From NCBI GenBank assembly GCA_006503475.1, contig RSEH01000085.1:99105-163104 (forward strand): DNA of 64,000 bases, read 5' to 3'. Below are positions 1 through 64,000 of the stretch, one piece after another. This stretch comes from Stentor roeselii (lineage: Eukaryota; Ciliophora; Heterotrichea; Heterotrichida; Stentoridae). Made by a program: the position numbers and the translations under genes. Below the pieces are notes generated by a model. That model did not search any database. It worked only from the letters and a program-made list of their open reading frames with translations, and was not told where the DNA came from. The number at the start of each line of letters is the position of its first letter. The first letter of the stretch is position 1.

Positions 1-126
1 AGATAAATTTTATATTCAGAAAAATTAATCTATTGCAAGTTCTTCTTAAATAAATTCATCATCAATTTGTTAAAACTTCAATCCCCTGAATTTTCTCTAC
101 AAACATTCCCTTAATAATAACCCAAA

Positions 127-1347
127 ATGGGAGCCAAGAACAGTCGTCGTGAAAAAGTGAAAAAAGAGTACCTAAAAGTGATAGAATCTAAAAAAAAAGA
201 CTACTACCGAAAGCATTCCGACCTAATAAACTCCTGCGACTTTCGAGTAAGTAATAATCAGAACTGGAAAGACTTCATAGTGCAAGAAATAGACCTGGTG
301 CAAGAAAAGTTTCCTCATTCAGACTGGCCAAAGCATCTAAAACGTCATTCAAAGTCCTGGAGTACAATGAAAGACCATAAATGGAGATCAAACGTGCTTT
401 GGTACGACTATCTTCAATCCCGCAAGACAATAGTCAATGAAAACAAGCCAACCTTAACAACAATAGACAACGCGCCGATCCCTTCATATCAAAACTCTTT
501 CGAAGCAACAAACCTTCTAGAGTTCCTTCACGGGCACTTTTCTAATACAAAAGAACATTTCGTCGCTTCCATGATCGTCGTTTTCAATGAATCCTTTGTA
601 AGTGAGTACATGAAACCAGGAAGCAACAAGGGAAACGATATCGAAGACCATTCAAATCCAGTCCTTTCTGCATTAGTTGATGAAATCAAAGCTTTTGTCA
701 TGTTGGTGCTTCAGTCCATGATTCATTACTATGGAGGAGTCGTTTCTAAGATCATTGAAGAAAAACCTGGAGAAATGTATGACTTGATATTGGAAGAAGT
801 CTTCACTGACAAGTTGCAAAACTGTCTTTTAACTAGTTTTTCATCAGTGAATCTAGAATACGAAAAAAACTACCGTCAAAAAATAGAAGAATATTCAGAT
901 CTCACCTGTGCAGACCTTGGAATTGAGAGAAAGTTCCAAATTGACTCTGGAGATGCGGATCGGTCTACAGGGTATAAAAAAGCGATCAACAAGTTAAAAG
1001 AACTGGAAATCAACTACTCACCTTTAAAAAAATTAGGAATAATCATCGCGACCACTCGCTTGATCTGTGAATGTGTCGATGACTACTGGAAAGATGACTT
1101 GAGTATGAGCAAGGAAAACCTCGTGATTGACGCGGATCAGATTTTGAGTATTTTTCTTTATATCGTCATTAAGGCAAAGGTTTTCAACCTTAAAGGCCAT
1201 GTAGGGCTTATTTATGACTTTGGAAGGAAAATCGTGCAAAATGGACAGATGGGTTATTATGTCACCACCATTGAAGCTTGCATCATGCAGGTTGAAAATA
1301 TGGGAACTGAGTTGCTTACAAGGCTGAAAGATTACTCTGATAGATAA
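127..1347 (+). CDS. VPS9-domain protein, probable Rab5-type GEF
   Basis: This 406-residue protein probably activates Rab5-class GTPases in endosomal traffic. The C-terminal third (about residues 300-400) reads like a VPS9 domain: a helix around LGIIIATTRLICECVDD, then DADQILSIFLYIVIKA matching the family's conserved aDdllP...yvilkA helix, then GQMGYYVTTIEA matching the G-Y-Y-l element. The usual Pro after the Asp-containing helix is replaced. The N-terminal 200 residues are charged and unassigned. It starts MGAKNS, a plausible N-myristoylation signal. The next gene starts five bases after the stop. The domain call rests on motif resemblance only; the Rab partner is inferred. Confidence 0.66.
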   Translation: MGAKNSRREKVKKEYLKVIESKKKDYYRKHSDLINSCDFRVSNNQNWKDFIVQEIDLVQEKFPHSDWPKHLKRHSKSWSTMKDHKWRSNVLWYDYLQSRKTIVNENKPTLTTIDNAPIPSYQNSFEATNLLEFLHGHFSNTKEHFVASMIVVFNESFVSEYMKPGSNKGNDIEDHSNPVLSALVDEIKAFVMLVLQSMIHYYGGVVSKIIEEKPGEMYDLILEEVFTDKLQNCLLTSFSSVNLEYEKNYRQKIEEYSDLTCADLGIERKFQIDSGDADRSTGYKKAINKLKELEINYSPLKKLGIIIATTRLICECVDDYWKDDLSMSKENLVIDADQILSIFLYIVIKAKVFNLKGHVGLIYDFGRKIVQNGQMGYYVTTIEACIMQVENMGTELLTRLKDYSDR

Positions 1348-1352
1348 TATAA
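1348..1352 (+). promoter_or_regulatory. 5-base intergenic TATAA abutting ATG
   Basis: The whole gap between the stop of the VPS9 gene and the ATG of the RING gene is TATAA. The same TATAA/TATAAT-ATG juxtaposition precedes many genes in this window, so it may be a start-proximal initiator rather than a classical TATA box. The core promoter of the RING gene must lie inside the upstream coding sequence, unless the two genes are co-transcribed. Confidence 0.4.
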
Positions 1353-2105
1353 ATGGGAAACTCTGAAGTAACACCACCTCCTCCACCACCTGACCCCAGA
1401 ATGATGCAGATTTATAATACTAGTACTGGAATGGCGAGAATTCAAGAGATAAGACCTAGGATCCCTGAAAATACTGATACTGAGATTTTGAAAGTTAAAC
1501 TTTTGGCTCTCATTGATAGAAGTAAAGTTAGGCTTGTGATGATACAGGATAAATTTTTTCATGTTAATATTTGGGTGCAAGCTTCTGAGTGGAGTCAACT
1601 TGAAGTACGGTTCTATTGTGAAGCTCTTGATATCCTTGAGAGTAAATTAAATGTTAATGGTTTCAGCCGACAAATCGCTCCAACTCCTGGAATGGACGTT
1701 TTAGTTGAAATGGATTTAAGGAGTTTACAGTATGATCAAATTTTTTCTAGTCATTTGCATCATATAGGAATTGACTTCTTTGCACTGTCTAATTCAGGAA
1801 TTGTTCAGCGGTCGCTGTTTCAGCTTACCAGAGTTCGAGAAGAACTAAAACTAAAGCTAAAAAAACAAGTTCATATATCAAACGGAACCCAATCCGTGGT
1901 TTTAGATTTATACGGAATCGGAGGAAAAGACAGTGAAAACACTTGCTTAATCTGCCTATCCGAAATAAGAGACACAATGATATTACCCTGCAGACATGTT
2001 TGTCTCTGCAACTATTGCTCAATAGCCCTTTCATCACAAATCCGTAAAAGTTGTCCAGTTTGTCGCGGTAACATCATAGAACTGGTTAGAATAAAATCAA
2101 CCTAA
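1353..2105 (+). CDS. Mahogunin-like RING E3 ubiquitin ligase
   Basis: This 250-residue protein has a C-terminal C3HC4 RING finger at about residues 198-240: CLICLS, DTMILPCRHVCLCNYCS, then CPVCR. The spacing and the DT-ILPCRH-CLC signature are typical of the mahogunin/MGRN1 and LOG2-like E3 group, which ubiquitinates membrane and endosomal cargo. It begins MGNSEV; members of this E3 group are N-myristoylated, so the Met-Gly start is likely functional. A proline run follows at residues 8-13. The preceding 150 residues would correspond to the group's substrate-binding domain but are too divergent for me to confirm. The neighbour is a VPS9 protein, a compatible endosomal context. Confidence 0.78.
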   Translation: MGNSEVTPPPPPPDPRMMQIYNTSTGMARIQEIRPRIPENTDTEILKVKLLALIDRSKVRLVMIQDKFFHVNIWVQASEWSQLEVRFYCEALDILESKLNVNGFSRQIAPTPGMDVLVEMDLRSLQYDQIFSSHLHHIGIDFFALSNSGIVQRSLFQLTRVREELKLKLKKQVHISNGTQSVVLDLYGIGGKDSENTCLICLSEIRDTMILPCRHVCLCNYCSIALSSQIRKSCPVCRGNIIELVRIKST

Positions 2106-2139
2106 TCCTAAATTTCTCTATAATCTAATATTAAAACTC

Positions 2140-3588
2140 ATGCCAGTCGAAGTCCCAGTCCCTGAAATCAACTCATACGAATTGGCTTCCATTGAATGGA
2201 AGGTCAAAGAAGGAGACTTTGTCTATCAAGAGTCTTTGCTTTGCTCTTTGATTTACTTTCCGAAAGTGACTAGCGCCCTGGCTTTTCTCATGGGCCAAGC
2301 CGCTGAAAAGCCGATGTCGAAACAAGTGTTCAGTCCTATTAAAGGAACTGTTGAAAGCATCAGTTCGAAGGAAAAGGCGAAATCTTTGAAAATTTTATGC
2401 AAAATCAATCAGGCAAGTGGAAATTCTTGTAGTCATAATGTTGATGTTGAGTATGGACTTATTTGTGTTTTGTGTGGGGAAGAACTTACTAGTGATGTTT
2501 ATCATAAGATGAATATTCCTGAGAAACAGTCTTGTGCAGTTATTAATAGGAATTTGAAGTTCTCGGAATCTATTGCTTCGAATTTAGAGGAGTCGAAAAA
2601 ACAGGCGCTGTTGAGGGATAAAAAATTGATACTTGTGCTTGATCTTGATCATACTTTGATTCACTCATCATCAGGTCATAGCTTCTCCCCAGATGTTTTC
2701 AACTTTACAATCGATGGAAACCAGTTATGCACAAAGCTACGCCCTTACCTTTCAGAATTCCTAACCCGCCTATCCAATCTTTACGAGTTCTGCGTTTACA
2801 CAATGGGAGGACACAAATACGCAGACCACATAGTCGAGCTTCTTGACCCAGACCACAAATATTTCAGTAGTCGAGTGATTTCAAAGGAGCAGTCAGAAAA
2901 AATTGACCAAAAAGATTTAAAAATTTTTACAAAGTCCAGTGAGTCAATATTTTTGATTTTAGATGATACCACCAAGGTTTGGAATGATTGCGAAAATCTT
3001 ATTGTTGCTGATAGGTTCCTTCATTTTTCTGATGAACAGTATAGAGAAAGGTTTTCAGGTGAGAATGATTGCTATTTGTTGTATATTTCTGATATTTTCG
3101 AAAAGATTCATGAGAAGTTCTTTGAAAGACCTGCACAGGATGTTAGAATCATTTTAAAACAACTAAGTTTTCCTATCCTAGCAGGTTGCGAAATCGTATT
3201 ATCAGGTATCATCGATTCAAGAGAGTCTCTGGAAGAAAACGAGTACTACAAAATAATCCAAAAGTTTGGGGGCCAGTGCAGATCCCAAATAAACGACCAA
3301 ACAACTCATGTAGTCGCCAGATTCTTCGGCACTAAAAAGACAAAAACAGCTAAAAAGCAAGGAAAACATGTTGTTAGTTTCTTATGGCTTCATCTTAGCG
3401 TAATGTACTGGCAGCGACTATCAGAGTCTTACTTCACTTTTGAAAATGTAGAGAACTTTGATATACACATGCTGAAGAACATCTTAAATACTAGCCGAGA
3501 AGACCAACTTATTAAAAAAGCGAAAACTGAAGAGTACTCTGCTGATGACCCGGAGTCTGAAAGTGAGTCGAGTGGTTCAAGTGATTAA
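2140..3588 (+). CDS. FCP1-type RNA polymerase II CTD phosphatase
   Basis: This 482-residue protein should remove phosphates from the RNA polymerase II C-terminal repeats. Residues 1-90 resemble the biotinyl/lipoyl-like N-terminal region of FCP1 (EWKVKEGDFV, then PIKGTVESI). The phosphatase signature DLDHT is at residues 168-172 (D168 and D170 catalytic), followed by LRPYLSEFL and FCVYTMGGHKYAD, as expected for the FCPH fold. A BRCT domain occupies about residues 345-445 (GGQCRSQINDQTTHVVA, then a late Trp). The tail is acidic and Ser-rich. The N-domain, FCPH and BRCT order matches FCP1 and not the smaller SCPs. Confidence 0.9.
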   Translation: MPVEVPVPEINSYELASIEWKVKEGDFVYQESLLCSLIYFPKVTSALAFLMGQAAEKPMSKQVFSPIKGTVESISSKEKAKSLKILCKINQASGNSCSHNVDVEYGLICVLCGEELTSDVYHKMNIPEKQSCAVINRNLKFSESIASNLEESKKQALLRDKKLILVLDLDHTLIHSSSGHSFSPDVFNFTIDGNQLCTKLRPYLSEFLTRLSNLYEFCVYTMGGHKYADHIVELLDPDHKYFSSRVISKEQSEKIDQKDLKIFTKSSESIFLILDDTTKVWNDCENLIVADRFLHFSDEQYRERFSGENDCYLLYISDIFEKIHEKFFERPAQDVRIILKQLSFPILAGCEIVLSGIIDSRESLEENEYYKIIQKFGGQCRSQINDQTTHVVARFFGTKKTKTAKKQGKHVVSFLWLHLSVMYWQRLSESYFTFENVENFDIHMLKNILNTSREDQLIKKAKTEEYSADDPESESESSGSSD

Positions 3589-4054
3589 TAATTTTATAAT
3601 CCAAGAAGCAAGTCTCTCATGATGCTTAATAATAGAATAGGATGATTATTTAATCTATGGAAGATTTTTTTGATTTTTGTGGGGTGTTATTTTGAGGAAA
3701 TTTACTTTTATAGTCTTGAATCTATTTTATTAGCTTTAGAGTAGGCTTTATTAGTCTTTTTGAATATAAAGTCTGTGATTTTGCGATATTTAATTATGAT
3801 TGAATTTAATGATTGTAAGAACTTTCAGTTAGAATCTAATTAAATACTCCTTATTATAAATGTCAAAATTTCAGTAAACTTCCCAATGCAAAGAAGATAA
3901 TAAACATTCTTTACTTGAAATACTCAAATTTTCACTAAAATGTTGGATATTTGATTTCTAAACTTAAAAACATCCAAAGAAGACCATAAAAAATCAAATA
4001 ACTTTCAACTAATTTCTTAATCCTTTCAAGACTTTAAAGTGATTAATTAAATTA
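3589..4054. other. Convergent intergenic region, no gene seen
   Basis: This 466-base AT-rich stretch lies between the ends of the CTD phosphatase and the kinase gene. It carries short stops in all frames. I see no tRNA-like arms, repeats or split coding region. It presumably holds the two 3' ends. Confidence 0.5.
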
Positions 4055-6109
4055 TTATCCCAGATATGTATCCCTAACCATACTAACCCTAATAGCATCA
4101 GGCATAACTTTTTTATCTTCCACAAGTTTCCAATCAATTCCTTGAAAAAACGGATGATTCTTAATTTCTCCAAAACCAGGTCTCTTAGCAGGTTTCCTAT
4201 ACATCAATTTCTTAATAAGGTCAAGTGCAGGTTTGCTAAGTTCTTTAGAATATGAAAACTTTCCTTCTTTAGCAGCATAAAAAATCGACTCAATATTTTG
4301 ATGATCAAAAGGCAGCTTTCCAGTAAGAATCTCATGAACCACGACTCCTAAAGAATAAACATCTGCCATTTTATTGAACTTTTCACTTGCAACGATTTCA
4401 GGCGCGATATAAGCAGGAGACCCGACAAGAGTAGAGACGATGTACATGCTCTGCTCGTAGTTCGTGGCCAAGCCGAAGTCCGCTAGTCTTATATGCCCGG
4501 AAGAGTCGATTAAAATATTGCTCGGCTTCAGGTCACGATAAATGACGTCCTTACTGTGAATGAACTCAAGGCCCAGAACTATTTCGCAGATGATCAACTT
4601 TGCCACTCCTATCGGAATTCTTGACTTTTCCAGCAAAACTTCTAAATCTCCTCCATCACAAAATTCAAGAATCATGTATAAGTTTGTTGAGTTCTCAAAA
4701 GCGGTTTTTAGGTTTAGTACGAAGGGATAGACTAGTTTTCTCATGATTTTTATCTCGGAAACGGCGTATTTTAGCATTTCTTTACGTTTTAGATAAGCTT
4801 TTGAGAGAGATTTCATCGCGAATACCTGTCCTGAGCTTTTTTCTACTACTTTAAAGACGGTTCCATAGCTTCCTGAACCGATTTCTTTTGAAACTTGGTA
4901 GTTTTGAAGAAGATTTTCGCTGTTTTCTTCAAATCCGAAGTCGATTTCTTCTTCTTGGTAGAAGGAAGGTGTGTAAACATTGACTTGCTTATAAACCTGG
5001 CAATAGTTAATGGCCTGGCAAAGCTGGTCAACCCACTCGTCACGATTTTGAATGTTTTTTGTGTAAAAAAGATGAGAATTGTTTGCGAAGGTTACTTCGA
5101 AATAGAAATGATTACTGATTGTTCGAAGTCCTCTTGTTCTCGGACCTACAAATTCGATTTGAGCGAGTAAAATTGATGATACTGGGCAGGAATAATTGAA
5201 ACAGTCATCTTTTTTTGTAAATTCTTCTAATTGGCCTGAGTCTAGATTTATGTTCATGAAAATTGTAGAGTCTGTCACTCGGAATGGCCTGTGCTTTTTA
5301 AGTTTACCTGAAAAGTTTTGAGGCTTGTTTTTGTTGGTGTACCTTTCAAGATCTCTCATTCCTTGATACTTAGGAATTAATTCAATAATACTATCATCCT
5401 GTGCCAATTGCAGAGGAATCAACCCTTTAACATTTTCCAAATCAGTAGCCACCCCACAGTTAAGCAGTAAAGAAACAATATCCAAATTATTATTTTCAAC
5501 AGCGATATGCAAAGCCGATCCTCTTCTAGTCATTTTATTAATCTGTATACCTGCACTTTTAAGTAAAATCAAAAGACAAGAAGCCTGACAATTAGCAGCA
5601 GCCAAGCTAAGCGGAGTCCAGTCATCAACAGTCTGCAAGTTAAGATTTGCTCCACTATTAATTAAAAACTTGAGAACTTTATCCTTTCCATAAACACTTG
5701 AATGATGAATCAATCCCCATCCATTGCTATTGACTTTATTTATAAGCTCTTCACATTCACTCTCTTCAAGAATCTTCTGAAGTTCAGAAGGATTATCTTT
5801 CATCACTGAAGAAATCGCGTCTTCTAAAAGATTTGAAATTTTTAGCTCTGTTGAATCGAAATGATCGACAACTAGATATAAAGTCGCTTTACTTTCGGTG
5901 AAAAAAAATGAAAGGCTTTTGTCGTCTGAAAGAATGATTTTCTCGGTTTTTAAATTGCACTCGAAGTGGAAGGAGGATGTTGAGAGGTTGAATAGGTCTG
6001 ATAGCTTTTGTTTTATTGTTTGGATTGTTGTTGAACGACTTTGGATCAGCTTTAGTACGGTGTTTTGGTGAGATGAAATTAGAGATGTGGTTTTTATCTT
6101 GAGTCTCAT
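4055..6109 (-). CDS. Ankyrin-PH-AGC-type protein kinase
   Basis: This 684-residue serine/threonine kinase has, in order: an N-terminal region of uncertain (possibly ubiquitin-like) fold at 1-85; ankyrin repeats at about 125-240 (WGLIHHSSVYG, WTPLSLAAAN, GSALHIAVENNN); a PH domain at about 262-380 ending in the typical late Trp (RDEWVDQL); and a kinase domain from about 405. The glycine loop GSGSYG is at 411-416, with FAMKS (ATP lysine), YRDLKPSNI (catalytic loop), DFG and APE all intact, so it should be active. The loop GSPAYIAPE and overall style are AGC-like. The PH domain suggests recruitment to membrane phosphoinositides. This ankyrin-PH-kinase arrangement is common in ciliates and other protists. 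Confidence 0.85.
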   Translation of the reverse strand: MRLKIKTTSLISSHQNTVLKLIQSRSTTIQTIKQKLSDLFNLSTSSFHFECNLKTEKIILSDDKSLSFFFTESKATLYLVVDHFDSTELKISNLLEDAISSVMKDNPSELQKILEESECEELINKVNSNGWGLIHHSSVYGKDKVLKFLINSGANLNLQTVDDWTPLSLAAANCQASCLLILLKSAGIQINKMTRRGSALHIAVENNNLDIVSLLLNCGVATDLENVKGLIPLQLAQDDSIIELIPKYQGMRDLERYTNKNKPQNFSGKLKKHRPFRVTDSTIFMNINLDSGQLEEFTKKDDCFNYSCPVSSILLAQIEFVGPRTRGLRTISNHFYFEVTFANNSHLFYTKNIQNRDEWVDQLCQAINYCQVYKQVNVYTPSFYQEEEIDFGFEENSENLLQNYQVSKEIGSGSYGTVFKVVEKSSGQVFAMKSLSKAYLKRKEMLKYAVSEIKIMRKLVYPFVLNLKTAFENSTNLYMILEFCDGGDLEVLLEKSRIPIGVAKLIICEIVLGLEFIHSKDVIYRDLKPSNILIDSSGHIRLADFGLATNYEQSMYIVSTLVGSPAYIAPEIVASEKFNKMADVYSLGVVVHEILTGKLPFDHQNIESIFYAAKEGKFSYSKELSKPALDLIKKLMYRKPAKRPGFGEIKNHPFFQGIDWKLVEDKKVMPDAIRVSMVRDTYLG

Positions 6110-6313
6110 TTTTTATTTAAGGTTTCTTGTATTGCGACGGTAAAGCGAGAAAGAAGTGTTTTTATGAATTCAGAAACTTTTTATGATTTCTCATTGACTT
6201 CTAGATTTTCATGTCATCAAATCTATTAAAATTAGCAGAAAAACCAACATATCCAATTTCTAACATTAACTCATTCATCTAACAATTATTTTCTCCATCT
6301 TCAAATCTACCAT

Positions 6314-6976
6314 TCAATCCTGCTTAATTCGGCTCAAGTACTTTTGATTCCCAATAAAAATCGCTTTCAAAGTATTATCTTCATAATCCAAAACCCTTCT
6401 CTTCTTCCTATCAACATTCCAATTCGCTTCCTCAATTTTCCTCTCAATCTCCTCAAGTTCGGTATCATTATCCATACAAAAGTATTCCTGATTGACCCGA
6501 CTTTTCAAAATCTCCAAATTTTTCGTAGGTCTGACAGGTGCAGGTCTAGTTAAAAACTCTCTAACTCCAGGTAAATCCTTCGCAGCTCCATAATAAAGAT
6601 ACCCTTCAGCTCCAGGTATTTCCTGCCCTTGCATATCAACTTGCCTGACAGTGACTTTTTTGAAGTCCGGTCCTCCAAGTTGCCTGATTCTATCTTCCCA
6701 AAGCGACTTTTCCCTGAGTAGTTTGTTTATCTCGTCGTTTAAGGCTCGCACTTTGTGCTCGCCGAGGGCAGCGTTTTGAATGTCAGTGATGAATAAGGCC
6801 ATCTCGTACATTATCTGGTATCGCCAGGACATGCACTCGCTAAGACTGTCAGTGTGGAAAGGGTTCTGAGGCCGACGGGTCAACTCGCCGAGGGCCATTT
6901 CACGTTTCATGTTGACCCAACGATTTAGCATTGCCTGGACTTTGTCTTCTCCTGGAGGTGGTTTTTTCTCACCCAT
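6314..6976 (-). CDS. ISY1: ISY1 pre-mRNA splicing factor
   Basis: This 220-residue protein belongs to the ISY1 family, a component of the NineTeen complex of the spliceosome. The N-terminal MLNRWVNMKREM and the block GEHKVRALNDEINKLLREKSLWE are nearly diagnostic, followed by RIRQLGGPDF and by GYLYYGAAKDLPGVREF, where the family has Y-YfGaAkdLPGV. The length is usual for the conserved core without the long animal tail. The start at MGEKKPPPGEDK is preceded by AATAAACC. Its presence agrees with the intron-splicing evidence elsewhere in the window. Confidence 0.94.
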   Translation of the reverse strand: MGEKKPPPGEDKVQAMLNRWVNMKREMALGELTRRPQNPFHTDSLSECMSWRYQIMYEMALFITDIQNAALGEHKVRALNDEINKLLREKSLWEDRIRQLGGPDFKKVTVRQVDMQGQEIPGAEGYLYYGAAKDLPGVREFLTRPAPVRPTKNLEILKSRVNQEYFCMDNDTELEEIERKIEEANWNVDRKKRRVLDYEDNTLKAIFIGNQKYLSRIKQD

Positions 6977-7090
6977 GGTTTATTGCAAGATGAAAGGATT
7001 TTAGGAAATTTTTAGTTTTTGTGAAGGAAGGTTTTGTATTGATTTTTAGGAATGTTGGAAGAAGAGAATTTTTGGGTTGGAGTGTTTAGG

Positions 7091-7444
7091 TTAGGATTCT
7101 GATAATGATTTCATTATTTTCAAGTGGTTTAGAAGGCTGGGAAACTGGTCGCTTTCGTCGGCTGGCTTGTCCCAGTTCCAGTATCTGAGATCTGAAAATG
7201 ATCCGGTTACTCGAAGGTCAGTCGCTCCTTCGGATATTAGACCTTTTATTTGATCGGGCAGTTTTATTTCTTGACCTTGGAGCTTTCTTCCTAATAATGA
7301 ACCTTCGCTACCGTCTGGAATGTAACCTTGTGAAGTGACTTCACCATTGAAATCGATTATACAAGGCAAAAACTTTACTTGCTTTTCTGATAGTTCGCTA
7401 AATTTTATAGTTCCTATTTTCATCGGTTTATTATCGCAGTGCAT
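7091..7444 (-). CDS. RNASEH2C: Ribonuclease H2 subunit C-like protein
   Basis: This small protein resembles the non-catalytic subunit C of RNase H2, which helps remove ribonucleotides from DNA. Supporting motifs are FLPCIIDFNGE near the N-terminus (family: LPC.i..nG), GYIPDGSEGSLLGRKLQGQEIKLP (family: yF.p......rGr.L.Geev.lP) and a C-terminal region ending WNWDKP. The longest frame gives 117 residues; an alternative ATG at base 7423 (MKIGTIKF, 110 residues) is closer to an AATAA context and may be the real start. Divergence is high, so the call rests on two motifs and size. Confidence 0.7.
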   Translation of the reverse strand: MHCDNKPMKIGTIKFSELSEKQVKFLPCIIDFNGEVTSQGYIPDGSEGSLLGRKLQGQEIKLPDQIKGLISEGATDLRVTGSFSDLRYWNWDKPADESDQFPSLLNHLKIMKSLSES

Positions 7445-7788
7445 GCATCAAACCAGATTATCATATAAATCTCTCTCAAAGAGCAACAGCAAAAGTGTCT
7501 CCAAAAACTAAACCCGCCTAACCCATATTCGATAAACCTATTCAAACTACCGAAATCTTTCCCTCTAAACCCAAGTAATAATTCAATTCCTTAAATCTCT
7601 ACAAACATAAAATAATCTACATCTAAGCACTTAAACTACTGATTTTCAGTAATTTCTCCAAATCTTTCCAAACTCAAAGCAATTCACAGATTTTCCAACG
7701 ATTCCAAATCGTTTCAGTAGTTTTCCATGCGAGCGCCCTATTAAAATGTCTAATTTTCTAATCTGACCAGAACGACATAAATATCGAA
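7445..7788. promoter_or_regulatory. Divergent intergenic region
   Basis: These 344 bases lie between the divergent RNase H2C-like and TPR/RRM-like genes. They are rich in A, C and T and poor in G on the plus strand toward the right-hand gene. They must contain both promoters. No specific element beyond AT-rich runs can be named. Confidence 0.4.
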
Positions 7789-8538
7789 ATGAAATTCCAG
7801 AATAAAGGCAAATCAAGCCACAACAAACCTTCTGACCCAGAGGCTCCAGAATATTTGAAAGACTTCGACAACAGTCTTCCATTACCGAAAGGAAATTCGC
7901 CTTATGCCTTGGCGAAAAGGGCGGAATACATACACAAAGACTTAGAACTGGCGAAGCTCTACTACCAACAAGCAATAAAGCAAGGAGACCGCGTGGAAAG
8001 TGCGATCAAGGACATTGCAAGCATCCTTCATCAACTTGGGCAAACATCCCAAGCATGCCAATTTTTATCAGAACATCAGAAATTTTTCAAAGATCACAAA
8101 AGATTCGAAAACCTGCTGTCAAGCCTCCAGCGGCAAATCGTCCCATCTGAAAACTGCTTGAAACGCATACTGAAACTCTTCCCAGTCGATGAACTTGCCA
8201 AAGAACAAGACGTGAGAGTTCTTTTTAAAAATGTCTCCAGAGTTCTTGAAATGGAATTCCACTATCACAACAATGTCCGATGCGCTTTTTTGAAATTTCA
8301 AAGTCATTCTTCAGCGAGAAAAACGTTGGAAGGACTTTTGAACTGGGATAATCATCGAGTTGAGTGGGTCTCTTGCCAGGAACTCGAGGATATCAAGAAC
8401 TTGGAATTTTGGACTTTCGCTTTGGACACTGCTCAGCCTGCCCTGTCCAGAGGCACTTCTACTGATGAAGATACGGCGAAGAAGTTGATTGGCATGGAAT
8501 TGTTCGTGGCTTTGAACGAAGACAATCAGTCTTCATAA
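7789..8538 (+). CDS. TPR protein with RRM-like C-terminal half
   Basis: This is a 249-residue protein. Residues 35-115 form two to three TPR-like helical pairs (YALAKRAEYIHKDLELAKLYYQQAIKQGD, then a block with SAIKDIASILHQLGQTSQA). Residues 120-195 look like an RNA-recognition fold: LKLFPVDELAKEQDVRVLFKNVSRVLEMEFHYH followed by VRCAFLKFQSHSSARKTLEGL, matching the beta-alpha-beta pattern and the aromatic-rich third strand. Together these suggest an RNA-linked scaffold, but I do not recognise an orthologue. The acidic tail has no motif. Confidence 0.55.
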   Translation: MKFQNKGKSSHNKPSDPEAPEYLKDFDNSLPLPKGNSPYALAKRAEYIHKDLELAKLYYQQAIKQGDRVESAIKDIASILHQLGQTSQACQFLSEHQKFFKDHKRFENLLSSLQRQIVPSENCLKRILKLFPVDELAKEQDVRVLFKNVSRVLEMEFHYHNNVRCAFLKFQSHSSARKTLEGLLNWDNHRVEWVSCQELEDIKNLEFWTFALDTAQPALSRGTSTDEDTAKKLIGMELFVALNEDNQSS

Positions 8539-8874
8539 TAATTTTCTTAGTATATTCTTTGATAGCAGAAAAAATAGTGTTTTTGGAAGTTTGGTTTTCC
8601 ATCATCCTTTTTACGATTATTTTTTAAATTAAACTATGGAAGATGGAAGAGTAGCTCGGGTGGAAAACTGAGGAAATGAGGATGGGATTAGAAAAGGAAG
8701 AAGAAAAGAGGAAATGAAGAGTTGAGGATGAAACTTTGGAGATTAGGGTTTAGAAGTTTTAGAGGTTGAAGGTAGGAAGATTTTAGACAGTTATTTTCAT
8801 TCTTTGAATTTTTTGATGTCTAGAGCTGAGTTTCTTAAAAGGTTATCTTTCACTGTATTTAAACTTAATTATCC
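8539..8874. other. Convergent intergenic region, purine-rich
   Basis: These 336 bases separate two converging genes. The stretch 8630-8790 is strikingly purine-rich on the plus strand (runs of GGAAGA and GAGGA). I see no coding frame or RNA gene. Confidence 0.4.
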
Positions 8875-10293
8875 TTATTGAGTATTTCCAAACTTCTTGG
8901 TAATAATGTCTTTGCTTTTGGCCTGGAACTCCTCTACTGAGAGAGGAATTTCTTCGATGTCTCCTTCATCCATGAGGTTATCGCTCTGTAAGAAATTATT
9001 GATGATTTCATTCATCTTCCCTACGTCCTTTTCATCGAGTCCAGCTACCATCGGAACTTTGGCTCCCTTCTCATAAGCGAGATGAGTGAGAAGAGAACTG
9101 AGATATTCTTCGAGTTCTCCTAAATACTGCTCTACATTCTGCTCATTCACCACAAAACCTTCATCCTTCGTGAGTTTTTTGTTAAACTCCAAGGTAAACT
9201 GACACTCCTCAAACTCTTTCAGCATTTCCTCAACAGGTTCTTGAATCGAGCTGATTTCTTCTTTCAAGTTCTCAATCGCAGTCAATGTCGCCTGATGTTC
9301 TGAGTTCAACTCCTGTATCTGATTGTTTAATTCAGAAGCCACTGCAATATTAGAAGACTTTTCTTGATCCAGTAGGTTTCGGAGCTGGTCATAGTGTTTT
9401 GAAAGGTACTGATACCGTTCTTCAAGCGCGTCTAGTTCTGTATTGAGGCTGTTAACATAGCTATAAAGTGTATAATGCTGTTCTTCTGACTTAATAAATG
9501 CAGTCACTATTTCATCTATGTCATCAATTCCAGTCGCTTCTCGTATCTGGTTGAAAGCATCTGAAAGAATGCGAATATTCTTATGATATTGATCTACAAT
9601 CGCTTTTCTCTCTTTACAGGCTTGCACCCATTTCTTGTGTAATGCTTCTAACACCTTATGAGGGTCCACTGCGTCTTCATGACCTGTCTGCCCGCCAGGA
9701 CTAATTAAAGTATTAGCGATTTCCTTAACAGCAGCATTTTGTTTTTTCCTATCCTCCTCAATCACATTCTGCATGACACTGAACTGATCCTGTAACTTGG
9801 CAATGTCCTCTTCAGCCTTAGCTTTAAGTTTAAGCATTTTCATCTTATACTTTTCCTCAATCTTCGCCCCTTCCACATGTTCCCTGTTGCACTTTTCAGC
9901 TTCTTTCGCCTTTTCAGCAAGTTCTTTTTCCATACTCTGAAACATTTCAAGATAAGCTTTTTTTTCGCGCCTTAAAACATTGATGGCTTCTCTCAAGTCT
10001 TTATTTTTTGCTTGAATATCATTTAACTTTACCATTTCCTTCTGAAGGTTGTTTTCTAAAGTTTTTATCTTAAGTTCCAACTTTTTCTCTTCTTTGACTG
10101 AAGGCAACTTGGCCTGAAGCTCGTCTTTTTTTTGCTTGACTTCAACAGTCATTGACTTGACTTGCTCATCGAGGCTTGCGTTGCGTCTTCGTTGTTGTTC
10201 GAGCTTATGAGTGAAGTTGTCGACTTCTCGTTGAAGACGGTCGCTTTCACTTTCGAGTAACCGTGACTTTCCTAAGGACTGGTCTCGTGACAT
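8875..10293 (-). CDS. Outer dynein arm docking complex coiled coil, ODAD1/CCDC63-like
   Basis: This 472-residue protein is almost entirely coiled coil and resembles the ODAD1 (CCDC114)/CCDC63/Chlamydomonas DCC2 family that attaches outer dynein arms to doublet microtubules. Characteristic stretches are KDLREAINVLRREKKAYLEMF with KELAEKAKE (family: N..LR..Id.LR.Er..f...y..le.el.ekk.e), and FNQIREATGIDDIDEIVTAF followed by KSEEQHYTLYSYVN, a strong signature of the family. The start ATG follows ATATAA. The length is close to family cores. The ciliary role is inferred from the family. Confidence 0.83.
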   Translation of the reverse strand: MSRDQSLGKSRLLESESDRLQREVDNFTHKLEQQRRRNASLDEQVKSMTVEVKQKKDELQAKLPSVKEEKKLELKIKTLENNLQKEMVKLNDIQAKNKDLREAINVLRREKKAYLEMFQSMEKELAEKAKEAEKCNREHVEGAKIEEKYKMKMLKLKAKAEEDIAKLQDQFSVMQNVIEEDRKKQNAAVKEIANTLISPGGQTGHEDAVDPHKVLEALHKKWVQACKERKAIVDQYHKNIRILSDAFNQIREATGIDDIDEIVTAFIKSEEQHYTLYSYVNSLNTELDALEERYQYLSKHYDQLRNLLDQEKSSNIAVASELNNQIQELNSEHQATLTAIENLKEEISSIQEPVEEMLKEFEECQFTLEFNKKLTKDEGFVVNEQNVEQYLGELEEYLSSLLTHLAYEKGAKVPMVAGLDEKDVGKMNEIINNFLQSDNLMDEGDIEEIPLSVEEFQAKSKDIITKKFGNTQ

Positions 10294-11048
10294 TTATATG
10301 GATTTGAATCTTTGAATTCGAGCAATTTGGAAAAGTGGAAGAGAAGAATGGGTTGGAAAAGGGTGATGGAAAAGGAGAGAGAAATTTAGAGGATTTATTA
10401 TTTTGTTTTTAGATGGTTTTGGAATTTTGGCGAGGATTGCAGGATGATTGTATTTTTTTGGGGGTTTTTGAATAACTGAAAATAGGGATTTGGATTTGGA
10501 GTTGATTTGAAGAAGTTTGGTTAGAGTTGATTAATTCGGGTTGGTTTGGGTGAGTTGGGGGAGTTAGGAAAGAGTTGGAAAGAGGGTGATTATTTCTGGT
10601 AATAGATAGATTATTGTTGATCAAAGTGATTTATGTTTGATTATGTATTAGTTTTTTAGGTAGTGTTATTTATTCTTAGAGTATATAAAAGATAATCATT
10701 GAGGATTCTAGATGATTGATCAATATTCTATTTCTCCAAAAAAATCTTACTGAAATAGTGATCCTAAATCTCTAAAATCTTATAATCTCAAGTCCTTAAA
10801 ACCCTAACTTCAGGTCCTTTCCTCAAAACCAAAACTACTCAGTGAGACCCAATCCTCCAAACCCACATAACTAAAAAAACATAAAAATTTATAATCCAAA
10901 TCTCTACCTTCTCAAAAAACTCTCTCTTCAAACCTAAACCCAACAAAACATCTCAACCCATTCATCTTCCCACTTTTCACCTAAAAAACCTTCCAATATT
11001 TTAAATAAAAAATCCTATAACTACTCACATCCTAAATTCCATATAAAT
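10294..11048. promoter_or_regulatory. Divergent intergenic region with mirrored strand skew
   Basis: These 755 bases lie between two divergent genes. From 10300 to about 10620 the plus strand is G/T-rich and almost free of C. From about 10720 to 11048 it is A/C-rich and almost free of G, with the switch near 10700. In the sense of each flanking gene, therefore, both upstream regions are C/A-rich and G-poor. No convincing coding frame is present. Confidence 0.5.
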
Positions 11049-11609
11049 ATGAAACTAACTCAAGATAAAGACAGTTCCCCAGATCTTCTCAGCCTGATGC
11101 AAAACTCAAACCTGCTTCTTCTGGCATCAGAGGTAAACAAAACCGACAAAATAAAACACCACAAATACTGGACTTTAGAAGATGATGAAAAACTTTCTCG
11201 AATCGCAAAAGAAAATAATTACGATTGGAAAAAAGTCGCTGAAGAGTTTCAAGGCAGGTCAGTTTCAGATGTTGAACAAAGATGGAGACACAGAATCGAT
11301 CCAAGCACAAGAAAAACTGCTTGGACTAAGGAAGAGGACCAAATCTTGCTAATGATGCATAAAAGATTTGGAGGGAAGTGGAAAATCATTGCAAACTACT
11401 TGCCAGGAAGACTGTCAAGTAGTGTTAAAAACAGGTTCTATGGGAAACTTTTCAAACAACAGCCGAAACAGCCAAAAGCTATCAGTCAGAAAGAACATTC
11501 GATGATTGAGGAAGATGATGAACTGATGATTGAAAGTCTTCTTGACCTGAGTGATAATGAATCTGTCAGCTCTGGAAGCACTTCTTGTATGAGTCACAGT
11601 TATCTTTAA
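11049..11609 (+). CDS. Two-repeat MYB DNA-binding protein
   Basis: This 186-residue protein has two tandem MYB/SANT repeats: about residues 39-83 (YWTLEDDEKLSRIAKEN...DWKKVAEEF...VEQRWRHRI) and 89-136 (AWTKEEDQILLMMHKRFGGKWKIIANYLPGR...VKNRFYGKL). Tryptophan spacing is canonical, and the VKNRFY third helix resembles the DNA-recognition helix of R2R3 proteins. An acidic, Ser-rich tail (residues 150-186) could be an activation or regulatory region. It is likely a transcription factor; its targets are unknown. The start is preceded by ATATAAAT. Confidence 0.85.
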   Translation: MKLTQDKDSSPDLLSLMQNSNLLLLASEVNKTDKIKHHKYWTLEDDEKLSRIAKENNYDWKKVAEEFQGRSVSDVEQRWRHRIDPSTRKTAWTKEEDQILLMMHKRFGGKWKIIANYLPGRLSSSVKNRFYGKLFKQQPKQPKAISQKEHSMIEEDDELMIESLLDLSDNESVSSGSTSCMSHSYL

Positions 11610-11997
11610 TTACAATACATAAATTAATTTAAAGTACTTTGCGTTTAGATTTGGATTTTCGGATAAAAAATGAAACCGCTTTTTACCCATTTTAATGGTC
11701 TTTTTATTTACTTGGAAATTTGAAAAGTTCTGAAAAAGGGATTTGAGGATTTTTAGTTTGGGATTTTAAAAGAATCAATGAGAAATTTATGGGGGTAAGT
11801 ATGAATTTAGAGTAAGGGTTTTTAATGAGGAATGTGAAAGTCAGAAAACATTGGATTTTGGATATTGAAGTCTTGTTATCGAAAGTGAAATATTATTGAT
11901 TTTTTATGTTTATTATATTGGGTTTATATCTTTAGAAGTTTTCATATTAATTTGAGAAAAAACTATGAAGAATAATTGAATTTATTATGCTTTAAGA
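11610..11997. other. Convergent intergenic region, no gene seen
   Basis: These 388 bases lie between the MYB and GPCR-like genes. They are G/T-rich on the plus strand near the MYB stop and AT-rich beyond. No gene or repeat was recognised. Confidence 0.4.
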
Positions 11998-12894
11998 TTA
12001 GTAATTGCCTTTTGTTGGAGTTTTCATACTTATTTGAGAGATATCAGAAATATCTGAGATCAAAGATTCATTATAAATCTTATAATTCAGATAATCTTTT
12101 ACTTTTCTCTGTACCGAATTATTTAGCCCATAAATCAAAAAATTAAGGAATCCATGAAAATTCCTCACAATTCCAGCAATCAAGGTAAATTCAAACTCTC
12201 CAATTTTCGGAAAAAACAACTCAAGGATAGCTTTAACAGTATAAGGCAAGTAGCATAAAACAATAATCAACGGATAAAACAACATCTTATTCTTCATTTT
12301 CGTTCTCACTTCTTCATTTTCCACTCCGATTAAATCCCTGCTGATTTTTGCCCTAATCTTCAAATAAACGACAAAATTGACAGGAATCAAGACCAAAACA
12401 GGTCCAAACAGCAAACAATCCCTGATTTCAACAAACCGATCCTGAATCCAGCACCATCCTTGAGTCCTTCCATAAGTATTCCCCTGCACCACCAGCGGAA
12501 CTACTGTGCAGACAACACAAAAGGCCATCAAGCAAAAGAAACATTTATAAATCGTCTTGATTTCCAGTTTTTTGCTCTTTTTCAATGCAAAATATAACAA
12601 AAAGGCCATCAATGTAGTCCAGATAATGCTTCCTAGAGTTGAAAAGTTGAGTAGCATCGCTTGAATCAAACATTGAGATGAATGGTCTGATGATGAATAA
12701 GTTGGGATTAGAAAAGAGATCGAGTTCAGTAAATCCAGTAGAGAAAGAATCACTATCATTTTAAATGAAGTGTTTCGCAAGGCTTTGAAACGAAGGAACA
12801 TTAGGAGGATGAAGGAACAGCCTATGAAACTTAGAATGCAGGGACCCATGATTGAGTAGTAAATGATTTGACGATCTTTTTGAGATAGGATCAT
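11998..12894 (-). CDS. cAMP-receptor-like seven-transmembrane GPCR
   Basis: This 298-residue protein has seven hydrophobic segments, beginning at about residues 12-35, 45-62, 78-100, 115-140, 158-180, 208-228 and 240-262. It has the style of the Dictyostelium cAR/crl family: FLRFKALRNTSFKMIVILSLLDLL in the first loop and TM2, a Trp-Cys-Trp pair before TM5 (GWCWIQD), a lysine-rich third intracellular loop (KMKNKML), and a C-terminal FLNFLIYGLNNSVQRKV that matches the NP-like TM7 exit. It probably signals to heterotrimeric G proteins. A 7TM-RGS gene lies near 31 kb. The ligand is unknown. Confidence 0.78.
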   Translation of the reverse strand: MILSQKDRQIIYYSIMGPCILSFIGCSFILLMFLRFKALRNTSFKMIVILSLLDLLNSISFLIPTYSSSDHSSQCLIQAMLLNFSTLGSIIWTTLMAFLLYFALKKSKKLEIKTIYKCFFCLMAFCVVCTVVPLVVQGNTYGRTQGWCWIQDRFVEIRDCLLFGPVLVLIPVNFVVYLKIRAKISRDLIGVENEEVRTKMKNKMLFYPLIIVLCYLPYTVKAILELFFPKIGEFEFTLIAGIVRNFHGFLNFLIYGLNNSVQRKVKDYLNYKIYNESLISDISDISQISMKTPTKGNY

Positions 12895-13020
12895 TTATAA
12901 ATTAGGGTTTCATTAGATCACCTTGGTTTTTATGTTTTATTATGATGAGTAACGGGTAATGAAGAGAAGTGACTGGCTTTCATTTTTGATAGGATGATTT
13001 TATTATGGGTTTAATAATTA

Positions 13021-13644
13021 ATGATTTCACCTATTCCGCCTGCTTATTCGATTTCTAAAGCCAAGCCCGTTGTTTTTGAAAATAAAGTGCCTGGCCCTGG
13101 AGAGTACAATAGTGATAACATTTTCAAATCAAATCCATGCACATTCTCATTTTCTAGAAGCCCCCGAAAGCTTCATGATCTGTACCAAGTTCCAGGTGTG
13201 GGTCTTTACTCTCCAAACGACATGCGCAAAAGCTCAGGATACAGCATAAGTCGTAGTCCTCGCATCCTAAGCAATGTGAGGATAACTTCTCCAGGGCCAG
13301 GAGACTACAACTATCAATTCTTTGAGAAACGATATCAATATAGCATTAGCAAAGCAAGGAGATCATACAACTCGACATTAGTTCCAGGTCCAGGTTCATA
13401 CACCCCGAACATAGACTCAACATTTGAAAGCTCTCCCAGAGTCCAGTTTGCAAAACAGCCTCGAATGCCAAGAGATCACTTCTTGACTCCAGCGCCAGGA
13501 CAATACGAAATATCAAGACAAAGGCAAAGCGGATACACTATACCCAAAGCATCAGGAAAGTCCAAGATTTCAGACACTCCAGGTCCAGGTAATTACCAAA
13601 CTCCTCAACTGATTGGATACGCTTCTTTAAAATCCAAACTATGA
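13021..13644 (+). CDS. STPGR-repeat (ODF3/CIMAP-like) protein
   Basis: This 207-residue protein contains about six sperm-tail PG-rich repeats with the core PGPG-Y: GPGEYN, PGVGLYSP, PGPGDYN, PGPGSYTP, PAPGQYE and PGPGNYQ, spaced roughly 30 residues apart and alternating with short basic FSRSPR/YSISKA segments. Proteins of this type (ODF3/CIMAP family) line ciliary or cytoskeletal microtubules. It ends in a TGA stop with a TAA two codons downstream in frame. The ciliary role is inferred from the family. Confidence 0.86.
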   Translation: MISPIPPAYSISKAKPVVFENKVPGPGEYNSDNIFKSNPCTFSFSRSPRKLHDLYQVPGVGLYSPNDMRKSSGYSISRSPRILSNVRITSPGPGDYNYQFFEKRYQYSISKARRSYNSTLVPGPGSYTPNIDSTFESSPRVQFAKQPRMPRDHFLTPAPGQYEISRQRQSGYTIPKASGKSKISDTPGPGNYQTPQLIGYASLKSKL

Positions 13645-13882
13645 ATAATCTTAATTCGAATTATATAAACCTAATTTAATTCCATTTCTCTCACAAAATC
13701 TTTAATATCTTCCATCATCTCAACCTAAAATATAAAAATTTCTCTAACAGCACAATTTTTCAAAATATTCAAGAAAAAAACCAAAAACCTTTCTACTCTA
13801 ACAAAAATCAATCAATTTCTTAAAAATCCTTCAAAGATCAATTAAATCCCGGCAGTCCAAATCTAAATCATCAGTCAAATAA

Positions 13883-14392
13883 ATGGCTGCCCGTGTCTAT
13901 TTTGACGTAAGTATCGGAGGATCACCTGCAGGAAGGATCGAGTTTCAACTTTACAGTGAAACCCCGAACACTTCTGAAAACTTCAGAGCTCTTTGCACAG
14001 GAGAGAAAGGAATGGGAAGAGCTGGAAAACCTCTTAATTACCGCGGGTGCGGGTTCCATAGAATCATTCCACAGTTTATGCTGCAAGGAGGTGACTTTAC
14101 CAGAGGAGATGGAACTGGCGGTGAGAGCATCTTCGGTGAAAAGTTTAGAGACGAGAATTTCATCAAAAGACATACCAAACCTGGACTGCTGTCGATGGCT
14201 AATGCCGGACCTCACACCAATGGCTCACAGTTCTTCATCACCACTGTTCCTTGCCCTTGGCTTGACGGAAAGCATGTCGTCTTTGGAGAAGTCACGAGTG
14301 GCATGGAAGTTGTCAGGCAGATCGAAGCGCAAGGCACCAGTCAAGGAAGACCTAGAGTACCAGTTGTTATCACTCAGTGTGGCCAGCTTTAA
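13883..14392 (+). CDS. Cyclophilin-type peptidyl-prolyl isomerase
   Basis: This 169-residue single-domain cyclophilin catalyses cis-trans isomerisation of prolyl bonds. All active-site elements are visible: [15 protein letters not shown] (catalytic Arg and Phe), NGSQFFIT (Gln, Phe) and [13 protein letters not shown] (the Trp that confers cyclosporin binding in cyclophilin A). No signal peptide or extension is present, so it is probably cytosolic or nuclear. High conservation and a clean start (AAATAAATGG) make this one of the safest calls here. Confidence 0.97.
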
Positions 14393-14651
14393 TTAGTTAT
14401 TCAGGTTAGAAGACTTTTATTTGAAGTTTTTGAGGATTTGGAGAATTATTGGTTTTTTAGAGGTGAGAAATTTATGGGTTTGGAAATTTTTTTAAATTGG
14501 GCGAATTTAAGTTGTTTTAAGGGGTTTTATTATTTGTTATTAGAGCTTTGAGGATGATTTCTTTTAGTTTGATTGGAGAATTGTAATTTTTTGTTTTGGG
14601 TTTAAAGTAATTTTCAATGAAATGAGAATTTTTGACCATTATTTTAGTTAT

Positions 14652-15689
14652 TTAATAAAACTTATTGATTCTTAATGGTGAAGAATCTCTAAGTCTCTCT
14701 AATTCACTTTTAAATTTTGGTTTTATGTCAGTTGGACTACTTCCAAAACTCTGTCTGAAGTTGAATAATGCGATTTTATTTAAAGTTTTAGGGCTCGCTA
14801 AAGGAAAATTTTTAGCTGGGACTGATAGTGAAGCAACTAGTTTGGGAAATCTTAGGATTTTATCATGCATTTGTTCTTTAATTCCATGCATGTTACGAAT
14901 CCCTGATAGAATGTGTGAAGGAAAATTATTTTTTATATCTGAGTTCTTGAATTTTCCTATTTTTGCTTTTTCAGATGAAACTATCACTGTGTATTCAGTA
15001 GGTCTTCCATAAAATACACTATTTTCCGATACAAAAGATCCCTTACAAAGTTTAGAAATAGTTCTAGCCCTTCCACCATTCAACTTAACAATAGCACATT
15101 CTCCCTCTAAAACAATCTGCAGCTTATCCGAGTTATTCCCTTCATGACAAATAACACTTCCCTTCGGATACGTGAAAGTATCCATCAAATACGCGATTTT
15201 TTCCTTCTGCGCATTAGTGCAAGCTGAAATTCCAGGAATAAGCAATTCCACATACTTAATTTTTTCCTTAACATTAGTTTCCAGTTCATCTAAAGTGACT
15301 TCATGGTAAACATCAAGACTAAGTTTTAAAATCACGCAAGGTTCTTTCGCAATCGCATTATTCGGGTGTAATCGAGAGCGAGTCGTAAAAGGGTCGTTAA
15401 TAAGTTTCACTGGTTCCAAGTAAAACTCGTTGTGAGCTGAATACTGAAGAATCGACCCTTGAACAAGGACAAGGATCTCATCAAAAAAATCTCCGTAGTG
15501 AAAAATTGTTTCAGACTGTTGATACTCAGAAGTCGTGATATTTGAAATAAGTGAGAGACGAGTCATATAAGAAAAGTTGCGGAAGAGTCTATTGAAAATC
15601 GCGATTGACATCAGCAAATCATGAAGTTCCATACTTGAAGTCTCAGGAGTTTGAAGTAGTTTTAAAACCTGTTTGATAGTTTTATCCAT
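14652..15689 (-). CDS. Cyclic nucleotide-binding domain protein
   Basis: This 345-residue protein appears to have two CNB-like beta-roll domains. The first, about residues 35-150, is degenerate (SETIFHYGDFFDEILVLVQGSI). The second, about 155-260, is clearer (YPKGSVICHEGNNSDKLQIVLEGECAIV, then KLCKGSFVSENSVFYGRPTEYTV). In the phosphate-binding cassette the canonical FGE..L..-PRaA is replaced by FVSENSVFYGRPTEYT, so nucleotide binding is doubtful. The tail is basic. It is one of three CNB proteins in the window. It starts 105 bases from the divergent NEK gene. Confidence 0.7.
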   Translation of the reverse strand: MDKTIKQVLKLLQTPETSSMELHDLLMSIAIFNRLFRNFSYMTRLSLISNITTSEYQQSETIFHYGDFFDEILVLVQGSILQYSAHNEFYLEPVKLINDPFTTRSRLHPNNAIAKEPCVILKLSLDVYHEVTLDELETNVKEKIKYVELLIPGISACTNAQKEKIAYLMDTFTYPKGSVICHEGNNSDKLQIVLEGECAIVKLNGGRARTISKLCKGSFVSENSVFYGRPTEYTVIVSSEKAKIGKFKNSDIKNNFPSHILSGIRNMHGIKEQMHDKILRFPKLVASLSVPAKNFPLASPKTLNKIALFNFRQSFGSSPTDIKPKFKSELERLRDSSPLRINKFY

Positions 15690-15794
15690 TTAATATAACA
15701 GGAGGATTCACTAGAATTAATTTCATTCTTTTCAGCGGAAATTAATGATTTTTAGAATCAAAATCGATTTATAATTTTTCATGTAATATTTTTC

Positions 15795-17147
15795 ATGTCT
15801 CTCGATGACTATGAAATAATCAAACAAATCGGATCAGGGACTTATTCAGTTGTTTTCCAAGTTCGATGCAAATTGACTGGCAATTTTTTCGCAATGAAAG
15901 AGATAAAATTCGACCGCCTTTCATCAAAAGAGAAAGAATACACAAAAACCGAAGTGAAAATCTTGAAAGAAATTCATCATCCAAACCTCATCAGATATGA
16001 AAAGTCCTTCACCGAGAACCAGAACTTCTACATCATAATGGAACTCGCGACTGACGGCGATTTACAAAAAAAAATCCAGTTTTTCGAGGAATCCGGGAAA
16101 GTTTTTTCAACTGAATCAATTTTTAAGTTCACTTATCAGATCATTCTTGGACTTTCAGCACTTCACTCAAATAAAATCTTACATCGCGATATTAAAGCCT
16201 CGAATATTCTGCTGATGCAAAATGAAGTTGTGAAAATAGGAGATTTTAATATTGGAAAGGAAATTGATGAAACGACACTGTGCACGAAAATAGGAACTCC
16301 TGTCATGATGAGTCCTGAGATTTGGAATGGCGAGCCTTATAACTTTAAAACTGATATTTGGTCTTTGGGATGCCTTGTTTTTCAAATGGCTGCATTGAAA
16401 CCACCTTTTTTAGCTGATAGTTATGCTGCACTTTATTTGAAAATTTCGAAGAGTAAGGTACCGAATCTTGCAAATTATCCGAAAAGTTTGAACTCGCTTA
16501 TACAGAAGTTACTTAAAAAAAAACCGAAACAAAGACCCTCTTGTGAAGAGATCTTGAAATTTGAGGAGTTTAGGAGGTTTGAAGAGAGAAAAGGAGAAAA
16601 TTTTAAGGTACCGAAAATTTTGAAGGGTCAGGGATTTGATACTTGCCATGGTCGATTATCTTGTAGGAAACATCATAAGTCTGATTTAAGTCATATCATG
16701 ATTACGAAAACTAATAAAAAGACTATTTCGGAACAGTTTAAAGATACTTATAGCCCTGGACCTTATATCAGAGCGAAGAGCAACAATAGTCCTGCACCTG
16801 ATAAAATCAACATGAACAAAAAAATTTCTGATAATTCTAAGATATTTAAAGACTTTTCTTCGAAACTTTTGAAATCAGAAGTAAGCAAAGTTCGCATTTC
16901 ACATAAAAAAAAAAATGTTTCACCCAGTCAGCTTGAAAGTCCATACCTGGTATATCCCGATTTCGCACCAGTGAACAAACGTTTGAAATCAAATCCTCAA
17001 ATAAAAAAATCCTCTCATTTGATATCAGAGTGTTCAATAATCTTAACATCTGGCATAAAGCATCCTTTAAAATCACCAACTCCAAGTGCAAGTCCAAAGC
17101 CATTACAAAGAGTAGCAAGTATGATAAGAGTTGCGAGTCCCTTTTAA
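15795..17147 (+). CDS. NEK-like protein kinase with DFN in place of DFG
   Basis: This 450-residue kinase has its catalytic domain at about residues 5-260. It has the glycine loop GSGTYS, FAMKEI with the ATP lysine, LHRDIKASNIL, then KIGDFNIGKE where almost all kinases have DFG, GTPVMMSPE, and DIWSLGCLVFQM. HRDIK with CTKIGTP is typical of the NIMA-related (NEK) family, which acts at cilia, basal bodies and in the cell cycle. The Asp that binds magnesium is kept; only the Gly is changed. The C-terminal 190 residues are basic, Ser/Pro-rich and probably disordered. Confidence 0.84.
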   Translation: MSLDDYEIIKQIGSGTYSVVFQVRCKLTGNFFAMKEIKFDRLSSKEKEYTKTEVKILKEIHHPNLIRYEKSFTENQNFYIIMELATDGDLQKKIQFFEESGKVFSTESIFKFTYQIILGLSALHSNKILHRDIKASNILLMQNEVVKIGDFNIGKEIDETTLCTKIGTPVMMSPEIWNGEPYNFKTDIWSLGCLVFQMAALKPPFLADSYAALYLKISKSKVPNLANYPKSLNSLIQKLLKKKPKQRPSCEEILKFEEFRRFEERKGENFKVPKILKGQGFDTCHGRLSCRKHHKSDLSHIMITKTNKKTISEQFKDTYSPGPYIRAKSNNSPAPDKINMNKKISDNSKIFKDFSSKLLKSEVSKVRISHKKKNVSPSQLESPYLVYPDFAPVNKRLKSNPQIKKSSHLISECSIILTSGIKHPLKSPTPSASPKPLQRVASMIRVASPF

Positions 17148-17243
17148 CTTAAGTCACTAAGGTTGTTAAATATTTGAATTATTATAATGAATTTGTTTGG
17201 AATTAATTAAGCAGACACTTCTGAAGTCAGCTCTTGGCTTGAA

Positions 17244-17450
17244 ATGATTTCAAATGAATTAAAAATTTGTTGTCAAGAGAAAAGCCAGCTTTATGAGTTT
17301 GACTTTGGCAGTGGTCAACCAAATGAAAAAATTTCTAGATTTGAATGGGTCGGTTTTTTGGAAACCTATGAAAAGGACCCATCGACTAGACCATCAAATA
17401 ATTCATTAGGGTCTGAATTTGACTTAAGAGATTTTTGCTCGGATGATTAA
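17244..17450 (+). CDS. Small acidic unknown protein
   Basis: This is a 68-residue frame rich in Asp, Glu and Ser, ending FDLRDFCSDD. The coding-like sequence continues upstream in the same frame (DTSEVSSWLE) to a TAA at 17208-17210. Before that stop, the same frame has an ATG at 17187 in a typical TATAATG setting. No 15- or 16-base GT..AG intron removes the stop, so the true 5' end is uncertain. It lies 96 bases after the kinase and may be a short gene or a remnant. Confidence 0.35.
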   Translation: MISNELKICCQEKSQLYEFDFGSGQPNEKISRFEWVGFLETYEKDPSTRPSNNSLGSEFDLRDFCSDD

Positions 17451-18069
17451 TTTAATTTAGATAACTTGTAAGTACTGTACATATAAATTTGCGGGTTTTC
17501 GGTAGAGAAGTGATTGATTTGGTAATGTTTGGTATTCTTTTAGGTGAGTTAATAATGAACAATAAAAATAGTTGAGTATAATGAATATTTGTCATTTCTA
17601 AAATCTGAGATATATTTGAAAGCTAATCATGCTATTTATATATAATTATACTCACTATTTATTCATTTATACTAGAATTTTAGGAAGCAGTCCAATATAA
17701 CTGAAATAAACTATAGAATGAGTTAAAATATGTCCATTTTTCTTGATAATTTGATAAATAATGTAATAAAACCATGATGCAAATTATGAAGTAGATAAAA
17801 ACAGTATTAAAATGAATGTCTTTTCAATTAGTCAAAGTAAATATATCAGAATATGCATTAATATAGGTATTTATCAAACCGATTTATCATTCAGTGTTTT
17901 AATAAAAGCCTAGTTCATCAAATAGCCAAAAATATTTATAAAATTCAATTGCAACTCGACTATCAGATTTCAACCAATTAAATAAACAGAAGCTGGTCAA
18001 ATAATACTTAAGCTACCCTTTTCAACCCAGTCCCATTCAATTAACCAAAATTATTTAATTAATACCAAT
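17451..18069. other. AT-rich intergenic region, no gene seen
   Basis: This 619-base stretch is very AT-rich, with stops in every frame. I see no RNA gene, repeat or intron-split coding sequence. It separates converging small genes. Confidence 0.45.
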
Positions 18070-18387
18070 TTACACACTTTCTACTAGTCTGTCACTATCA
18101 GATCCAGAATCTTCTGAAGTACTCAAAGAGTATTCCAACTGGACAAACTTTTCATCAAATATCATCGGGTTGGTTTCTGCCCTTGAATCGGAAAACTGAA
18201 GAGCTGTTGCAGAAAACTCGTTTGTCGTAAGAATTGAAGTCAGTTCATTAATGACTTCATCTTTTTCCGTGTCGCAGCTGTAGCTTCTAGGTAAATTGAA
18301 CATCACTGAACTTGCAAATTGTAGGCCAAGTCTTTTCGGTTGTGGAGAAAGGACGTTTTTCGAGTTAAATCTAGCCTCAACTTCCAT
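18070..18387 (-). CDS. Small unknown protein, Ser/Asp-rich tail
   Basis: This 105-residue protein has no domain that I recognise. It begins MEVEARFNSKN directly after TATAA, the start context shared by many genes here. It ends with an acidic serine stretch (SEDSGSDSDRLVESV) that could be a casein-kinase-2 target. It is divergent from the 18526 gene with 138 bases between starts. The start context and ordinary composition favour a real gene. Confidence 0.5.
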   Translation of the reverse strand: MEVEARFNSKNVLSPQPKRLGLQFASSVMFNLPRSYSCDTEKDEVINELTSILTTNEFSATALQFSDSRAETNPMIFDEKFVQLEYSLSTSEDSGSDSDRLVESV

Positions 18388-18525
18388 TTATATACGACTG
18401 GAATATGGTAATTAGAGTTTGTAATGATAATCTAAAGAACCAACTGTCACTAGTCAATAGTTTTGATTATTCATTCAGTGGCCGCCTTTCTTAACGAAAA
18501 CTTTTAACTCAGTCTATAAATCTTA

Positions 18526-19119
18526 ATGCTCAACAACCATTCCTTTAGTTCGACCCCCAGTCGAATGTACCGAGTAAAAAAAAGGCTTATTTTCGAAGCA
18601 CCCTCTCAAAAAACCCTAAAAGTTGCTAAAAAATACCCAAGCGCTCCAGGGCTGCCTAAGCCTCTAACTTCCGAAGAAGATTTTATACTAGAGCAAAACA
18701 ATTCTTTCATTGAGTACCTCCAACCTGATTCCAGTTTTTACAAACTTCCTCAGGTCCCAGGGTGTAAATTTAATGTGAAATTCGAGGACTACAACCCTCG
18801 AGACATAGTCGGTCCTTTTGAAAACTTCAGAAAACAGTGGAAAAACATGAATGAGCATAAAGAAAAAGATTTGATGAGAAAAGGGAGAAGTTTAATTGCT
18901 TTTACTAACCCAACACTTGTGAAACAAAACAACTTCTTTAAAACAGAAAATTTTCAAGACAACAAACCCGAAGTTCGGCATAATAAGGTTCATTACTTGT
19001 TTGAAAAACAGCAGGATTATTGGAAAAGAATAACGCAGAACATTGAAAGAAGAGTAACTGTAAAAAAACCTACAAAAAAGACTAATTTTCTAACAATACC
19101 TTCAGAAATAGTATATTAA
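18526..19119 (+). CDS. Unknown 197-residue basic protein
   Basis: This soluble basic protein has no recognised domain. A Pro-rich segment (YPSAPGLPKPLTSEEDF) is followed by an aromatic-rich central part (FKLPQVPG-like, then VGPFENFRKQWKNMNEHKEKDLMRKG) and a Lys-rich C-terminus. The composition resembles small microtubule-associated or ciliary inner proteins, but that is only an impression. Coding composition and a clean frame support it as a gene. Confidence 0.5.
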   Translation: MLNNHSFSSTPSRMYRVKKRLIFEAPSQKTLKVAKKYPSAPGLPKPLTSEEDFILEQNNSFIEYLQPDSSFYKLPQVPGCKFNVKFEDYNPRDIVGPFENFRKQWKNMNEHKEKDLMRKGRSLIAFTNPTLVKQNNFFKTENFQDNKPEVRHNKVHYLFEKQQDYWKRITQNIERRVTVKKPTKKTNFLTIPSEIVY

Positions 19120-19335
19120 GTTAAAATTTAAAAGTCTCGTGCTTGAGAGTAGCGATGAGTAGAGAATATCTAAAAAAACATGAAACAATTTTTAATTTTT
19201 CTTTAATATCTGACATAATATTCAACCCTAACCAAAAGAAACCAAATTAATTAAAGTTCTTTCAATAAAAGTTCTTTCAAATAAAGTCTCAATCTTCCCT
19301 CCTCTAAATAATCTTCTATATTACCCCAAAACAAT

Positions 19336-20559
19336 CTAAGCATAATAATTCAAGCTACTCTTCTTCTTGGCCTGCACCTGCGCAACACCCTCAACATAAT
19401 CCTCATGTCCAATCCTTTCCGCCCCTCTCTTCAACGCCAACATTCCAGCCTCAACACAAACCGCCTTAAGCTGTGCTCCATTAAAATCATCAGTACTTCT
19501 TGCAAGTTCCTCGAAATTGACATCTTCTTTATCATAGTTCATTTTTCTTGAGTGAATTTGCAAGATCCTGATCCTTGCTTCCATATTTGGATGAGGAAAC
19601 TCGATTTTTCTGTCAAGTCTTCCTGACCTCAACAAAGCCGGGTCGAGAATGTCAGGCCTGTTCGTTGCAGCGACCACCTTTATTCGATCATCGCTTGAAA
19701 AGCCGTCAAGTTGATTTAATAGTTCAAGCATCGTCCTTTGTACCTCCCTTCCACCTGCAGAGTCGGCATCGTGTCGCCTGGCTCCTACTGCGTCAAGCTC
19801 ATCGATGAAAATAATCGTTGGAGCCTTTTCCCTTGCAAGGGCAAATGCGTCTCGGACCATCTTGGCACCGTCTCCGATGAACATCTGGACAAGCTGAGGT
19901 CCTGCGAGTTTCAGAAAAGTAGCTGATGTTTGAGCTGCGCAAGCCCTTGCCATCAAAGTTTTACCTGTTCCAGGTGGTCCATACATCAAAAGTCCTTTCG
20001 GAGGACGAATTCCGATGTTATCAAATCGTTCTTTGTGAGTCATCGGGAGGACAATCGCTTCCATGAGTTCTTCAATTTGTTTGTCAAGGCCCCCGATGTC
20101 GCTGTATCCTTCTGTTGGCTTCTCGTCGAGCTCCATGGCTTTGACTCTAGAGTCATACTCGGGTGGTAGTGTGTCGAGGATCAGGTAAGAGTCTTTGTTC
20201 ACTCCAATCAAATCGCCGGGCTTCAGAGTTTCCACGTCCACCAAACCTGGAACCGGCAAAAATATCGTCTGACGAGTGCTGGTCTTTATTGCCACTGCTT
20301 TCGATGTCGTCTTTGAACCTGCTTCTTCATCTTCTTCTGAAATTTCTAGGATTTCGATCACGTTTGAGACTAGGTAAGGAAGTTGTTTACTCATTTTCAG
20401 CTTTTCAAGGTTCTCGTTTATTTTTGGACGCAATTTTTGAGTATTAGAGTTAGCTAGGTTGTACTCTCGTTGTAATACTCGTATGTTGCTCTCGAAGTTG
20501 CTGATGCGGGTTTTGAGCTGATCATTTGAGAATTCTTTCGGATCGTCCGAGGCTGACAT
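19336..20559 (-). CDS. PSMC3: 26S proteasome regulatory ATPase RPT5 (PSMC3)
   Basis: This 407-residue AAA ATPase of the 19S base ring unfolds ubiquitinated substrates. The coiled coil at the N-terminus is followed by an OB-like domain and the AAA module: GPPGTGKT (Walker A), FIDELDAVG (Walker B with Glu), [25 protein letters not shown] (sensor and Arg-finger region). The C-terminus YYA is the HbYX motif that docks into the 20S core and, together with the sequence style, points to RPT5. The frame is open further upstream, but MSASDD at 20559 is the first ATG and follows TATAAAA. Confidence 0.96.
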
Positions 20560-20748
20560 TTTTATATTAGTAGGAGGGGTTAGAAGCACATTTGGTTGGT
20601 TTAAATATGAAGAATCTAAAGGTAATTCGAGTTTTGAATTAGTTTAAGATTGTTAAGACTTGATATCAATCTTAATCCATTCTCCAACCCTCTAAACAAG
20701 ACCTCAAAATCCTACAAAACGATTCCACGATACCAAATCAATTCTAAA

Positions 20749-21272
20749 TTAATTAATATCAACAACATTCATAGTAGCACTTCGAATAGTAGCACTTCTC
20801 AAGTTCCATTCTTCAATTAAATTAATAATCTCTTGATTACTAGTCAACCTTGCAAGATCAAGTGGACTTTGTCCTTTCTTAATAAGTCTTACCACATTTT
20901 TCTGATTCTTTTCAACCGAGTAGCTAACAAGTACCTTGATAGTAGGAAGATGTTGTCGAAAAACAGCGAGATGAAGGGGAGTTTCCAAGTGCTTCTTAAC
21001 CTTTACCGAGTCTTTAGCACATGCATCAGCCCCAAGTAAAATAAGTTCCTTGCAAAGCTCTGAGTGTCCATTCCAGCTAGCAAGATGAAGAAGAGTCCAC
21101 TGAGTCTACTTATCCTTACATCTGAAATCCTCAAGTCCTTCCAATTCACACTTTTTTCAAGGACCCTCACTGCTTCAGGAGACCCTTCTTTAACAACCAT
21201 GAACAAGGAAAGGTCCTAATTAAATTTCACGTTTTTCGTCTTAATCGTTCTTGTACTGTTGTGACTGCCCAT
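20749..21272 (-). CDS. Ankyrin-repeat protein split by several tiny introns
   Basis: The gene becomes continuous only after splicing. It starts MGSHNS (possible myristoylation) at 21272. Three 15-base introns and one apparent 14-base intron then restore an ankyrin series: WTLLHLASWNGHSELCKEL, ILLGADACAKDSHLETPLHLA, VFRQHLPTIKVLVSY, GQSPLDLARLTSNQEIINLI. These are textbook ankyrin consensus positions (TPLHLA.., G..L, LL..GAD). The intron positions are listed separately. Without splicing, this region would be misread as two short unrelated frames. It is probably a protein-interaction adaptor; the partner is unknown. Confidence 0.78.
20878..20892 (-). other. 15-base intron in the ankyrin gene
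   Basis: On the minus strand this reads GTAAGACTTATTAAG. Its length is a multiple of three and it contains no in-frame stop, so the evidence is its GT..AG form, the A at position 10, and the improved ankyrin fit (NVKGQSPLDLA) after removal. Confidence 0.6.
20992..21006 (-). other. 15-base intron in the ankyrin gene
   Basis: On the minus strand this reads GTAAAGGTTAAGAAG. Removing it turns an interrupted loop into GADACAKDSHLETPLHLA, the standard ankyrin spacing. A is present at position 10. Confidence 0.65.
21106..21119 (-). other. Apparent 14-base intron in the ankyrin gene
   Basis: On the minus strand this reads GTAAGGATAAGTAG. Removing 14 bases joins the upstream frame to the ankyrin frame (SDTQWTLLHLA). 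A frame change is required here. The length is one short of every other intron in the window, so a one-base assembly error remains possible. Confidence 0.5.
21216..21230 (-). other. 15-base intron in the ankyrin gene
   Basis: On the minus strand this reads GTGAAATTTAATTAG. It contains an in-frame TAG that would otherwise separate the ATG at 21272 from the rest of the gene. A is present at position 10. Confidence 0.7.
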
Positions 21273-21335
21273 GTAATAACTGAATTATTGAGTGAATTAA
21301 TCGTCTTTCAACTATTAACTATCTTGATGGTTCTT

Positions 21336-22154
21336 TTAAAGAGTGTCTTTAACCACTTCTAGTTTCAGTCCAAAGCCCATAAAAGCGACGTCTTCTTGAG
21401 CGAGAGACTTGACTGAAATATCATTTCCAAGGCAAACCTGCAGCCATTCCGTTAACTTATGCTTCACTTCAAAGCCGACGAGTCCTTCACTATCAAGTCG
21501 AACTCTGACTCCTTGTCGCTCATTGAGTTGAATCTTATACCCACAGCAGATTCTCACCTTTTCTTTCAAAGCTGTCACCTTCGCTGCCAGTTCTTTGGAC
21601 TCAGAGACTTTCCAAAGGAAGTTGCCTTCGAAAAGACCATTCACTTCTTTCGTGATTCCCAAAGAGTACTGATCCCAACGCTTCCAAGCCATGAGCCTCG
21701 CTTTAAACTCAGTCAAGTCCTGAAGAAGTCCTCCATAAGCACCGATGTTGAAACCTCTGATGCAGGTTTTTATGTAAATTCCAATAAATCGGTTCATTAC
21801 TCCGAAGCTACATTTGAAACTTTGATCTTGAAAGAGAATTTCGAAGTGGTTTTTAAAGTCACTTAAAGAAAAATCACTTTTTAACTCTGTCAAAAGGCAG
21901 ATCGAGGCCTGGGATTGAGGAGTGAAGAAAAGACTTGCCTTGTAAATCTTTTGAGAGGATAGGGAAATGTTGAAAAAACTCTGAATGTTCCGGAATTTTA
22001 AAGACTGTCGCATTGAGGAAATTTCGGATGAGGAGAAGGATCCTTTGAAGGTTAGAGGATCGCTGGTTAATAACCACTTCATCCCGAATCCTTTGTTTAA
22101 AGGAGACTCTAGGATTTTTTTGGAGAAATTCAGGTCTTTTAAGTCGAGGTTCAT
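21336..22154 (-). CDS. VDAC-like mitochondrial porin
   Basis: This 272-residue protein has alternating hydrophobic and polar residues throughout, as expected for a beta-barrel, and the usual porin length (about 280). The C-terminal section is the most telling: GYKIQLNERQGVRVRLDSEG, then VGFEVKHKLTEWLQVCLGNDI, and a closing FMGFGLKLEV, which parallel the last strands of VDAC, where a GLG-F-LE-type strand ends the barrel. It would pass metabolites through the outer mitochondrial membrane. The first ATG of the open frame (22154) was chosen. A 15-base GTGAGTGAATCTCAG sits just upstream and may be a leader intron. Confidence 0.68.
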   Translation of the reverse strand: MNLDLKDLNFSKKILESPLNKGFGMKWLLTSDPLTFKGSFSSSEISSMRQSLKFRNIQSFFNISLSSQKIYKASLFFTPQSQASICLLTELKSDFSLSDFKNHFEILFQDQSFKCSFGVMNRFIGIYIKTCIRGFNIGAYGGLLQDLTEFKARLMAWKRWDQYSLGITKEVNGLFEGNFLWKVSESKELAAKVTALKEKVRICCGYKIQLNERQGVRVRLDSEGLVGFEVKHKLTEWLQVCLGNDISVKSLAQEDVAFMGFGLKLEVVKDTL

Positions 22155-23095
22155 CTTGAATTTTACCTGAGATTCACTCACAAGGTAAGATTTTTTTAGA
22201 TTTAAGGAAGATTCTTTTTATAATTCAAATAAGGAAAAATTTCTGGGATTGAAAAAAGAAGACATTTTCTTTTCTACTTAAAGGCTCTGTTAAAGAGAAG
22301 AAAAAAATATATTTTTTACCCTTTTTAGAATAGTGGTCAATATTTTTCTAGTTTTTGGCGAATGGTGTTATTTTTCAGGAAAAATTCATTGTTTTTGAAC
22401 TTAAAGAGAAAAGATATATTTTTCTTTCCTCACGGAAAACCTAGATGTTTCTAGCTTTTTAGATCTAGGCTTGGAAAAATATCTGATGGTTTTTTCTATC
22501 CTGATTTCGATTTCAAGGGAAAATCAAAGATAATTTTAGCTTTGGGTTCAAGATTGAAAGATATTGTTTGGCTGAGTTTTAATGGAGAAGATTCATTTTT
22601 TATTATTGAAAAAGATATACAGTAGCTTTCTATTCATCGCTCGATCTGTGAAAATGAAGAAGATACGAAAAGTATGCAAGGGAACATAAGAATAGAAACT
22701 TTTAGCTGGTATCTTTGCTAAATATATTTTATAGAGCACTAAAAGATTTAATTTTTTACTTTAGCGGCTTAAACTATCCAAGATGATGATATTGAAACTC
22801 ACAGTAATTTACTCCTATTAGGTAATCTCTCACTCAAATATAAAGTCATACACAAATAATAGATAAAAATGATTTCCATTTCTACACAAAAAAAATAGTC
22901 ACAACTCATTCTTCTAAACTTTTGTAATTAAAGTAATCCTGCAATTTTCACAGTAATCTCCTTGAAATCCCAAACATAAATCAATCATTTCTTCACCATC
23001 TATAAGCCAAAAATAATCATTTAAAATCAATTAATTAACCTTCTAAAAAATTTAAGTAAATCGATGTTAAATTCAACAACTTTATTATATTCAAT
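22155..23095. promoter_or_regulatory. Long divergent intergenic region
   Basis: These 941 AT-rich bases lie between the porin and transporter genes. I see no coding frame, RNA gene or repeat. The last 200 bases before the transporter are C/A/T-rich and G-poor, like other upstream regions here. Confidence 0.4.
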
Positions 23096-24409
23096 ATGTT
23101 AGATTCCCATCCCTATGAATCAAGTTACAGATGGGTGATACTCTTAATCTTTTCATCAACTTTACTAACAATGGGTCTCCAAACCTACACCTTATCCTCA
23201 ATATCATTGCGAATCCAATCAGTAATCAAAATTCAGCTTTACTCAGTCGAAGAAATTTACATAGAGCTCTGCAGTTTTATCTTCTACATAAACTACGCAT
23301 TACTCCTAATCCCCGCTTATTATTTCGATGAATATTTCAACAGTCGAAAATCTTTAATATTAGGAGCTTTTCTGTCATTTTCAGGAGCTTGTCTAAGAAT
23401 CGGATGCAATTTTTCCTTTTGGTGGATTGTTGCAGGTTCATTTGTTTCTTCTCTTTCTCAGCCTTTTTTGCTGAATCAAGTAACGAAACTTTCAGTCCTT
23501 TGGTTCCGAGCAGAAAGAGTATTTGGTAAGTAGAGAGCGAATGCCACTTCAATCAGCATGGTTTTTTTCATGCTTGGGGGAGGAGGCAGTTTCGCTGTAA
23601 GTGGTGCCTTCGTCGATGAAAAAAGCGACAAATCTCATGTTTTCTATCTGATGATCTTCGAAGCTTCTTTAAGTTTTATCTCATTTGTGCTAGTTTATGC
23701 ATTTTTTAAAGATAGGTCAAGCAACTCTGAGAGTTTCATGATGTTGATGCACAAAACTGATGTGAAAAATGATTTAAAGGAAGTAATGAGGAATAAGAAC
23801 TTTATCTACTTGTTTTTAGCTTCGATTATCAGTTGTGGAAATGCAAATTTCTTTGCAGTCACCATCGCGTTTATCACGGATTTCTTTGGAGTTGGGGCAA
23901 AGGAAGTGTCGATTCTTGGAACTGTATCTACTGTTAGTGGACTTGCCTCTTGTCTCGCTTGTGGATACCTCGCAAGTCTTCTAGGAAGGTATAAAAAGAT
24001 CTGCATCGTCACTGTTGGACTTGGAGCGCCTCTTTACGTCGGGTTTTTTTTAGTCCAGGGGCTTCAGGTGTTCGCTCTTTCCATCATTGCCGCGGGTTTA
24101 CTTGGAAGTTGCATTTTGCCGATGTACTCTTTGGCTTTAGAACTTGCTTGTGAAGTTGCTTTTCCTGTTAGAGAAGTTATCACTTCTGGACTTATTAATT
24201 GTTTTACGCAGATCTTTGGATTGTTGCCTATTTTTATAGCGTATTGGCTTGGAAATCATGCGATTGTCATTGTTTCAATGTTGTTTTTCTTGCAGGTCGT
24301 CGCTGTTGTTTTGATGGTGATGGTTAGGGAAAATCTTAGAAGACATTTGATGGAAACGATGAGCTTCGAAAGGAATCATTTCGAAGATACGATGACTTTG
24401 GGTAATTAA
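23096..24409 (+). CDS. MFS transporter, FLVCR/DIRC2-like, one 15-base intron
   Basis: After removal of the intron at 23519-23533 this is a single 432-residue protein with about twelve hydrophobic segments. The motif WFRAERANATSISMVFFMLG, created across the splice, matches the WF...ERA.A.si signature following TM4 of the FLVCR/DIRC2-type major facilitator subfamily. Cytoplasmic loops carry the expected charged residues (YLASLLGRYKKIC). FLVCR relatives move haem, choline or similar solutes; the substrate here cannot be read from sequence. The start ATG follows TTATATTCAAT. It converges with the 24453 gene with 43 bases between ends. Confidence 0.82.
23519..23533 (+). other. 15-base intron in the MFS gene
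   Basis: It reads GTATTTGGTAAGTAG and carries an in-frame TAG. Removing it fuses two open frames in the same register and creates the conserved ERA.ATSI transporter motif, which is strong evidence for a real intron. A is present at position 10. Confidence 0.9.
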
Positions 24410-24452
24410 AGATTATTGATGTTAGAAGTGAGGATTAATATTAGATAAAAGA

Positions 24453-25139
24453 TCAGGAATTCGACAGGTTTCCATTTAAAAACATGTCTTTTGGGAACTT
24501 GTGATGAAGAACTTTTATTTTTTTTACTGCTTTGCTTTGGGGAAAGACTCCTATCAAGTTTTTGAAACGACTCTCTTTTTCAAGTAACTTCTTCTCAGAA
24601 ATTGGAAATATCATGGTTTTTTCATTCTCGGGTTTTAGGGTTTTTAGTTCTTTTCGAGATGTGTTTGTGGATGATGAGTTTTGACAAGAAATGTTACGAA
24701 AAGTTGGAGTAATGATCTCTGTTGAATCGTTTGAATATCTTCGAAGGTGAATGTCGAAATTGTGGTTTTCTTCCAGTTTTGGAAGATAGGTTAGCTTTGT
24801 TCTTCTGATTAGTTTTTCGGATGAACTTTGAAGAATATGGGCTGGGTTTAATTGTTTTGGTTTTAGGGTTATGCTTGACTGTTTAGCTTCGGAATGGTCT
24901 AAACTTAAGTTAATTTCTTTTGAACTACTTCTGGTTTCCAATGGTGGAAGGTAAGTTTTCGAATGATTGATAGTAATTCTTGAATTACTATGATTATGTA
25001 AATATTGAGGTAAATTACTCAATTTTATTTTATGATCTATACTACCATCAAGAGAATTCCTGATAGGATAAGCAGGGAAAAATTTCAGAATTTTTTGGGT
25101 TTTCAGGTTTTTTCTTGGTGAGTTTGGCAGTACTTCCAT
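24453..25139 (-). CDS. Unknown 228-residue basic low-complexity protein
   Basis: No domain is recognised. The protein is rich in Ser, Lys, Asn and Leu, has several SP/TP sites (NSPRK, ITPTF) and is probably largely disordered. The frame extends upstream without a Met; the first ATG, MEVLPNSPRK at 25139, sits in the usual AT-rich start context (TATAAAGAGCAAT) and was chosen. It is 47 bases downstream of the RWD gene on the same strand. Confidence 0.5.
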   Translation of the reverse strand: MEVLPNSPRKNLKTQKILKFFPAYPIRNSLDGSIDHKIKLSNLPQYLHNHSNSRITINHSKTYLPPLETRSSSKEINLSLDHSEAKQSSITLKPKQLNPAHILQSSSEKLIRRTKLTYLPKLEENHNFDIHLRRYSNDSTEIITPTFRNISCQNSSSTNTSRKELKTLKPENEKTMIFPISEKKLLEKESRFKNLIGVFPQSKAVKKIKVLHHKFPKDMFLNGNLSNS

Positions 25140-25186
25140 ATTGCTCTTTATAAATAATGTCAATGCTAATAAAAATTTCACTAACC

Positions 25187-25783
25187 TTAAACTACTTCAA
25201 TTTCATCATCCTTAACCTCTTCAATATCCTGCCCCTTCTCAAACAATTCCCTCCCAGTAGGTTTCGCCCAGACTTCAGCATACGTAAGTCCATTAATAAA
25301 AATTTCATTCTTCAAATTTTCCTGTCTCTCACTTTCACATTCTTTAATTTCCCCATCATATTTTTTTTTCCATTCCAAAAAGCTCTCCAAATTAACCTGT
25401 GTATAAGTATCATAAACCTTCTTAAAAATCTCAGGAGGCTTTTCCTCAACAGGTGCAGCAAGCATTTCAAGATGATCCCTAATAGCCGTGACAATATCAA
25501 ACATCATAGGTGACCCAATAGACCTAGAAATGACTTCTTCAACAAGTCCACGACTAACTTCCAGTTCCAAGTCACTAGTCATTCCAAAAGACTTATAAGA
25601 AACAATAGGAGCTTCATCAGGGTAAGCCTCAGGAAAAAGAACACTAAGCCTTACGCCGTCAGTGGCAGAAGCCGCCATTTCAACTGAGATGTAAAGATCA
25701 AAGCAGCTGTCCATATGTTTTTCTATGCACTCCGGGTAAATCATTTCAAGAGCTGAAAGTTCCTCGGCCTGCTGCTCGTTCAT
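25187..25783 (-). CDS. RWDD1/GIR2-like RWD-domain protein
   Basis: This 198-residue protein has an RWD domain at about residues 1-110 (EELSALEMIYPE at the start; FPEAYPDEAPIVSYKS, the YP..P signature, in the middle). It continues with an acidic coiled coil and ends with LTYAEVWAKPTGRELFEKGQ, matching the KpTGrqlFE motif of RWDD1 (DFRP2)/yeast Gir2. This family binds the translation-linked GTPase DRG2/Rbg2 and, in yeast, Gcn1. The open frame runs on into the neighbouring gene, but MNEQQAEE at 25783 is the family-typical start. It leaves only seven bases to the divergent Ras gene. Confidence 0.83.
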   Translation of the reverse strand: MNEQQAEELSALEMIYPECIEKHMDSCFDLYISVEMAASATDGVRLSVLFPEAYPDEAPIVSYKSFGMTSDLELEVSRGLVEEVISRSIGSPMMFDIVTAIRDHLEMLAAPVEEKPPEIFKKVYDTYTQVNLESFLEWKKKYDGEIKECESERQENLKNEIFINGLTYAEVWAKPTGRELFEKGQDIEEVKDDEIEVV

Positions 25784-25790
25784 TGTATAA
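25784..25790. promoter_or_regulatory. 7-base divergent gap between two start codons
   Basis: The start codons of the RWD (minus) and Ras (plus) genes are separated by TGTATAA. Each promoter must overlap the other gene's coding sequence, or both genes must be nearly leaderless. The TATAA abuts the Ras ATG. Confidence 0.6.
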
Positions 25791-26351
25791 ATGGTAGAGA
25801 CAAAAGGACTCAAAGAGTTTAAAATCGCAGTCCTGGGGTCAACTGGAGTCGGAAAGAGTTCCTTGTGCTCACAGTTCACACAGGATAAATTCTCAGATAC
25901 TTATGAACCGACCATCGAAGACTACTACAGAAAATCAGCAACGCTTGATGGCGAGGAAATCATTTTTGACATCATTGACACTGCTGGGCAGGAAGGAAAT
26001 TTGACGAATATTGATCAACTCATTGCACAGTCAACTGGCTTTGTATTGGTTTATGATATTACTCGAAAACAGTCTTTTGAAGAAGTTCAGAATTTTCACT
26101 TGAGGGTCTTGAATATTAAAACTGATAGGCATAAGGCTGTTGTACTTGTTGGAAATAAAAGTGATAAAAGTGCGAAAAGGGAAATTTCTTTTGAAGATGG
26201 AATGGCTTTAGCGAGAAAATGGAATTGCAAGTTCTGGGAAGTCTCTGCGAAGAATAAGGTGAATATTGATACAGCGTTTTATGAATGTGCTAGAAATATT
26301 AGAAGTTCTGAAAGGGAAGTGAGGAAGGAAAGATGTTGTCTTTTGATGTAA
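25791..26351 (+). CDS. Ras-family small GTPase with CaaX tail
   Basis: This 186-residue GTPase has intact G motifs: GSTGVGKS (P-loop), YEPTIEDYY (effector/G2), DTAGQE (G3), NKSD (G4) and SAK (G5). The P-loop has Ser-Thr where Ras has Gly-12 and its neighbours, so it belongs to the wider Ras/Rap group rather than classical Ras. The C-terminus CCLLM gives a CLLM CaaX box, favouring farnesylation, with a second Cys for possible palmitoylation. It is therefore membrane-bound. It is head to head with the RWD gene. Confidence 0.93.
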   Translation: MVETKGLKEFKIAVLGSTGVGKSSLCSQFTQDKFSDTYEPTIEDYYRKSATLDGEEIIFDIIDTAGQEGNLTNIDQLIAQSTGFVLVYDITRKQSFEEVQNFHLRVLNIKTDRHKAVVLVGNKSDKSAKREISFEDGMALARKWNCKFWEVSAKNKVNIDTAFYECARNIRSSEREVRKERCCLLM

Positions 26352-26740
26352 TTTAAAAGAATTAGAAAGATAGGAATGGTTTGATGAAAGATTTAAGATG
26401 TTAGATGGCCTGATGATGACATATTTTGAGTATTTATAGATAATCGGCATTTGGATAATAAATAATCAGCCTTCGATAATAAATGATCAGGATAATGTTA
26501 ACCCTTTTAATTATTACAACCTGCTTATTTGAGCATTCTGAGGTAAATTATTACACGAGTTCCTATTCAAGTTTAAAAAAATTCAAGCCACTCACTAAAC
26601 CTATTTTATGATTACAAAAGAAAAGATAAAACTCTACCCAAAGTCTCCTAAACCTGATTCCAATCCATCTGATCTAAACGAGAATCATTCATCAAGAAAG
26701 AACCATTTTCTATAATGTAGAATTTAAGTGACTCTATAAT
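26352..26740. other. Intergenic region, no gene seen
   Basis: These 389 bases lie between two plus-strand genes: G/T-rich just after the Ras stop, then A/C/T-rich approaching the next start, with TATAAT directly before the ATG. No gene recognised. Confidence 0.4.
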
Positions 26741-27604
26741 ATGAAAGAAGCAAGTCTCGAATTCGAATCAAGTGAGTCAAGCACTTTTACTCATTCCCCA
26801 AGCAACTCGCCTCATCATTTCCCATTCAAATCAAGTCTTTCAAAGACATCCCGAGTAAAAAACCCTTTAACCCTCTTCAAATCACTCAAACTCGGCTTAA
26901 AGTCATCCAAAGGTCAAGAAGCAAAAACTCCAAAAAAAGAGTATCTTCGATGCAAACTAATCCGAGGCTGCAAAAAGTGCATCAGGTACCTTTCACAAGG
27001 CAAAAACCCGCTAAAAGTGGTGAAATTCAAAAAAACGTCAGGAAAAGTCAAGCATCTCATCAGTAAAATGATAACTTTTCACAATGAAAACCTTGAAACT
27101 CTCAAAGATTTCTCAAAAACCGACACAAAACTTTCAGATGAAACATTCAAAAGTTATAACTCGAAGTTCTGTTCGAATTTTTTCAAAAATCAAGAAGTGA
27201 GAAAGATTTTTAGGTTTTATGTGAAGTTGATTTTTGCTGAGCCAGAAGTGCAGAAGCTTCAGAAAGAGTTCAACTTTTCTTGTTGTCTTAAAAAGGAACA
27301 TTGTGAAAAATGCTTTCGTAAATGGAAGGTTTTGAAAAATTATGTTTTGAATGAAATGATTGAAGAAGTTATTGATTTTACTTTGAAGAATCGATGTGAA
27401 AAAAATGAGGAGGGTTTAAGGTTAGGTGAAGAGGAGGATGGAGAAAGAAGGGATGAAAATGTTGAGAAGAGGATTGAAGATGATGAAGTTGTTGAGGGAG
27501 AAGTGGAACAGCAGGAGTTTGATGGGTTTAGTGTATTTGAGGTTTTGGATCTACAGCCTAAGTGGATTCAGAGGTTGTTTTTGATGGATTTACACATTAT
27601 TTAA
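26741..27604 (+). CDS. Unknown protein with Cys/Lys-rich core
   Basis: This 287-residue protein is not recognised. Residues 1-60 are Ser-rich and disordered. A central basic block (EYLRCKLIRGCKKCIRYLSQG) leads to a helical region with a cysteine cluster at about 185-200 (CCLKKEHCEKCFRKW) that could bind a metal. The tail is strongly acidic (EEEDGERRDENVEKR). This basic-core plus acidic-tail layout is one I associate with ciliate-specific families, without a known function. Confidence 0.5.
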   Translation: MKEASLEFESSESSTFTHSPSNSPHHFPFKSSLSKTSRVKNPLTLFKSLKLGLKSSKGQEAKTPKKEYLRCKLIRGCKKCIRYLSQGKNPLKVVKFKKTSGKVKHLISKMITFHNENLETLKDFSKTDTKLSDETFKSYNSKFCSNFFKNQEVRKIFRFYVKLIFAEPEVQKLQKEFNFSCCLKKEHCEKCFRKWKVLKNYVLNEMIEEVIDFTLKNRCEKNEEGLRLGEEEDGERRDENVEKRIEDDEVVEGEVEQQEFDGFSVFEVLDLQPKWIQRLFLMDLHII

Positions 27605-27812
27605 GCTTAAGAATGGGATTGGAGATAATTTGGAGGGTGGATGAAGTTTTAGAATAGTTTTAGAAGATGATTTATGGTAGGGTTTAGGTTTGTGAATTAT
27701 TGAAAAAAAATATTAGAGAAATGATTCTGGTAGGATTTATTTCCACCAGGCTTTCGAATTCTAAAATATTTTAAGAAACTACCAAAATAACTCTACTCTT
27801 CTCTTAATTATA

Positions 27813-29132
27813 ATGCAAAAAGAAATAAACGCAGAAGAAGTTAAAAAAATCTGTAACAAAACAGCTCGTCAGAGAACATCTGTGGAAATTCAGTACTTGG
27901 CAGAGCTAACAAATAATTTAAAATTATTTATACAGCTTAACGAGTCACAAGGTCCTTATTCACACATAATCTGCTGTCGTTACTTGAAATATGAGTTCTG
28001 CGAGTCAGGTAAATACTTGTTCCGGTTTGGTGACCAAGGAACCAGGTTCTATATAATTATCTCTGGCAAGGTGGGTGTTGAAGTTCCAATAAAAGACAAC
28101 AAAGGTGAGACCCACATGGTTGAAGTAATGGTCCTGAGCAGTGGTTCAGGCTTCGGCGAACTAGCTCTAGAAAGCAGCAAGCCAAGAGCAGCCTCAATAA
28201 AATGCAAAGTCCCAAGTCACTTCATGTACCTCGAAAAAAGCGACTACACCCGTCTGATATCAAGACTAGTGACAGACCGTCGAAGCGCTCTCGTTGATTT
28301 CGTCAAGTCACTTCCACCATTCAAGCACCTAACCAAAGGCAAACTCACAAAACTTTCTTATATTTTTAAAGAAAAACTCTTCACCAAAGGCCAAATCGTT
28401 TACAATGAACAAGACCCTGCTGAAAATTTCTACATCATAAAAAAAGGCGATTTTGAGTTTTTTCGCACAGTTTGTTTAAAAGTAAAAAAAATCACCAACG
28501 GCCTGCAAAAAGAATTTTTATTTAAAGTGAAAAAAGTCGCTCATTTGGGAGTTGGAGAAACTTTTGGAGAACTTGAAATTATTCAGAATTTAAGTCGAAG
28601 AGACTGCTGCAAATGTGCTTCGGAATCTGCAGTTGTGTATGAAATAGCGAAAAATGTATGAAAAATGTAGGATTTCCATAAACAGCTTTATTTAGATGAA
28701 ATTGTTGATGCGATTAAAAATAGGATGATTGAGAAAGAGGAAGGGATTATTGAAAGAATTAATATTTTAAGAGATATTGATGAAAAAATACTGAAAAGTG
28801 ATAAAAATAACGGAATTAAGGAAATTGGAGGAGGGACTTGTAGGAAAAAGACAAAAAGGAATAGTTTGATTATTGATGCCCAGCCGAAGATAAAAAAAAC
28901 TCATAGTTGTGCTTCACTTCCTGAACTTTCCCTTTCAAAAGAAACCTCCAACAACCGGTCCACTGCAAAATTCGCTCTACAAACTTTTAATCGATTCAAA
29001 ACAAAAATGATAGAAAAATTCATCCCAAAGTCCTTAAACCAAAACCTCTTTGAAAGTGACGACTATTTGCATATCTCATCGAATAACCGAAAGTCTTTAA
29101 TTAATTCTAATAAGAAAATCGTTAATTGTTAA
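27813..29132 (+). CDS. Double cyclic-nucleotide-binding protein, one 15-base intron
   Basis: Splicing at 28656-28670 gives a 434-residue protein. CNB domain 1 (about residues 45-150) has GTRFYIIISGKVGVEV and a well-preserved phosphate-binding cassette, GFGELALESSKPRAASI, as in PKA and PKG regulatory domains, so it should bind cAMP or cGMP. CNB domain 2 (about 165-285) is divergent (FGELEIIQNLSRRDCC). There is no PKA inhibitor sequence or kinase domain. The C-terminal 140 residues are basic and unassigned. Its 3' end overlaps the converging F-box-like gene by 11 bases. It may be a cyclic-nucleotide effector working with the nearby cyclase, which is inference. Confidence 0.83.
28656..28670 (+). 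other. 15-base intron in the double-CNB gene
   Basis: It reads GTATGAAAAATGTAG. It carries an in-frame TGA, and its removal joins two open frames in the same register, directly after CNB domain 2 (EIAKN then DFHKQLYLDEI). A is present at position 10. Confidence 0.85.
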
Positions 29133-30465
29133 AACTTTCATAATTTTTCTTATCAAATAACAGAACAAAGCTTCCTTGGTTGTCTTCAGGAAGGCATTCG
29201 GTTATTTTCTTGAAAGCGCTGATGAAAACTTGGGATAAGTTTTCGATTTTAATTAAAAGTTTCTGCAGTTTTTTGTTGTTTTTGAAACTTTTGAAGATTT
29301 TTGAGTAGGTTTGACTTGCTAGGTTTTGACTTAAGTAAGCGTTTTCGTCGGGCTCTTGGTTCAGGTCGCTTGCGTTTACCTCGAAACTTTCAGTACTTAA
29401 AAAGAACTCTTGGAGGTTACTTGATTCTAGGCATTCTACTATTTTTATGATTTGAGAAAAGTTGATTGAAAAGCCGGCATCTGGAATAAAAGGAAGCAAG
29501 GATAGTGACTTTAAATATTTGTTAGTTGAGGCTGTTTCTAGGAAACAATCAAAACTTGATATTAAGGTTTCACTTATCTCTAAAGTTTCGAGGGTTTCAT
29601 TGGTTTTTAAGTATTCTAGAAAATTCTTTGATGTTTCTGTTGTGAAAGTAAATGCTGGAGGAAGCCTTAAATATCTTAAATTTTTATTAATCTTCAAAAC
29701 AGGTACACAAGAATTCAAAATCGGAACCTTTGACTTGAAATCAAGATAAAAACTGTTCAGCTCTAAATTTCGATCAAGTACCTCAAACAATTTGATATCA
29801 TGATCATTCCCAATACTCAATTTCAAATAAACAACTTTAAACTTCTGCAAAGTTCGATAACAACAAGCATTTTCACTACTTTTCCTATCATCATGATCAA
29901 TAAACATTGCAATTAAGTCACAAATAAAGATAGGAAATTCACATCCAAGAGTCAATGTCAAGTCTTTCAGACTAACCAAGCAATTCAAAAAACTTTTAAT
30001 GACCAAATAATTGAAATTAAGAATTTTCAGATCTAAAACTTGCAGATTTTCAATCCAAGGCATTGAAGGAAGAACTTTTACCAAAGGATTTAAATTTGTA
30101 AGGTTTGGAATAATTCCTTCATTTCTAATTAAAAGTTTCAAACGTTCGATATTTTCTGCAGCTTTTAAATACTCTAAAGCTTGTTCAGGAAAAATTATTG
30201 TTTTCTGGGTTCTAGCGATTTGTTGCAGGTTTAAAGCGATTTGGACTGCTTGAAGCATTCTTGGGGATTCAGTGATGCAGGAATTGAAGAATTTGTTTAG
30301 AGTTGTGAGGGTTGCAAGGATTTCTCTTGTTTGTAAAAAGGTTATGATGTGCATCCAGATGTTTTTATTGAGGCCGTGATGTAAAAAGGAAGAGGATTCT
30401 TTTTTTTTAGTCTTTTTGAAGGTCTTGTCTGGTGGATGTTTTCCTTTTCGTTTTCTAGATATCAT
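29122..30465 (-). CDS. F-box-like protein with leucine-rich region
   Basis: This 447-residue protein starts with a basic segment (MISRKRKGKHPPDK) and then an F-box-like helix bundle at about residues 30-75 (NKNIWMHIITFLQTREILATLTTLNKFFNSCI). The remainder is leucine-rich with repeat-like units of about 28 residues (LEYLKTNETLETLEISE, NKYLKSLSLLPFI), consistent with a degenerate LRR substrate-binding domain of an SCF ubiquitin ligase. The last 11 coding bases overlap the end of the opposite-strand CNB gene. The F-box is inferred from pattern only. Confidence 0.62.
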   Translation of the reverse strand: MISRKRKGKHPPDKTFKKTKKKESSSFLHHGLNKNIWMHIITFLQTREILATLTTLNKFFNSCITESPRMLQAVQIALNLQQIARTQKTIIFPEQALEYLKAAENIERLKLLIRNEGIIPNLTNLNPLVKVLPSMPWIENLQVLDLKILNFNYLVIKSFLNCLVSLKDLTLTLGCEFPIFICDLIAMFIDHDDRKSSENACCYRTLQKFKVVYLKLSIGNDHDIKLFEVLDRNLELNSFYLDFKSKVPILNSCVPVLKINKNLRYLRLPPAFTFTTETSKNFLEYLKTNETLETLEISETLISSFDCFLETASTNKYLKSLSLLPFIPDAGFSINFSQIIKIVECLESSNLQEFFLSTESFEVNASDLNQEPDENAYLSQNLASQTYSKIFKSFKNNKKLQKLLIKIENLSQVFISAFKKITECLPEDNQGSFVLLFDKKNYESFNN

Positions 30466-30555
30466 TTATATTATCATCAGACCTTTATGCCATAAAGGGA
30501 GATTCAAGGGATTATGTGGAAATATTTATTATAATTCATAAGATTGGTAGTAATA

Positions 30556-31620
30556 ATGGTTTTTGTATTGATCATGTCAAGTCTTGTCATTGGAATTATT
30601 TGTTTTGTGTTTCTTTTGATCATGATTCATATCAAGAGACTTATGACTAACTTTGGGGCTCTTCCGATATATGAACGGTCTGAACTTTTAGTTTTAATTG
30701 GAAGCACATGCAATTTGATAGAAACTATTGCTAATATATTGGCATATGTATTGTTGATTCGGGATTATATACCGACTAAAGACTCTCAATTCATTTTTTT
30801 ATCATTTTCATTTTACTTTACCAGACTTTATCCAGCATGTATGGGTCTACGCATCTACCGAATGCTTCTTCTCTCAAAATACCGTAACGGTAGTTTGAGT
30901 CGTTCATTCCTAAAAGCACGAACATCAAAGTCCTTTATATTTTTATCAATAAACATTTACGCTTTGTTACTTCTCCTAGTTTACCAGATAGACAACTACA
31001 TGATCAGTTCGTCAAGTTACAGCTTATTCGACTTAAACCGAACAATTTACGGTCTTGAAGCTGCATCTTTCATATTCCTTTCAGTCTGGACTGCAAATAG
31101 CTCGGCCCACCCAAGTCTTGTTGTCGAGTACTTCTTTTATTCAATCATCTGGGGAACAGGAGCGCTTGGAAATGCAAGCACAACTAAAGACCGTTATTTA
31201 TTCTCAGTTCCTTTACGAAATATGCTTCTTTTATTTACTAACATGCTTTCACTTCAAAATCATTGTTACTTGATACGACCTCCTCTTTCTTTCGAGCCTA
31301 GTCTCGAGGAGATCTTTTCAAGAAAAGAGCTTTTTGAGTCTTTCTGCATTTTTATCAATGACTTCGCAAATGAAGCCCATGAAGAAGTCGATCTATTCAT
31401 TCAAAGCCACAAGGCAAGGTTCTTCGGAAGTCTAACTCAATTCATCGACAAGTGCCGAACTCGGGGAAGGTTCAACGAGGAGATCAACAAGTCAATCGAA
31501 GAAGATTTCCAACTAATCACCTATAAATTAGAAGAAAATCTCGAGCCATATCGATTAAAATACTTAAAATCCGACAATTTCCAGTCATTTAAAAAGACCT
31601 ACTTCATCACCTACGACTGA
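30556..31620 (+). CDS. Seven-transmembrane protein with C-terminal RGS-like domain
   Basis: This 354-residue protein has several hydrophobic segments over residues 1-215 (about 3-25, 42-65, 80-100, 130-150, 165-190, 195-215), followed by a cytoplasmic helical domain at about 235-350. The latter resembles an RGS fold: an opening LEEIFSRKELFESFCIFINDF, a middle portion with FIDKC, then EINKSIEEDF and a closing SDNFQSFKKTYFI (family: f..S..y..fl). The 7TM-RGS layout is known from AtRGS1 and many protists and would speed GTP hydrolysis on G-alpha. The first ATG (30556) was chosen. The gene ends in TGA, 31 bases before the cyclase. Confidence 0.7.
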   Translation: MVFVLIMSSLVIGIICFVFLLIMIHIKRLMTNFGALPIYERSELLVLIGSTCNLIETIANILAYVLLIRDYIPTKDSQFIFLSFSFYFTRLYPACMGLRIYRMLLLSKYRNGSLSRSFLKARTSKSFIFLSINIYALLLLLVYQIDNYMISSSSYSLFDLNRTIYGLEAASFIFLSVWTANSSAHPSLVVEYFFYSIIWGTGALGNASTTKDRYLFSVPLRNMLLLFTNMLSLQNHCYLIRPPLSFEPSLEEIFSRKELFESFCIFINDFANEAHEEVDLFIQSHKARFFGSLTQFIDKCRTRGRFNEEINKSIEEDFQLITYKLEENLEPYRLKYLKSDNFQSFKKTYFITYD

Positions 31621-31651
31621 GTAACAATGACTAATAATTTAAATCTAAAAA

Positions 31652-34600
31652 ATGCCGAAGAAAGAAGTCTCAGAATTCAGAGAAATTCGAATCAAAGGCA
31701 GTGAAAGGATATTAGAATCGATATACCCAGGAAACAAGCTCAGTCTTTCCAGATACTCGCTTCTGACCCTCCTACCCTTGAACCTTTTCGAGCAGTTTCA
31801 AAGGACTTCAAACATTTGGTTCTTGATAGTCTCGATTTTTCAACTCATCCCTTTCCAGTTGAACCCGACGGACTCATGGACGACGATCGTTCCACTTTCC
31901 ATTCTTTTGACTTTGACACTGATAAAAGACGCTTTTATTGACAACAGGCTGAGGAAAAAAGATAAAATTTTCAATAATATGATTTACAACTTGTGGAACG
32001 GAGAAAAGTTTGTCCCGATTAAATCGGAAAATCTTTTAGTTGGTCAATTTGTTCAAATCGCTGAAAATCAAATTATTCCTGCGGACCTCGTCATTGTAGC
32101 GTCTACTAATGAAGGGAGCATCTTTTGTGATATGAGCAGGCTTATCGGGTATACCAACCTGGTGCCTAAGAAACCTGTTGAGAAGTTCGCTAAAGTCCTG
32201 AAGTTGGAAACTGAAATGCCTGTAATCAATAAAATTAATGGAAAACTTAGTCTTCAGGAACCGAATTCTGATTATAATGATTGTCATGGAAGCTTTAAGT
32301 TTGATAAGATACCTGGAGCTATTGATGTTACTATTAATAATGTTCTTTTTAAGGGAGGGGTGCTGAAAGGTGAAAGGATGATCTTAGGGCTTGTTGCTTA
32401 TTGTGGAACTGATACAAAGTTACAGATGAATACCAACTCTTTGAAAAGGAAACAAAGTAAAATGGAAAAATTTGTAAACCAAGTAGTTCTTTACATTCTC
32501 TTAGTCCTGATTCTAATGGTATTCATATCAGTAATCTGCTTTTACTTTGTAGGAACAAATTCCGAAGATGTTTTATTCACAGTGATCGGATTCACTCTTC
32601 TCTACAACAACATAATTCCAATATCCTTATTCATGGTCATCGACATAATCCGTTTAGTTTCCGCTTTCATCTGTTCACAGTCCAACAAAGACTTCATGTT
32701 TCACATCGATTCAGTCAACGAGAACCTCGGGCAACTCGAGTACCTCTTAACAGACAAGACAGGAAGTATAACAACAGAGAAACTTTCAGTAAAAGCTTGT
32801 GTAATCAGTGACAAAAAGTACCAAAACAGTTCCTGTTTAAAAGAAATCGAAAACTTGCCTCCAGAAAGCGAAATGAACCTTTTAGACCCAGAACCAAACC
32901 TTCTTCAATCAACCCGAAGCCTTTCTTTCGAGACCCTCAAAGAAACTCTAGCCGGGCAGGGGCCCGGCTCTGTTTATCATCAGTTCCTTCGATGCATGAG
33001 CCTTTGCAACGACCTCTACCAACACGGCGACGTGTTTCTAGGAAGTTATGAAGAAATCGCCCTCGTTGAAACCTGCCAAAGTCTCGGCTTCGACCTTCAG
33101 ATCCCGCAATGGGACATCTTTGAGTTTAAAGGTGAAGACTCTAGCAAGTTTTACTTTCGAATCGTGGCAAAAATTCCGTTTTCAAGGGAAAAGAAAAGGT
33201 CAAGAGTCCTTTTAGAGGAACCTGAAGGCACTGGAGTGCTTTATGTGAAAGGGTCGGCTGAAGGCATGATGCCGCTTATTAATGTTTCGGATAATATTAG
33301 GACTGGTATTGATAGTCACCTTGTCAATATGAAGGAAAATGGACTTAGAGCTATTATTTTAGCTTATAAGAAAATTTCTTGTGAAGATTTACTTGAAATT
33401 AAATCGAAAATTCAGAGGATTAGGAAATCGGTTTTGAATACTGAAAGTAGAATTGAAGCGATGTTTAAGGAACTTGAGATTAATTTGAAGTATTTGGGAA
33501 TTGTTGGACTTAGTGAAGTTTTACTGCCTGGGATACCGGAAACTATCTCGGAACTTAAGTGCTCGGGGATTAAGATTTGGCTTTTGTCCAGTGATTCTGT
33601 TAATAGCACTCTACTGGCTGCTAAGGAAGCTGGCATTTTGGAAAAATCGACTAGGACTATTGAACTTTCTATGTTTAAAAATGAAGTTTCGTGTAGTAAG
33701 GCTTTGCTTAAGGCTGTTCAGTCTGCTATATTCAATGAAAGGAGAGCCCTACAAGTAACAAACACCCAAACAATATCCCGAAGACGGAGTAAAGTAGAAG
33801 ACTCCAGTCCAAATTCAGATCAACTATACTTCGACCACATCTGGCAAGACATGCCGAATTCCTTTTTACTCCGTAAGTCTTCAGTAATGGACGAAGAAAT
33901 AATGAGAACTTTAACTCGAGGATTCAATCCTGAAGAGATCGACTACAACTTAGTAGTGGACCGAGGAACTCTTCAAGTATCATTGACTGACATCGAATGT
34001 CGAAAGCTTTTAGTCTGTCTTTTAGCATGTGCGAAGTCAGTCTGTTTCGCAGACCTGATGCCGACAGACAAGGGAAAAATCGTGAAACTTTTAAAAGAAA
34101 ATTTCGCTTTTAAGCCCTTAGTTGCAGGAGTGGGCAGCGGTGAAGGCGACATCAGCATGATTCAAACAAGTGACGTCGGGATTGGGATAAGGACGAAAGA
34201 TGACTCACTTGTGTTGAACTATTCAGATATCACGATTGGGAGTTTTAACCAGTTAGGACATTTGATTTTGTATGAAGGGCATTGGATGTACACTCGCATT
34301 TCCAAGGCTATTTTGCTTTACCTTTATAAAAACTTCTTCTTGACATTTGTGCTACTTGCTTATACTTTTACTTGTGATTTCTCAGGAACTAGCATTTTTA
34401 ATGCGTCGTTACTCGTCGGGTTCAATCTTTTCTTTACCAGTCTTCCTATACTTGTTATTGGAATTTTTGATGAAGATGTCTCAAGAGAGAAAATCGCGAG
34501 GTACCCGAAGATGTACTCGTTAGGACCTCTGAATATCATGTTTTGCACGAAAAAACTAGTGAGTTACGTGGTTATTTCTATAATTCAAGGCCTTTTACTG

Positions 34601-37600
34601 GTTATTATCATCTTCGAGGCCTTTCCGGTGATTATCACTCCAGAAGGAGGTGTTGAGGACTTGACAGTATTCGGGACGATGACTTATGTTGTGCTAGTCG
34701 TGGCAGTTTTGATGCAGATTCATGCACAGACTTATTCTTATACTTGGCTTTACCTGTTGTCGCAGGTATTTTCTATTATTTCACTGATTATCTTCCTGTT
34801 GATTGTGACTGAAACGAACTTCCCAACAGATGAACTTTTAGGAGTAGGGTTCTTTTTTAGACATTCGCCTGTTGTTTTATTCAACGTTTTTTTAACCTCG
34901 TCGCTTTGTGTCCTGCCTTCCTATGCCTTGTTCAGTTATCTTGACCTGTTCACTTCGAAGTTCATTACCAAGTTTCGAGTCAGTTACTCTTTAGCTATTC
35001 CAAATGTTTCTTCAATAGAAAAGTACAAAGATAGGCTTGAGTCTCTCTATAAAAACTCGTCTTCTTGGAAGAATAAATCAATTGAAGATCAACTGTCGAT
35101 GAATAAGTTTACCTTGCAGTTCAGTCTTAAGCATATTGAAAAAAAATATGTGGAAAATTTTATTACTGAAAATTTGACTTTGTTTAAATGGACCATCGCA
35201 ATTTTATGGGCTTTGATCATCTTGTGGACTGTCTTTGGAGCCTTGGTGACTGGTGAGGATGAAAGATATATTTTAGCAAGGGTTATTATTTCTTCTGCTT
35301 GCTCGCTTATGTTGTTTATTTTGTGGACTAATCATTTTAAGAAAAATTTTCAGATTTATATTTTGTTGATGATTTTTGTTGCGTTGATCACGAAGTTTGC
35401 ACTTGAGATTGGGTTTAGGAATACGAGTATTTTGTCTGCGGCTTTGATACCTTCTGTTACTTTTTTGATTCTTAATGTGCAGTGGCTGGGAACATTAATC
35501 CTAAACATCCTAAACCTATTCCTTTTCATCTGTTCAATCACAGTAGAATACAGTTCACAATACAACGCATCAGAGCAATCACTTCTCGCAGTAACTCAAA
35601 TAATCTTCATCCTAGCAATAATCTCAACATCCTCACTGGTCGGTTACTTTCTCGAGACCTCAAACCGAATAGAATACCGTTTAAACAACAAGGCCCACAA
35701 CGGAATCGAGCAAATCGAATCAGTTCTAAAAATAATGCTTCCACCATTTGTCCGAAACCGAGTAAAAGAAGGAGCAAGGTACATAGCAGAAGACCAAGGC
35801 GAAGTGACGATTTTATTCTGCGACATCTGCGACTTTGAAGGTATCTGCAAAGAATACACTCCTCAGGAGTTGACGAGTTTTTTAGATTACATTTTCAGTA
35901 GTTTCGACACATTATGTGAAAAAATCGGAGTCACTAAAATCGAAACAGTTGGAAAGACTTACATGGCCTGTGCTGGGCTTAAGGATAGTGATAAGGACAT
36001 CTCTGCTGAACTTCGACAACACCCTCATGCTCGAAGGTGCATTGAAGTGGCTCTTGCTATTTTACAAGATGTGAAAAGTATTCAGTTGAAAAATGGAAAT
36101 AAGCTTCAGGTGAAAATTGGAATTAATACTGGCCCGGTCTCTGCTGGTGTCGTCGGACATCATAAGCCACAGTTTTCTCTTGTTGGGGATACTGTTAATA
36201 CTGCAAGTAGAATGTGCTCTACACTGGATTCACCGAACTCTATTCAAATCTCGGCTTCTAGTCATGCACATTTGAAAAATTATGATGATTTAGAGTTTTT
36301 TCATAAGGAGGTTTATGCTAAAGGGAAAGGAAATATTCATGTTTTTAAAGTCACTGAAGCTAAACCGGATAATTCGGATATTGCTGGAGGATTACTCGGT
36401 CATTACCCAAGCAGCTCAGCAATAATCAACATCCCTTCATCCTTTCTAGACTCATCCACAGAGCCCCGTCAAGGTAAAACAATAAGAAACGACAACCGTA
36501 AATCACGAGCCTGGCGTGAAGAGATCCTTCAGCGTCAAAACTCAAACCTGATCCAAACACATCCTCGATTTAAAGTGAGTCTAAAGGAGTCTATTCCAGA
36601 GCGTGAATTTCGTCTAAAGCGATTAGAGAAGAACTACTGGAGTATTTTAATATCACTTTCAGTTGCCACAGCAACTTTGTGCTTGATGACGATTTTCGCT
36701 GCCTGTGAATGGGCAGTGCTGGAAGAGTACACGAATGAAGGGATAATCATCAGTCGAGCAGTGGTCGTTGCGTATTTGATTTGCGTGCTTTTTTTGCATT
36801 CCAGGATATACATGAAGATTTATTATCCTTACTTGATTATCTTTTCTCTGGTCTTGATGATCGTCACGGTCATGCTGGAGTTGTCGTTTCGGGTGAACTT
36901 GCCTCAAGATATGATTGGGTTGGAAATCATGTATATTATTGTCATTCTTAATCATTCTAGTGCGGCTAGTCTTCCTTTAGTGCTTTTGGTGAATGTCTTG
37001 ATTTTTATACCTTGGATTGTTTTAGCTGTTGGAACTGCTCATCAGAGCTTGCATTTAACTAATGCTTTGATGGTTGCTGGATTTTCTCTCATCAACTTCA
37101 AAGCCATCTTTCAACAAGAAAAAAACGATCGGGCCAATTACAACCTCAACTTATTAGCTGAAAAAGAAATCGAAGCGAGTGAAAACCTACTAAAACAGAT
37201 GATGCCTCCACATGTTCTAGAAAACTTAGAAAAAGGAAAATCCGTAACCGATCGTCTCCATCACGTAACTTTGATCTTCGCTGACATTGTTGGTTTCACT
37301 GACTGGAGTTCAAGTAAAAGACCCGAGGAAATCGTGAAAATGTTATCAAATTTATTCACCAGATTTGACATCCTTTGTATAAAATACGATGTTTACAAAG
37401 TTCATACTATCGGCGACTGTTACGTTGTCATGGGCGACGTGGGCCGTAGAAACCGAGACCCTTCATTAGAATGTTTAAACGTGATGAAAATGGCCTATTC
37501 AATGATCGAAGTAATAAAAGAAGAAAACCTGAAACATAGCTCTTCTCTTGACATGAGAATCGGTGTTCATACAGGAGAAGTCATCGCAGGAGTCATCGGA

Positions 37601-37837
37601 ACCAACATCGTCCGATACGACATCTGGGGTCCTGACGTTCTCATCGCAAACAAAATGGAAAGCAAAGGAACCCCAGGCCGTGTGAAGTGCAGCGAAGACA
37701 CCCGTTTAATGCTTGAAAGTCGCGAAGCTGATACTTTCGACTTCGAGGAAAGCTTGACAGTCGAAGTTCCTGAAATCAACATATCAAAAAAGTCCTTCTA
37801 CGTGACACGAAAGGACCTTTACTCTTGGATAAGCTAA
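31652..37837 (+). CDS. Bifunctional P4-type ATPase / guanylyl cyclase
   Basis: This 2061-residue membrane protein fuses a P4 ATPase (flippase)-like N-terminal half with a two-catalytic-domain cyclase, the architecture of alveolate guanylyl cyclases (Plasmodium GC-alpha/beta, Paramecium, Tetrahymena). The phosphorylation motif is DKTGS from D368 instead of DKTGT; the actuator DGET position reads IGYT; the hinge GDGxND reads GSGEGD near 828-833. The transporter chemistry is therefore probably impaired. Cyclase domain 1 (about 1385-1560) has KIETVGKTYM with Glu for guanine selection and NTASR for transition-state stabilisation, but Lys at the second metal Asp. Domain 2 (about 1872-2045) keeps both metal Asps (FADIVGF, TIGDCY) but lacks the N/R pair. 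One composite active site is expected. Confidence 0.93.
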   Translation: MPKKEVSEFREIRIKGSERILESIYPGNKLSLSRYSLLTLLPLNLFEQFQRTSNIWFLIVSIFQLIPFQLNPTDSWTTIVPLSILLTLTLIKDAFIDNRLRKKDKIFNNMIYNLWNGEKFVPIKSENLLVGQFVQIAENQIIPADLVIVASTNEGSIFCDMSRLIGYTNLVPKKPVEKFAKVLKLETEMPVINKINGKLSLQEPNSDYNDCHGSFKFDKIPGAIDVTINNVLFKGGVLKGERMILGLVAYCGTDTKLQMNTNSLKRKQSKMEKFVNQVVLYILLVLILMVFISVICFYFVGTNSEDVLFTVIGFTLLYNNIIPISLFMVIDIIRLVSAFICSQSNKDFMFHIDSVNENLGQLEYLLTDKTGSITTEKLSVKACVISDKKYQNSSCLKEIENLPPESEMNLLDPEPNLLQSTRSLSFETLKETLAGQGPGSVYHQFLRCMSLCNDLYQHGDVFLGSYEEIALVETCQSLGFDLQIPQWDIFEFKGEDSSKFYFRIVAKIPFSREKKRSRVLLEEPEGTGVLYVKGSAEGMMPLINVSDNIRTGIDSHLVNMKENGLRAIILAYKKISCEDLLEIKSKIQRIRKSVLNTESRIEAMFKELEINLKYLGIVGLSEVLLPGIPETISELKCSGIKIWLLSSDSVNSTLLAAKEAGILEKSTRTIELSMFKNEVSCSKALLKAVQSAIFNERRALQVTNTQTISRRRSKVEDSSPNSDQLYFDHIWQDMPNSFLLRKSSVMDEEIMRTLTRGFNPEEIDYNLVVDRGTLQVSLTDIECRKLLVCLLACAKSVCFADLMPTDKGKIVKLLKENFAFKPLVAGVGSGEGDISMIQTSDVGIGIRTKDDSLVLNYSDITIGSFNQLGHLILYEGHWMYTRISKAILLYLYKNFFLTFVLLAYTFTCDFSGTSIFNASLLVGFNLFFTSLPILVIGIFDEDVSREKIARYPKMYSLGPLNIMFCTKKLVSYVVISIIQGLLLVIIIFEAFPVIITPEGGVEDLTVFGTMTYVVLVVAVLMQIHAQTYSYTWLYLLSQVFSIISLIIFLLIVTETNFPTDELLGVGFFFRHSPVVLFNVFLTSSLCVLPSYALFSYLDLFTSKFITKFRVSYSLAIPNVSSIEKYKDRLESLYKNSSSWKNKSIEDQLSMNKFTLQFSLKHIEKKYVENFITENLTLFKWTIAILWALIILWTVFGALVTGEDERYILARVIISSACSLMLFILWTNHFKKNFQIYILLMIFVALITKFALEIGFRNTSILSAALIPSVTFLILNVQWLGTLILNILNLFLFICSITVEYSSQYNASEQSLLAVTQIIFILAIISTSSLVGYFLETSNRIEYRLNNKAHNGIEQIESVLKIMLPPFVRNRVKEGARYIAEDQGEVTILFCDICDFEGICKEYTPQELTSFLDYIFSSFDTLCEKIGVTKIETVGKTYMACAGLKDSDKDISAELRQHPHARRCIEVALAILQDVKSIQLKNGNKLQVKIGINTGPVSAGVVGHHKPQFSLVGDTVNTASRMCSTLDSPNSIQISASSHAHLKNYDDLEFFHKEVYAKGKGNIHVFKVTEAKPDNSDIAGGLLGHYPSSSAIINIPSSFLDSSTEPRQGKTIRNDNRKSRAWREEILQRQNSNLIQTHPRFKVSLKESIPEREFRLKRLEKNYWSILISLSVATATLCLMTIFAACEWAVLEEYTNEGIIISRAVVVAYLICVLFLHSRIYMKIYYPYLIIFSLVLMIVTVMLELSFRVNLPQDMIGLEIMYIIVILNHSSAASLPLVLLVNVLIFIPWIVLAVGTAHQSLHLTNALMVAGFSLINFKAIFQQEKNDRANYNLNLLAEKEIEASENLLKQMMPPHVLENLEKGKSVTDRLHHVTLIFADIVGFTDWSSSKRPEEIVKMLSNLFTRFDILCIKYDVYKVHTIGDCYVVMGDVGRRNRDPSLECLNVMKMAYSMIEVIKEENLKHSSSLDMRIGVHTGEVIAGVIGTNIVRYDIWGPDVLIANKMESKGTPGRVKCSEDTRLMLESREADTFDFEESLTVEVPEINISKKSFYVTRKDLYSWIS

Positions 37838-37847
37838 TAATAAATCC

Positions 37848-38768
37848 ATGTTTCACGAAAACCATGAAAAAACAGCCAAAAATCTGGCAAAAAGCCAGTC
37901 AAAAGAAAGCAGACCTCATCGAGAAGCTTATGAAAGAATACTTAAAAAAATCGAAGGGTCCATACAAGAAGAAAAATCATTCAACCGTGAATGGCAAGAG
38001 TCACTCAAACGTCTCGACGAGGACGAGAAGAAAAAACAAGATATCAGAGAAGCGATGAATAAACATTACTTCAAACAGCTTAAAGACCAAATCGCTGAAA
38101 GAAAAACAAACCGTTATTCACAGTCTCAACCCAGAGGCACTGAAACTGAATTTATGAAAGAAGAAGGATATGTCTGGAAAGGCATGAATCGTGAAGAATG
38201 GAGAAATGTTTTAAACTGGCAAATTGAAGAAAAAAAGAAAATTAAACAGGACTTGAAAATAAAGGAAATTGAAAAAGATAGAACTAGAATTGAAAATGCT
38301 CAGAAGTCTTTAGATGATGAAATGAAGGTCAGGGAGATTAAGAAGAAAAAGGCACAGAATGATATGTGGGAAAGTTGGGAAAAAACTAGAGAAGTTGCGA
38401 GGATGCAGAAGGAACTTGAAAAAATCAGGAGATATGGAGACTCGGTGCAACCTCGTAATCAATATACTCCTGGAAAAAGGAATGGAGACTATTTTGAGAA
38501 TATTTTAAAAGGGTATGAAAAGACTTTTGGAAAAATTGAAGGGGGAATGGCTGGGAATACCGGGAAATATATTGTTTCAAGTAGAAGGTTGTTTAGGAAA
38601 AACTCGAAGAATAGCTTGATGAATGCATCGAGTTATACTAATGCATCTATTAAACTTGGAGATTTGATTAAGGAAGAGAATGAGCTTAAAACACAGAAGT
38701 TTGAATTGATGAAGATTTTAAATAAGTCCAAGGAGAAAAATAGAAGGATTAATGAATTTGAATCATAA
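37848..38768 (+). CDS. Charged coiled-coil protein, possibly ciliary
   Basis: This 306-residue protein is very rich in Lys, Glu and Arg with long predicted helices. A central block (MNKHYFKQLKDQIAERKTNRY, then GYVWKGMNREEWRNVL) is reminiscent of axonemal coiled-coil proteins of the CCDC81-like kind, but I cannot assign a family. It starts ten bases after the cyclase stop and ends twelve bases before the next gene, in a four-gene plus-strand run with gaps of 10, 12 and 4 bases. Confidence 0.55.
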   Translation: MFHENHEKTAKNLAKSQSKESRPHREAYERILKKIEGSIQEEKSFNREWQESLKRLDEDEKKKQDIREAMNKHYFKQLKDQIAERKTNRYSQSQPRGTETEFMKEEGYVWKGMNREEWRNVLNWQIEEKKKIKQDLKIKEIEKDRTRIENAQKSLDDEMKVREIKKKKAQNDMWESWEKTREVARMQKELEKIRRYGDSVQPRNQYTPGKRNGDYFENILKGYEKTFGKIEGGMAGNTGKYIVSSRRLFRKNSKNSLMNASSYTNASIKLGDLIKEENELKTQKFELMKILNKSKEKNRRINEFES

Positions 38769-38780
38769 TTAAGATTTTGT

Positions 38781-40598
38781 ATGATGGAAGAGATTTTAGG
38801 AATGGTTAATGAGTATCAAAGGAAAGCGGAGGAGGCTCGTAGGGAACTTTCTGCATATATAGACTCAATTGTTATCAGTGATGATGAACTACTTTCAAGT
38901 ATATTCGAAGTATTCGAATTCACCAAGTCACAAAACATTCCAATCACATTTATCGACAAACTTCCCGAAATTATAAATCACCTCGAAACTCAAGAACAAT
39001 CTTCAAGCATTCTTCTAAATTTTCACGAATCAATAACTTCCATCTCTTCAATCGACATCGATTCATCAGTCTCAGCTTTCACTTCACTATCAAAACAACT
39101 TTCCTGCCTTCCATTAACCAAAGGTCCTTTACTAGAAGAGCTAAAGTCAGCCCTTGAATCAAAAAAAGCAGTTTTAGTAAAAGAGCTGTCAAAAAGACTT
39201 GATTCCGAATTTCAAATCTCAAAAAACTCGATAAGAATTCTAGAAAACTTCAAAAAAACCCAAAAGTCTTTCAAAATTCTTGAAGAATGGGAAAGTTTCG
39301 AGAAAAACTGCCATTCAAGGCTTTTTTCCTTCTTTGAAGAGAGTTCTTCAAGTGTTTTTAAGGCGAAGCCTCTTTTAAACCAATCCGAGCTCAAGCTTTC
39401 CAAGCAAAAATCCTCTCATTTCGCATTAAAAGTAAAAAATTTCGAAACCTTCCTCGTATTTTTCAATCTTTTCTTCGAAATCTCACCAAGTCAGAAGTTT
39501 TGGAAGAAGACAGCAGAAGATCTGGTCGTTATTCAAGCAGAGCACTGCTCTGAAGACGAGTCTTTAAGATCTGAGTCTTTAAAACAAGCGAAAATTCTTC
39601 AAGACCTGCTGGAATCCTCATCGATTTCTTTAAATCTGTTGAAAATTATAGAAAATTCGAAGGAGTACCGTCTGCAGTCATCATGTAAACAAAAACTTTC
39701 AAATCAACAGTCACTTTTATTAAACCTGCAGGAAAAAGAAGTTGTTGAAAACTCTTTCACAATAACAGAATCCTGTCAGGCTTTCTTTCAACTAACTTCC
39801 AGCTTTTTCGACCTTCCCTGCAAGACTGAATCAGAAAAACTTCTTATTTTAAAGTCAGCGAAACAGTCTTTAATCCTTTTTCAGGTCCTCAGGTCATCAA
39901 AAACGCTTTATGACTCACATGCTCTTTCTTTGCAATTGGCCGACACTGAGTACATCTTGGAAAAAATCGACTTTTTATCATCTTTTCAAAGAAATTCACA
40001 AAAAATACCTGAACATCTTTTTTACCTTCTTGATTATTCTGACCTGTCTGCTTTTTATGAAATCGACTTGGCAAAAACAAGGGAAAGACTTGTAGAGATC
40101 AATCAAGAAGAACTGAAAAATATCTGCAAACCTCTGAATTTTGCGTTATTTGAAGAAAATTCCAAGTTTCAAGAGCAGGTTTTAATGCGCGCTATTAGTT
40201 TTGTTAGAGAAAATTTTATTTTAAGGTACCTTCCAATGAGACTTAGCAGTGGATTAATCGGTTCTGTGATTGACACCTTGATTGATGTGACTGTTGACCA
40301 GATATTACAAAAAGATGATATTTTTTTAAAGGACTTTCAAACAATCAAACATTTTTTTACTTTGATTTTTAACATTCGTGATGTTTTTCAAGGGGAAAAC
40401 CCGACGAAGTTCTGTTTGAAGTGGGATAGACTTGAAGCCTTACTTGGAATCATTGAAGGAAAGTTGGTCGATATTTTAAGCATGTTTAAACAAGGAAGGT
40501 ATGACGGGCTTTTTAATCTTAGAGAACTTCGCAAGTTGATTGAAGCACTTTTTGAAGATAATGATAAGAGAAGGGCTGCTCTTAGTCAGATTAATTAA
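38781..40598 (+). CDS. ZW10/Dsl1-type tethering protein (tentative)
   Basis: This 605-residue all-helical protein starts MMEEILGMVNEYQ. Its last 60 residues (LEALLGIIEGKLVDILSMF, then FNLRELRKLIEALFEDNDKRRAALSQI) resemble the C-terminus of ZW10 and RINT1, where l...ei..LI.AlF..t..R...l..I closes the protein. ZW10 works in the NRZ/Dsl1 complex that tethers Golgi-derived vesicles at the ER, and at kinetochores in animals. The central region is leucine-, serine- and glutamate-rich as in that family but not diagnostic. RINT1-like is an alternative. Confidence 0.5.
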   Translation: MMEEILGMVNEYQRKAEEARRELSAYIDSIVISDDELLSSIFEVFEFTKSQNIPITFIDKLPEIINHLETQEQSSSILLNFHESITSISSIDIDSSVSAFTSLSKQLSCLPLTKGPLLEELKSALESKKAVLVKELSKRLDSEFQISKNSIRILENFKKTQKSFKILEEWESFEKNCHSRLFSFFEESSSSVFKAKPLLNQSELKLSKQKSSHFALKVKNFETFLVFFNLFFEISPSQKFWKKTAEDLVVIQAEHCSEDESLRSESLKQAKILQDLLESSSISLNLLKIIENSKEYRLQSSCKQKLSNQQSLLLNLQEKEVVENSFTITESCQAFFQLTSSFFDLPCKTESEKLLILKSAKQSLILFQVLRSSKTLYDSHALSLQLADTEYILEKIDFLSSFQRNSQKIPEHLFYLLDYSDLSAFYEIDLAKTRERLVEINQEELKNICKPLNFALFEENSKFQEQVLMRAISFVRENFILRYLPMRLSSGLIGSVIDTLIDVTVDQILQKDDIFLKDFQTIKHFFTLIFNIRDVFQGENPTKFCLKWDRLEALLGIIEGKLVDILSMFKQGRYDGLFNLRELRKLIEALFEDNDKRRAALSQIN

Positions 40599-40602
40599 TA
40601 AT

Positions 40603-43395
40603 ATGCCTAAAGCCAATCTTCAGCGCAAACTTAATTGCAAGGTACTTCTTCCTATGGTTATCGGAATGATTTGTACACTCCTTGCGGCTTATGTCCCTTT
40701 TTATCTTAGCTTTCCTTCTTGGATTGACTCGATTACTGATGATATGATTGATGACCGCAAAGAAACTTTGAAAACTTTAAGTAATTATCTTGCACTTGCT
40801 GCGGGAACATCAATGGACTACGTCTCCGACTTTTTGCTTCTATCACTTAATCTCTACAACAAATACTACACCAACACCCTATCCTCAAAAAAATCATTTA
40901 CCGGTGCGGACAACTACGTGAACGCAAATCTATTCGTAAACAACCTAACAGGTCCCGTCTTCGGTTTCAACTCATCCCAAAACAAAAGTTTCGACGTATC
41001 AATGTGGTACTTGCAAGAGACCTATTTCATAAACCAGATCACAGACGTTCAAACCTTATCCAACCTGCGAGACTCTGCAGTTTTTGATTCATTCACTCAA
41101 CCAATAATAAAACTAGGAAATCCTTCAGGTTCAAAGAGTTTTTTTCAAAGGTCTTTAATAGGCTTCGAACACGATGGACTTTTCTATTCAACTCCAACAG
41201 AAGCTCGAAGTTATTACAACTCGCATAACGCCTCTCGCGATTGCAAGTTCAATGAAGGCAGGCCTGTTCCTTTGTACGACCCGAGATGTCGGCCTTGGTT
41301 TGACATGGCGAAAAATAAGGAAAAAATTAATCAGGTGTCGATCACTGAGCCTTATGTTTTTGCTGATGGAGGATATATTGGACAGACTTTTTGTGTTGGG
41401 ATCTGGAATGACTCGGATAGTTTTCGGTTTGCTTCTTGTATTGATTATGATATGACTTTGCTTAGGTCGAAAATTGATGTTATTGATAAGGGGAAAACTA
41501 CTTATGCTTTCGCTGTTAGCCCTGAAGGACAGACTTTTGTTCATCCTGGGTTTAATGGGTCTTGTCAGAATGCTGATAAATGTTTAAGTAGTATTACTCT
41601 TATTGAAATGAAGGGAGCAAGCAAGGAAGAAAAAGACGAATTTCAAAGAAAAGTCGTAGATCGTTTCCAAGACAAAGAAATTTTCATAGAAAAGTATAAG
41701 AAAAATGGGAAAAAAATTATTATCGCCGTCGCTCCAATATTTGGAAAGGTTTTTATGGGAGGTGCAGCTAAAGTAGGAGATATTGGATTAAGGATGCAGG
41801 AAAGCAAAATGACTGACCCATTTGATGACCTAAAAGATGAACTCAATCAGCTGATGTATATTGAAGGAGTAGCCTTATTGATAATCATCACAGTCGTACT
41901 TGTTTTCTGCTGGATTCTTACTAGATATGTGACTCTTCAAATCATTAAACCAATTGATAACCTTATTGAAATTTTAGAACGTTTGAAGGACGGAGATGTT
42001 GATATTAATATAGAGGATCATTACCAGCTCTGCTCTAAAGAATTGACAAAACTCTACACGGTGTTCATGAAGCTGAAAATTGTTTTGAAATTTGGAAAAA
42101 AATCATATTTTACTGAGGACTCTGAAGCACTTATTAACTATGCTCAGGCTTTAACACTTTTTCTTGAATTTCGGAATATGGAACGTGCTGGGACCTGTTA
42201 CAACAACATGGGTGTTATTCACTTACGTCACCACCGTTTCCAAGAAGCCATCGCATGCTTCGCAAAAGCTTACGAGTTATCTCAAAACTTAAAAGACAAG
42301 CCAGACCTTTTAAACAAGCGTAAAAAGATGTTAGCGACGACAATGTTATCCTTAAAAAAATTCGAAGGAAAGCCTCCTCAGTTGATGTTAGACCTGATAG
42401 AGACCTACCGTTCTCGAAAAGAATATACAAGAGCAGTCGAGTGCTTGATAGTCTTAGCCGAGCACACAGTTTCCCGAGTCTCTCTTTCCGAAGGTTTTTT
42501 AAACGAGGCAGAAGACCTAGTCGACAAAGACCTGGCTTCAGGTATTCCAAAAGAAATCCTATACGCGAAGATCATTTATTGCCGAGGACTTCTGCTAGTC
42601 CAAAAAGGAAATCTTCGAGAAGGCTGCGAAACTTTCATCAACTGTCTCTCGATGTATAAAATTTTCGACCCTGAGACAAGGTCAAAGGCTTTAGCAAGGT
42701 TAAAAGAAATTTACTCGGACTTCACAACTGAAAACGAATATTTTGAAATAGCTGAAGAAGGATGTAAAAATCTTGCGAAAGATGTGGTCTTGGTTGTTGA
42801 TTATAGCATTTCTATGAATGGCAGCAGGATTCAAAGGACCTTGGCCGGCTTTTGTCGACTTGTTGAATCGAGTTTAAAGGCTGAAGATCGGGTGGCTTTT
42901 ATCACTTTTAATAAAACTTGCAATATTGCCTTTAACTTAACACCCAGAGGACCTGAAAGTAAGGTTTTACAGGAAAAGATTATGAAGTGGGACTCACCCA
43001 AAGGGGCTACTTCGTTTTATGATGCGATTAATTTGAGCTTGCAGGAGTTTCTGGCTTATGGACCTATTCAAGAGTTTTCTGTTCCTTTTGATGAAGGGAA
43101 AGTTCAGAAGGAGGTTAGACTTCAGTGGATTGTTGCTCTTGTGGATGGAGAGGATAACTCGAGTAGTTATACTGCCAGGCAGATTAAGAAGAAAATTGCT
43201 AAGACTAGTGTCAATTTAATCATCATTGGACTTAACTTGCCTAAAGAAATCAAGGATATTATGAAGGGACTTTGTCATGCAACTACTCGAGGTATTTATA
43301 TTGACTCACCAAATATAAGTGACTTGGATAAAGCTTTTCAAACTATTTCTATACTCATCTCTTCCAAGATAGAAAACTTAGAAAGTTTGGATTAG
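40603..43395 (+). CDS. Cache-HAMP-TPR-VWA membrane receptor
   Basis: This 930-residue protein has, in order: TM1 (about residues 15-37); an extracellular Cache-type sensor with RPVPLYDPRCRPWFDMAK and ITEPYVFADGGYIGQTFCV, a signature shared with voltage-gated calcium-channel alpha-2-delta subunits; TM2 (about 418-442); a HAMP-like segment (IIKPIDNLIEILERLKDGD); TPR-like helices (about 510-640); and a C-terminal VWA domain from about 727 whose MIDAS motif DYSIS (D733-S735-S737) is intact. Such Cache/VWA receptors are typical of ciliates. The open frame begins earlier, but the ATG at 40603 follows TTAATAAT and leaves a four-base gap to the previous stop. Confidence 0.82.
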   Translation: MPKANLQRKLNCKVLLPMVIGMICTLLAAYVPFYLSFPSWIDSITDDMIDDRKETLKTLSNYLALAAGTSMDYVSDFLLLSLNLYNKYYTNTLSSKKSFTGADNYVNANLFVNNLTGPVFGFNSSQNKSFDVSMWYLQETYFINQITDVQTLSNLRDSAVFDSFTQPIIKLGNPSGSKSFFQRSLIGFEHDGLFYSTPTEARSYYNSHNASRDCKFNEGRPVPLYDPRCRPWFDMAKNKEKINQVSITEPYVFADGGYIGQTFCVGIWNDSDSFRFASCIDYDMTLLRSKIDVIDKGKTTYAFAVSPEGQTFVHPGFNGSCQNADKCLSSITLIEMKGASKEEKDEFQRKVVDRFQDKEIFIEKYKKNGKKIIIAVAPIFGKVFMGGAAKVGDIGLRMQESKMTDPFDDLKDELNQLMYIEGVALLIIITVVLVFCWILTRYVTLQIIKPIDNLIEILERLKDGDVDINIEDHYQLCSKELTKLYTVFMKLKIVLKFGKKSYFTEDSEALINYAQALTLFLEFRNMERAGTCYNNMGVIHLRHHRFQEAIACFAKAYELSQNLKDKPDLLNKRKKMLATTMLSLKKFEGKPPQLMLDLIETYRSRKEYTRAVECLIVLAEHTVSRVSLSEGFLNEAEDLVDKDLASGIPKEILYAKIIYCRGLLLVQKGNLREGCETFINCLSMYKIFDPETRSKALARLKEIYSDFTTENEYFEIAEEGCKNLAKDVVLVVDYSISMNGSRIQRTLAGFCRLVESSLKAEDRVAFITFNKTCNIAFNLTPRGPESKVLQEKIMKWDSPKGATSFYDAINLSLQEFLAYGPIQEFSVPFDEGKVQKEVRLQWIVALVDGEDNSSSYTARQIKKKIAKTSVNLIIIGLNLPKEIKDIMKGLCHATTRGIYIDSPNISDLDKAFQTISILISSKIENLESLD

Positions 43396-43592
43396 CTGTA
43401 ATTAGCTTTAAGATAATGTTAGTTTAGATAAAGAATAATAAAGTCAATTTAATTTACATTAATGATTACTAACTTGAAATATTCATTTAGAGTCTTTTAA
43501 TATTTTAAGCAATTAAACATATCATATTTGATGAAATTTATAATAAATACACATCGCAACTCACTTAAGAGTTTTTGATTATAACTAACTAA
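43396..43592. other. Short AT-rich spacer
   Basis: This spacer lies between the VWA receptor stop and the likely end of the decayed B-box/kelch gene. No feature was recognised. Confidence 0.3.
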
Positions 43593-44463
43593 CTAATTAA
43601 TTATTTTTTTTATCCATTCTGTGATTTCTTCTCTTGAATTATGAAAGCTAGCAATGATTAAATTTTCTTGTAAGTCAATGATATCAACTTGTTATCAAAT
43701 ACGATCTCTATGTTCATTACATTCTATTTAAAATTTACTTGCTTCATAAGCATAACACTCTAATCTTAAATACCTGCTTCTAACTTACCAACTGAATAAG
43801 CCATACAGTCTAATATAACTTGCATTCTATCTAAAATTAACCTGTTTATCCTGACTGTCTAATCAATAAAACAATCTAAATTCAAGGTACCTGCACGAAT
43901 ATACTGTCTTATTATCTAGACTTGCTGCTTGGAAATAACTCAAATCTGTTGAGATTAACCAGGTTCCAAAAAATTTTCAGCTTCTTTTTTTGAATAGTTG
44001 ACTTGTAAGTCGTACCTATTTTTCATTAACAGACTAAATAAGGTATGCCTTTTATATCTCACAGTCTACTTAAAAAAACCTGATTCAGCCTTACCTTGTT
44101 CCATAATACAAGCTATTTTATTCAACCTTTTCAAGTTCATACCTAAAATTTTTCACATTCTAATTTGATTTACCTTGTTTTTTTTACTCACTTTATATAT
44201 AAGACTATAATTTGTTGTTTTCTTCAACATTTCTTTTTAAATCAACTTGCTTCTTAGTTTCACGTTTTTTTTCTTTATATTTTTAGCGATCTTATGAAAT
44301 AAACCTTTTTAAATAAACAAGCTGAATATCTAGTGCCTGAATAATCCCAACCTAATAATTTTAACAATCTTTTCGTTGAAACCTTTTGTTTTAAACCATC
44401 TGAGTGAATAAAACCTGAACAAAATCAACCTTTTTATTTTTTGCCTTGATATTAGTCACTATC
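43593..44463 (-). pseudogene. Decayed kelch-type 3' half of a B-box gene
   Basis: Downstream of the intact B-box segment, the minus strand shows broken coding blocks in shifting frames with many stops. Examples are VDFVQ/FIHSDGLKQKV, then YSGTRYSACLFKKVYF (kelch repeats often read ..SACLY....yffGG), and close to the end DIIDLQENLIIASFHNSREE with TEWIKKIIN before a TAG at 43593-43595. Too many stops and frame changes exist to be explained by 15-base introns. I read it as a decayed beta-propeller half. The alternative is chance similarity in AT-rich DNA. Confidence 0.45.
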
Positions 44464-45183
44464 TTAATCGAGATGACCTTCATCTTGTTTACAATCTGCT
44501 TCATTGTTACAAAATAATAAATATCTTTGACTAGCCAAACATGTAGCACTTGTAATGTTTTCCGGAAATTTAACTTTAACCACTTTTTCATTTACTCGAG
44601 TGATTGCTTTCTGTTTGTCTACAGGGTTTTCTACAGGATCTGAGATTCGCTCATTGTCTGAATTTTAAGTACTTAGAGTCTTTGTAAATTGTATTTTTTT
44701 GGGTTTTGAAGGCATTTTTACTGTCTTTGTTTTACCTTCTTCCTTGGCTTCACGAATTTCTGATGATGGCAGCTTGATTGAGTCATGACTTGGCTTCAAG
44801 GCATTGGATTCCTGTTGGTTATGTCTAAAAGTGCATGTGCTGCGAATGTCTTCGATAATCCTTCGAAGAAATGTGGTGTCTATCGTAACTCTTCTCAGTT
44901 CTTCAATATTTTTAAGGTTAGCGTTTAGCCTTGAAAATTCTTTGATTGTTGAGTTCATTTCTTGTTTTAGCTTAGTTATAAGATGACTGTAATGGTTGAT
45001 TATGCACATTTTCTCTTTTTCTATTTCATTAGCTAATCTTTGAAGATTCGAAAGCCTTTCTATTGTTTTCTTGTGATCTGAGAAATGAATGAAAGCGTGA
45101 TCTATGCATAACCAGATCTCATTTTTGCATGATTTGCAGATTGTTTCCCCCGAATTAGGACAATTTTCGATTTCGCACTTCAT
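44464..45183 (-). CDS. B-box zinc finger protein, apparently truncated
   Basis: This protein starts MKCEIENCPNSGE with a B-box-like zinc finger in residues 3-40 (Cys pairs at the start, CKSC, then CIDHAFIHFSDHKK), followed by a coiled coil (about 40-110) and a Lys-rich linker. A 15-base intron (44658-44672) removes a TAA and extends the protein to 234 residues with VVKVKFPENITSATCLASQRYLLFCNN, which looks like the entry into a kelch propeller. The frame then stops and the sequence decays. It may still be expressed as a truncated protein. The more upstream ATG at 45210 is less likely. Confidence 0.55.
44658..44672 (-). other. 15-base intron in the B-box gene
   Basis: On the minus strand this reads GTACTTAAAATTCAG, including an in-frame TAA. 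Splicing continues the frame for 64 further residues of coding-like sequence. A is present at position 10. Confidence 0.65.
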
Positions 45184-46884
45184 GTTTATTATAATTGTAA
45201 AATAAATCATATGAAGATTGAATAATTTACATTCTTTATCAGTGATCAGGAGTTTAAACTAAAGACTTGAAATAATATAATCTATATCAAGAAGGAATGT
45301 TTTCTTAAGTAAAGTACCGATGAAACTAGCTCTTTTATCTTCAGTTCAAAGTTTTTATAAAATTTTAAAAAGTTAAATGAAAATCAAGAATGGATCAATC
45401 AATTAAATTCTTAAGTTGTCTTTCTTTTCCTAAGATCAATCATCACAATCTGATGACTTGATACCCTAGGTCAAATTCACTCAAAGTCTAACTTTTTCAT
45501 CATAGCCTTTAATGAGGTTATTTTTTTCAGGTTTCAAGTTTATTCAAGTAATATTTAGAGTTTTTTCAAAGGTTTTGTAAACTTATGACAAAATCTCACT
45601 TACAATCCAGCAATTCTATTATCACTTTTTACAAGAATAAAATATTAATTCCCTAATTCGAATCCATTTGAATCTTCTATTTTCTCTAATATCAATTAAC
45701 TTTCAGAATACTTTTAAATGTTTTTCCAAACCAAAACTCTCAAAATTTTGCCGAATTCATTAACGTGATGCCATCTTCAAGTAAATATTGTGACGTTTAG
45801 TGACTAATAAGTGAGGTTCCAAGATATTCTGTATACAGAAGAGATTTCAATATAATTAACTTCACGACTTGGATGGTAAAATTAGACTGTTCAGCTCAAT
45901 GAATGATTAACACTTTTGGCAAGCGATTCAAGAATTTTACATATGATTGAAGCTTAATTGTTATAAATTTTGTTGAAATTGGAATATTAAGGTTAGGGAA
46001 CAACAAATCTTGTATCGATGATACCTTTTTCGTCGTGTTTTAAAAGTTTACACTTTTCTTGAAAAACCTATGCTTTTTTGTATGAGATACCCTGAGAAAG
46101 TGCTTGGAAGGAATGAATTTGACTTTTTAGTTGAATTTTAGATGGTTTTGAGTCATCCTTTAAACTTTTAGAATGATTTTGGGTGCCTGGATTTGTATTT
46201 AGATAAATATTATATATCAAAAGTTAAATCTAAGGTTTTATAAATATCAATCAAAAGGAGTGAAGAGAATTAATTATAAAATATAAAAGGACTATTTTTT
46301 TAACTTACAAAAATTAGGGTATTGCTGAACATTCCATGGGTTCTAAATAAAACAAGGCTTCATAGTCTTAGTATTCTGCTAGATAGAGAGAATCAATACA
46401 TCACAAAATGTCAATTTCATAATTAGCTATATTTTTTTATAAAACTCTCTCAAACTTATTAAAATCAGGACGTATAATACATTAATATTAATCTATTAAT
46501 TTATAATTTGTCATTTTTACTCATAATTTCAATAAAATCATACACTATTTTTCACTTCACATCTAATTACTATTAAGTATGATTTCTGATTAAACTGAGT
46601 TAAATCTCTCCACAGATCATTCCACTTTTCCAGGGTATCTTCCAAGGGCCGTCAACTGTAAACTAATTTTTTTCCTTTATTTTCTAAAACGGATATCAGA
46701 GAAACATAATTTTGAAAGATAAAGCTCCGAAAATCCCTAAATAATTAAACTTTGATTACTAATAATCTTAACCTTTATAAAACTTTCTCAATACAATCAC
46801 TAAAAAATGACATACAACTAATCATCAATAAAAAACCTAATCACTAAACTCTAAATTATCTTCTCCCCTTAAACCTCCAATATA
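45184..46884. other. 1.7 kb AT-rich intergenic region
   Basis: No open frame above trivial size, RNA gene or repeat was seen. The last 150 bases before the carrier gene become A/C/T-rich and G-poor, like other upstream regions here. It forms the divergent spacer between the B-box remnant and the ADP/ATP carrier. Confidence 0.45.
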
Positions 46885-47790
46885 ATGGTTGACCTTAGCC
46901 TTTTATTCGATTTCGCTCTGGGTGGAGCCTCAGCCGGTTTCTCAAAGACCTTAATAGCTCCAATAGAGCGAGTAAAGCTTTTGTTGCAACTGCAAGACGC
47001 CTCCCATACAATCACGACAGAAAAAAAATACAAAGGTGCAATCGATTGTTTCCAGCGAATTTACAAAGAACAAGGTTTCCGTAGTTACTGGAGAGGCAAT
47101 CTAAGCAACGTGATCCGTTATTTCCCAGGTCAAGCCATAAGTTTTTCAATGAAAGACCTAATCCGAAAAAAATTCCCTTCACAAAAAAACGACTCTTACC
47201 TAAAAAAATTCTCAAACAACCTCTTCGCCGGAGGAGCAGCAGGTTCAATAGCAGTCATCGTGGGGTACCCTTTAGATTTCATCAGAACTCGCCTTGCAGC
47301 TGACGTGGGAGCTCAAAAAGAACAAAGAGAATTCTTAAACATGCGAGATGTCGTCTCAAAAATTTACAAATCTGAAGGAATCACTGGAATTTTCAGAGGA
47401 ATTTCAATTTCTGTTGTTTTTGCTTTTGTGTACAGGGCTTGTTACTTTGGGATCTTTGATAGCACGAAGGAAATCATGAAGATTGATATGAATCAGATTA
47501 GTTTTGTTAGGGCTTGGCTTTTGGCACAGGTTTCTACTTTGATTGCTGGACAACTTGCTTATCCTTTTGATACTGTTAGGAGGAGACTTATGATGCAGAG
47601 TGGAAGGAAGGATGCTCTTTATTTGAATAGTAGGGACTGCTTTAGGATGATTCTTAAGAAGGAAGGAGTTAATGGCTTTTATAAAGGTGCTGTAAGTAAT
47701 ATGTTCAGAGGTACTGGGGCTGCCTTGGCTCTTGCGTTTTATAACAAAGTTCAAGCCTATCTTGGATATCATTCGAGATTTTCTGAATAA
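46885..47790 (+). CDS. Mitochondrial ADP/ATP carrier
   Basis: This 301-residue inner-membrane carrier exchanges cytosolic ADP for matrix ATP. Three mitochondrial carrier repeats carry the Px[DE]xx[RK] signatures: PIERVK, PLDFIR and PFDTVR. The third is followed by RRLMMQ, forming the RRRMMM-like sequence diagnostic of ADP/ATP translocases (here RRRLMM, with Leu replacing one Met). The length and the six hydrophobic segments are as expected. The start ATG follows AATATA. Coding-strand composition changes abruptly near 47330-47400 without affecting the protein. Confidence 0.94.
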   Translation: MVDLSLLFDFALGGASAGFSKTLIAPIERVKLLLQLQDASHTITTEKKYKGAIDCFQRIYKEQGFRSYWRGNLSNVIRYFPGQAISFSMKDLIRKKFPSQKNDSYLKKFSNNLFAGGAAGSIAVIVGYPLDFIRTRLAADVGAQKEQREFLNMRDVVSKIYKSEGITGIFRGISISVVFAFVYRACYFGIFDSTKEIMKIDMNQISFVRAWLLAQVSTLIAGQLAYPFDTVRRRLMMQSGRKDALYLNSRDCFRMILKKEGVNGFYKGAVSNMFRGTGAALALAFYNKVQAYLGYHSRFSE

Positions 47791-48123
47791 GGAAGAAACT
47801 AATTAAAATTGAATAGGAATAATCACTGATTAGAACTGTCAATGAGTTTATAGGTTGGGTTGAGAAATAATTTACTTTTGGATCAGATTAGAATTTCTGG
47901 TTGAAACCAAAGTACCCAGAAGAATATTTTCCTAATAAAACTTCCGTTCTCAACAATTAAATGATAAATTCTCCTAAACTACCCTTTGACGATCCCATCA
48001 GTTCCTTGAAGTCTCTCATTCTAACCAAAAAATAATCCAATAAACTTAAAATCATCAACCCAAAAAAATCTTCATCACTCCACCAAAAATCTCTAAAATG
48101 CTACAAATTCTATTCCAATAAAA
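47791..48123. other. Convergent intergenic region, no gene seen
   Basis: These 333 AT-rich bases lie between the carrier and the ATPase-like gene. Nothing recognised. Confidence 0.4.
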
Positions 48124-49200
48124 CTAATTAATCCCTTTTCCACTTCCCGAAGAAATAAAATCCTGAAAAACAGAAACAACAAACTTATTCCTAAACTTCA
48201 CAGTTCCTAAATACCCCCTTCCAGCGCCTACCCTAAGCAAAAAATTTGCAAGTTTCGATCCTTTAAAAACATCTCCAAGAGGCGCATCTTGACTGACACA
48301 ATCCAGAGCTTTTTTAATGACATCCTTAAAATTTTCATCGATTCCTTCAAGTTCTTTATTAAAAAATTGTTTTTTTTCCTGTAAAAAGACGTCAATCCCT
48401 GTAGTAGTCCCAGCAAATTCTTTTGCATATTGCAAGTCAAATCCAATCTTTTCCCAGAGTTGCTTAGCGGAAGTGTTTAAACCTTTTTGTTCATTTTTCA
48501 TTTGTTCGAAGCAATGGGAAAACTCGTCTTCGTTCATATCAGGGAAAGGGAAGACCTTGGCTTCATAACTTCTGGTTAAATTATTTGCTACACTTTCAGA
48601 ATTTGTGAATATCACGATTTTTATAGCTTTGTTATTGGCTAAGTAGTATAAGGAGTGAGAGAGTCTTGACATGTGCATATCACTGATTTTTTCGTATTCG
48701 TCGATGATGAATACCTTGTCTTTGTTTTTGGTCATCACGTGATCGATGAGACCCATGAATTCATTGAAATGAACTATGGTATATTTGTCTTCGTATCCCC
48801 AAAAGTTCATAAATTCCTCAAAATTTTCCATAGCAGGTATCGATACCACATTTCCAAGACTATCCAAATACTTAACAAACTGTGTCTTTCCCTGAAAAGC
48901 AGGTGCAAAAACAACAACAAAATTCGATTTCTCTAAAATTTCAAAAAGTTGTCTCTTAACATCCTCTCTTTCAACTCCTTCAAAGTGATTTTTCTTCTTC
49001 AAAACAACATCCATATGTTCATATCTCCTACTACGAGCCTTACGATCGACTTGCGCAGCACTAAACATAAGGAACCCATTAACCAAGCAAACAGAAGTAA
49101 CAATAAAAGCAACATTGAACTTAAAAACCGCACTTCTTCCTGAACCTTTATTAAAACCCGAGAATTTCCTTACCAAGCGGTAGAAATGTCTAGGAATCAT
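48124..49200 (-). CDS. Membrane-anchored P-loop ATPase-like protein, possibly mitochondrial
   Basis: This 358-residue protein has a basic N-terminus (MIPRHFYRLVRKFSGFNK) suggestive of a mitochondrial presequence, one hydrophobic segment at about residues 30-52, and a nucleotide-binding region. The loop VVVFAPAFQGKTQFVKYL is Walker A-like (the first Gly is replaced by Ala) and KVFIIDEYEKI is a good Walker B with the catalytic-type Glu. This resembles the STAND/archaeal-type AAA ATPases, but I cannot assign a family. The frame is open upstream without ATG; MIPRH at 49200, preceded by GGTTATA, is chosen. It is head to head with the next gene, 16 bases apart. Confidence 0.6.
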   Translation of the reverse strand: MIPRHFYRLVRKFSGFNKGSGRSAVFKFNVAFIVTSVCLVNGFLMFSAAQVDRKARSRRYEHMDVVLKKKNHFEGVEREDVKRQLFEILEKSNFVVVFAPAFQGKTQFVKYLDSLGNVVSIPAMENFEEFMNFWGYEDKYTIVHFNEFMGLIDHVMTKNKDKVFIIDEYEKISDMHMSRLSHSLYYLANNKAIKIVIFTNSESVANNLTRSYEAKVFPFPDMNEDEFSHCFEQMKNEQKGLNTSAKQLWEKIGFDLQYAKEFAGTTTGIDVFLQEKKQFFNKELEGIDENFKDVIKKALDCVSQDAPLGDVFKGSKLANFLLRVGAGRGYLGTVKFRNKFVVSVFQDFISSGSGKGIN

Positions 49201-49216
49201 TATAACCTCTTTAAAA
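49201..49216. promoter_or_regulatory. 16-base divergent gap
   Basis: TATAACCTCTTTAAAA lies between two divergent ATGs. The minus gene has TTATA directly before its ATG. Shared or overlapping promoters are unavoidable. Confidence 0.55.
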
Positions 49217-50440
49217 ATGGAAAAAGTTCTTGAAATCCTTTCAAAAAGCACTTACCACCGGTCACCAGAAGAAACAAAAGACCTTTTCTCCTTCTTCAGC
49301 AACTTCGACTTCTTCTCCGAGCTTCAAACCCAGGACGATTCAGGATCTTTGTTTAAAACCTGCATCAACTCACTACAAATAAAAAATTTCACAAAGCGCT
49401 CTGACCTCTCATCAGGAATTTACGTGATTTTAACAGGATCCGCAAAATATTTCAATCCAAAACCTTCAAAACTTCCGAAATTTATAAAAATTCATCAGTC
49501 AAATCAAAGTTTTTCTTTAAAACAAGAAGATTTTTCAGAAATCTTTTTTGAACCTGGTTCAATCTTCGGCCAAATGGGAAAGACTGAGACTTACCCTGTG
49601 ACTTTTAATGAACCTTCTTATTTAGCTGTTCTTTTGACTGAAACTTTTGAGAAGGTCTCAGCGAAGGCTGAAGAAGAACTCGCTGAAAAGTTTGAAATGT
49701 TGAAAAATCTTGACCTTTTTAAAAACTGGAGCAGAAAAGCTGTGAAAAATGCGGCTAAAGCCTTTGAAAGGGTTGAAACACGCAAAGGGGCCTGGGTTTA
49801 TAAGGAAAATGAATGCCCGGAATCGGTTTATTTAGTAGCTGAAGGCGAGTTTAAATTGACGCAAGGCTTTGTTGTTCCAATTGAAACTCCAGAAAAAAAT
49901 CATGAGTTCGGGTCTTTGGGAAGTCTTCGATACCCGCAACTTCGAAAAAATGTGAAAAAAACTAACTTGCAGTTAATTTTAAAGCAAAAAGGAGAGATTT
50001 TTGGTCATAATGAATTTATCAGTAAAACAGAAAAAAGAGAATTTTCAGCCAGTTGTAACTCGAATCATGGAGTTTTGTATGTCATCAGCGAAAAAGAGTT
50101 CTTTAAAAAATTTGCACATCCGGAAACTATGAAAATTTTTGAAGAACAAAATAAAATCTTTCAGATGTGGACGAGTAGAAGACTTGTCAATTTGAAAACA
50201 ACTGAAAGTTATAAGGTTGGAATTACTCATTCACCGAAAAAAAATGAAGGGCAGGGAAGAAGGTACAAGACTCCTGCACCTGAAACTACGCGAATGGTTG
50301 TTTTAGAGAAAAATAAACCTATACTGCCAAGGATCATTGATAGGGTTATTGGAAGGAGTGCAGGCAAGGCTGAACAGAGTTTCGCTATTTTTAGCACGGA
50401 ACTTTCTATGGATTTTTCTAGGAAGAGGAAATTTAGGTGA
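49217..50440 (+). CDS. Cyclic nucleotide-binding-like protein, divergent
   Basis: This 407-residue protein has two CNB-like folds. One spans about residues 40-150 (SSGIYVILTGSAKYF, FEPGSIFGQMG). The other spans about 175-300 (RKGAWVYKENECPESVYLVAEGEFKLTQGF, then KQKGEIFGHNEF). Neither has the FGE..L...RaA cassette in recognisable form, so nucleotide binding is uncertain; the fold may serve as a protein-interaction module. The C-terminal 90 residues are basic. It ends in TGA. Confidence 0.68.
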   Translation: MEKVLEILSKSTYHRSPEETKDLFSFFSNFDFFSELQTQDDSGSLFKTCINSLQIKNFTKRSDLSSGIYVILTGSAKYFNPKPSKLPKFIKIHQSNQSFSLKQEDFSEIFFEPGSIFGQMGKTETYPVTFNEPSYLAVLLTETFEKVSAKAEEELAEKFEMLKNLDLFKNWSRKAVKNAAKAFERVETRKGAWVYKENECPESVYLVAEGEFKLTQGFVVPIETPEKNHEFGSLGSLRYPQLRKNVKKTNLQLILKQKGEIFGHNEFISKTEKREFSASCNSNHGVLYVISEKEFFKKFAHPETMKIFEEQNKIFQMWTSRRLVNLKTTESYKVGITHSPKKNEGQGRRYKTPAPETTRMVVLEKNKPILPRIIDRVIGRSAGKAEQSFAIFSTELSMDFSRKRKFR

Positions 50441-50729
50441 TTGTTTTTATTAATAATTTCGGATTTTCAGAGTTTTGGTGATTGAGGTTTCTGGGGATTG
50501 ATTAGGAGATTTATGGATATTTTTAATTGGGTTTCAAATTTAAATTATTTGAAAGGTTTTAGTTTTTTGAAGAAGCATTGAAGGATAATCTAATTTCATT
50601 TTTTTATAAATTTTTTAAGAAATTTTGAAAAAACAGATCCACAAGGCTTAAATGTTTCTCAGTTTATTATGAAGACTTTACCAGATCTTTCATAAATCTC
50701 CTAAACCCCTCAAAATCCCTATAATAACA

Positions 50730-52151
50730 TTAAATAACTTCAGTAACATCCTGACTGGCAAATCTTTTAGTCCTACTCCTCGAGAAGCTTCTTCCATGTG
50801 AGTAATTTCCCTGACTTTTCCTATAACTTTCAACTTCACTAAGATGTTTAAGTTTTTTCATATAAATCTCAGCCAAGCTAAGAGCCGCATTGGGATCAAG
50901 TTCAAGACTCCAGACATCTCCACTGCAATAAGCCGAGTTGGTGACTCCTCCAAATACAAAAAGTCGATGATCAGCAGTTTCCGCAGCATGTCCAGCTCTA
51001 CCAGCCGGAACATCTCCTACAACATTAACAGTAATCCAAATTAAACTTTGCATATCCAGAAGAAAAACGTCATTAAAGCAGGTATAAACAGGATTACTCA
51101 TCAAATCAACTCTTCCTCCAAAAATAATCAAAAGGTTAAGACTTGCATTGTAAACCATTGAATGAAGGAACCTTGGCGAGGGTGGTCTTCCTGAGGTTTG
51201 AGGACTTGTCCAAGTTAAAGGTCTTTTGCCGAGGGTTAAAACGTGTAAAGTGTTTTTAGCGGTTTTATCAGAGGAGAGTCCTCCGAAGAAGTAAACACCT
51301 GGATGACGTAATTTTGTGGAATTTGATGAAAAAGAGTAAATTGACTCGTTTTTACTTGGTAATGGGTTTAGGACTAAGCATGCGGAATGGAATGAAACTT
51401 TTCCTGGGCCTTCTCCTGAAACTTCTACGGATTTCCAGCTGTTTTTTTTTAGGTTTAGAAGAGCTGGGTCTGATAGGAAGTTGTTTCGTTGGTTCATTCC
51501 TCCGTAGATGAACATTTGGGATGCGATTATCACGGATGAATGGTATTTTCTTGATGGGAGGTAAGTTCCTTTCGTTTTTAGGTATTCCCATCTGTTGTCG
51601 TTTAGGTGAAAAAGGAAAACTCCGCTTAGACATTCTCGGAGTTTATGGACTGTGTCGAAGTGGGTACCACCTCCGTAGACGATTATTTTTCCGTCGTATC
51701 GAACAGCACTATGACCAAACCTGGGTTCACTAACATCTCCAAGACAATCAACCCGATTCCAAGTCTTCTTCTGAATCTGAAAGACATTCACATCTTTATT
51801 GATACTTCTACTGATCCCTCCAATAAGATACAACTTATCGTTAAAATAAGTCAAACTCGCCTGTTGCCTCGTTTCCGGTTTCCACCCTTCCACCTCAACC
51901 TTATGCCAATAAACAGCGATTTCATCACGATTGGGAAGAGCAAAAGCCCTCGGAGTAGAAAAAACCTTTCTTGACTTTCTTCGATTCCCATTTTCCACTC
52001 CAACACTTCGATTAAACTCTTCAGAAGTATCAGAATTCAACAAGGCCAAGGTATAAGCCTGGGTGTTAAAACTTTCAACTTCATTCTGAAAAATATATTT
52101 TCCCATCGGCGTGCTTCTGAATCTCGAAGTTTTGTTTGGAGTCTCGTTCAT
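50730..52151 (-). CDS. Kelch-repeat beta-propeller protein
   Basis: This 473-residue protein has at least five kelch units between about residues 85 and 420, each with a hydrophobic-GG pair and a following Trp: LYLIGGISRS...TWNRV, IIVYGGG...RWEYL, MFIYGGMNQ...SWKSV, VYFFGGLSSD, LIIFGGRVD...IWITV and LFVFGGVTNS...VWSLEL. It is thus a six-bladed or similar propeller, used as a protein-interaction platform. The N-terminal 70 residues and the Ser/Arg-rich tail are disordered. Its ATG is nine bases from that of the small divergent gene. Confidence 0.87.
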   Translation of the reverse strand: MNETPNKTSRFRSTPMGKYIFQNEVESFNTQAYTLALLNSDTSEEFNRSVGVENGNRRKSRKVFSTPRAFALPNRDEIAVYWHKVEVEGWKPETRQQASLTYFNDKLYLIGGISRSINKDVNVFQIQKKTWNRVDCLGDVSEPRFGHSAVRYDGKIIVYGGGTHFDTVHKLRECLSGVFLFHLNDNRWEYLKTKGTYLPSRKYHSSVIIASQMFIYGGMNQRNNFLSDPALLNLKKNSWKSVEVSGEGPGKVSFHSACLVLNPLPSKNESIYSFSSNSTKLRHPGVYFFGGLSSDKTAKNTLHVLTLGKRPLTWTSPQTSGRPPSPRFLHSMVYNASLNLLIIFGGRVDLMSNPVYTCFNDVFLLDMQSLIWITVNVVGDVPAGRAGHAAETADHRLFVFGGVTNSAYCSGDVWSLELDPNAALSLAEIYMKKLKHLSEVESYRKSQGNYSHGRSFSRSRTKRFASQDVTEVI

Positions 52152-52160
52152 TATAATTTC
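52152..52160. promoter_or_regulatory. 9-base divergent gap, TATAATTTC
   Basis: This is the entire space between the kelch ATG (minus) and the ATG of the small spliced gene (plus). It gives ATTATA-ATG on the minus side, the common context. Confidence 0.55.
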
Positions 52161-52400
52161 ATGGCGAGTAAAATGAAGCTGCCGAGTGTAAGAGTTGAGT
52201 AGAAAGAAGAAATCATTGAGAAACTTAAAAAAGATAGAGAAAATCGCATGGCTAAGGCGGATTCAACTAGCTTAAGTGTCAGTGCAAATGAAAGAAAACC
52301 TTCTGAAGAACTTCCTAATGAGAACAATGGAATTTTAAACTTTTTTATGAGACTTTGCACTCGCATGTGCATGGACGTTGAAGTGGCTGAAGATGATTGA
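52161..52400 (+). CDS. Small 74-residue protein with one 15-base intron
   Basis: The gene is only visible after splicing. Exon 1 encodes nine residues (MASKMKLPS), the intron at 52188-52202 contains an in-frame TAG, and exon 2 continues KEEIIEKLKKDRENRMAK to a TGA stop. The product is a charged helix followed by a Ser/Asn-rich linker, a hydrophobic-basic patch (ILNFFMRLCTRMC) and an acidic end. Its function is unknown; the FFMRLCTRMC patch could be an amphipathic or zinc-independent binding helix. It lies 49 bases upstream of the next gene. Confidence 0.72.
52188..52202 (+). other. 15-base intron in the 74-residue gene
   Basis: It reads GTAAGAGTTGAGTAG. The in-frame TAG is removed and the flanking frames join in the same register. 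Its A is at position 11 rather than 10. Confidence 0.85.
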
Positions 52401-52449
52401 ATGTATATAGTTAATCTCTTATAGTTCAAGTAGTACTAACAATATAGAA

Positions 52450-53742
52450 ATGGCCAATAAACTTAACGAGTCTTTTTACTTTGAGAATAAACTTTACAAG
52501 ATACTTATCAGGGAAAGTCATCAGATTTTCAATGAGATTATTGAGCTGGAAAATGAAGTCCCTCGGGATTTACTTTCTAAAGTTTCTCTCATTCAGAAAT
52601 CGTTTAAAAGTCTTGTTAAAAGCTGGAGACACTTACATAGAACTACGAAAATTCAAATTGATGACTGTCAGAAAAGTGTTCTTCACTTCAAGAAACATAA
52701 AGAAAAACGAAAGTCGGTCAATAGAAAAATCATACTTCAAAGAAAATCACTTCAAAGTGCTGAGAAGAAAATTACAAAAAAACAAAGAGCTGCTGGGAAA
52801 AGTTTGACGAAATTTACGAAGGCTTGGAAAATTGAACTTAAAGATATGAAAAAAATGCTGAAAACACAGAAAAGTAAAGAAAGTCAAATAAAGGAAAATT
52901 TTGATGATTTTGATTTGAAACTTTCTTGTCAGTCTGTTTTGGATAATTCTGGATTTTTTGAGGAAAATGGACCTACGATTATTATTCAGGATGTTAGTCG
53001 CATTTCAAATGTTAGTGCTGAGTTTGAAATGGAACTTAAAAAACTTGAGCAGAAGATTAGTCATGATTTTCAGTTTTTTTCTGAGGAGCAGGATGTTTCG
53101 AGAAGTGGGTGGAAAAGTGAATTTGATAGCCAAAATGAGAGTTTGGCACTTTCACCCAGTCAAATCAAATCAGCGATAAACATTCTCAAAAAAGCAAACT
53201 TGCTAAATCCAAGCAATCAAGAACTCCTAAGCCACCTAACCAACATCGACAACTCCCAAAAGCTTGAACTCGCTCTTCAACTAGTGAACTTAAAAAAAAT
53301 CCTTCCTACAGACAGCCCAATTCAAATAATTCGAGACTCTTTATCTTCTTCAAAAGAAGAGCAAAAAGTTTCACTTTTTTCGAAATTTGACTCAAATAAA
53401 CCAAATCAAAATCATGAAAAATTCGAGTCCCATTTCAAAAATAACGAAAAAAGTGACTTTCATGATTCAAGCAGTGGAGGATTTTTTGAAAACGGTTTCA
53501 GTGAAGCACCAGAAAAGCAGCACGAACTGAATTTAGAACAAGAGACTTTAATTGAAAATTTGTATCAAAATGAAAGTAAAGCACCTGCGAAAAAAGGGAC
53601 TTTTGATTATCAGTCAACTGGAATCAGCAGTCATAGTGGATTTCGATCAAGAATCACTTTGAAAACTGTTGGCTCGGAAAATTCACAAAAAGTTCTCATG
53701 ACTGGAACGAAGACTATCGAAGAAACTTTTCATGATATGTAA
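52450..53742 (+). CDS. Unknown 430-residue coiled-coil protein
   Basis: No domain is recognised. Residues 1-150 are basic and helical (KIILQRKSLQSAEKKITKKQ). Two short acidic, Ser-rich segments follow, and residues 220-290 form further helices (SAINILKKANLLNPSNQELL). The tail is disordered with Ser, Asn and Lys. Together this suggests a cytoskeletal or scaffold protein. It is the last ordinary gene before the gene-poor subtelomere. Coding-strand composition switches abruptly near 53160. Confidence 0.55.
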   Translation: MANKLNESFYFENKLYKILIRESHQIFNEIIELENEVPRDLLSKVSLIQKSFKSLVKSWRHLHRTTKIQIDDCQKSVLHFKKHKEKRKSVNRKIILQRKSLQSAEKKITKKQRAAGKSLTKFTKAWKIELKDMKKMLKTQKSKESQIKENFDDFDLKLSCQSVLDNSGFFEENGPTIIIQDVSRISNVSAEFEMELKKLEQKISHDFQFFSEEQDVSRSGWKSEFDSQNESLALSPSQIKSAINILKKANLLNPSNQELLSHLTNIDNSQKLELALQLVNLKKILPTDSPIQIIRDSLSSSKEEQKVSLFSKFDSNKPNQNHEKFESHFKNNEKSDFHDSSSGGFFENGFSEAPEKQHELNLEQETLIENLYQNESKAPAKKGTFDYQSTGISSHSGFRSRITLKTVGSENSQKVLMTGTKTIEETFHDM

Positions 53743-54595
53743 TGTATTAATTTTTGCAATAGTTGAAGTTAGAGGGTTCATTATTTTATTGGCTTATTTA
53801 AGTAAAAAGGTAAAGAAATACTACTTTTAGGCACTATTGAGAATAATAAGTAGAAAATATTAAAGATTTAGCTATAGTTAACTACTTTTTAGATAGAATT
53901 CAAAATTTAATTTAAATTATTTGGTTAAGAAGTTCATTTAATTAAGAGTGATCATTTGTAATGCTTGAAAGTTAAGCATTGAGTGTTAGGGTAGAGCAAG
54001 GTTTGTGAGGTTTTTTTTTTTCTGGAAAAAAAACTTACAGGGTGCATAACTTTAGTATTTTAAAATTCTTTGAGTGATATCATCATAGAGTATAAATTAT
54101 TATGTGATAATATTAAGATACTTTGGATAATTTAATCTTCTATTAAGTGAAATCAAGTCCTAGAAGATTTCATAATTTTAGTTAAATCATTATTTCATAA
54201 AGTGAAAGATTTTCTAATTATTAAGCTCAAGATTGACAAATAGAAGCGGTATAGGAAATTTGTGATGATTCCGGCATGAATGATAAAATTTTCAACATTC
54301 TAAAAATATTTTCAGTTTCAATTTCTTTCCATTTTAAACTAGATCGAAAATATGCTTGTCTCACCAACACTTAAACCAATTTAAGAAACTACTCAAGCAT
54401 AATTTTATCAATTGTTGATTTTTTTATATGAAATATTCGAATTTGACCATTCAAAGCGATTTGAATTCTTTTGTTTAGTTATTGTTTTAGTAAAATGTCT
54501 CATTTATAATAGGATGAGGAAAGTCTTGATTTAAAAAACCACTAGTTTAAAGATAATTTAGAAGAAAAACCTTTGAATTGTAAAAAATTACTAAT
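53743..54595. other. Start of the gene-poor subtelomere
   Basis: These 853 AT-rich bases have no gene. At about 53982-53991 the plus strand contains GTGTTAGGGT, a perfect fragment of the telomere repeat in the same orientation as the chromosome end. A poly-T run then meets a poly-A run (about 54010-54030), forming a possible hairpin. Confidence 0.4.
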
Positions 54596-54796
54596 TTATA
54601 AAGACATCTCTAATTCTTGAGGTATCTCATAAATAACTATGAGCTTACTTTGGTACTTCATTTGGATTTTCATACGTTTAAGTGTACATAATTTTTTTTC
54701 AAATTTCTGAAATGTTAATTTCGAATGACTAAGCCTTAGGTCTGAATCCCAAAAAGTTTCTTTCTGAATAGCTCGCCTTGAAGGTACACAGCCCAT
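54596..54796 (-). CDS. MGC-family small acylated protein, copy 1
   Basis: This 66-residue protein begins MGCVPSRRAIQK, a Met-Gly-Cys-x-x-Ser start that fits N-myristoylation at Gly2 and palmitoylation at Cys3, as in SH4 domains of Src-family kinases. A Lys-rich middle leads to the shared tail YQSKLIVIYEIPQELEMSL. The frame is open four residues upstream (an ATG at 54808), but every paralogue starts at the MGC methionine, so 54796 is preferred. It is the most telomere-distal of six copies. Its function is unknown; attachment to a membrane is inferred. Confidence 0.72.
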   Translation of the reverse strand: MGCVPSRRAIQKETFWDSDLRLSHSKLTFQKFEKKLCTLKRMKIQMKYQSKLIVIYEIPQELEMSL

Positions 54797-56733
54797 TATT
54801 ATAATCAATTATTTAATGGAAATCAATACATTCACTTATATTTACTTTAAAGGTATAATAAATAATGGAATAATTTTCAAATTTAACTCGGAGAGATTTA
54901 TAAATATTTGAAATAAAGAAAAATAGACTAATTCACTCAAAGTAATAATTTTTTCTAATCGCTTAAGTCTTTATAGACCAACTAAGTGTTTTTTACCTAA
55001 ATTATCCTTTTTCAAGCATTCTCTCAGCTATATTGTTAAGTAACTAGAATTATGAAAAAAAAAGTTTTTTTCAAGAAAAAATTGTCTTTCGAGGCCAATT
55101 TCCTTTTAATATGTTCTTTTAGGGGTACTTAGGAAATTTTAGGGCATTCAAGGACTGATTTGAAATTCGGTAACAATGTTTCTTACCTAATTATAGTAAT
55201 GGCTGATATATAAACAGTTAACAAAATGAATATGGGAGAGATGAAAATGCTAACTGCTTGGGTTGACTTGAAATTCTGTTGCATCTATGTTGAGAAAGCA
55301 TCCAAAATTTTAAAATTTGATTAATTTAGCTTAGTTTTATATAATAAAGAAATTTTGCGGTTTGATAAAGAAAAGATTATGTTTTCAGAATGGAAAATAT
55401 GATGGCTCTAATCTTTTTCCTGATATGAATGAGAGATTTTTTCAGAGGCATCATAAAAAATAATCCTGCAACTAAATTACGATTGATGAGAATTAGAGAG
55501 ATGAATTTCTAATTCTTTATCTTGGATTTAGCTGATTCAAGGTAAATTTATTTAGGAGAGCTTTCACTGTATATAAAGGATTTCAAAAGAGTAATCTTGC
55601 AACAATAATCGCATAATAATTATCCTATATTTTAATAAAAATTCTTAACCAAAACTTCAGCAAGGTTCTATGTAATGATCCTCATTAATATCCTTTGCTT
55701 AATACTGAGAGATTCAGCCTTATTCATGATTCACTTAACTTTCTTACCAAAAATTTTAGTGAAAAATGTCTGAGATTTATTCTTACAACTAGTAAAATTT
55801 ATAAAACCTCGAACAAACATAATCCTAAAAATTTTGAAGATGTTAATTTAAATTAATATCCCCTTAAATCTCGAATTAAGTGAATATAGATTATTCTCGC
55901 AGTGAAGACTAAAATCATTCTTTATTAAAATCAAAATTTGATTAAAAATATTTATAGTTATCAGACCAATCCTTTAAATTATATTTACTTGTCTAAATTC
56001 TGTAAATCAACTGGAAAGCTATAGTTTGATATAAATGTTATGTCAAATTATATTAAGAAAGAGTAATTAAAGACAGATTTCATTATCTTTAATTCTAAAA
56101 AGCACCCTTGCTTAATACATCTAGTTTTGGCTTATATGAATTCAAAAAACTCTAATATTTTTTTCTTTCATAATGTTTTAAATAATATTTCAAACCTCAC
56201 TGATAAAATTTTTGATTTCTATAAATCTATTTGGATTGATGAACTATTAATCGAATGAGGGTTTCTCTGTTAATATTTGAATAATCTGGATGAATTTCAG
56301 AAAAAGTTCATTAAAGAACCACTCCAAAAAAGATTTTTTGTAAATATTTAAGATGATTAAAGTTTCTTAGTAAAATACAAGGAAAGGATTTACAAATCAA
56401 ACAGAACATTTAAATATTGAATGAATTAGACTTTTTAGTACATTAAGTAAGTATCGATGTTTTATTCAACTATACCTGATTAAAGTTGTTGAATATTTTA
56501 GAAATTATGATGGAAATCATCTTAAAGTAATTTTAAACTTTTTATAAAATTTTAGAATAAACATGCTAAGTGAAACAAAATTATGAAACCATAACTTTGA
56601 ATATTTGATGATTATTACTATTACAAAATTTTCAGTATTTCTCACACCCAAATTTACCTACCCATTAAAAATGATTAAAACTCTAAAATCATCATAAAAC
56701 TTTAAAAATCTTTAGATCTTAATTCTAAATAGT
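54797..56733. other. AT-rich spacer between MGC copies 1 and 2
   Basis: These 1937 bases contain no credible gene. AAAAGCACCC occurs near 56097-56106; the same ten-mer recurs near 59896 and 60881. Confidence 0.4.
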
Positions 56734-56946
56734 TTAAAATGATACCTCTAATTCTAAAGGTGTCTCGTATATCACCAAAAGTTTGCTTTTATGTTTTTTC
56801 AGTACTCTCATAGATCTCTTGCAGGATTCGAGATTGTTTAAATATACCTTATCAGTTTTATTTAACTTGATCGTATTTCTTGATTGTAGGCATGCATCTC
56901 CGTTGGTATCTTTTTGTGTGATTCTAAACGAAGGTATGCAGCCCAT
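56734..56946 (-). CDS. MGC-family small acylated protein, copy 2
   Basis: This 70-residue protein starts MGCIPSFRITQK and ends with HKSKLLVIYETPLELEVSF, the clearest version of the family tail. The middle (SRNTIKLNKTDKVYLNNLESCKRSMRVL) is basic and variable. The ATG follows ATTTATA, the usual context for genes here. Copy 3 lies only 45 bases upstream of its ATG on the same strand, so the two form a tight pair. Confidence 0.75.
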   Translation of the reverse strand: MGCIPSFRITQKDTNGDACLQSRNTIKLNKTDKVYLNNLESCKRSMRVLKKHKSKLLVIYETPLELEVSF

Positions 56947-56991
56947 TATAAATATGTTAATAAAAAAATTTATCCTAACTCTTTAAGATAT

Positions 56992-57210
56992 TTATTGAAA
57001 AGTTAAAGATGATTCGTCCTCTAAGGGTGTTTCAGGAATAATATTCAAAAAACTTTGGAAACTGTTAATTTTTTCTGAATTGCTTGATAAAGAAGTTGAT
57101 TTACTGAAGTTGATTATTCTAGAGTCCGATTTTTTGAATTTGAAAACCACAATTTGGGTTTCGGTAAAGCGGCCTTTGTTTTGAGTCTTGTGTGGTGGAA
57201 TACAGCCCAT
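56992..57210 (-). CDS. MGC-family small acylated protein, copy 3 (divergent tail)
   Basis: This 72-residue protein starts MGCIPPHKTQNK. The MGCIP start is conserved, but the Ser5/Ser6-type position that favours myristoylation is replaced by Pro-His. The tail (FLNIIPETPLEDESSLTFQ) keeps the PETPLE core of the family but lacks the KLLVIY strand. It may be a functionally divergent copy or an early stage of decay. It is adjacent to copy 2. Confidence 0.65.
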   Translation of the reverse strand: MGCIPPHKTQNKGRFTETQIVVFKFKKSDSRIINFSKSTSLSSNSEKINSFQSFLNIIPETPLEDESSLTFQ

Positions 57211-58786
57211 TTAATTATTGTTTATTACGTCATGGATATTTCACTAAAATTTCATTTTCTTCTGATAGTTGGAACTATTTTGTGCATTTTTATTGACTAA
57301 TTGAAATATGTTAGATTCAAATGTAACGGGAATTAGATTCTAAATTTTGGAATATTATTGAAGAAATTTCAAAGAATCCTTGATTGATGGGTAAACTTAT
57401 CAGAATGCTATAAATATTGTTTCAGCTTCGTTTTTTACATGAATATCTTGTTATATTAATTCTTTATCGTTAATTAAGGCCTTTAAAAGTAAAATTTAGA
57501 GTTTATTACACATCCTGAAAAAAATTAGTTAACAAAGATGCTATTATAGATATTTTATCACATTTTCAACTAATTATCCTTTATACTCAGAAAATCCTTC
57601 CATTCTTGGTCTTCTAATTTCTGATCTATGATGTCCCTTCACTAAAAATATTTTATCATAGAAATTTGTATCTAAATCATTTAAGCTAGACTGATTAACT
57701 TCAAAATTAGAAAAATATTTAAGAAGATTTTGGATTTACTCATAAGAAATGATGAGATGTTTTTTTAGTAAGCTCGTGAAAAAGTCACTATAGAGTTAAA
57801 AAAAGTGCTCATATTTTAGAGTAGTCTAACACTTAAATCAATTAAAAGTAAGGTATCTAGTCCAATTCTTCGTCATCCTCCATGATGATAAAACCATTTC
57901 CTTTAAGCAAAATTTATTAGTCTCTCATAAGTCAAGTATTTAAAGAATCTTGTAAATTATTTAGTCCTCTTAAGAGATGCTTTGCTTTATCAGTTCTGAT
58001 ATTTCAAATAACCTTTAAGGAAGATAGCTTTTCTGAAGGGGTTGAAGATAGAGTAGGTGAATTATTGAAAAATTATAGCATCATTTAGAAAGGTTTGAAA
58101 TTATATAAAAACTACTGGAATTCTTAGAGTTACTTGGTTAATAGTAATGCTTGATTGAATATAAGTATCATGGCCTTGGTTTCTATGATTACCTTGGAAT
58201 AAAGCACTCTAGTTATGATAAATCAATTACCAAATAAAATTTCTAGTTCCAGATAAAAAATCTCAGAATCTATATAAAAAGTCCAAAATTATCTTTGTTA
58301 GATGAGATATATTCAGATGCTATAAAAATCTATATTAATTCGAACAATAATTCCCAAAATGATAGAGATTTGGTCAAATGTCTTTCGTTTTTGAAACCTT
58401 TAAATTGGTACTTCAAGGCAAATATTTACCTAAATCAGAATTTATGAATACAACCTACATTATAATTTTACATTCACTTCCCAAAAACCAAAAACATTCA
58501 CTAATAAACCAAATAAAACAAATCTCAATTTACTTTAAACCTCTTCAGTCCTCTTCTTGTTCTACCAGAAATATATTCATAAAAAAATTTCCTTAAAGTC
58601 TCATTTCCAAAGCTTCTCAAATAAACATCCTAAAAATCTTCAACATTTGAAATCCTTTAAATGATGAAATGCAAGATTGGGTAATTTCACAAAATTCAAA
58701 ATTTTATATATGGCTAAGAAAATGACTGAAAATTGAAAAAGATTTTAAACTTTACTTTAATTATTGTTAGTAAAACTCGAGATTAA
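57211..58786. other. AT-rich spacer between MGC copies 3 and 4
   Basis: These 1576 bases have no supportable gene. A 72-codon plus-strand frame at 58378-58596 is low in complexity and without a start context. Confidence 0.4.
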
Positions 58787-58998
58787 TTATAAAGACATCT
58801 CGAATTCTGAAGGTGCCTCGTAAATCACTAAGAGTCGACTTTTGTGGTATTTTAGAACTTTGATAAAATTTTGTCTTTTTTTTTACTTTGATTTTCCTTC
58901 GTAATTATTTTTCTTTCTTGTTTGAGTTGTTGGGTATTAATTTTACAGTCAGTCTCTATTGCTTTGTGTGTCTGTTTGCTTACTGGTACGCAGCCCAT
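58787..58998 (-). pseudogene. MGC-family copy 4, frameshifted at a homopolymer
   Basis: It starts MGCVPVSKQTHK and, in a second frame, ends with KYHKSRLLVIYEAPSEFEMSL, the family tail. The first frame stops after about 51 residues. The two frames meet near a run of nine A residues on the coding strand (T run at about 58876-58884). No 15-16 base GT..AG intron explains the switch. It is either a young pseudogene or a homopolymer-length error in the assembly. Ser6 is present for myristoylation. Confidence 0.7.
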
Positions 58999-60447
58999 TG
59001 TATTTATTAAAGAAATTAATGGAAATCATTTCATTTTTGATGTAATTTATAATTTCCACTGTATTTTACATATAAATGGTTTACTAATATCAAGATGAAA
59101 TTATTTTCTTGGGATAGGCTTAGGGATGGAGTATTTATTGCTATTAGAGTTGAGAAAATAGGTTAATTCATGAAATAGAATGATTTATCAATTAGAATTA
59201 AATTTAAACTAATAAATTGAATGAATCCACTCATAAAAGAATTTTGCACTTTTTCAAACAAAAAATATCGGCTTAATTCTCATAATCCTGTATAAAAGCC
59301 AAAAAATTATTGAATCAACTTAAAGTTTTGTTTGTTTAGGCTGTTCTAGCCTTCTAATCTCATAAAAATATGAAAGCCGATCATATTTTTTTGGTTAAGC
59401 CTAAATCCGAATTCTAAAAGATTGAAAGAGCCGATATAATTAAAATCAGCCAATAACAAGAAGTATTTTTACTGGCTTAGAAGTAATATTTACTACTGAA
59501 TTGTAACTTTAATAATATTTATGGTATTCAAGAGTCGGTGGATTCAAAGTCTTTAGCTTTAGAAAGACTGATATTGACAATCTCAAATACTGTAATAAAA
59601 AATTCATTAGAAATGAAATTTTGGTAAAATGGTTATTTTTGTATTATACTTAGTTAGATATCGACTCTTCTTTAAACACCTCATCTTAAAATATATATAA
59701 TTTTATAAAAAATGATCAAATAAATCTATCAATCGGCTACTAGCCTTGATTCTCGAATCAAACTTTGAAAGATCATCATTTCACAATCATGAAAATAAAA
59801 GAAATTATTTGATAATGCCTATGATGTGTTGATTTTAAGAGCATTATTTGTTTAAGCCTTATATGGGTTATATTTTTGAAATCACAATAACTATTAAAAG
59901 CACCCTTTTTTTGATTGTGTTTGGGAGTATTTAGCATCGATTTATAAAACAATTTTCCATATGCAACAATTCTTTTAATACGATGTGTTCCAAATCTTGT
60001 TTCTTGCTTTTGTTGTTAAGTATCCGCTAATTAATCTTCAATTTAAAGATTCTCTTCGTAAATTTGACACTAATGATTATTTCTGTCGAATAAGCGTGGA
60101 TTTAAATTATTTAATTGATGATTTCAAACTACAACCTAGATCCGAGTTTAATTATATAAATCTCTGTCTTATATAGTTCTGGTTAATTTATTACTTATGT
60201 CAATTTTGATAGCATAATATATTACTAAATAATTAAGTAATAGGATTATTGAAAGAACTAATAAAAGATTTAGCACTGCTAAGAAGGTAGAAATTGAGTT
60301 TATTATAAAATTTCAAGTTCTCTATGAAAAATTAGATTAATTTGCTCATCACTTAAATTTAAGTAATTTTATATGAGAATTGGAAGATTTATCTTTCAAA
60401 ATTTGATGAACTTCAAGGGAGAGAATAAATATTACAAATATTTTAAG
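58999..60447. other. AT-rich spacer between MGC copies 4 and 5
   Basis: These 1449 bases include AAAAGCACCC near 59896. A plus-strand frame at 59985-60176 has somewhat gene-like composition (KDSLRKFDTNDYF) but no ATG, so it is at most a fragment. Confidence 0.35.
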
Positions 60448-60660
60448 TTAGATTGACTTATCAAGCTCTAAAGGTGATTCGTATATTACTAGAAGTTTGC
60501 TTTGATAGTTTGTAAAAATCTTCTTGAATTTCTGTCTTGAAAAAGAAGAATCTGAATGATTGGTTTGAGATTTAGCCATCTGATAGAAATAACTCGACTT
60601 GAATTTTGAATTATTTGCTGGGAATTTTCGAATAGCTTTGCACGGAGATATGCAGCCCAT
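60448..60660 (-). CDS. MGC-family small acylated protein, copy 5
   Basis: This 70-residue protein starts MGCISPCKAIRK, with Cys3 and an extra Cys7 that could both be palmitoylated. It ends YQSKLLVIYESPLELDKSI, the family tail. The middle is Lys/Ser/Phe-rich (FKSSYFYQMAKSQTNHSDSS). The same strand and start pattern as the other copies support a functional gene. Its function is unknown. Confidence 0.74.
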   Translation of the reverse strand: MGCISPCKAIRKFPANNSKFKSSYFYQMAKSQTNHSDSSFSRQKFKKIFTNYQSKLLVIYESPLELDKSI

Positions 60661-62286
60661 TAAAATGAATTTAAAATGGAATCGAACATTTTAGATTAGA
60701 ACTTATTATTTAAAATTTTGGGTCAAATAAACCAAAAGGCTTGAATTTTTTTTTCAGATAAGTAATCATATTTTTATCATCCTCTTAATGCTTTTGGTAT
60801 AAGAAAAAAACAATAATTTGATGATTTAAGGCAATCTTTATAAATACGTAAATCAAAATAATCTTTTTCATTTTGTACTAAAAGCACCCAATTTTATATA
60901 AATAGTTTAAATTATTATTTCTAGGTTGTTAAAACTTAAATAGAAGTGATGCTATTGCAAATAGAACATTAATCGTTCAATGAGCACTCTAGAAAGTGAA
61001 AAATCTTGCTTTCATAAATTGATGAGTAAATTTTACTAATAAATGGTAATTTGTATAAGGCTACTCAAAATGTGAATAAATTAAGTATCTAAGTCATAGC
61101 TAAATACATGCTATGATATTACAAAAATGATATTCAGGCAAGCATTGATTAATTTGAGTATATCTAAAGAATACTTTTGGTGTGAAGAATAATTATACAT
61201 GGAATTTTCTTAAAATGTATCTGTATGGAAGTTTTTATATTATTGAAGTTAATAAATTCACTAGTTTCATAGAATAAACTTGATTATCTACTCATAATTA
61301 AAACTTTTTATGTCAAAATATCATTTCATAAAAATGAAAATTAGAGTATTTATTATAACATCAAAGTAAATAAGTGAAAATTGCTTTATGTATCACTAAT
61401 AATTTTTATTGATTTAATGAATACTTTAAAAATCCTTGAACTTAATTATATATTCCTATTTTTCTTTCCTTTAAATAATTATAAATAACTACATCAAATT
61501 TTTTGATATGGCTTCCATTTATGGAAAGTTCTAGATAAGGAAATGGAGGCAAACTTATTTTATGATGAATTTAAAAATCAAATCTATTAAAGCCCTCTTC
61601 TAAAATCATCAAACTCTAAAGATTTATAATCTTTATTTAAAACTCTTTAAATTTTAATAAAAATCTTCGAAATCATTAATTTTCGAATATTGTTGAATTT
61701 TCTTTGTTTTCTGATACAGTCAGGATAAGAACTGGAAAAAAAAGGGTTGAAACTTTCATCAAGTCTTCTAAAATTTAAATTTTTTGAGATGGATAAAATA
61801 TAAAACCATATTTTCAAGACATTCAATAAATTTATCATATGCATACCAGGCTGTACATTCGAAATCCGTCTTCCAAATGAAATACTTTTGAAAATTAGGA
61901 AAGTTTTCAATCCAATTAGGTCTCCATACTTAAATCATAAGAAAATAAATAAAAAAATCCTTCTAAGCCCTATAGTCATCCTAAACCTTCCAAATAATTG
62001 AAAATCCTTTCCCTAAAACTCATTAAAACACCATATCAAAGCAAGCAAGTCCTTTATACTTGAATTCAAACTACTCAAATACTTAAATATCCTGAATAAC
62101 CATTAATCAAAATTCAACGTCTTGATACTGAAGCTAAAATATCTAAACTACTTCGACACTAGAATCAAAAAATAATTTGAATTACTTAATTAGGCATGTC
62201 AAATGATTGAATGGTTTTGGAAAATGGTGAACGAAACAAAAATTTCTAATATCTGGATTAAATTCTACTCAAAAATCAATATTTAC
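60661..62286. other. AT-rich spacer between MGC copies 5 and 6
   Basis: These 1626 bases contain no credible gene. AAAAGCACCC occurs near 60881-60890. Confidence 0.4.
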
Positions 62287-62496
62287 TTATGCAGACAACT
62301 CTTGCTCAATCGAACACTCATCAATTACTTTTAGGTCACTTTTGAACTTGATTACTTTTTTCACGAAATTTGTTCGAGCCTGAGAAGTGCCTGAAGTTCT
62401 GCCTCTTGTCCTAAACTTTTTACTGAGTTTCAAGATTGTTCCTGAGTCATCATCGATCGTTTGCCGAATGAACCTTCTTGAAGGAATACAGCCCAT
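62287..62496 (-). CDS. MGC-family small acylated protein, copy 6 (telomere-proximal)
   Basis: This 69-residue protein starts MGCIPSRRFIRQ, close to copy 1, but has the most divergent tail (FKSDLKVIDECSIEQELSA), where VIYE becomes VIDE and LELE becomes EQEL. The middle is Arg/Ser/Thr-rich (FRTRGRTSGTSQAR) instead of Lys-rich, and its base composition is clearly less AT-rich than the spacers. The ATG follows TTATAA. It lies 1.4 kb from the telomere repeats. Confidence 0.72.
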   Translation of the reverse strand: MGCIPSRRFIRQTIDDDSGTILKLSKKFRTRGRTSGTSQARTNFVKKVIKFKSDLKVIDECSIEQELSA

Positions 62497-63921
62497 TTAT
62501 AATAAGAAAAAATGACTATGAAATGCAGGGAAAACTGCTTTTTGATAACTAAAAGTTAAGAAATTTATTTGTTTATGACTTTAGTTTTGGATTTTTTCTT
62601 TTTTTTTAGTGGAAGTGATTTGGCTGTTAATTTGGAAATTATTATTTTTTATTTACATAATTTTTATTTTGAATTTTAATGATTTTGCCATTGGTTGTTT
62701 GAATTGTTAAGGTATTTATAAATGAAATTCAATTTAAGGAGAACTATTTATATTTGATTTATGGTTAAAATATAGTTAATAGTTTTATTTAACACTTAAT
62801 AAAGAAGTAAAATTTTACCTAAATAACTATCTGTTTACATTTTCAGTCTCTTTTCAGATCTACCATTTTCTATTCTTAGATGAAGCAAGGAAAAATTAAA
62901 TAAAACTAAGAGTTATGAATTTTTTTAAATAATCTAATACTTCATTCATTAGATGAAAAAATTATTATGTTTTTCTTGCCAATACCAAAAAATTCTTTTG
63001 GTGAAATCCTTCAGTCATACTTTTTCTTGATGATACTTTTGTTAAACCTTTTTGGAAAATTTTTTAAAGGATAAACTTTTATAATATTATGGAATGGTTT
63101 TATTGACAGCTATATGAAGATATGTATGGCTTCTTAGTTAGAAATCAGCTCTTGAAAGAATAAACAATTTATTAAGGAAATGAACTTTTAGTCAGCCAGT
63201 CAAATCACCATCTTTGCTGAAAAAAGTAATCTCTTGAAGAGTTTCAATTCAGATGATTATTGAAATGTAATTGTTATTGGAATAATATAACCTACAATTA
63301 GAAACTGAAAATAAGGAAAAAATTCGGGATTCTGGAGAAAATTAAAGATCAAGGAAATTAATCCTTTTTGAAAATAATAATGGGAATAGAAAAAACCGTC
63401 TAACACAATGATTGACAGAAAAATAACTATGTCAAACACATTTATACTTTACTATGACAAGCGATAGATTTCGAGCAATAGAGCAATTTTTATGTATAGT
63501 TGATCAGTCAAATTCAGACAATTAAACTGAATTTAAAAATATCAATTCATACCCAAGAAAATCACTAGCATTTAATGATCCGCAAGCCAATGCCACTCGA
63601 TAAATCAATTATTGATTCAAGAACAAGCTTATGCTCATATTGAAATTTTCAAAGAAAAAATTATTTTCTAACTACGAATGGCATCTTCGCATAAGAGTCG
63701 ATTTAGTTTAGCTCATAGTTAATTATTTTACTTCCTTGTTAAATTTACGTACTTATAGTATGAAATGATGCTGATGCATCCTATAGGTGCAGTTACCAGG
63801 AGCTAGTTAAAATTTATAAGGTTTAATTAGTATCAAAACAATAGAGAATCTCAGCTCTATTTTCATTTTTTTTTTGATTTGGCTCCTATTATTTATTATC
63901 TTAAAAATTTAAGTCTTAATT
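62497..63921. other. Terminal AT-rich subtelomere
   Basis: These 1425 bases lie between MGC copy 6 and the telomere. No gene, repeat array or subtelomeric satellite was seen. Confidence 0.45.
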
Positions 63922-64000
63922 TAAGGGTGTTAGGGTGTTAGGGTGTTAGGGTGTTAGGGTGTTAGGGTGTTAGGGTGTTAGGGTGTTAGGGTGTTAGGGT
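63922..64000 (+). repeat. Telomere: (TTAGGGTG)n
   Basis: Nine to ten tandem copies of the octamer TTAGGGTG (a permutation of TGTTAGGG, CCCTAACA on the other strand) run to the last base. The first unit is imperfect (TAAGGGTG). The G-rich strand points 5' to 3' outward, the orientation of a true chromosome end. This octamer is the repeat reported for heterotrich ciliates (recalled from the literature). The window end truncates the array, so its full length is unknown. Confidence 0.95.

Follow-up and report, generated by a model that had tools for sequence, protein, structure and literature searches.

Results

A gene array next to a telomere

The window, meaning the whole 64,000-nucleotide stretch of Stentor roeselii DNA analysed here, carries six MGC[IV] starts on its minus strand at 1.4-9.3 kb from the TTAGGGTG telomere (standard code; Table 1, copies being named by their upper coordinate). 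The original prediction had placed here six minus-strand genes for proteins of 66-72 aa, all starting MGC(I/V). All six starts are found at the predicted positions and read MGC(I/V), but only five copies are open (66-72 aa), the sixth, 58998, being frame-broken. In this copy the frame stops after 48 codons; past a nine-A homopolymer (58876-58884), the tail KSRLLVIYEAPSEFEMSL follows off-frame. Inspection by eye revealed no GT..AG intron of 15-16 bases whose removal would restore the frame of the tail, and the copy may be a pseudogene or a sequence error.

Table 1 Family members and telomere in the window
Feature	Position	Strand	Description
Member 1	62287..62496	-	69 aa, MGCIPSRR...LKVIDECSIEQELSA; groups with C147:6792, P0004 and P0005
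Member 2	60448..60660	-	70 aa, MGCISPCK...LLVIYESPLELDKSI
Member 3	58787..58998	-	reading frame broken after 48 codons; tail LLVIYEAPSEFEMSL off-frame
Member 4	56992..57210	-	72 aa, diverged tail LNIIPETPLEDESS
Member 5	56734..56946	-	70 aa, MGCIPSFR...LLVIYETPLELEVSF; P0001 matches it best (54-55% identity)
Member 6	54596..54796	-	66 aa, MGCVPSRR...LIVIYEIPQELEMSL
Telomere	63924..64000	+	unit TTAGGGTG, 9.6 copies, end of contig C510

Eight standard-code ATG open reading frames of at least 50 aa are present in 53760-63923 when introns are left out of consideration. Five are the open family copies, and the three others (72, 53 and 65 aa) have neither the MGC start nor the tail core, in support of the view that the copies are the only convincing genes before the telomere. 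A hexamer coding scan was uninformative, as only one of the six copies was scored and its opposite strand scored higher, and Rfam gave no match reaching the gathering score in the window.

A constant start and a conserved tail core

All five open copies of the window contain the tail core L-x-[VI]-I-x-E. Within the last 25 residues, the pattern L.[VIT]I.E occurs in 5 of the 54 window reading frames of 50-90 aa, which are exactly the open copies, and its rate in shuffled family proteins is 0.0048; the core is found in the open copies more often than by chance. The longer tail K-L-x-V-I-Y-E-x-P-x-E-L-E, previously attributed to most copies, is complete in 56946 and 54796 and lacks its last letter in 60660, but 62496 and 57210 retain the core only. 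In an alignment of 14 family rows, two of which are near-copies of two others, M1, G2 and C3, like the tail residues L, I and E, are identical in every row (14/14). The tail motif is present in all of 15 rows, with its E located 9-18 residues from the C-terminus. The hydrophobic core reads L-x-[VI]-I in 13 of these and LGTI in the other two (one gene and its identical metagenome copy), and the last 15 residues contain 3-6 acidic residues in every row. Between the two ends, residues 4-45 comprise 7-11 K/R versus 0-6 D/E. An AlphaFold model of low confidence (pTM 0.26, mean pLDDT 69) has helices at residues 7-55 and 64-69, not a loose linker followed by a strand-like tail.

Relatives in the assembly and in databases

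The same 44.4-Mb assembly contains at least 13 family loci on three contigs (C510, C147 and C167): ten full-length frames, one frame break, one locus cut by a contig end and one relic (C147, about 4.95 kb). The fragment C147:59 (19 codons, lacking the tail) is counted as a family member only because of its start and its position in the array. Homologues beyond the assembly, whose absence had been set beforehand as a refuting outcome, were found as P0001, P0004 and P0005. Databases yielded five related proteins, three of them clearly distinct; P0001 and P0004, both absent from the query, were retrieved among 5.8 billion proteins with E-values of 2.8e-15 and 3.1e-11, respectively. P0004 and P0005 align without indels and have the last 15 residues in common, with substitutions at 13 of 69 sites. 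Scanning a contig collection with P0004 gave ten pattern matches and no relatives.

Several candidates were rejected. C46:18389 (E 0.008) falls within an unrelated frame of 247 aa, where no such tail was seen; on C201 and C515 the MGC[IV]P start is present, but the frame, read without introns, shows no tail; two places on C50 were taken, by inspection, for a Met inside an ABC-transporter-like frame; and an IMG/VR locus (L082) matched over 21 residues inside an interrupted frame. The weak matches C476:133876 (E 0.7) and C288:43643 (E 2.7) were discarded.

No convincing match to the family was obtained in Pfam, NCBIfam or the PDB; the best Pfam E-value over 14 members was 0.039, to an unrelated family. 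A literature search limited to open-licence full texts found no title or abstract describing such a family, and nothing linking Stentor with myristoylation and palmitoylation. The earlier statement that no described family with this combination is known agrees with these searches, and the family is apparently real and undescribed.

Chromosomal setting

The C510 array adjoins the telomere, the C147 array lies at a contig end that has no telomere, and the C167 cluster is flanked by ordinary genes. The family therefore appears not to be inherently subtelomeric, and the proposal of a telomere-linked array is not supported as a family property, C510 being the only one of the three contigs shown to adjoin a telomere. 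Telomere-linked expansion found no support either. The MGC[IV]P places of the short family lie on three contigs. At least 19 chromosome ends are among the telomere places listed, on contigs up to C85. The MGC[IV]P places on contigs with a listed telomere end, C31:121574 and C82:82635, are both kinases more than 20 kb from the end.

Selection and descent

Between the ten paralogues (45 pairs), pS lies near saturation throughout, at 0.69-0.75 for all regions; since synonymous sites are saturated, the pN/pS values that follow are to be read as a contrast and not as a calibrated rate. This ratio is 0.27 for residues 1-6, 0.82 for residues 7-17, 0.95 for the middle and 0.54 for the 23-column tail. 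The predicted purifying selection on both ends and freely varying middle are thus borne out between paralogues. The coding parts of ten copies align with a score of 21.7, versus -1.9 to 1.6 for shuffles. The 150 bases upstream of 11 copies have a mean score of 10.85, inside the 9.5-12.1 range of 20 shuffles, and this alignment, no better than shuffles, revealed no shared promoter. As judged from their sequences, the saturated synonymous sites, the held ends and the unlike upstream flanks indicate that these are old protein-coding genes conserved at both ends. The middles do vary, as the term diversifying had implied, but the copies are better described as old duplicates with drifted middles. 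Some members are dispensable, because one copy is frame-broken and one relic exists.

In the full tree none of the 11 inner branches is starred. An eight-row tree splits the family in two (100/100), with outside homologues in both groups; seven rows (long branches and near-copies) were left out of it, a choice that favours the split. In its second group, P0001 does not join its best match 56946 and sits with 54796 and 60660 (86/87).

The MGC[IV]P start is shared with seven kinases

The MGC[IV]P pattern occurs at 22 places in the whole genome and at none in a backward-read control. Nine were assigned to the mini-protein family and seven to protein kinases, five of which have EF hands. The start alone is therefore no hallmark of the family. 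At the N-terminus of the C82 kinase the family profile matches 38 positions (15.3 bits, E 0.0024); in frames on C47, C75 and C168 it covers the first 13-14 residues (8.7-11.3 bits). Among the matches listed for the 1.5-kb pieces read from each kinase start, none to the tail reached 8 bits. Conversely, Pfam found no kinase domain or EF hands in the mini-proteins. The EF-hand (calcium-dependent) kinases resemble the family in their start and differ from it as enzymes of 479-502 aa. These data suggest that MGC[IV]P is a membrane-address start common to kinases and mini-proteins of this genome.

Discussion

The SH4 segments of Src-family kinases begin with Met-Gly-Cys, which receives myristate and palmitate. 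All 14 family rows have the same three residues at positions 1-3 and may be acylated likewise; the likeness ends there, as these proteins of 66-79 aa have no SH3, SH2 or kinase domain and no convincing Pfam match. We consider the chances evenly balanced that they are doubly acylated, membrane-tethered adaptors with a docking tail. In such tiny ciliate proteins (66-79 aa), the MGC[IVA] start would fit N-myristoylation of Gly2 and palmitoylation of Cys3, fixing the protein on a membrane. After the anchor would come a basic linker of about 40-45 residues, which is not conserved and is probably unfolded. The C-terminal stretch of about 23 residues is conserved, its core L-x-[VIT]-I-x-E standing before acidic residues, and may serve as a short docking peptide for a partner protein. 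With their different linkers, the paralogues would hold one common dock at one type of membrane.

Alternatively, the tail could be a SUMO-interacting motif, with which the protein would recognize sumoylated proteins while bound to the membrane. The tail does offer a hydrophobic core of the hXhh type (I, V, L) followed by acidic and serine residues, with L-x-[VI]-I in 13 of 15 rows and acidic residues in all, although a T occupies the core in the remaining gene and its metagenome copy. Known proteins with such motifs are mostly nuclear, which counts against this reading. The published consensus, as excerpted, is hXhh or hhXh, often with acidic flanks, a degenerate motif and not a family, many matches to which are not real (PMC8616421); the likeness of the tail is one of sequence, and we hold the reading to be very improbable. 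The closest layout is found in the HASP and oHASP proteins of Leishmania, of which the excerpted account describes clustered genes, acylation of Gly2 and a nearby Cys, conserved ends and a divergent centre (PMC2946902). If the family were a membrane coat of this type, its ends would serve lipid targeting and assembly or export and its middle would be a hydrophilic spacer, with no specific docking partner. The clustered genes, the acylation-type start, and the conserved termini and divergent middle seen in the pN/pS contrast all match. Compared by description, however, oHASP proteins carry the Cys at position 5 and contain hydrophilic amino-acid repeats (PMC2946902), whereas in the family the Cys is at position 3, the tail is a tight hydrophobic-acidic motif and tandem repeats were not found in the window's coding copies; a coat of this type appears unlikely.

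The start common to the family and the seven kinases, together with the profile matches to the C82 kinase and to the three other frames, would also suit small regulators or decoys of the kinases, which compete for the same membrane patches or bind them through the tail. However, unrelated acylated proteins commonly have the same acylation start, and the kinase pieces gave no listed tail match, so that such a role seems improbable. Finally, the frame-broken copy 58998 and the C147 relic could point to decaying remnants of a once larger family, non-functional and open by chance. Against this stand the conserved ends and saturated synonymous sites of the ten full-length frames, the outside homologues in both groups of the eight-row tree, and the few, mostly conservative changes between P0004 and P0005; we regard this as extremely improbable.

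The tethered-adaptor reading can be extended, in a form that we consider doubtful: doubly acylated mini-adaptors would expose at the membrane a strand-forming LxVIxE-acidic peptide, perhaps a SUMO-interacting motif, and paralogues with variable linkers would sort or space a single common partner, perhaps together with the EF-hand kinases that have the MGC start. Genes so short and AT-rich are probably easily missed in ciliate annotations. If expressed, the family would be a compact model of the bare anchor-linker-dock architecture, and its defined tail would be a ready bait for the membrane partner.

Results

A small-protein family beside the telomere and elsewhere

The window, C510:99105-163104, forms the end of contig C510 of assembly G000 (44,391,514 bases, 522 contigs) and terminates in 9.6 copies of the 8-base telomere unit TTAGGGTG. 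This is the opposite strand of permuted CCCTAACA, which an excerpt of PMC9942806 gives as the Blepharisma telomere repeat; the same excerpt reports UGA as tryptophan in Blepharisma stoltei. The standard genetic code fits the DNA examined, because a 2,062-codon frame holds 21 TGG and no TGA, and all ten full-length family frames stop at TAA. A heterotrich using that code, for example Stentor, would match. ARAGORN detects a single tRNA in the window.

All six predicted minus-strand MGC starts are in place. Five copies are open frames of 66-72 codons, as had been proposed for all six, but copy 58998 (copies are named by start) stops after 48 codons, its tail lying in a different frame past a nine-A run; it may be either a real pseudogene or a sequence error. 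Its frame break coincides with this nine-base homopolymer. The shared tail ascribed to most copies holds as the core L-x-[VI]-I-x-E (5/5 open copies), although the full string occurs in two of them and is nearly complete in 60660. Family copies make up five of the eight standard-code ATG ORFs of at least 50 aa in the last 10 kb, and L.[VIT]I.E near the end picks out exactly the five open copies from 54 window ORFs of 50-90 aa (rate in shuffled family proteins, 0.0048).

Single-protein searches and the start pattern, followed by reading of the loci, gave at least 13 family loci on three contigs, a lower bound because only top candidates of the search's first look are scored. Strand is uniform inside each cluster. 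Cluster GC is 0.257, 0.257 and 0.276 (window 53800-63920; C147:1-7700; C167:47950-50650), and that of adjoining DNA 0.358 for the remainder of the window and 0.370 and 0.378 on the other two contigs; the AT-rich setting is common to all three, the internal C167 cluster included. A 74-aa open frame on C288, weakly matching the database protein P0001 (E 2.7), is a possible further member.

Family loci and other features (C510 positions are those of the window)
Contig	Position	Feature
C510	62496	window copy, minus strand
C510	60660	window copy, minus strand
C510	58998	window copy, minus strand
C510	57210	window copy, minus strand
C510	56946	window copy, minus strand
C510	54796	window copy, minus strand
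C510	58876-58884 (window)	homopolymer
C510	7118-7198 (window)	tRNA-Glu (anticodon ttc)
C147	6792	69-aa frame
C147	2065	72-aa frame
C147	59	19-codon fragment, truncated by contig start; family by start and place alone
C147	near 4954 (L065:4880-4954)	relic: tail KSDLKVINECSVEHEHS, upstream start degraded
C167	50365	73-aa frame
C167	49256	72-aa frame
C167	48367	79-aa frame
C288	43643-43849	possible member
C31	121574	MGC[IV]P kinase
C77	36551	MGC[IV]P kinase
C82	82635	MGC[IV]P kinase
C92	57525	MGC[IV]P kinase
C118	45045	MGC[IV]P kinase
C168	18026	MGC[IV]P kinase
C288	32141	MGC[IV]P kinase
C46	L074:2-1096	kinase-like frame

The array had been called subtelomeric. A telomere adjoins the C510 cluster, the only one for which this is shown; on C147 the telomere is at the opposite end from the array, whose own end breaks off within a gene, and the C167 cluster is flanked by 539- and 324-aa frames, some 20 kb short of the right end of the contig, a side read to within 653 bases of that end. 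Thus one cluster is telomeric, C147 could be either and C167 is internal; the family appears less telomeric than claimed.

Selection on the two ends

Across 45 pairs of the assembly's 10 full-length genes, pS lies between 0.69 and 0.75 throughout, while pN rises from 0.19 in residues 1-6 through 0.61 in residues 7-17 to 0.68 in the middle, and falls to 0.40 in the 23-column tail. The resulting pN/pS values (0.27, 0.82, 0.95 and 0.54) are a contrast between regions, not calibrated rates, since synonymous change is saturated; they bear out a freely varying middle and selection at both ends. In tail codons third positions vary (ATT, ATA, ATC; GAA, GAG) and residues are fixed. For 11 copies, the mean score of the 150-base upstream DNA is 10.85, within the 9.5-12.1 of 20 shuffles; coding parts of 10 copies score 21.7 against -1.9 to 1.6. 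Because the ends are conserved while the DNA is otherwise unrelated, this points to a function at the protein level.

Homologues and the shared start

Profile searches of 5.8 billion proteins recovered P0001 (E 2.8e-15), later P0002, P0003 and P0004, and, with P0004 in the query, P0005, supplying the homologues sought elsewhere. P0002 and P0003 are encoded on JGI contigs no longer than 10,187 bases. They agree with two C167 members at 72/73 and 72/72 residues and therefore belong to the same strain or a sister strain. P0001 is 54-55% identical to copy 56946; P0004 and P0005 are 81% identical to each other and 40-41% to copy 62496. Genome searches with P0004 and P0001, and BLAST, found nothing closer in the assembly to the proteins searched; all three belong to other organisms or are paralogues absent from it. 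An 8-row tree groups 62496, C147:6792, P0004 and P0005 (support 100/100) apart from 56946, 54796, 60660 and P0001, a split not resolved in the full 15-row tree.

The pattern ATGGGNTGYRTNCC occurs at 22 places in the assembly (backward-read control, 0): nine are assigned to the family, seven are protein kinases (five carrying EF hands), and one bears cyclic-nucleotide-binding domains. Two were rejected as apparent internal Met codons in ABC-transporter-like frames, and three (C47, C201, C515) are without assignment. MGC[IV]P thus looks like a common acylation start, and the kinases suggest a set of membrane-tethered calcium-dependent enzymes. As the start is common to kinases, the family hallmark is start and tail combined. 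A kinase-like frame on C46, starting MGCGVSSQKK, lies beside an unrelated frame.

Discussion

The prediction of a real, apparently undescribed family is upheld: best matches were to unrelated proteins in Pfam (14 members, E 0.039), NCBIfam (E 0.12) and PDB (E 0.2), and no description of the family was found in the literature searched. Invariance makes it most likely that residues 1-3 serve as membrane anchor, followed by a basic, unconserved linker, and that the tail docks as a short hydrophobic-acidic peptide. AlphaFold draws a long helix for nine rows, with low confidence (pTM 0.26, mean pLDDT 69), and no extended tail.

Other readings appear less probable. A membrane coat like the Leishmania HASPs is unlikely: the layout is similar, but HASPs, in an excerpt of PMC2946902, are marked by repeats, none of which were found in the coding copies of the window. 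Given the shared start, the proteins might act as regulators on the kinase side, which we consider doubtful. Slightly more doubtful is a SUMO-interacting tail; hXhh is present in 13/15 rows and acidic residues in 15/15, but the pattern is too loose for proof. Decaying genes, for which the C147 relic might speak and the regional pN/pS contrast against, are the least likely of these alternatives, and very improbable. The anchor-and-docking function is itself an unproven proposal. The family, for its part, is older and more widespread than was visible in the original prediction.
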